IMG/VR virus record: IMGVR_UViG_3300028376_000048
Span: 1 to 20,950 of that record
Length of the DNA stretch: 20,950 nucleotides
Reading direction: 5' to 3' (one strand)
Origin: a virus
Shown: one piece after another, positions 1 to 20,950 of the stretch
Layout of the letters: every line of letters begins with the position of its first letter
Position numbering within the stretch: the stretch's first letter is position 1
Notes under the pieces: model-generated
The model's database searches: none
The model's input: the letters and a program-made list of their open reading frames with translations, nothing else
What the model was told of the DNA's origin: nothing
Made by a program: the position numbers and the translations under genes

Positions 1-1
1 C

Positions 2-1426
2 AGCAAAGAGTTTACTGTTGAAAGTACGAATACGGCAGTATACCAATTTGATACGTTCCAGATCCCACAAAGTACTATAGATTCTGAACAAGTACGAGTA
101 TTTAAAAACAATGTTGAGCTTGATAGAAATATTGATTTCATTGTTGATTTCGCTACAAGTAGTATCAGATTAGATCCTAACGCTATTGAAGTAGGTGACA
201 CACTAAATGCTTACTACACCGGTGATGCTGACTACTTTATTAATGGCAACGAGCTTGAGTTTAGCGAAGAGTTAACAGTCGGTTCTATAATTAATGTGTA
301 CCAGTTCTCTAATCACGATGTACTAGATATAGACCGTATTGGATATAGCGTATTCGAAAAAGATACGTTAACTCTAAACGATGAAAACAATGCAGTCTAT
401 AATGCACTAAGAAGCGGTACTATAAATCTGCGTAGCACAGCAGCAGGCGTACAATACGTTTGGGTAGCAGTTAACGGCAAGTTACTAACACCGTCAGTAG
501 ACTACAGCCTGTCAGCAGATAGACTTGTAGTGTTCATAAACGGTAATCTTGAAGTAGGCGACGAAGTTGACGTAATTCACTTCAGCGCACCTATTCAAAC
601 ACCGAGGCTGGCATGGAGTAAGTTTAAGGATATCTTGAACAGAACACATTACAAGAGATATGACAACGATACTGGCCAAGAACTAACAGCTTCGTTAATG
701 CCAGATGATCTGTATATTGAAGTAGCAGATGCAACTACTTTACCGGTGCCAAGCAAGAGTGCAAACAAGCCAGGTATTATTTTTGTGGACGGTGAGCGTA
801 TTGAATATTTCGAAAGAGATACAAATGGCAACAAACTACGTCAGCTACGTCGAGGCACGTTAGGCACAGGTGTTAAGGACGAATACCCAGCAGGCACTAT
901 TGTTGTTAACAATGGCAGTGAAAAGAATATTCCTTACAGTGACGAATTTGTAAGCGAAGAAATTGTAAACAACGGTGTTTCAACGGTATTTGATACCAAG
1001 TACAACCTAGCTGGTTTTAATCTGAACTTTAACCAAACCTATAGAGACTTTTTTGAAGTGTTTGTAGGTGGTAAAAGATTGCATAAGAATGCAGTTCAAA
1101 CTTACCAGTTTGACATGGTAGACGAAAACGGTGATATTGTTCAAGCAATAGCACCAGATAGCCCAGCAGGCGACGTTGAAGTTGAAAAAGAGTTCGATAT
1201 TATTGTAGACCCAAGTACCGGAAATGTTAGCCTAGAGATTACAAATCTTCCAGTAACAGAGGTACCAAATCCTGCTGATCCTGATAACCCTACTATCTAC
1301 AAAGATAGAATATTAATAGTACGTAAAACAGGAAGTTTGTGGAGCGACCAAGGGGTTGCACTCAAAGATTCAGACAATGCAATTGCTAATTTCTTGCGCG
1401 GAAGTATAAGTAAGCTGCCTGAATAA
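2..1426 (+). CDS. Large virion structural protein, 5'-truncated
   Basis: The reading frame is open from base 2, so the gene starts before the window; a GTG at 296 is only an internal codon. The visible 474 residues contain recurring beta-rich modules of the form 'V-x-V-x-x-N-G/N-x-x-L ... D-Y/F ... G-D-x-V' (about residues 28-75 and 150-200, weaker at 340-380). A 'RRGTLGT' segment followed by 'PAGTIVVNNGS' (about residue 285) resembles segments I associate with large virion proteins of T4-like marine phages. There are no catalytic motifs, signal peptide or membrane segments. It lies directly before tail-fibre-type genes, so a tail or baseplate-associated role is inferred. Its TAA stop is inside a late-promoter-like element for the next gene. 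The exact protein is not identified. Confidence 0.8.
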   Translation, partial: SKEFTVESTNTAVYQFDTFQIPQSTIDSEQVRVFKNNVELDRNIDFIVDFATSSIRLDPNAIEVGDTLNAYYTGDADYFINGNELEFSEELTVGSIINVYQFSNHDVLDIDRIGYSVFEKDTLTLNDENNAVYNALRSGTINLRSTAAGVQYVWVAVNGKLLTPSVDYSLSADRLVVFINGNLEVGDEVDVIHFSAPIQTPRLAWSKFKDILNRTHYKRYDNDTGQELTASLMPDDLYIEVADATTLPVPSKSANKPGIIFVDGERIEYFERDTNGNKLRQLRRGTLGTGVKDEYPAGTIVVNNGSEKNIPYSDEFVSEEIVNNGVSTVFDTKYNLAGFNLNFNQTYRDFFEVFVGGKRLHKNAVQTYQFDMVDENGDIVQAIAPDSPAGDVEVEKEFDIIVDPSTGNVSLEITNLPVTEVPNPADPDNPTIYKDRILIVRKTGSLWSDQGVALKDSDNAIANFLRGSISKLPE

Positions 1427-1429
1427 ATA
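1422..1429 (+). promoter_or_regulatory. T4-like late promoter element (AATAAATA)
   Basis: AATAAATA matches the NATAAATA late-promoter core of T4-like marine phages. It overlaps the stop codon of the upstream gene and ends 25 nt before the next start codon, the same geometry as the elements at 6068 and 7571. Confidence 0.6.
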
Positions 1430-1454
1430 CACTTAACAGAAATGGAATTAAAAC

Positions 1455-2063
1455 ATGATAAATGAAATGAACGGCGTATTTATACAAGGGCACATTAAGA
1501 TCCATGACCCGGAAACTGGCGAAGTTCTTGTTAATAAAAAGAATGCCATACATTACGAGAACATGAGCATAGCGTTAGCTGAAAGTCTAGCTAACGCAGG
1601 TACCGGCCCTATCTCGGAGATGAGTTTTGGCAACGGCGGCACAAGTATTGATCCAACAGGGATTATTACTTACCTAACACCAAACTCTACAGGCGCTAAT
1701 GCTAGTCTTTACAATCAAACCTACAGTAAGATTGTAGATGATCGTAATGCAAGTAATTTGGATCCAACAAGAAACAAAATTGAAACAAGACACGTTAGTG
1801 GTACAAACTATACTGACATTATTGTTACTACTTTGCTTGACTACGGTGAGCCTAACGGGCAAGATGCTTTTGATACAGCATCATCTACAAACTCTACTTT
1901 TGTTTTTGACGAGATCGGTCTACGAGCTGCTCCTGTTGCTGGGCAAGCTAGAGGAAGGCTGCTAACTCACGTAATATTCCACCCAGAACAAAAGTCACTT
2001 AACAGATTGATCCAAATTGATTATACTGTAAGAGTGCAAAGCCTTAGCGGAGGTAATAGCTGA
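1455..2063 (+). CDS. Phage structural protein, 202 aa, function unknown
   Basis: A 202-residue soluble protein with no signal peptide or membrane segment. The N-terminal part (about 8-30, 'GVFIQGHIKIHDPETGE') looks like a beta-hairpin, followed by a helical stretch with 'NMSIALAESLAN' and a Gly/Ser/Thr/Asn-rich middle typical of virion proteins. The ATG at 1455 has a modest GGAA (1444-1447) 7 nt upstream and a late promoter element just before that. The stop overlaps the next start by one base (TGATG), so it is probably translationally coupled to the tail-fibre gene. It sits between a large virion protein and three tail-fibre paralogs, so I infer a tail or baseplate component. No specific family recognised. 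Confidence 0.75.
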   Translation: MINEMNGVFIQGHIKIHDPETGEVLVNKKNAIHYENMSIALAESLANAGTGPISEMSFGNGGTSIDPTGIITYLTPNSTGANASLYNQTYSKIVDDRNASNLDPTRNKIETRHVSGTNYTDIIVTTLLDYGEPNGQDAFDTASSTNSTFVFDEIGLRAAPVAGQARGRLLTHVIFHPEQKSLNRLIQIDYTVRVQSLSGGNS

Positions 2064-4144
2064 TGGCATATTTTATACGGTTTAGTGATAACGTTAACAG
2101 AGACCCAATTATTGTTGAGGACAGGGATGTTAACGACGAAGTTACCAGTTTAAGTTTTCCTGGCAAAGGCGTTACAGAGTACGGCAAAATTATTGCCGAA
2201 AACATGTTGCACTTGCTTGAGAACTTTGCGTTTTCACAGCCTCCAAAAAACCCAAACGAAGGTCAAACATGGTACGACACTACTACGAATGTAGATCAGT
2301 TAAAGATCTATGACGGAACACGTTGGGTACCGGCAAGTGGTATATTTAAAGCCACTTCGTCTCCAGAAGTATCAGATGCATTAGCAGGCGACCTATGGGC
2401 CGACACTGATAACGAGCAGCTTTACTTAGCAACCGGGTCAGGTTGGGTGCTTATTGGTCCTGAATTTTCTGCAGGGTCGTCTACAGGACCGCGAGCAGGC
2501 TTACTTACGGGGACAGATAACCAGGATTACGCAGTTTTAATAATCGACGTAGATCAAGCGCCAGCAGTAATAATTTCAACTAATCAATTTATACCAAAGA
2601 CTACAATCGAAGGATTTCCTGAGATATTTCCAGGCATAAACCTTAGTACTGTAGGGGCGCTAAAGTATTACGGGGTCGCTGAGTCAGCCGCCGCACTAAG
2701 AATACAAAACAAAAACGTTCCAGCAAACAGATTTTTACGCAGTGACATTGATACAACTGCTAATGGAATCTTTAGTGTTAGAAACAACCAAGGTATTCAA
2801 GTAGGCGACAACAGTCAGTTTTCTTTGTTAACTGACGGTACTAGATCACTGATTAGAAACAATTTTGGTGGCGGCGGCATAGACCTGCAAGTAAAGCAAG
2901 GTGCCGAATTTAGAAGGGTAATGAGACTTAACAGTAACCCCGGCGAAACGCCAACAGTTGGCATCAATAATCTAAAACCACAAGAAACATTAGATATAAC
3001 AGGCACACTAAGAGTAAGCGATATTGTAACCCTAACTTCTACAGAAACATCAGACGGTCCAAACGACGGCGCACTTCAAGTAGCAGGCGGCGCCTGGATT
3101 GCAAAGAATTTACGTGTCGGAACTGATGCAACAGTTAACGGGGACGTAGATGTTAAAGGGAATATAGCCGCAAACGGAGTTGGCACCCAGACAATATCAG
3201 GTTTTGAAAGTATTTCGGCTAGTACGTTTATTGGTGATTTCCAAGGCAAACTAACAGGCTCGTTTATAGGTGTAGCGTCTGAAGCAATTAGATTAGAAAG
3301 TTCTTCTACATTTAGTATTGCAGGCGACGTAGTTGCACCTGGTATATCGTTTAACGGCGCAGGCAACTTAACCAAAGAATTTAATACTACTATTAGTAAT
3401 GGATTTATTATTAACAAGACTGCTTCTTCGTTTGCTGAAGCAGACGACGAAGTTCTTGTTAATAGGGGATCGAGTCTGTTTAGAATTAAACAAAGTGACT
3501 TTGTTGCAAGTGTTCCGACTACTCCGCCTGGTGCTATGATGCCGTATGGTGGTGCAACTGCACCTCCGGGCTGGTTGCTTTGTGACGGGTCTACAGTTGA
3601 ACGATCTACTTACCCTGAATTGTTTGACATTATTGGTCATCAATTTTTAGATACAGTTACGCTTCAAGACGACCTAGGGCTTAGTCCCTCATTATGGTTC
3701 GGTCTACCTGACTTCCGCGGAAGATTCCCGCTAGGTAACGATGCAATGGGCGGCAATAATGCTAACCGTGTATCTTCGTTGTCGGCCGAAATTGTAGGTA
3801 ACGTCGGAGGTAGTGAAACAACCGACGTTACGAAGAGTAATCTGCCAGCACACGAACATGACTTGGTATCGTCGGGTACTAATGCAAAGCAGTATTATGC
3901 AATCAGAGACGCAGCACTTGACTCGCTTAGCGATTCGCCAGAAGCCGAATCTCTTAATATAGAAACAGTTGGCGCAAGTTCTGCCACAGTATCAGGTATA
4001 CCGTCAAGTGGTTCAATCCAAGGCGGCGGCACAGACGGCCCTGGCAATTATAGAGATGTAGCAGGCGAAGACTTAGGCGCTGCTCTTAATACAATGAATC
4101 CATATACAACAGTTAATTATATTATTTGCACCGGGAACGTATAA
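2063..4144 (+). CDS. Tail fibre-like protein with C-terminal phage tail collar domain
   Basis: 693 residues. Residues 1-140 form the N-terminal domain shared with the next two genes: a 'Y-G-x-x-x-x-E-N-x-x-x-L-L-E-N-F-A' core, then two 'G-x-x-W-Y/A-D-T ... L-x-I/L-Y-x-G' repeats. The middle (about 220-430) has repeating beta motifs common in trimeric fibres. Residues 488-560 match the phage tail collar domain (Pfam Collar): 'GAMMPYGGATAPPGWLLCDG', 'YPELFDIIG', 'LPDFRGRFPLG'. 'NLPAHEHD' and the terminal 'YTTVNYIICTGNV' also fit collar proteins. A perfect GGAGGT (2049-2054) precedes the ATG at 2063. Collar domains occur in short-fibre and adhesin-type phage proteins, so host binding is likely but inferred. 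The stop overlaps the next ATG by one base (TAATG). Confidence 0.9.
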   Translation: MAYFIRFSDNVNRDPIIVEDRDVNDEVTSLSFPGKGVTEYGKIIAENMLHLLENFAFSQPPKNPNEGQTWYDTTTNVDQLKIYDGTRWVPASGIFKATSSPEVSDALAGDLWADTDNEQLYLATGSGWVLIGPEFSAGSSTGPRAGLLTGTDNQDYAVLIIDVDQAPAVIISTNQFIPKTTIEGFPEIFPGINLSTVGALKYYGVAESAAALRIQNKNVPANRFLRSDIDTTANGIFSVRNNQGIQVGDNSQFSLLTDGTRSLIRNNFGGGGIDLQVKQGAEFRRVMRLNSNPGETPTVGINNLKPQETLDITGTLRVSDIVTLTSTETSDGPNDGALQVAGGAWIAKNLRVGTDATVNGDVDVKGNIAANGVGTQTISGFESISASTFIGDFQGKLTGSFIGVASEAIRLESSSTFSIAGDVVAPGISFNGAGNLTKEFNTTISNGFIINKTASSFAEADDEVLVNRGSSLFRIKQSDFVASVPTTPPGAMMPYGGATAPPGWLLCDGSTVERSTYPELFDIIGHQFLDTVTLQDDLGLSPSLWFGLPDFRGRFPLGNDAMGGNNANRVSSLSAEIVGNVGGSETTDVTKSNLPAHEHDLVSSGTNAKQYYAIRDAALDSLSDSPEAESLNIETVGASSATVSGIPSSGSIQGGGTDGPGNYRDVAGEDLGAALNTMNPYTTVNYIICTGNV

Positions 4145-6048
4145 TGAGTTATATTTTAAATAGAACAGATGGAACTATTCTAGTAGAGTTAGTAGATGGA
4201 ATATTGGACACTGACACTACTGACATCGCATTAGTAGGACGAAATTTTACAGGCTATGGCGAGTTCATTAACGAAAACTTTGTCAAGATGCTCGAGAACT
4301 TTGCGAACTCAACCGTTCCTATTTCTCCTCTGAAAGGTCAATTGTGGTACGATACTAGTATAAACAAGTTGCAAATATACAACGGTGAAGAATTTCAGCC
4401 AGCAGCAGGTAGTTTTGTTGGCATACTTCCGCCGCAAGATCCTATTGCAGGTGACACATGGTACGATACATCGTCGAATCAGTTATACTTATTTGACGGC
4501 GAAGACTTTCAACTTGTAGGACCTCAGTTCACACTTCAACAAGGCAAAAGCGGAATATTTGTACGAACCGTGCAGGATCAGAATTTAAACCTAAGAACAG
4601 TGTTAGAGATTAGGCTCGGCGAAACATTGCAAGCGATAGTATCACGAAATCAGATTACGCCGGGCAATACTTTTGGAAATATAGTTCCTGAGTTAGTAAC
4701 AACTGGAAACCCTGATGGAATCATCTATCCAGGAATAAACGTTGTTAATCCTTACGAGTTTCAATATCGTGGCACAGCAGCATTAGCACAAGGCCTTATC
4801 ACAGGAACTAACCTTGCAACAGAATTTTCTACAGACAAAGTACTTCGAAATGATCAGAGAGGCACTGTTGCCGGAGACTTAACTTTGTTTGGAGATCCGC
4901 CAGAAGGAATAGTACCGGCATTACAATTAATAGACAGCAGTGTAAGACTATTTGTAGAAACTCAGTCTTCCAACCCTGACACCGATGATGTTATATTAGA
5001 AGTACAAGACCAAGGACGTAACACTCGTTTAAAAGTATTCGACCCGGGCGATACAGCAACAAGAGATGCTATTACTATTGATCCGATAGCCGGCAACCTT
5101 GGTATATTCAGCCGTGATCCGCAGTTTACATTAGATGTAACTGGCGACGCCAGAATTACAGGAGAGCTAACGGTAGAAGGCACAATTACTACTATTGAAT
5201 CAACTATCTTGCGTGTTGCAGACAAGAATATTGAGTTAGGTATTGTTCCAGACGAGTCTAGTCAACCTAGTGATACAACAGCAGACGGAGGCGGCATAAC
5301 ATTACTAGGCAACACTAACAAGACTCTTAATTGGGTTAATACTACTAGTAGCTGGACTTCTAGTGAAAATGTTGACTTAGCAACCGGTAAAGAATATAGA
5401 ATTAATAACACAAAGGTTATCGATGTTGACAGTCTTGGAACAACTATTACAAGTGCGCCGGGAGTAACGTCAGTTGGAACTCTAACAGACTTAACAGTAG
5501 ACGACATCTTCATAGACGGTTCGACAGTTACAGTATCGACAGGCCTGACTTTTAATGCCAACGGCAACATCAGTGTATCAAGCAGTAAAATTACTGATTT
5601 AGTACAACCAGAAGTGGATACCGATGCTGCAAATAAAGTGTACGTTGATGAACAGATTGATAATTCGTTGCTGGCGTTTTCGATAGATATTACAGCATGG
5701 TCTACAGCAGAAGGTGACGTAAGAACTAACATCCGCAAGTACTTAGATGCAGTGTTCGAACCTGATGCTGTTCTTAATGACGGTAAACAGGCTAAGATAA
5801 TTACGACACGAATTACTAGCACAGAGATCACTGGTATTAATGTTGAAGCACAGTCAACCGTGACTCCTGCAGACGTACTTATAAACTTATCAGGTGATAA
5901 AGTATCAGTAGTACAAGATATAAGTTTGCCTACTGATTTGTCAGTAGCGTATACCCCTAGTGTACTAAGAGAAGTTAGAACATTTGAAATTGTTAGCGGT
6001 GCGTGGCAGTATGTCTCAGGTCCTATTACAGTGCCTGGAATCTTATAA
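4144..6048 (+). CDS. Tail fibre-like structural protein
   Basis: 634 residues from the ATG at 4144, chosen because it overlaps the previous stop by one base and has GGGAA (4133-4137) 6 nt upstream; an in-frame TTG at 4126 is less likely. Residues 1-130 are the shared N-terminal domain ('GYGEFINENFVKMLENFAN', then paired 'WYDTS ... LYxFDGEDF' repeats). Residues about 330-440 carry a module I recognise from T4-like cyanophage fibres: 'VTGDARITGELTVEGTITT', then 'ADKNIELG', 'TADGGGITLLG', 'LNWVNTTSSWTSSENV'. The C-terminal 120 residues form a mixed domain I do not recognise; there is no collar or Peptidase_G2 motif. Probably a fibre or tail-tip component. Confidence 0.88.
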   Translation: MSYILNRTDGTILVELVDGILDTDTTDIALVGRNFTGYGEFINENFVKMLENFANSTVPISPLKGQLWYDTSINKLQIYNGEEFQPAAGSFVGILPPQDPIAGDTWYDTSSNQLYLFDGEDFQLVGPQFTLQQGKSGIFVRTVQDQNLNLRTVLEIRLGETLQAIVSRNQITPGNTFGNIVPELVTTGNPDGIIYPGINVVNPYEFQYRGTAALAQGLITGTNLATEFSTDKVLRNDQRGTVAGDLTLFGDPPEGIVPALQLIDSSVRLFVETQSSNPDTDDVILEVQDQGRNTRLKVFDPGDTATRDAITIDPIAGNLGIFSRDPQFTLDVTGDARITGELTVEGTITTIESTILRVADKNIELGIVPDESSQPSDTTADGGGITLLGNTNKTLNWVNTTSSWTSSENVDLATGKEYRINNTKVIDVDSLGTTITSAPGVTSVGTLTDLTVDDIFIDGSTVTVSTGLTFNANGNISVSSSKITDLVQPEVDTDAANKVYVDEQIDNSLLAFSIDITAWSTAEGDVRTNIRKYLDAVFEPDAVLNDGKQAKIITTRITSTEITGINVEAQSTVTPADVLINLSGDKVSVVQDISLPTDLSVAYTPSVLREVRTFEIVSGAWQYVSGPITVPGIL

Positions 6049-6067
6049 TACTCAGTACGATAAAACG

Positions 6068-6075
6068 GATAAATA
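6068..6075 (+). promoter_or_regulatory. T4-like late promoter element (GATAAATA)
   Basis: GATAAATA lies in the short gap after the gene ending at 6048 and ends 30 nt before the ATG at 6106, close to the geometry of the other two late elements. Confidence 0.6.
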
Positions 6076-6105
6076 ATAAAAAGCACATAAAGGGGATATG
6101 CAAAC

Positions 6106-7575
6106 ATGGCTTATCAGATAGACAGATACAACAGGACGTTGTTAACTATAGTAGAAGACGGTACACTCGACCAAACAACCGATTTGCGGTTCATTGGCAA
6201 AAATTATGCTGGTTACGGTGAGATTCACAACGAAAACTTCCTGTTTCTACTAGAAAACTTTGCAAACGCAAATCCACCTCCGAAAGCACTAGAAGGCCAG
6301 GTATGGTTTGACAGCGCCGAAGGCAAACTAAAGGTCTATGACGGCGATGTTTGGAGAGCAACAGGCGGCAGTGAAGTTTCAGCAACAGCGCCAGTTGGGT
6401 TAAGCGTTGGCGATTTTTGGTGGGACAGCGGAAATGATCAGCTGTATGTATACAGTGGGTCGGAGTTTGTTCTAATTGGACCTCAGTCATTGGGTTCCGG
6501 ACTTACACAAATGGTTAGTCTCGAAGTAATTGATTCTGTTAATACCGCAAGGCCTGTTATTGTTTCGTATGTTGAGAATACTCCTATCTCTGTTTTTTCG
6601 CCGTCTGAATTTGAAATTAACAGTATCGAAGAACTTAGTGAGCAGGGGTTTACTAGAATTTCAAGAGGTATTACACTAAAAGACTCTACTGACGGTGTTA
6701 CAACCTCAGCATATCGCTTTAAAGGTACAGCAACTAACGCAGACAAGCTAAACAACAGATTGTCTAGCGAGTTTGTTACAGTTGATAACCCAGACTTTGT
6801 AAATCAGATTACAACTAATGTTGACGGCGTTCTAACAGCTGGTGCCTTTGGGTTTTCAGCCGAAACAGGCGGAACTGATCCGTTGCGCGGGGTTATTAGT
6901 AACACTAGTGGTCCTAATAACGAGATTAGATTTAAAGCGAACAACGTAAACGATGCAAGTATTCACAGTGTTTCTATTACATCGGCTGGTATTATGCCAG
7001 CAGCAACAAACACATTTGACCTAGGCACAAGTTCGTTGCGATTTAGATCAATCTATGCTGATAATTTCAGTGGCGGCCAAGCTACAAAGGCAGATACACT
7101 AAAGATTTCAGCAAGCACTTATCTAAGTGCGTCAGTTAGTGCAGTGCCAGATACTATTGTTGCACGTTCTTCAGGCAATGTTATCTTTGCAAGCGAGTTC
7201 AACGGTACAGCAACTAGCGCAAAATACGCTGACTTGGCAGAGAAGTATACTACAGATAAAGAATATCCAACAGGCACAATTATGTCAGTTGGCGGCGCTG
7301 AAGAAACAACTGCATCTGGACTAAATGACATTGTAATTGGCGTAGTGTCTGCAGAACCTGCGTTTTTGATGAACTCAGCTAGCGAAGGTCAAGCACTTGC
7401 ACTTAAAGGACGAGTTCCTGTTCGTGTAACCGGACGAGTTAAGAAAGGCCAGGCTATATACGTAGCCGGCGCAGGCATAGGTTCTGCAATGACTTCGTTG
7501 TCTCTCGTAGGTGTTGCATTGGAAGATAAAGTCAGTGACTCGGAAGGCTTAGTAGAGTGCGTTCTCAAAGTATAA
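6106..7575 (+). CDS. Tail fibre/spike-like protein with C-terminal Peptidase_G2-like domain
   Basis: 489 residues. Residues 1-130 are the third copy of the shared N-terminal domain ('GYGEIHNENFLFLLENFAN', then 'VWFDSAEGKLKVYDGDVW' and a WDSGNDQLYVYSG unit). The middle holds fibre-type beta repeats. Residues about 374-489 match the Peptidase_G2/intramolecular chaperone type of domain at the end of phage fibres and spikes: 'ADLAEKY', 'YPTGTIMSVGG', 'IVIGVVSAEPAFLMNS', 'ALKGRVPVRVTGRVKKGQ'. In characterised relatives this domain assists trimer folding and may be cleaved off by itself; cleavage here is not shown. AAGGGGA (6090-6096) and a late promoter element precede the ATG. Confidence 0.88.
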   Translation: MAYQIDRYNRTLLTIVEDGTLDQTTDLRFIGKNYAGYGEIHNENFLFLLENFANANPPPKALEGQVWFDSAEGKLKVYDGDVWRATGGSEVSATAPVGLSVGDFWWDSGNDQLYVYSGSEFVLIGPQSLGSGLTQMVSLEVIDSVNTARPVIVSYVENTPISVFSPSEFEINSIEELSEQGFTRISRGITLKDSTDGVTTSAYRFKGTATNADKLNNRLSSEFVTVDNPDFVNQITTNVDGVLTAGAFGFSAETGGTDPLRGVISNTSGPNNEIRFKANNVNDASIHSVSITSAGIMPAATNTFDLGTSSLRFRSIYADNFSGGQATKADTLKISASTYLSASVSAVPDTIVARSSGNVIFASEFNGTATSAKYADLAEKYTTDKEYPTGTIMSVGGAEETTASGLNDIVIGVVSAEPAFLMNSASEGQALALKGRVPVRVTGRVKKGQAIYVAGAGIGSAMTSLSLVGVALEDKVSDSEGLVECVLKV

Positions 7576-7578
7576 ATA
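7571..7578 (+). promoter_or_regulatory. T4-like late promoter element (TATAAATA)
   Basis: A perfect TATAAATA, as in phage T4 late promoters. It overlaps the stop codon of the upstream gene and ends 25 nt before the ATG at 7604. Confidence 0.7.
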
Positions 7579-7603
7579 AGTGCACACTTAATAAGGAACT
7601 ATA

Positions 7604-8569
7604 ATGGCAGTTACTTCAGGCGGTAGAATTTTAGCCTCAGAATACAACAGCTTACAGAGCAGATTGCAAAGACTATTAGGCACTGGTACAAGTACGTTCG
7701 GATACGGGCAAACAGTAACTAGTTCTCAAATAGGTATAGGCAGTACTGTGACAGCAGCTAGAATGGCTAAACTACGGACTGATCTTGAGAAAGCATATAC
7801 GTTCCAAACCGGTCAGCCTATTCAACTAACAGAGATAACAACAGGCGATCTTGTAGCTGCTGAAATAAGTGGTGGCGACGAAACAAAAGGGTTTCAAGAT
7901 TACCTAGATCTAATGTCCACGTTAGAGACTAATAGGTTTGATTTTGACCCAACTCAAGTCGAAGCGGTAACTGCAATAACCTCTAATGCACGTACAAGCC
8001 AGTGGAGTCGAGTTACAATAACCTCGGAGTTTGAACTCTCGTTTGCATCTTCCAATAAAAGACGTCATTTCTTTAATACAGGCGGCCAAGTACGTGTCTC
8101 TGGTTTTGTTGATAATATAACATCCGGATCAGATAGCTTACAACGTAACCAGGGGTGGAAAGACATGATTGAAAACCCGGGGATTATTTTGTTTGATCGT
8201 AATTCAGTTGGCGTAACGAACGTCGGCGCGTTAAACCTTACGTTTCCGCAAGGTAACAACTTTGGTAATGATCAAGTAACTGGCACTTATACCGAAATTT
8301 TTAGAAAACAAGCTGCTGGCGCAGTATATTCAAATAGCTACTGGACGCTTGAAGTGCGTTCGACATCTGCATCTACTGTTAGATTCAGGGTTAGACTGTT
8401 TGACGGCGGTCCAGAAAGTGATTCGGACGGTCTTGCAAGAGGCAGCGTATACGGCGGCGTAAACGAACCAGTAACCGCTGACATCACAATGCAATATGGC
8501 GGCCGGCGCGCAGTGGGCGCAGTCGAAGTGCCGTTTCCTGCCTATGTTGTAGTAAATAGTTTCCAATAA
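7604..8569 (+). CDS. Virion structural protein, 321 aa
   Basis: The N-terminal 70 residues ('GGRILASEYNSLQSRLQRLLG ... ARMAKLRTDLEKAY') are helical and polar, as in attachment segments of phage fibres. The rest is beta-rich with 'RHFFNTGGQVRVSG' (about 149-162) and 'YWTLEVRSTSASTVRFRVRL' near residue 250. No enzyme motif. AAGGAA (7593-7598) is 5 nt before the ATG, and a perfect late promoter lies just upstream. It is the last late-type gene before the sugar-modification cassette. I recognise the general style from T4-like marine phages but cannot assign a position in the particle; a tail or fibre accessory protein is most likely. Confidence 0.78.
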   Translation: MAVTSGGRILASEYNSLQSRLQRLLGTGTSTFGYGQTVTSSQIGIGSTVTAARMAKLRTDLEKAYTFQTGQPIQLTEITTGDLVAAEISGGDETKGFQDYLDLMSTLETNRFDFDPTQVEAVTAITSNARTSQWSRVTITSEFELSFASSNKRRHFFNTGGQVRVSGFVDNITSGSDSLQRNQGWKDMIENPGIILFDRNSVGVTNVGALNLTFPQGNNFGNDQVTGTYTEIFRKQAAGAVYSNSYWTLEVRSTSASTVRFRVRLFDGGPESDSDGLARGSVYGGVNEPVTADITMQYGGRRAVGAVEVPFPAYVVVNSFQ

Positions 8570-8572
8570 TGG

Positions 8573-8601
8573 TTGACTAGATGCTCCTAATGTCATAAAA
8601 T
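8573..8601 (+). promoter_or_regulatory. Sigma70-type promoter
   Basis: TTGACT (8573-8578) and TAAAAT (8596-8601) are separated by exactly 17 nt, one mismatch each from the -35 and -10 consensus. It lies in the 54-nt gap after the last late gene and would drive the cassette starting at 8624, suggesting expression by host polymerase rather than the late system. Confidence 0.65.
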
Positions 8602-8617
8602 ATAGTATGACTAGGAG
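8584..8617 (+). promoter_or_regulatory. Imperfect hairpin covering the RBS of the gene at 8624
   Basis: The left arm 8584-8596 (CTCCTA, two-base bulge, GTCAT) pairs with the right arm 8607-8617 (ATGACTAGGAG), giving 11 pairs around a 10-nt loop. The right arm contains the AGGAG ribosome binding site (8613-8617). The left arm overlaps the promoter -10, so a transcript from that promoter would start inside or after the left arm and might lack it; readthrough from upstream would carry the full hairpin and be translationally occluded. Confidence 0.5.
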
Positions 8618-8623
8618 ACTTCT

Positions 8624-8977
8624 ATGGACGAACGACTTGAAAAAGCATTAGACTTTTCAAATTACATGATCACGCTTAACAACCAGAAGCGTATTCTCAA
8701 AGAAAAATACCGCGAACAAATTATCTTTTATCATGCCGGCGCACAGTTTACAGTGACCAAAGAACTGATGACATTTGTAACAATGCTAGTAGAAAAAGAG
8801 TATGTCGAAGACGTTGTGCTTGTAGACGACAACGAGACTCCCGCAATGATCAGCGATTTAGAAGCCTTCTTAGACGATATTACTGATGTCTACTTCTCTG
8901 CCACCAACACTTTCCATGCTGAATACACCAGACTCAAGAACAATCGGTCTGTGGAGAAACTAACAGACCATGACTAA
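8624..8977 (+). CDS. Small protein of unknown function, 117 aa
   Basis: A small acidic soluble protein, predicted mostly helical: an N-terminal helix (about 1-30, 'ALDFSNYMITLNNQKRILKEKYREQ'-like pattern, here described only), a short strand with 'GAQFTVTKELMTFVTMLVEK' (about 38-57) and an acidic stretch 'EDVVLVDDNETP'. No catalytic motif seen. AGGAG lies 6 nt before the ATG and within the hairpin described separately. Its 3' end overlaps the glycosyltransferase start by 8 nt. As the first gene after a host-type promoter it may set expression of the cassette, or simply be an ordinary phage gene of unknown role. Confidence 0.75.
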   Translation: MDERLEKALDFSNYMITLNNQKRILKEKYREQIIFYHAGAQFTVTKELMTFVTMLVEKEYVEDVVLVDDNETPAMISDLEAFLDDITDVYFSATNTFHAEYTRLKNNRSVEKLTDHD

Positions 8978-9815
8978 AGGCATACTAGTGTTTGCGAGCA
9001 ACAATTCGCATGTTGACTATGTAAAGCAGGCATATTTTCTTGCACAACGAGCAAAGGAATACCTAGGACTTCCGACTACGATTGTCACAGATAGTGAAAA
9101 ATACCTGCGAACAGTCTATGAAGATGCCGACACAGTGTTCGACAATGTCATTCCTGTTGCTTACAAACTAACAGACAACGTCAAAGCGTTTAACGACGGC
9201 GCTCTAACTTCTAAAAGATTAGAATGGAAGAATGACCTGCGACCAAAGTCATATGAGATGTCACCGTATGACGAAACTCTTGTTCTTGATACTGACGTGG
9301 TTATATCCAATAACAGTTTCCTGAAGTGTTTTGATAATCATCACGATTTACTGATGTACAAAGATTGTGTTGACATAACAGGTATAGATCGTGGCAAGGA
9401 GTTTGAGACAATCTCAGACACAAGTGTAGATTTTTACTGGGCAACTGTTATTTTCTTCCGTAAGTCTGAAACTAACAAAGTGTTTTTTGACTTAGTGCAG
9501 CACATACAAGAAAATTGGAAACATTACAGCAACGTCTTTCAACTAAGTCGTTCTTTGTATCGAAATGATTTTGCGTTTAGTATGGCAATCCATGTTATGA
9601 ACGGGTACCAACCAGGCAATTTTGTTAAACCTATGCCCGGCAGTCTTTATTACATTACAGACAAGTCAATACTTTGGAGCATCGACGGCGACAGTTTGTT
9701 TATTCTGTTAGAGAAGCCCAAGTACGCCGGCGAGTATACAGCGTTTAGAATTAAAGATGCTAATGTTCACGTGATGAACAAATTTAGCTTAAACAGGTGC
9801 ATTGATGAGCAGTAA
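8970..9815 (+). CDS. GT-A-type glycosyltransferase-like protein
   Basis: 281 residues, a cytoplasmic nucleotide-sugar transferase candidate. The N-terminus ('KGILVFASNN ... VKQAYFLAQRAKEYLG ... TTIVTD') looks like the nucleotide-binding half of a GT-A fold. 'YDETLVLDTDVVI' supplies a DTD metal-binding motif at 107-109, preceded by 'SYEMSPY'. Near the C-terminus 'NVHVMNKFSL' could provide the additional metal-binding histidine seen in GT8-type enzymes. The next gene is a clear paralog with the same order of motifs. GGAG (8953-8956) lies upstream within the preceding gene, and the start overlaps that gene by 8 nt. Donor and acceptor cannot be determined; targets could be phage virion proteins, DNA or host glycans. 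Confidence 0.72.
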   Translation: MTKGILVFASNNSHVDYVKQAYFLAQRAKEYLGLPTTIVTDSEKYLRTVYEDADTVFDNVIPVAYKLTDNVKAFNDGALTSKRLEWKNDLRPKSYEMSPYDETLVLDTDVVISNNSFLKCFDNHHDLLMYKDCVDITGIDRGKEFETISDTSVDFYWATVIFFRKSETNKVFFDLVQHIQENWKHYSNVFQLSRSLYRNDFAFSMAIHVMNGYQPGNFVKPMPGSLYYITDKSILWSIDGDSLFILLEKPKYAGEYTAFRIKDANVHVMNKFSLNRCIDEQ

Positions 9816-10632
9816 AGGATTCCTAATATATGCAGAGGGTAAAGAATATGTCACGCAAGCCTACCTCTGTGCATTAAGTATAAAAGCAAGTGGCAACGAA
9901 TACCCTGTCAGTATTGTTACTAACGACAAGTTGCTTAAAAAACAAGAAAAAGTTTTTGACAAGATAATAGAAATTCCCTGGTACGAGCTAACAAACAGCC
10001 GTTTCAAAACAGAACATCGGTGGAAGCTATACCACGCTACTCCTTACGACCAAACAATTGTGCTAGACAGCGATGTGTTAGTCTTAGACAACCAAGCACC
10101 GTTCTGGGAGTTTCTTGATAATTACGACTTGTACTTTCCTTGCCGAGTTTTTAGCTATCGCAACGAACTAGTTAATGAGGAGACTAACCCTTACCGTGCG
10201 GCGTTTCGCGAAAACGAACTACCGAATTTTTATAATGCAGCACACTACTTTAGAAAGTCTGAACTTGCGCACACGTTTTACGATTGGGTAGAACTAGTAA
10301 CTAAAAACTGGGAGCTATTTTACGGTAACTTTTGTAAGGAACACTATCCAAAAGAACCCAGTATGGACATTACTACGTCGATTGTGTCGCGTATCTTAGA
10401 CATCGACGACGACATCTCAAATAGAGGATACTCGGCACCTTACATTAAGCACATGAAGCCAGGATTACAAGGCTGGGAGTCTACACCAGTTACTTGGCAA
10501 AGTCGCGTTGGTGTTTACCTTACAGATTCAGTACAGCTTAAAATAGGCAATCATTTACAAGACGGAATATTTCATTACACTGAGAATGATTTTGTTACGC
10601 CAGAAATTATAAGGAAGTTTGAAAATGTCTGA
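9805..10632 (+). CDS. GT-A-type glycosyltransferase-like protein, paralog of the preceding gene
   Basis: 275 residues from the ATG at 9805 (TTG one codon earlier is less likely; AGGTG lies just upstream inside the previous gene, overlap 11 nt). Motifs match the previous protein: 'KGFLIYAEGKEYVTQAYLCALSIKAS', 'VSIVTND', 'ATPYDQTIVLDSDVLV' with DSD at 88-90, 'AAHYFRKSELAHTFYDWVEL' matching 'ATVIFFRKSETNKVFFDLV', and a C-terminal 'GIFHYTEND' histidine. Sequence has diverged well beyond simple duplication, so the two probably use different substrates. The 3' end overlaps the next gene by 8 nt. Confidence 0.72.
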   Translation: MSSKGFLIYAEGKEYVTQAYLCALSIKASGNEYPVSIVTNDKLLKKQEKVFDKIIEIPWYELTNSRFKTEHRWKLYHATPYDQTIVLDSDVLVLDNQAPFWEFLDNYDLYFPCRVFSYRNELVNEETNPYRAAFRENELPNFYNAAHYFRKSELAHTFYDWVELVTKNWELFYGNFCKEHYPKEPSMDITTSIVSRILDIDDDISNRGYSAPYIKHMKPGLQGWESTPVTWQSRVGVYLTDSVQLKIGNHLQDGIFHYTENDFVTPEIIRKFENV

Positions 10633-11206
10633 AAAAATGATGTATGTAAAATTTGATAAAGAGACAGGATCGATACTAGGGATCAAAGCTACAGAGTACA
10701 CGGGCGAGAACTCGATTCCAGTGCCGCTCGACAAAGTAAGAAAGCTAATTAGTGGCGAAGATTCGACTACTGCATTTGAAGTACGGTACAACACCAAGAT
10801 TAAGCAGATGGAGTTCGGTAGTCGATACGACACACAGATGAGAGGAAATTCTGTAAACGATTTTATCTACGATGTTCCACAAGGAGTCGGCAAATCTCCA
10901 GACATTTTGATTGTCCAAGACGTTGTGAACACTTGTTGGAAGGTACACATCGGTGCAGTGCTTGGCGATAGTCTTAGAGGGAAAGGAGTTGCCGTAAACG
11001 ACAGGATGATGTTAAGCGTCACCGCTAAAGGAGATCCTAATATTCTTTACAAAACTCTTTTTGTTGAACTTGCTGACGTAGTGCGTGATAATTATGTTGT
11101 ACTGCCGTTCACTATGCCGTTTGAGCATTCAGACGAGCCTATAAGCATATTTACATCACGCAAATTTGACACGTACCAGTTTAAGAGGATTTTTAATGAG
11201 CAATAA
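10625..11206 (+). CDS. Protein of unknown function, 193 aa
   Basis: Start chosen at the ATG at 10625 with AAGGAAG (10611-10617) upstream; an in-frame TTG two codons earlier is possible. The N-terminal 70 residues look like a small beta-rich unit ('MYVKFDKETGSILGIKATEYTG'-type strands, not enzyme-like). The second half has 'DILIVQDVVNTCWKVHIG' and 'YVVLPFTMPFEHSDEPISIFTSRKFD'. No metal-binding or nucleotide-binding motif, signal peptide or membrane segment is visible. It overlaps its neighbours by 8 and 11 nt between glycosyltransferase-like genes, suggesting a related job, perhaps a virion or adaptor protein that is modified. This is only inference from position. Confidence 0.7.
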   Translation: MSEKMMYVKFDKETGSILGIKATEYTGENSIPVPLDKVRKLISGEDSTTAFEVRYNTKIKQMEFGSRYDTQMRGNSVNDFIYDVPQGVGKSPDILIVQDVVNTCWKVHIGAVLGDSLRGKGVAVNDRMMLSVTAKGDPNILYKTLFVELADVVRDNYVVLPFTMPFEHSDEPISIFTSRKFDTYQFKRIFNEQ

Positions 11207-12098
11207 GATTAGAGTTGTAGACCAAGATATCATTTTCTTGTCCTATGACGAACCTAATGCAGAAAAGAACTACGCAGACCTTTGTACCAAGATTCCATGG
11301 GCCAAGCGTGTTCACGGAGTCAAAGGCAGCGATGCAGCGCACAAAGCGTGTGCAGCATTAAGTGAAACAGAATATTTTGTTACAATCGATGCTGATAACA
11401 TCATTGATCCTAATTTCTTGAATATAGAGATAGACTTAGACGAGTTAGGACTTACAGACAAGCATGTTTTCAGCTGGTGCGGAAACGTCCATGTTAACGG
11501 CTTGCGTTATGGCAACGGTGGCCTTAAGATGTGGACTCGTGAATTTGTAAACAACATGAAGACACATGAAAATGCCGACGCAACTGATCATCGTAGTGTT
11601 GTAGAGTTTTGTTTCAGCGATCTTTATTACCAATTCAATACGAACTACTGTACAAGTTACACAAACGAAACACCGTTTCAGGCATGGCGAGCAGGGTTCC
11701 GCGAAGGAGTGAAGATGAGTTTGAACCAAGGCGAAAAGACATCTATGCTGAAGTCCGTGTGGTGGCAAAATTATGACCGGTTGCTTATTTGGTGCAATGT
11801 TGGCGCCGATGTAAAGAACGGTATCTGGAGTATGTTAGGCGCTCGAGAAGGCGTTTATATGACAAACTGCACAGATTGGGATTACACTCAGGTCAGAGAC
11901 TTCGAATATCTAACAGAATATTGGTACGAAATGTACGGCAGCTTCTCAGAAGATGATGCAAAATTCAAGATAGTAAACACAGGACAAGCATTGCGCGAAG
12001 AATTAGATCTTGAAGTTGCAGAACTAGACGATAACGCATCAAAGTTTTTCAAACAAGTGTACGAAAATACACCAAGAATTATAGGAAGGATTAAGTGA
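11196..12098 (+). CDS. Glycosyltransferase-like protein (GT-A, DAD motif)
   Basis: 300 residues from the ATG at 11196, chosen over an in-frame upstream codon at 11166 because AAGAGGA (11183-11189) is well placed. 'DIIFLSYDEPNAEKNYADL' and 'KRVHGVKGSDAAHKAC' form the N-terminal half; 'TEYFVTIDADNIID' gives DAD at 65-67; then 'GLRYGNGGLKMW', 'TPFQAWRAGFREGVKM' and 'LLIWCNVG'. All of these recur in the last unit of the protein starting at 19330, so the two are paralogs. The family resembles GT-A enzymes, but donor and acceptor are unknown. It overlaps the preceding gene by 11 nt and the radical SAM gene by 4 nt (GTGA), implying coupled translation. Confidence 0.7.
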   Translation: MSNKIRVVDQDIIFLSYDEPNAEKNYADLCTKIPWAKRVHGVKGSDAAHKACAALSETEYFVTIDADNIIDPNFLNIEIDLDELGLTDKHVFSWCGNVHVNGLRYGNGGLKMWTREFVNNMKTHENADATDHRSVVEFCFSDLYYQFNTNYCTSYTNETPFQAWRAGFREGVKMSLNQGEKTSMLKSVWWQNYDRLLIWCNVGADVKNGIWSMLGAREGVYMTNCTDWDYTQVRDFEYLTEYWYEMYGSFSEDDAKFKIVNTGQALREELDLEVAELDDNASKFFKQVYENTPRIIGRIK

Positions 12099-13498
12099 GC
12101 GATTTTTCAAACAGTAGATTAATAGCAGTCACACAAGAATTAGACGAAGTAGGGACAGGCTTTTGTTTGGCTAAGTGGAAGCAGGTGACGTTGCATCTTC
12201 ACAGTGGCCAGACACATAGCTGCCATCACCCAACAGCACACAAGATTCCTGTTGAAGAGCTTGAAAACAATCCAAGCGCGTTGCATAACACTAAGTATAA
12301 AAAAGAGCAGCGTAAAAAGATGCTGCAAGGCGAGCGCCCTAGCGAATGTGACTATTGTTGGCGCGTAGAAGATAGCAACGAAGATGCTGTCAGCGATCGC
12401 ACGTACAAGTCCTACGAGCCATGGGCGTTGCCATACATGGAAGAAATCAAGACAATGCCATGGGACCATGACGTTGTGCCTACTTACTTAGAAGTTAGTT
12501 TCAGCAGTGTATGTAATTTCAAGTGTAGCTATTGCGGACCGCAGGTTAGCAGTAAGTGGATGGATGAAATAAAGCAACACGGCGCGTACGAAACTAGTAA
12601 GCCATTTAACAGCTTGCATTCAATGGAGCAGAATGGAACAGTGCCTATTCCTGTGCGTGAATATAATCCATACGTGGACGCATTTTGGAAATGGTGGCCT
12701 GAGATTTCTGACAAGTTGCATCACTTTAGAATCACCGGCGGCGAGCCATTGCTGGCCAAAGATACGTTTAAGGTATTGGATTACATTATTGAGAACCCAC
12801 TGCCTAATATTGAATTCTCTGTCAACAGTAATATGTGCATTCCGGATGAATTGTTTGAAAAGTTTTTTAGTAAGGTAAAGTATATTTGCGACAACAATCT
12901 GGTTAAGAAGTTTAAGATATTCACAAGCGCCGAGGCTTATGGTGCCCAGGCAGAGTATATTAGACACGGCTTAGATTACGATAAATGGTTGTACAATATT
13001 CGTCGCGTTCTAACAGAAGTACCAGGCTGTACTTTTACTTGTATGTGTACCTACAATCTGTTAAGCATGATATCTTTTGACAAGTTCTTAGAAGATATCC
13101 TTGCTATTAAGAAAGACTTTGGCGGCCCAGGTAAGGCTATTCCTATTATTTTAGATGTGCCGTATCTCAGATATCCTGATCATCAAGCTATTAAGATTGC
13201 GCCGCCGGAATGGAATGAGAAGTACATCACTAAACAACTAGAGTTTATTCGCAATAACCTAGAGTCGCCGCACGATATGAGTATTTGTAATCAAGGATTC
13301 TACGAATGGGAAGGCGACAAGTTTAGCAGGTTGCAAGAAGTATTCTCAAATGAAAAGATGTCACGAGGCGAGCTAGAAACACTGCGAAAAGATTTTGTAA
13401 TCTTTGTCGACGAGCATGATCGTCGACGTGGCACTGATTTCTTAGGAACTTTTCCGGAAATGGAAGGCGTGTACAGAGAATGGAAGAACTTAATCTAA
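12095..13498 (+). CDS. Radical SAM protein with N-terminal twitch-type cysteine region
   Basis: 467 residues starting at GTG 12095, supported by AGGAAGGA (12083-12090) 4 nt upstream and a GTGA overlap with the previous stop. The radical SAM 4Fe-4S motif is C140-x3-C144-x2-C147 ('VCNFKCSYCGP'), followed by the SAM-binding 'RITGGEPLL' near residue 215. Before it, C43 ('HSCHHP') and C85-x2-C88 ('ECDYCWRVED') plus 'E-D-A-V-S-D-R' match the extra cluster region of twitch-domain radical SAM proteins that I associate with marine phages and some bacteria. Further cysteines lie at 'CTFTCMCTYN'. Substrate unknown: peptide or sugar modification are both plausible. Its last codons are part of a palindrome shared with the convergent gene. 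Confidence 0.88.
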   Translation: MSDFSNSRLIAVTQELDEVGTGFCLAKWKQVTLHLHSGQTHSCHHPTAHKIPVEELENNPSALHNTKYKKEQRKKMLQGERPSECDYCWRVEDSNEDAVSDRTYKSYEPWALPYMEEIKTMPWDHDVVPTYLEVSFSSVCNFKCSYCGPQVSSKWMDEIKQHGAYETSKPFNSLHSMEQNGTVPIPVREYNPYVDAFWKWWPEISDKLHHFRITGGEPLLAKDTFKVLDYIIENPLPNIEFSVNSNMCIPDELFEKFFSKVKYICDNNLVKKFKIFTSAEAYGAQAEYIRHGLDYDKWLYNIRRVLTEVPGCTFTCMCTYNLLSMISFDKFLEDILAIKKDFGGPGKAIPIILDVPYLRYPDHQAIKIAPPEWNEKYITKQLEFIRNNLESPHDMSICNQGFYEWEGDKFSRLQEVFSNEKMSRGELETLRKDFVIFVDEHDRRRGTDFLGTFPEMEGVYREWKNLI

Positions 13499-13506
13499 GT
13501 TCTTCC
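13482..13506. terminator. Perfect 11-bp palindrome at convergent gene ends
   Basis: GGAAGAACTTA (13482-13492), loop ATC, TAAGTTCTTCC (13496-13506). It contains both stop codons: TAA at 13496-13498 for the plus-strand gene and TAA (minus) at 13490-13492 for the opposite gene. Lying exactly between convergent genes it probably acts as a bidirectional terminator, though neither side has a strong U-tract. Confidence 0.6.
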
Positions 13507-14689
13507 CCATTTGTTCCCCGAGCTTTAACATATTGTTAAAGTTGTGTTCTAACACACTGTTCATATCTTCTAGCAGTGTGTTGAGATCATCCAATGGCAT
13601 ATCGTTAATAGATTCTATTATTTTATAGATCATTTCTAAGCGTTTGCTGTGATCAGTTATGCTGTCATACCCTTCGTCCCACCACTTGCTAAATGTCTTA
13701 AACCCTAGTTCGCGCAAATGAGCTAGTGTTCCTACTGGGCCAACCATAATAAAAGGTCGTTTAACTAAAATTGGTTTCAGGGTTTTTTCTGACACGTTCG
13801 GCATGCTAGATGCAAATCTGGTTTCTGTCACAACGTTAACAAATGATGCGGCAATAGCCCCTGTATTATCTAACTGATTCTTGTGGGTCGGTGCTGTTAT
13901 TTTGCCATTCTTGTCTGGCGCAGCATCCCATAATATGGGTGATTCGAGCAAGGATTTATTTCCTTTAACAATACGTTTGCTTATAGGCCGCCCAAAATTC
14001 TTTAGTGGTATAGCCGGGTTCGTTATCAACTCTTTTGTTGTATATGAATCATTTAGACTAAAAGTGCCGTCAAAGTCTTTTATCAAGGACATAATAATAG
14101 TACGGTGCCAGTCTCGTCGTAGATTAAAGCACGATATTTTATGTTTAATAGGAATTTTCGATTCTATATATTTACGTTGCTTTCCTGAATTCTTGATGTC
14201 AATACAATCTAGAAAAAACCAATCAAAATAGTTTATTTCTAAGTTGTAATTTTCTCCCACTATGTCTGCGTTTTGTTCGCAATGATATATTTTGTAGTTG
14301 CATTTAGTTTTGCTTATTATCGTAGAGATCATATCCAGTTCGAGTGACCTAACGCTTTTCTGATCGTAATCTAAAACGTAGGTTTCTAAATATGCAAATT
14401 GATGTTTCTTTGAATATAATCTAAAAACATCTTCGATAAAGAAGTAAACGTTTTTTATTCGGTTAACTTTTATAAACCTAATTATGTCTTTTATGTTAGT
14501 TTTAGTACATCCAGAATATAACGTAACGATAGCAGTGCCGTCTGTTCTTTCAATCTTATTTGTTACTGTGTGGTATGAGGCAGAACTACTCTTAGACCTT
14601 TTGTGTATAGGATGAAGACGAGTATAGCTAGTATAACCGGCTTGTACATATATCTTATCCTTGTGCATTATTTCAATACGTACAATCAA
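13490..14689 (-). CDS. Putative transferase, phage-conserved type
   Basis: 399 residues from a TTG at 14689 (overlap of four bases, TTGA, with the previous stop). AGGAG at 14701-14697 is 7 nt upstream of this TTG, whereas the ATG seven codons in (14668) has no such site. The C-terminal half holds 'ASFVNVVTETRFA', 'VSEKTLKPILVKRPFIMVGP', 'GTLAHLRELGFKTFSKWWDEGYDSI', a pattern I recognise from unannotated proteins of marine T4-like phages. The 'S-E-K-x-x-K-P-I ... P-F-I' part resembles the sugar-nucleotide region of exostosin/GT10-like transferases, but that link is weak. The N-terminal half is AT-rich and unrecognised. It ends in the palindrome shared with the radical SAM gene. Confidence 0.65.
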   Translation of the reverse strand: MIVRIEIMHKDKIYVQAGYTSYTRLHPIHKRSKSSSASYHTVTNKIERTDGTAIVTLYSGCTKTNIKDIIRFIKVNRIKNVYFFIEDVFRLYSKKHQFAYLETYVLDYDQKSVRSLELDMISTIISKTKCNYKIYHCEQNADIVGENYNLEINYFDWFFLDCIDIKNSGKQRKYIESKIPIKHKISCFNLRRDWHRTIIMSLIKDFDGTFSLNDSYTTKELITNPAIPLKNFGRPISKRIVKGNKSLLESPILWDAAPDKNGKITAPTHKNQLDNTGAIAASFVNVVTETRFASSMPNVSEKTLKPILVKRPFIMVGPVGTLAHLRELGFKTFSKWWDEGYDSITDHSKRLEMIYKIIESINDMPLDDLNTLLEDMNSVLEHNFNNMLKLGEQMGKNLD

Positions 14690-15180
14690 TCTAAAACTCC
14701 TGTTATTTGTAAAGTGTATCTATCGTCCACTCCTATGTTCGAAGCAGCGTGAGGTGTGTCACTTTGCCAAAGAATGTAATCACCTGCTTTATAGTTACAA
14801 AATGCATGCCTGTTAATTTCAAAGTAGTGTCCACTTTGCCAATCTTCTAAGAAAACAATAGCTCTCCAAACGTCTTTATACTCAACATCAAAGACTTGGC
14901 AATAACGACGATAGTGGTCAACATGCATAGGCATTATATCGCCGGTTACCATTTTGTAAAACACATATCCGCATTTGTTAAGTCCGATTTCAGCAGCAAC
15001 GGCTCTCACCCAAACAGGCATCGGATTAGTACTGTCATACATCATGCCTGTAAAGTTTTGATGATTATAACCTTGGTCTTTCCAATATATTAGTTCCTTG
15101 TCAGTAAGCGGTTGTCTGACGTACTCAAACTCTTTATAGCGGTTGTTCCAACGCGGTTTTACACTTCCTTTAATCCACAT
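14686..15180 (-). CDS. 2-oxoglutarate/Fe(II) oxygenase-like protein
   Basis: 164 residues. H86-x-D88 ('MPMHVDHYRRY') and H144 ('SDTPHAASN') form the two-His-one-carboxylate iron site, and R154 ten residues later ('DDRYTLQITG') is placed to bind the 2-oxoglutarate carboxylate, as in prolyl-hydroxylase-like dioxygenases. 'VWRAIVFLEDWQSGHYFEIN' and 'AGDYILWQ' supply core strands of the double-stranded beta-helix. Small proteins of this superfamily are common in T4-like marine phages. The start overlaps the amidinotransferase gene by 11 nt; a clear Shine-Dalgarno is not seen, so translational coupling is likely. The substrate is unknown; a sugar, lipid or protein side chain are all possible. Confidence 0.8.
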   Translation of the reverse strand: MWIKGSVKPRWNNRYKEFEYVRQPLTDKELIYWKDQGYNHQNFTGMMYDSTNPMPVWVRAVAAEIGLNKCGYVFYKMVTGDIMPMHVDHYRRYCQVFDVEYKDVWRAIVFLEDWQSGHYFEINRHAFCNYKAGDYILWQSDTPHAASNIGVDDRYTLQITGVLD

Positions 15181-16135
15181 GTCTATCTAAGTCCAAGGTT
15201 ACACAATGAAATCCGCCGCCTAGGGTACGTTGATGACGCATAGGCAACATAGCACATTCTATGCCATGTTTTTCCAGCTCTTTTCTAAGCGAGTGTTGAT
15301 TTTCTTCTAGCACTACAAGGCTCGGCGACACACTAAACAAGTTCATATTGATCCATTCGCTAGCGTTACAATATCCTGGATAATAACCTATGTCAGTTGG
15401 TTCAGGACACCATATAGCATCCCAATGTCTAAAAGGCTTTGGGAGTTGAGATTTACTTTTAATTCTACTTGGGTTGAGCAACATCAGCCCTTCGCGTAAA
15501 AAAGCAATAGTTGAGTCGATGTGCATATAGCTGTATATGCCTTCAAGTTCGTGTACATTTACATTGTCTAACATAGTTTCTAACAGCAGAGCTCCTTGCC
15601 GGTTTCCGCTGTTTGACACAAGGTATAAAACATCGTCGTTTGCTCGTATTACGTTAGCAGCATCAAATGCTGGAGCAGTTTCATTAAGGGCCAAGATGTC
15701 AGGGTTGCCTATGCACTCTGTGTTATAGAGCGCGTCCCAGTGTGGCTGGTTAAGGTTCTCGACATTTTGCAGATGCTGTTCAAATGCTTTGTATTCGTTT
15801 ATCCTAGCACGCAACGGCATGGGAGTTGCGATAGTCTTATCGCCGTGTATGAATACACTGTCTCTTGGACAATAGTTGTAATAGTTGCAATCTGTTCGCT
15901 CAGGCCGAACTACCTTAACACTTTCTTTCTCTAGGAAGCTGACAAATGTATCCAAGTCCTCGTTAGCTTCGTCAATGACTTGCTGGGGATAGTTCCCCAC
16001 AGGTACTGAATCAAGGTCTGTGACATCAGCATAGTTTACGGTGCGCATACTCTTGTCTATTGTTGGGATTTTAGCGTAATCCGCAACGCCTACTACAACT
16101 TTTTTAAGTTGGCTCCACTCGTTTTTAGATGGCAT
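15170..16135 (-). CDS. Amidinotransferase (glycine/inosamine-phosphate amidinotransferase family)
   Basis: 321 residues. The family transfers an amidino group, usually from arginine, to a primary amine through a cysteine-bound intermediate. Visible active-site elements: 'CPRDS' at 89-93, D158 in 'FDAANVIR', H205-x-D207 in 'MHIDSTIAFL', and the nucleophile C311 in 'GGGFHC'. The spacing D158 to H205 agrees with the known Asp/His/Cys arrangement of glycine amidinotransferase. 'WINMNLFSVSP' also fits. AGGAAA lies just before the ATG. The acceptor cannot be told from sequence; neighbouring aminotransferase and dehydrogenase genes suggest an amino sugar, while glycine is the other obvious choice. 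It overlaps the DegT-like gene by 43 nt and the oxygenase gene by 11 nt. Confidence 0.9.
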   Translation of the reverse strand: MPSKNEWSQLKKVVVGVADYAKIPTIDKSMRTVNYADVTDLDSVPVGNYPQQVIDEANEDLDTFVSFLEKESVKVVRPERTDCNYYNYCPRDSVFIHGDKTIATPMPLRARINEYKAFEQHLQNVENLNQPHWDALYNTECIGNPDILALNETAPAFDAANVIRANDDVLYLVSNSGNRQGALLLETMLDNVNVHELEGIYSYMHIDSTIAFLREGLMLLNPSRIKSKSQLPKPFRHWDAIWCPEPTDIGYYPGYCNASEWINMNLFSVSPSLVVLEENQHSLRKELEKHGIECAMLPMRHQRTLGGGFHCVTLDLDRHVD

Positions 16136-16728
16136 TTGTTTCCTATTTTAAAAATACTATTAGTTGATAAGTCTGGGTAGTCTTGCCAACTCCATTGCTT
16201 CGACGGGCTTGCTATCGCAGAAGGCAATCGATCGATTCCTTGTTGTGCAGTTTCTGGAGTCATATAGTAATGATATCCAATAGATTTTATGTCTTGATTG
16301 GCCCACGGAATATCTGGCAATCTCCCATCATAACTCATTTTCTTTAGTTCGACGTAATCTTCTAGGTTTTCACATAGAATTGCTCCACCTCGACCAAGAG
16401 ATAAGTGCTTTTTGAATTGAAAACTCAAACACATAAAAGAACTTGGCACATAGCCGTTTCTTCTCCAGTATACAGCAGCGTCGATTATTTTGCTGTTGAG
16501 ATAGTAGTAATCTTGCCAAGGTCGTTCGTTCCACTGCCAATATATTCCTAGTTTCTCAGCAGTAAATGGGATTGAAATATAAGTGTGTTTTGGGATAAAA
16601 ACAAATCTAGTGTCGAGATATCGCAACGATAGTTCGATTGCGTGAGTGCAGCAATCGGTAGCAACAGCATACGGCGCCCCGTAAAATTTTGCGATTTCTT
16701 TCTCAAACTCTTCGACCTTGTTAAACAT
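16093..16728 (-). CDS. Short DegT/DnrJ/EryC1/StrS-type PLP aminotransferase
   Basis: 211 residues from the ATG at 16728 (a TTG one codon earlier is possible). DegT/StrS enzymes attach amino groups to keto-sugar nucleotides. Features: 'FYGAPYAVATDCCTHAIELSL' region near 16-36 (cofactor phosphate region), 'IPKHTYISIPFTAEKLG' (46-61), D83 in 'IIDAAVYW' (PLP pyridine partner), and K107 in 'SFQFKKHLSLGRGG' (Schiff-base lysine at the usual distance from GxGG). Full family members have about 370-400 residues; the C-terminal small domain is missing here, so it may be a short phage form, act in a complex or be inactive. The last 43 nt overlap the amidinotransferase gene. No Shine-Dalgarno is seen. Confidence 0.8.
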   Translation of the reverse strand: MFNKVEEFEKEIAKFYGAPYAVATDCCTHAIELSLRYLDTRFVFIPKHTYISIPFTAEKLGIYWQWNERPWQDYYYLNSKIIDAAVYWRRNGYVPSSFMCLSFQFKKHLSLGRGGAILCENLEDYVELKKMSYDGRLPDIPWANQDIKSIGYHYYMTPETAQQGIDRLPSAIASPSKQWSWQDYPDLSTNSIFKIGNKCHLKTSGANLKKL

Positions 16729-16732
16729 CAAG

Positions 16733-16740
16733 TATTTATT
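16733..16740 (-). promoter_or_regulatory. Late-promoter-like AATAAATA next to the DegT-like start
   Basis: On the minus strand AATAAATA ends only 4 nt before the ATG at 16728, so initiation 5-7 nt downstream would give a transcript starting at about the start codon. This differs from the 25-30 nt spacing of the plus-strand late elements, so it may be chance. The rest of the 16741-16806 divergent gap has no strong promoter match on either strand. Confidence 0.35.
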
Positions 16741-16806
16741 CTGCCAGACCTTGGCTTTCCCCTCACAATGATTGAATAAGTATTTTTAACAGAACTAGGA
16801 GAAATA

Positions 16807-17874
16807 ATGGACATAGGCTTTATTGGTGTGGGCAAGCTCGGCATGCCCTGTGCAGAAGCAATTGCAGCAAAAGGGCATTCGGTTACAGGATATGATATTG
16901 CTAAGGTCTGTAGTGATACTGTAGATGTCGTAGACACTATAGGCGAATGTGTTGTAGGCAAGGATGTAGTATTTGTAGCAGTGCCTACCCCGCATGATCT
17001 CGAGTACGACGGTAATGCACCTTCGAGCCATCTACCACCTAAAGACTTTAGCTATACAATTGTCAAGGAAGTCTTGGAAGAAGCTAACAAGTACATGAAT
17101 AAAGATCAGCTTCTTGTGCTTGTATCAACTGTGCTTCCTGGTACTACGCGAGACCAATTTGTTGACTTAGTAGGTAATACTCGTTTTGTGTATAATCCTT
17201 ACCTTATTGCCATGGGCAGTGTAAGTTGGGACATGGTGAATCCAGAGATGATTATGATTGGTACAGAAGACGGCGAGGAAACAGGTGACGCAAAACAGCT
17301 GGTCGATTTTTATAAGACTGTAATGGACAACGATCCTCGCTACGTTGTTGGTACCTGGGACGAATGTGAATGTATCAAAGTGTTTTACAATACCTTTATC
17401 TCTACAAAGATTGGTCTTGTTAATATGATACAAGATGTTGCAGTAAAACAAGGCAACATCGATGTAGACGTAGTAACTCAAGCACTTGCGAATTCTAGTA
17501 TGCGTATTATGAGCCCACAGTATATGACAGCAGGCATGGGTGACGGTGGTGGGTGTGTGCTGCCTAATTTTCTTGTTAACGTAGATGACATTGAGATGCC
17601 TATAGAAGAACTGTACCAGCAATACAACGTCGACAAAGATCAAACTAGGGTAATTAAATCGTCAAATTATGCGTGTTCTTCAGCCGAGTATAAAAAGATA
17701 GACCAGGTTACTACTAGGCAATATAAAGGGAATATGTATAGATTTATAGTTGGTAGCAGTGAACTAATAACCACTAATGATCATTTAATACCAGTGTTGC
17801 GAGATAACACTAGACTAGTAGTAAGAGCAGAAGATATACTAGAAACAGACAAGTTGTATATGTTGGACAATTGA
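16807..17874 (+). CDS. UDP-glucose/GDP-mannose dehydrogenase N-terminal half fused to split-intein N part
   Basis: 355 residues: 249 of extein and 106 of intein. The extein has a Rossmann NAD site G7-x-G9-x-x-G12 ('GFIGVGKLG'), 'VFVAVPTPHD', 'VSTVLPGTT' and the catalytic K191/N195 region ('ECIKVFYNTF'), then stops at 'MGDGGG', just before the catalytic cysteine of the G-x-G-x-G-G-x-C-x-P-x-D motif. Residue 250 (C) starts the intein part. The frame ends at TGA 17872-17874. The enzyme family oxidises a nucleotide sugar twice to the uronic acid, here probably UDP-glucose to UDP-glucuronate, but GDP-mannose or an amino-sugar substrate is possible. AGGAG (16797-16801) precedes the ATG. Activity should need splicing with the product of 18724-19329. 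Confidence 0.92.
   Translation: MDIGFIGVGKLGMPCAEAIAAKGHSVTGYDIAKVCSDTVDVVDTIGECVVGKDVVFVAVPTPHDLEYDGNAPSSHLPPKDFSYTIVKEVLEEANKYMNKDQLLVLVSTVLPGTTRDQFVDLVGNTRFVYNPYLIAMGSVSWDMVNPEMIMIGTEDGEETGDAKQLVDFYKTVMDNDPRYVVGTWDECECIKVFYNTFISTKIGLVNMIQDVAVKQGNIDVDVVTQALANSSMRIMSPQYMTAGMGDGGGCVLPNFLVNVDDIEMPIEELYQQYNVDKDQTRVIKSSNYACSSAEYKKIDQVTTRQYKGNMYRFIVGSSELITTNDHLIPVLRDNTRLVVRAEDILETDKLYMLDN
17554..17871 (+). other. Split-intein N part (106 aa)
   Basis: It begins with Cys (codon 17554-17556), the first splicing nucleophile, in 'CVLPNFLVNVDD' (block A). Block B is 'LITTNDHLIPVL' with T74-x-x-H77. It ends at a natural stop codon at the usual place between the splicing halves, and no endonuclease domain follows in frame. 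The matching C part is at 18724-18858. Confidence 0.92.
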
Positions 17875-17904
17875 GGCATTTGTTATGTTCAAATATACTG
17901 TTTA

Positions 17905-17912
17905 GATAAATG
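17905..17912 (+). promoter_or_regulatory. Late-promoter-like GATAAATG before the endonuclease gene
   Basis: In the 43-nt gap between the N half and the endonuclease gene, GATAAATG differs from NATAAATA only at the last base. It ends 5 nt before the ATG at 17918, so a transcript from it would be nearly leaderless; no Shine-Dalgarno is visible. TATACT (17894-17899) could alternatively serve as a -10. Confidence 0.3.
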
Positions 17913-17917
17913 TTAGT

Positions 17918-18727
17918 ATGATTATAGAAGAATATGTTTTAAGAGTAAAGGAAAAATCTAAACAAAACAAGACTGGTTATCGAGAAGTTAATAAACTATA
18001 TCTAAAATTAACGTGCGACAACTGCAACAAGATACATTCTCGCTTAAAAAGCCATTATATTAAGATGATGAAAAACGAATGGTTTAACAAAGATTATTGT
18101 AATACTTGTTGGCGACCGATACTTTCTTCCAGGCCAGGTATAAAAGAAAAAGTGACGCAAGGAGTAAGAACTGCGTATGCTACTCGAGGTAACGAGATAA
18201 AAAAGAAGATATCTGAAAAACTAAAAGGTATGAATTTAGGCAATAACAACGGCATGAAACGCCCTGAGATTAGAGAAAAGGTTTCAAAAACTAGGTCTAA
18301 GCTCATGGAAGATAAGACATTTCGTTCTAAGTTTAAACAAGGTTCAATCGATGCCTGGGCAAGAGGATGTTATGATAATGCTAATACTTCTGGACGAGCT
18401 AACTGGCATACTTATATACATAGTAACGGAACTGCGTACAAAGTTCAAGGATGGTACGAGTTAAAATTTATCGAGTATCTCGATAATAATAATCTAAGAT
18501 TTGAATGTCACAAGGGAAAGATACCGTATGTAGCTGATGACGGACTAACTCACCATTATTTTCCTGATTTTTATGTGTACGAATGGCAATCTTACGTCGA
18601 CCCTAAAGCAACACACTGGTATAGAATACAAAAAAGAAAGTTTGAGCTGATGGCCGAGCAGCATCCGGACTTAAACTTACGCATACTCTTAGAAAGAGAT
18701 CTAAAAGCCTTAGGAATTAAGTTATGA
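17918..18727 (+). CDS. Free-standing homing endonuclease between the two halves of the split-intein gene
   Basis: 269 residues. Order of parts: a zinc finger of two CxxC pairs (C33, C36, C61, C64); a basic NUMOD3-like DNA-binding stretch (about 93-132, 'KKKISEKLKGMNLG', 'MKRPEIREKVSKTR'); and a C-terminal nuclease core with E181 ('GWYELKFIEYLDN'), P216-D217 ('YFPDFYVY') and D228-P-K230, a PD-(D/E)xK-like layout also reminiscent of Vsr-type enzymes. Such enzymes cut an intein-free allele and so spread the inserted DNA. It is in a different frame from both enzyme halves and overlaps the C half by 4 nt (ATGA). Base composition is visibly more AT-rich than its neighbours, consistent with separate origin. 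The active-site assignment is by eye. Confidence 0.82.
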   Translation: MIIEEYVLRVKEKSKQNKTGYREVNKLYLKLTCDNCNKIHSRLKSHYIKMMKNEWFNKDYCNTCWRPILSSRPGIKEKVTQGVRTAYATRGNEIKKKISEKLKGMNLGNNNGMKRPEIREKVSKTRSKLMEDKTFRSKFKQGSIDAWARGCYDNANTSGRANWHTYIHSNGTAYKVQGWYELKFIEYLDNNNLRFECHKGKIPYVADDGLTHHYFPDFYVYEWQSYVDPKATHWYRIQKRKFELMAEQHPDLNLRILLERDLKALGIKL

Positions 18728-18858
18728 AAAAAAGCATTGACAGAATAGAGTCTTTTTATTACCAAGGTCCGGTATACAACGTAGAAGTTGAGCCAAATCA
18801 TCCAACGAAAGACGACCAGTACTTCCTACAAAGTGATACTGGTATAGTAGTACACAAT
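18724..18858 (+). other. Split-intein C part (45 aa)
   Basis: Block F is 'PVYNVEVEPNHPTKDDQYFL' and block G is 'TGIVVHN', with penultimate His44 and terminal Asn45, followed by Cys at +1. These are the residues needed for asparagine cyclisation and transfer in class 1 inteins. Confidence 0.93.
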
Positions 18859-19329
18859 TGTCACCCGAGAGACAATATTGCCTTAAGTTATCTTGCTGAA
18901 AAGTTAGATTTAGGGTATGACTTGTTTTCCTCGGTGATGACAGCCAGAGAAGTACAAGCAAAAAATCTAGCAGAAGAACTAGTCAAGCATGCAGCGCTCA
19001 ATAACATGCCGATCTATATTCACGGCAAAGCATACAAGCCAAGAGTTCCTTATCTAGACGGTAGTTACAGTTTGCTAGTAGGGCACTATTGTGAGCAAGC
19101 AGGACATTCGCCCACATACATTGATCCGTACACCGGCGATGACTTCCAACCAACTGCTCCGGGGGTATTTTTAATGGCACACTCTGCAGAGGTTACATAC
19201 GAATACACAGGCATGACAGCTAGAGACGAATTGTATTGCTCGATCCCGCCTTTCAGTGTTATAATAGACCCATGGCGTAAGATGTCTTCTAGCGTAAGCA
19301 CAGTTATACATTATGGAAACACGAGGTAA
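18724..19329 (+). CDS. Split-intein C part fused to UDP-glucose/GDP-mannose dehydrogenase C-terminal half
   Basis: 201 residues: 45 of intein and 156 of extein. The extein begins with the catalytic Cys in 'CHPRDNIALSYLAEKL', continuing the dehydrogenase motif where the N half stops, followed by the helical central region ('SSVMTAREVQAKNLAEELV') and the C-terminal nucleotide-sugar domain with 'IYIHGKAYKPRVPYLDGS' (the usual G-x-A-Y/F-K-P region) and 'GVFLMAHS'. Joined to the first 249 residues it gives a 405-residue enzyme, close to the family's usual size. The ATG overlaps the endonuclease stop (ATGA), with AGGA (18712-18715) 8 nt upstream, so its translation is probably coupled to the endonuclease gene. 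Confidence 0.92.
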   Translation: MKKSIDRIESFYYQGPVYNVEVEPNHPTKDDQYFLQSDTGIVVHNCHPRDNIALSYLAEKLDLGYDLFSSVMTAREVQAKNLAEELVKHAALNNMPIYIHGKAYKPRVPYLDGSYSLLVGHYCEQAGHSPTYIDPYTGDDFQPTAPGVFLMAHSAEVTYEYTGMTARDELYCSIPPFSVIIDPWRKMSSSVSTVIHYGNTR

Positions 19330-20950
19330 ATGATTTACGATATTATCTACATAGGCGAAGATAGCAGCGAGTGGAGAATTCTTAAATCAAGATTTCCAAC
19401 AGCTAAAAAAGCCAGCTCGCTTGAAAAAGCACAAAAGATGACTTTTACAAAAATGTTTTGGGTAGTGACTCCTGACGTCATTGTGTGTGATGATTTTGAT
19501 TTTTCTTTTGAGCCTGACGAATGGAGTAAAGAGTATACTCACGTATTTAAGAACGGTGAGTACTATGACGGAATTATTCTGTGCAACAAACGTGCCAACA
19601 TTTCTAAGAAAGAGTTCGAGTACCGTTTTTATAGAAACAAGAAAGAAATCGACATTCAAGCAAGTATACCAAAACCCTATGAGATCTTTACCGTAGACTC
19701 GTACGAGGATTACTGCGAAGCGTATGAAAACAGTTCGACTAGTATGTTTTGGATGGTACCTAGTGATGTCGAAGTTGTAAGTGATTTTGACTTCTCATAT
19801 AGAGTTGCTAAATGGGACGAACAGTTTCATCTTGTATTCAAGAACGGAAATTATTACGACGGTGTAGTACTTTGTACCAAACAGTCCAAACTTTCTAAGA
19901 ACGAAATTGATTATAGATTTTATAGAAACAAGAAAGAAATCGACATTCAAGCAAGTATGCCAAAGCCCTATGATATTTTTTATGCTGACGGGTATGACGA
20001 CTATAAACGTGCACTTGAGAAGTCCAAGACGGATATGTTCTGGATAATCTGGCCGGGAATTAAAGTTAACGATGACTTCGACTTTAACTGGTATTTTTCG
20101 CATCACAATAGTTACGACAGAAAACAAAATCATGCATTTAAGAACGGCAAGTACTTCGACGGTATAGTACTTGCTAGCAAGCATGCACCAATAACCCGCC
20201 GAGAAGTTGAATTTCGTTTTGTAATAAACAGAAAAGAAGTTGACTACTGTGCAAGCATGCCGAAGCCGTATGATATTGTGTTCATAAGCTATAAGGAACC
20301 AAACGCAGAAAAGAATTACCATGCGTTGTTAGAAAGGTTTCCTCGAACAAAACGTGTACACAACGTTAAAGGCATACACAATGCCCATATCAAAGCAGCA
20401 GGGATTGTCGATACTGATATGTTCTGGGTAGTAGACGGCGACGCCGAGATTGAAAAAGATTTCAATTTTGATTACCAAGTAGCTCATTGGGATAAAGACT
20501 GTGTACACGTATGGCGCAGCAAAAATCCTGTAAATGACTTGACTTACGGCTACGGAGGTGTTAAACTATTACCCACAGAGCTGACAAAGAATGTTGATAT
20601 TAATTCAACAGACATGACAACCAGCATAAGTTACAAGTTTAAAGCAGTACCGGAGGTGTCAAATGTAACCGCGTTCGATACAGACCCGTTTTCAACATGG
20701 CGCAGTGCTTTTAGAGAGTGTGCCAAACTAGCAAGCAGCGTAATACGAGGACAGATAGATGACGAAACAAAAGAAAGGCTTGACAAATGGTGTAACACCG
20801 ATGAACGCCGTTCGAGTCAAGGGGCCTATGCAAGACGAGGCGCTATACACGGTCGTGAATTTGGGCTTTCTATTGAGTCTAGCGTTCAGTTGGGCAAGAT
20901 AAACGACTTCGAGTGGCTGTACGAAAGATTTTTAGAGGAGAACAAAACTA
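19330..20950 (+). CDS. Multi-unit glycosyltransferase-like repeat protein, 3'-truncated
   Basis: 540 residues visible, no stop before the window end. The ATG follows the previous stop directly and GAGG (19323-19326) is 3 nt upstream. It consists of four related units. Units 1-3 have the pattern 'M-F-W-x-x-(x3)-x-V ... D-F-D-F ... F-K-N-G-x-Y-Y/F-D-G ... Y/F-R-F ... A-S-M/I-P-K-P-Y', spaced 97-100 residues. At the DxD position they read TPD (47-49), PSD (144-146) and WPG (241-243). The fourth unit has an intact DGD (369-371), the 'Y-x-E-P-N-A-E-K-N-Y' N-terminal part, and a long C-terminal region matching the glycosyltransferase at 11196 ('FSTWRSAFREC', 'KWCNT'). Likely one active transferase unit with three degenerate ones, possibly for binding. 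Function inferred. Confidence 0.7.
   Translation, partial: MIYDIIYIGEDSSEWRILKSRFPTAKKASSLEKAQKMTFTKMFWVVTPDVIVCDDFDFSFEPDEWSKEYTHVFKNGEYYDGIILCNKRANISKKEFEYRFYRNKKEIDIQASIPKPYEIFTVDSYEDYCEAYENSSTSMFWMVPSDVEVVSDFDFSYRVAKWDEQFHLVFKNGNYYDGVVLCTKQSKLSKNEIDYRFYRNKKEIDIQASMPKPYDIFYADGYDDYKRALEKSKTDMFWIIWPGIKVNDDFDFNWYFSHHNSYDRKQNHAFKNGKYFDGIVLASKHAPITRREVEFRFVINRKEVDYCASMPKPYDIVFISYKEPNAEKNYHALLERFPRTKRVHNVKGIHNAHIKAAGIVDTDMFWVVDGDAEIEKDFNFDYQVAHWDKDCVHVWRSKNPVNDLTYGYGGVKLLPTELTKNVDINSTDMTTSISYKFKAVPEVSNVTAFDTDPFSTWRSAFRECAKLASSVIRGQIDDETKERLDKWCNTDERRSSQGAYARRGAIHGREFGLSIESSVQLGKINDFEWLYERFLEENKT
19627..19667 (+). repeat. 41-nt direct repeat, copy 1
   Basis: It encodes the 'FYRNKKEIDIQAS' end of unit 1 and is identical at DNA level to 19918-19958, 291 nt (97 codons) downstream. 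Similarity continues about 15 nt further with only two transitions. Confidence 0.85.
19918..19958 (+). repeat. 41-nt direct repeat, copy 2
   Basis: The identical partner of 19627-19667, encoding the same segment at the end of unit 2. The equivalent stretch of unit 3 (about 20218-20258) is clearly diverged, so units 1 and 2 are the youngest pair or have been homogenised. Confidence 0.85.

Follow-up and report, generated by a model that had tools for sequence, protein, structure and literature searches.

A candidate mobile cassette of split intein and nuclease in a viral UDP-glucose-dehydrogenase gene

How does an enzyme gene come to lie in two pieces, with the parts of a putative split intein at the break and a nuclease gene between them, and what moves when such an arrangement spreads? 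To our knowledge, fractured genes have so far been described by their anatomy, and the movement of the cassette and its unit have been hard to see. The window analysed here (20,950 nt, positions 1 to 20,950 of IMG/VR virus record IMGVR_UViG_3300028376_000048) belongs to a phage population with both occupied and empty alleles, which are distinguished by the cassette and a short converted tract. Two defined DNA sites and one 269-aa enzyme are thus enough to test whether a split intein and its free-standing nuclease home. Comparison with related loci (L numbers below) makes it likely, at a probability of roughly 0.87, that the locus is a mobile fractured-gene cassette: the enzyme halves would be joined by trans-splicing, and the nuclease would drive homing together with both intein parts.

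Layout of the broken gene

The interrupted gene encodes a UDP-glucose dehydrogenase (UGD), broken just before the catalytic Cys (GDGGG^CHPRD); UGD relatives without the interruption read directly through into CHPRD. Its parts are as follows.

16807..17553, plus strand: N-extein, UGD residues 1-249, ending GMGDGGG ahead of the catalytic Cys
17554..17874, plus strand: intein N fragment, 106 aa and stop, with Cys1 and block B TNDH
17918..18727, plus strand: free-standing nuclease gene, 269 aa, with a four-Cys (zinc-finger-like) N-terminal part and a PD-(D/E)XK catalytic domain
18724..18858, plus strand: intein C fragment, 45 aa, with C-terminal HN
18859..19329, plus strand: C-extein, UGD from CHPRD onward, 156 aa and stop
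18859..18873, plus strand: co-conversion-like footprint, 15 nt, with six synonymous differences from the empty alleles

The N-half ORF, 16807-17874(+), encodes 355 aa (UGD residues 1-249, intein residues 250-355) and the C-half ORF, 18724-19329(+), 201 aa (intein residues 1-45, then CHPRD and the C-terminal part of UGD). The UGD part of the N half matches phrog_9148 (E 7e-67), PF03721 (7e-16) and PF00984 (1e-10), and that of the C half matches phrog_9148 (4e-19). An earlier, sequence-only reading had proposed that a UGD-family gene is fractured here by a split intein with an endonuclease; it now has support from the domain matches, the catalytic residues, the fold predicted for a fused relative and dozens of related contigs. 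The joined enzyme length that it gave, 405 residues, agrees with the sum of 249 and 156 aa, and the separate endonuclease gene that it placed between the halves in another frame corresponds to ORF 17918-18727(+), whose stop overlaps the C-half ATG (ATGA).

The same reading had seen a Cys-starting intein part with TNDH after GDGGG and a 45-residue part ending HN before CHPRD. Both were recovered: the first begins at C250 and spans 106 aa with block B present, and the second matches TIGR01443 (intein C-terminus) at 20.0 bits, above the cut-off of 15.6. Matches of the N fragment to PF14890 (intein splicing domain, E 9e-5) and TIGR01445 (0.003) lie under the curated cut-offs. All class 1 intein residues are present in the window, namely C250, TNDH, HN and then C46 of the C ORF; this Cys+1 of the C-extein we take, from UGD biochemistry, to be the catalytic Cys. 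Among relatives, counted in separate alignments of N halves (under L044) and C halves, Cys1 and the block B Thr occur in 16/16 and the block B His in 15/16, the exception being L043 with Gln in its place, and H-N-C is found in 17/17. L044 is a natural relative whose intein is fused, in one ORF, and it was modelled in place of the window's own pair (pLDDT 82, pTM 0.72; residues 136-154 with pLDDT <50). A HINT fold is predicted for it, the best 50 PDB matches being inteins, intein-like or hedgehog HINT domains. L044 may be ancestral or re-fused; it clusters with the split L040/L043 (support 94/88), the root within the phage clade being weak, and a scan with its intein gave three further loci, all on contigs already in the set.

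Of the 51 related IMG/VR loci, 40 show a visible split, always at the same residue, and these come from many lineages and assemblies, so the break is neither chance nor a lone assembly fault. L006 also carries an intein C part, but its contig starts within that part, and it is not counted among these 40. Near-identity search of the entire window against phages gave no match. A tblastn search of the C half against isolated phages returned six records, with matches beginning at residue 45 or 46 and no intein C part. The nearest uninterrupted UGDs are those of Marine virus AG-345-E15, Synechococcus phage Bellamy and Pelagibacter phage HTVC008M.

By its sequence, the nuclease is a PD-(D/E)XK protein nearest to T7 endonuclease I. 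Residues E181, D217 and D228-x-K230 are invariant (12/12), in a motif that reads PD...D-x-K, and profile search returned T7 endonuclease I entries only (E 4e-7); the score against Phage_endo_I (PF05367), 28.8 bits, is under the curated cut-off of 29.1. Fold comparison (VIA) gave TnsA (Z 9.0), Vsr (Z 6.2) and I-Bth0305I (Z 5.8), and Foldseek gave nothing under E 0.001 (best 0.08). T7 endonuclease I is absent among the matches listed by both; its swapped dimer may hide its fold match. The four-Cys N-terminal part lies outside the matched range. Of four divergent pairs, three give a nuclease dN/dS of 0.08-0.09; in the fourth, L035/L038, nuclease dS is saturated and pN/pS is 0.39.

Empty siblings and co-transfer

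The empty UGD alleles L008/L010 differ from the window by two mismatches over 5,000 nt upstream and by eight in 2,092 nt downstream, six of which fall within the first 15 nt. These six are all synonymous, the next mismatch is at +1938, and at the six positions the window has the bases of L002-L006. The right-hand exchanged tract is about 15 nt long in the window and runs through +27 in L001, a second record with the same cassette and phage background and another right border; the next 1.9 kb are native. At base -1 the window reads GGG; the GGC found in both L004 and the empty alleles excludes L004 as the exact donor. This donor-type L004 and the empty L008 share IMG metagenome id 3300028372. 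When two near-identical genomes differ at one site in having or lacking a cassette, and the flank looks co-converted, the pattern is that by which a homing element is recognized; here, the near-identical unbroken copies point to a recent jump of the entire cassette into the gene.

In L003 and L004 the three coding parts of the cassette are 99.5-100% identical in nucleotide sequence to those of the window, the exteins merely 78/70%. For L004 the values are 78.3 and 69.9% in the exteins, 100% in IntN, 99.8% in the nuclease, 100% in IntC and 87.0% in the 46-nt spacer (with a 5-nt gap); the synonymous difference pS is 0.656 in the N-extein and 0 in IntN, nuclease and IntC. Across 11 lineages, Mantel comparison of distances correlates intein with nuclease (r=0.88, p 5e-5) and more weakly with extein (r=0.39, p 0.002); the partial r is 0.86. 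For example, L025/L026 are 88/84% alike in UGD, 56% in the intein and 49% in the nuclease, and L012/L039 show the reverse pattern (UGD 53/47, intein 82, nuclease 74). Given the footprint, the cassette identity and the distance correlations, the cassette probably homes as one unit.

The empty siblings, the co-conversion-like tract and the co-transfer go beyond the claims of the sequence-only reading and are the most informative part of the material. Like the anatomy, the conserved splicing residues and the HINT fold predicted for a fused relative, they are read from the sequences themselves; that the intein splices, that the nuclease cleaves and where it does so, and that co-infection is the route are steps that we infer. 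UGD-N with IntN and IntC with UGD-C would be produced as two separate precursor proteins, and the intein halves would associate into a single HINT domain. Class 1 trans-splicing would then proceed by an acyl shift at Cys1, transfer to Cys+1 and cyclisation of the last Asn, steps in which the penultimate His and that of block B would assist, and the product would be a UGD of 405 residues in which the catalytic Cys lies at the junction. The nuclease would cut UGD genes that lack the intein, close to where it inserts; when the break is repaired from the genome of a co-infecting phage that bears the cassette, IntN, nuclease and IntC would be copied together, along with a short flank.

Part of this scheme could hold without homing: the intein would trans-splice, the nuclease would be a hitch-hiking or dead gene, and related phages would have exchanged the cassette by ordinary homologous recombination. 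In three lineages (L019, L027 and L045-L048) the nuclease is missing and the split intein is kept, so the latter persists on its own. However, a right-hand tract of about 15 nt followed by native sequence suits local-break repair better than a homologous crossover; the invariant catalytic residues, the low dN/dS in three of four pairs and the distance correlation, by which intein and nuclease travel together, also count against this account. We consider it unlikely. Decay of UGD into pseudogene fragments, apart from each other and never rejoined, would also leave the gene in two separate ORFs, but it is very improbable given low pN/pS or dN/dS on extein and intein halves in the pairs tested (likewise on the nuclease), splicing residues kept with the one exception of L043, the same design in 40/51 loci and the single-ORF intein of L044.

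Introns often interrupt phage genes, and a split self-splicing intron might rejoin UGD as RNA with no intein at all; against this, the whole window has no Rfam match at the gathering threshold, both borders are coding with intein blocks, and the fused relative has its predicted HINT fold, which together reduce the chance of an intron almost to nil. An assembly artefact, in which an intact-UGD strain was joined to a cassette-bearing one, would likewise produce a window that is the empty strain outside and an L004-type cassette inside. On the left, the last 41 nt before the border are common to L005 and the empty strain, a length at which short k-mers could produce a false join, whereas L002-L004 share only 8 nt there; on the right, cassette-bearing records and the empty strain share at most 9 nt (+15 to +23), too short for an assembly join, and L001 repeats the cassette and background with a different right border. 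Such an error is extremely improbable.

A possible life history of the cassette

If the fractured gene is indeed a homing cassette, related loci may hold its history. Of the 41 contigs with a visible split (40 from the set of 51 IMG/VR loci, plus L273), 29 carry the same nuclease family as the window. In L285 its gene is free-standing beside an intact UGD, and in L019 and L027 the last codons of the nuclease are retained; no clear remnant was seen in L045. The split of L029-L034 holds a different nuclease type, its gene identical (100%) across all six, which appears GIY-YIG-like by eye on L032 (YIYKWT...WYIGSR) and matches PHROGs 'homing endonuclease' (6e-12), with no match in a Pfam search.

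These loci display stages (nuclease beside the gene, in the split, swapped or lost, and intein fused) that bear on split-intein origins. The odds are slightly in favor of a UGD-specific nuclease lineage that makes, moves and finally leaves split inteins, passing from the L285 stage to a place inside the intein, which it would break, then to the three-ORF homing unit, and at last to a swap (L029-L034) or loss (L019, L027), in an order that we infer. If true, this would amount to a direct natural history of split-intein origin and persistence. On the practical side, the loci provide a collection of inteins, split by nature, in which the enzyme's active-site Cys serves as Cys+1, so that splicing would switch the enzyme on.

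Comparison with known systems

Fractured genes were reportedly described by Dassa et al. 2009 from environmental phage-like DNA as host genes in two ORFs, each with one intein half, and an endonuclease gene standing free between them. The host genes are said to have been helicase, IMP dehydrogenase and ribonucleotide reductase, and a new EDxHD/Vsr-like endonuclease family is said to have been described with them. The UGD locus shares this arrangement. It differs in its host gene, in a nuclease that is near T7 endonuclease I or GIY-YIG-like (L029-L034) and not clearly EDxHD/Vsr-like, and in the empty alleles and co-conversion-like tract seen with it. A PD-(D/E)XK-like catalytic fold is common to the UGD nuclease, I-Bth0305I, Vsr and T7 endonuclease I, with TnsA above I-Bth0305I and Vsr in fold score.

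The split inteins gp41-1, NrdJ-1 and Aes123 PolB1 sit in host genes other than UGD. Against the L044 model their structures (6qaz, 8ubs, 9hth) give TM-scores by target of 0.75, 0.71 and 0.63, at 20-22% identity in the structural alignment; the Aes123 PolB1 split intein is without Cys, unlike the UGD intein. At 106 aa, the UGD N fragment resembles the typical split-intein N fragment of about 100 aa, as given in PMC12707363.

The sequence-only reading had thought that the host gene might be new. That part does not stand, since neither UGD as intein host nor this insertion site is new; what survives is the split form in UGD. No paper on a split intein in UGD was found in a search mainly of open-access articles, which is weak evidence of absence, and the accessible parts of PMC3322345 and PMC8528832 place no intein in UGD. 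PMC4071816 reports an intein allele named 'udp' in the UDP-glucose 6-dehydrogenase of haloarchaea and other organisms, the same host enzyme family as in the phage case. Contiguous inteins occupy the same UGD site in archaea and bacteria: 58 of 80 cellular loci contain G-x-G-G-x^C...HN^C-x-P-K-D within one ORF (regular expression), and 50 of these 58 inteins are 449-490 aa long. Judged on the loci, not on PMC4071816, haloarchaeal and bacterial UGD inteins share the point before Cys-x-Pro-Lys-Asp. The cellular inteins are contiguous, whereas the phage inteins are split; a tree of 42 rows, 23 of them drawn from the 58 cellular inteins, places the phage split set in a clade of its own (100/99), at the end of a long branch.

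Architecture of the split dehydrogenase locus

In the window, a virus record of 20,950 bases, two ORFs jointly encode one UDP-glucose dehydrogenase (UGD), arranged as follows:

16807-17874: UGD N-half ORF; UGD residues 1-249, then 106 residues beginning with Cys (IntN)
17918-18727: nuclease ORF, 269 aa, between the UGD halves in a different frame
18724-19329: UGD C-half ORF; 45 residues ending in HN (IntC), then CHPRD and the remaining UGD

The insertion point lies immediately 5' of the Cys in the UGD motif G-x-G-G-x-C-x-P-[KR]-D, which we take to be the catalytic Cys. In the window the nuclease stop overlaps the C-half start codon (ATGA), an overlap present in 11 of 13 compared nuclease-bearing representatives (L038 and L040 are the exceptions) and suggestive of translational coupling of the nuclease and the C half. 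The sequence-only reading of a UGD-type gene in two halves with intein parts and an endonuclease gene between them is confirmed, and its interpretation as a split intein is right in kind.

IntC clears the NCBIfam threshold for intein C termini, whereas IntN scores under the cut-offs of both intein models. Across representatives, Cys1 and the block B Thr are conserved in 16/16, the block B His in 15/16, and the H-N-C junction in 17/17. (The one without this His is L043, at 30-344, which has Gln in its place, TSDQ; the split intein there is otherwise normal.) A natural single-ORF relative of 576 aa, L044, carries a 154-aa intein at the same site; in its predicted structure (pLDDT 82, pTM 0.72; residues 136-154 below 50) the 50 PDB matches listed consist of inteins and of HINT domains of intein-like or hedgehog type, and include KlbA, Aes123 PolB1, NrdJ-1 and gp41-1. 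For both IntN and IntC, five divergent pairs gave dN/dS of 0.04-0.15, or pN/pS of 0.07-0.27 where dS was saturated.

The intervening gene product can be read as a PD-(D/E)XK nuclease. E181, P216-D217 and D228-x-K230 are invariant in 12/12 nucleases, as are C33, C36, C61 and C64 of a zinc-finger-like part. Searched against the PDB, its profile hits T7 endonuclease I entries (best E 4e-7), and it falls just below the Pfam Phage_endo_I cut-off (28.8 vs 29.1). Foldseek on the nuclease model (pLDDT 83, pTM 0.42) gave no match with E <0.001; on re-examination of its matches, residues 159-268 align with TnsA (Z 9.0), Vsr (6.2) and I-Bth0305I (5.8), values below 8 possibly reflecting just a common arrangement, as the tool warns.

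Elsewhere in the window, the ORF 3' of UGD (19330-20949) contains, by eye, some three copies of a tandem repeat ~95 aa long (KPYxI...FW...FDF), its counterpart in L004 being shorter (345 aa). Three adjacent genes (2063-4144, with tail-fibre PHROG matches, 4126-6048 and 6106-7575) are likely a duplication series, given their similar N-terminal parts (YG..NEN..LLENFA, by eye).

States of the locus in relatives

The reference set comprises 51 loci, many of them copies of one phage (~15 lineages by eye). UGD is visibly split in 40, and a further split contig from a separate search, L273, brings the total to at least 41. L006, truncated by the contig end, shows the intein C part; one locus is fused (L044), three (L049-L051) carry a longer contiguous insert, with LAGLIDADG_3 matched in the two covered by the Pfam scan (L049, E 8e-8; L050, E 1e-8), five (L007-L010, L018) are uninterrupted, and one contig (L028) stops short of the site. 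Among the best 80 N-half loci, 4 are split and 76 uninterrupted.

The 41 split contigs carry the PD-(D/E)XK nuclease in 29 cases, another nuclease in 6 and none in 6 (L019, L027, L045-L048). The other nuclease (L029-L034; gene 100% identical in all six; PHROG "homing endonuclease") looks GIY-YIG-like by eye. In L019 and L027 the final nuclease codons, LGIKL-stop with the ATGA overlap, persist before the C half, a remnant that reads as nuclease loss postdating the split. Among the matches listed, nucleases at least 41% identical all lie at a split UGD except L285 (1-1477), a free-standing relative (44%, residues 90-262) that comes directly after an intact, intein-free UGD and ends in KGRAV, a copy-like repeat of that UGD's C-terminus; more distant relatives listed (L286-L333, 23-36%) have no UGD or intein parts.

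Two further arrangements were observed. L015 (1994-4126) and L016 bear, besides the split intein, a further intein-like insert, contiguous and 355 aa long, directly after KVFYN (first residues CYSDD, last WQGN, then TFIS), so that a single gene is interrupted at two of its motifs. Within the L015 insert Pfam found no intein or endonuclease match. L384 (~3700-4520) has a UGD C part with Trp for the catalytic Cys (SGSWHPRDN) and unrelated upstream sequence, and is either a broken gene or an assembly join.

Probable mobility of the cassette

When distances are compared across the 11 lineages having all parts (20,000 permutations), r is 0.88 between intein and nuclease (p 5e-5) and 0.39 between intein and extein (p 0.002), with a partial correlation of 0.86; without L004, r is 0.83 for intein and nuclease and 0.30 for intein and extein. 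Mismatch occurs in both directions: L025 and L026 are 88/84% alike in UGD and just 56% in the intein and 49% in the nuclease, whereas L012 and L039 are 53/47% alike in UGD, 82% in the intein and 74% in the nuclease. On the plain reading, IntN, nuclease and IntC would move jointly as a single homing unit, with the nuclease, we infer, as driver.

Empty alleles of a near-identical phage (L008/L010) allow direct comparison with the window. The left flanks are alike over 5,000 nt save at -4089 and -1; the right flanks differ at 8 of 2,092 positions, six of which cluster in the initial 15 nt and are all synonymous, the next only at +1938. In the window those 15 nt are identical to those of cassette-bearing L002-L006, and in L001, another record of this phage with the cassette, the donor-like tract runs through +27. 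Against L004, nucleotide identity is 78.3 and 69.9% in the exteins, 100% in IntN, 99.8% in the nuclease and 100% in IntC, and the 46-nt spacer aligns with a gap of 5 nt. The N-extein shows a synonymous difference of 0.656, each of the three cassette parts 0. L004, which is donor-type, and the empty L008 come under one metagenome id. Base -1 is G in the window and C in both L004 and the empties, so L004 is not itself the donor but its cousin. L002 and L004 are 99% alike in the exteins, yet they diverge within the 40 nt that follow the insertion on the right, and on the left L005 and L004 disagree; such borders may reflect several separate conversion events in the L002-L006 lineage. That the window is instead an assembly chimera is unlikely, for at the right border no cassette-bearing record has more than 9 nt in common with the empty strain, and at the left L002-L004 have 8 nt in common with it, although L005 has 41 nt. 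The evidence for mobility goes beyond the sequence-only reading.

Relation to known inteins and fractured genes

The suggestion that the host gene might be new does not stand for UGD as such, already known as an intein host: PMC4071816 lists a 'udp' intein allele in UGD. A codon-level search of genome_contigs returned 101 stretches, of which 80 were made into loci; by regular expression, 58 of these match G-x-G-G-x^C...HN^C-x-P-K-D in one ORF, contiguously, the intein being 449-490 aa in 50 of the 58. They occur in haloarchaea, Omnitrophota, Actinomycetota, Myxococcota, Heimdallarchaeota and others, and given this spread the catalytic-Cys site is one widely used by inteins. (Several CPR bacteria, DPANN archaea and Omnitrophota among L156-L235 have inteins there.) The split form in UGD was not found in the literature searched, most subscription papers lying outside its reach. 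A tree was built from 42 splicing domains, 19 of them phage rows and the other 23 drawn from the 58 cellular inteins; in it the phage split inteins and fused L044 form one clade (100/99), separate from cellular UGD inteins and phage L049/L050.

The window shares its arrangement with the fractured genes reportedly described by Dassa et al. in 2009.
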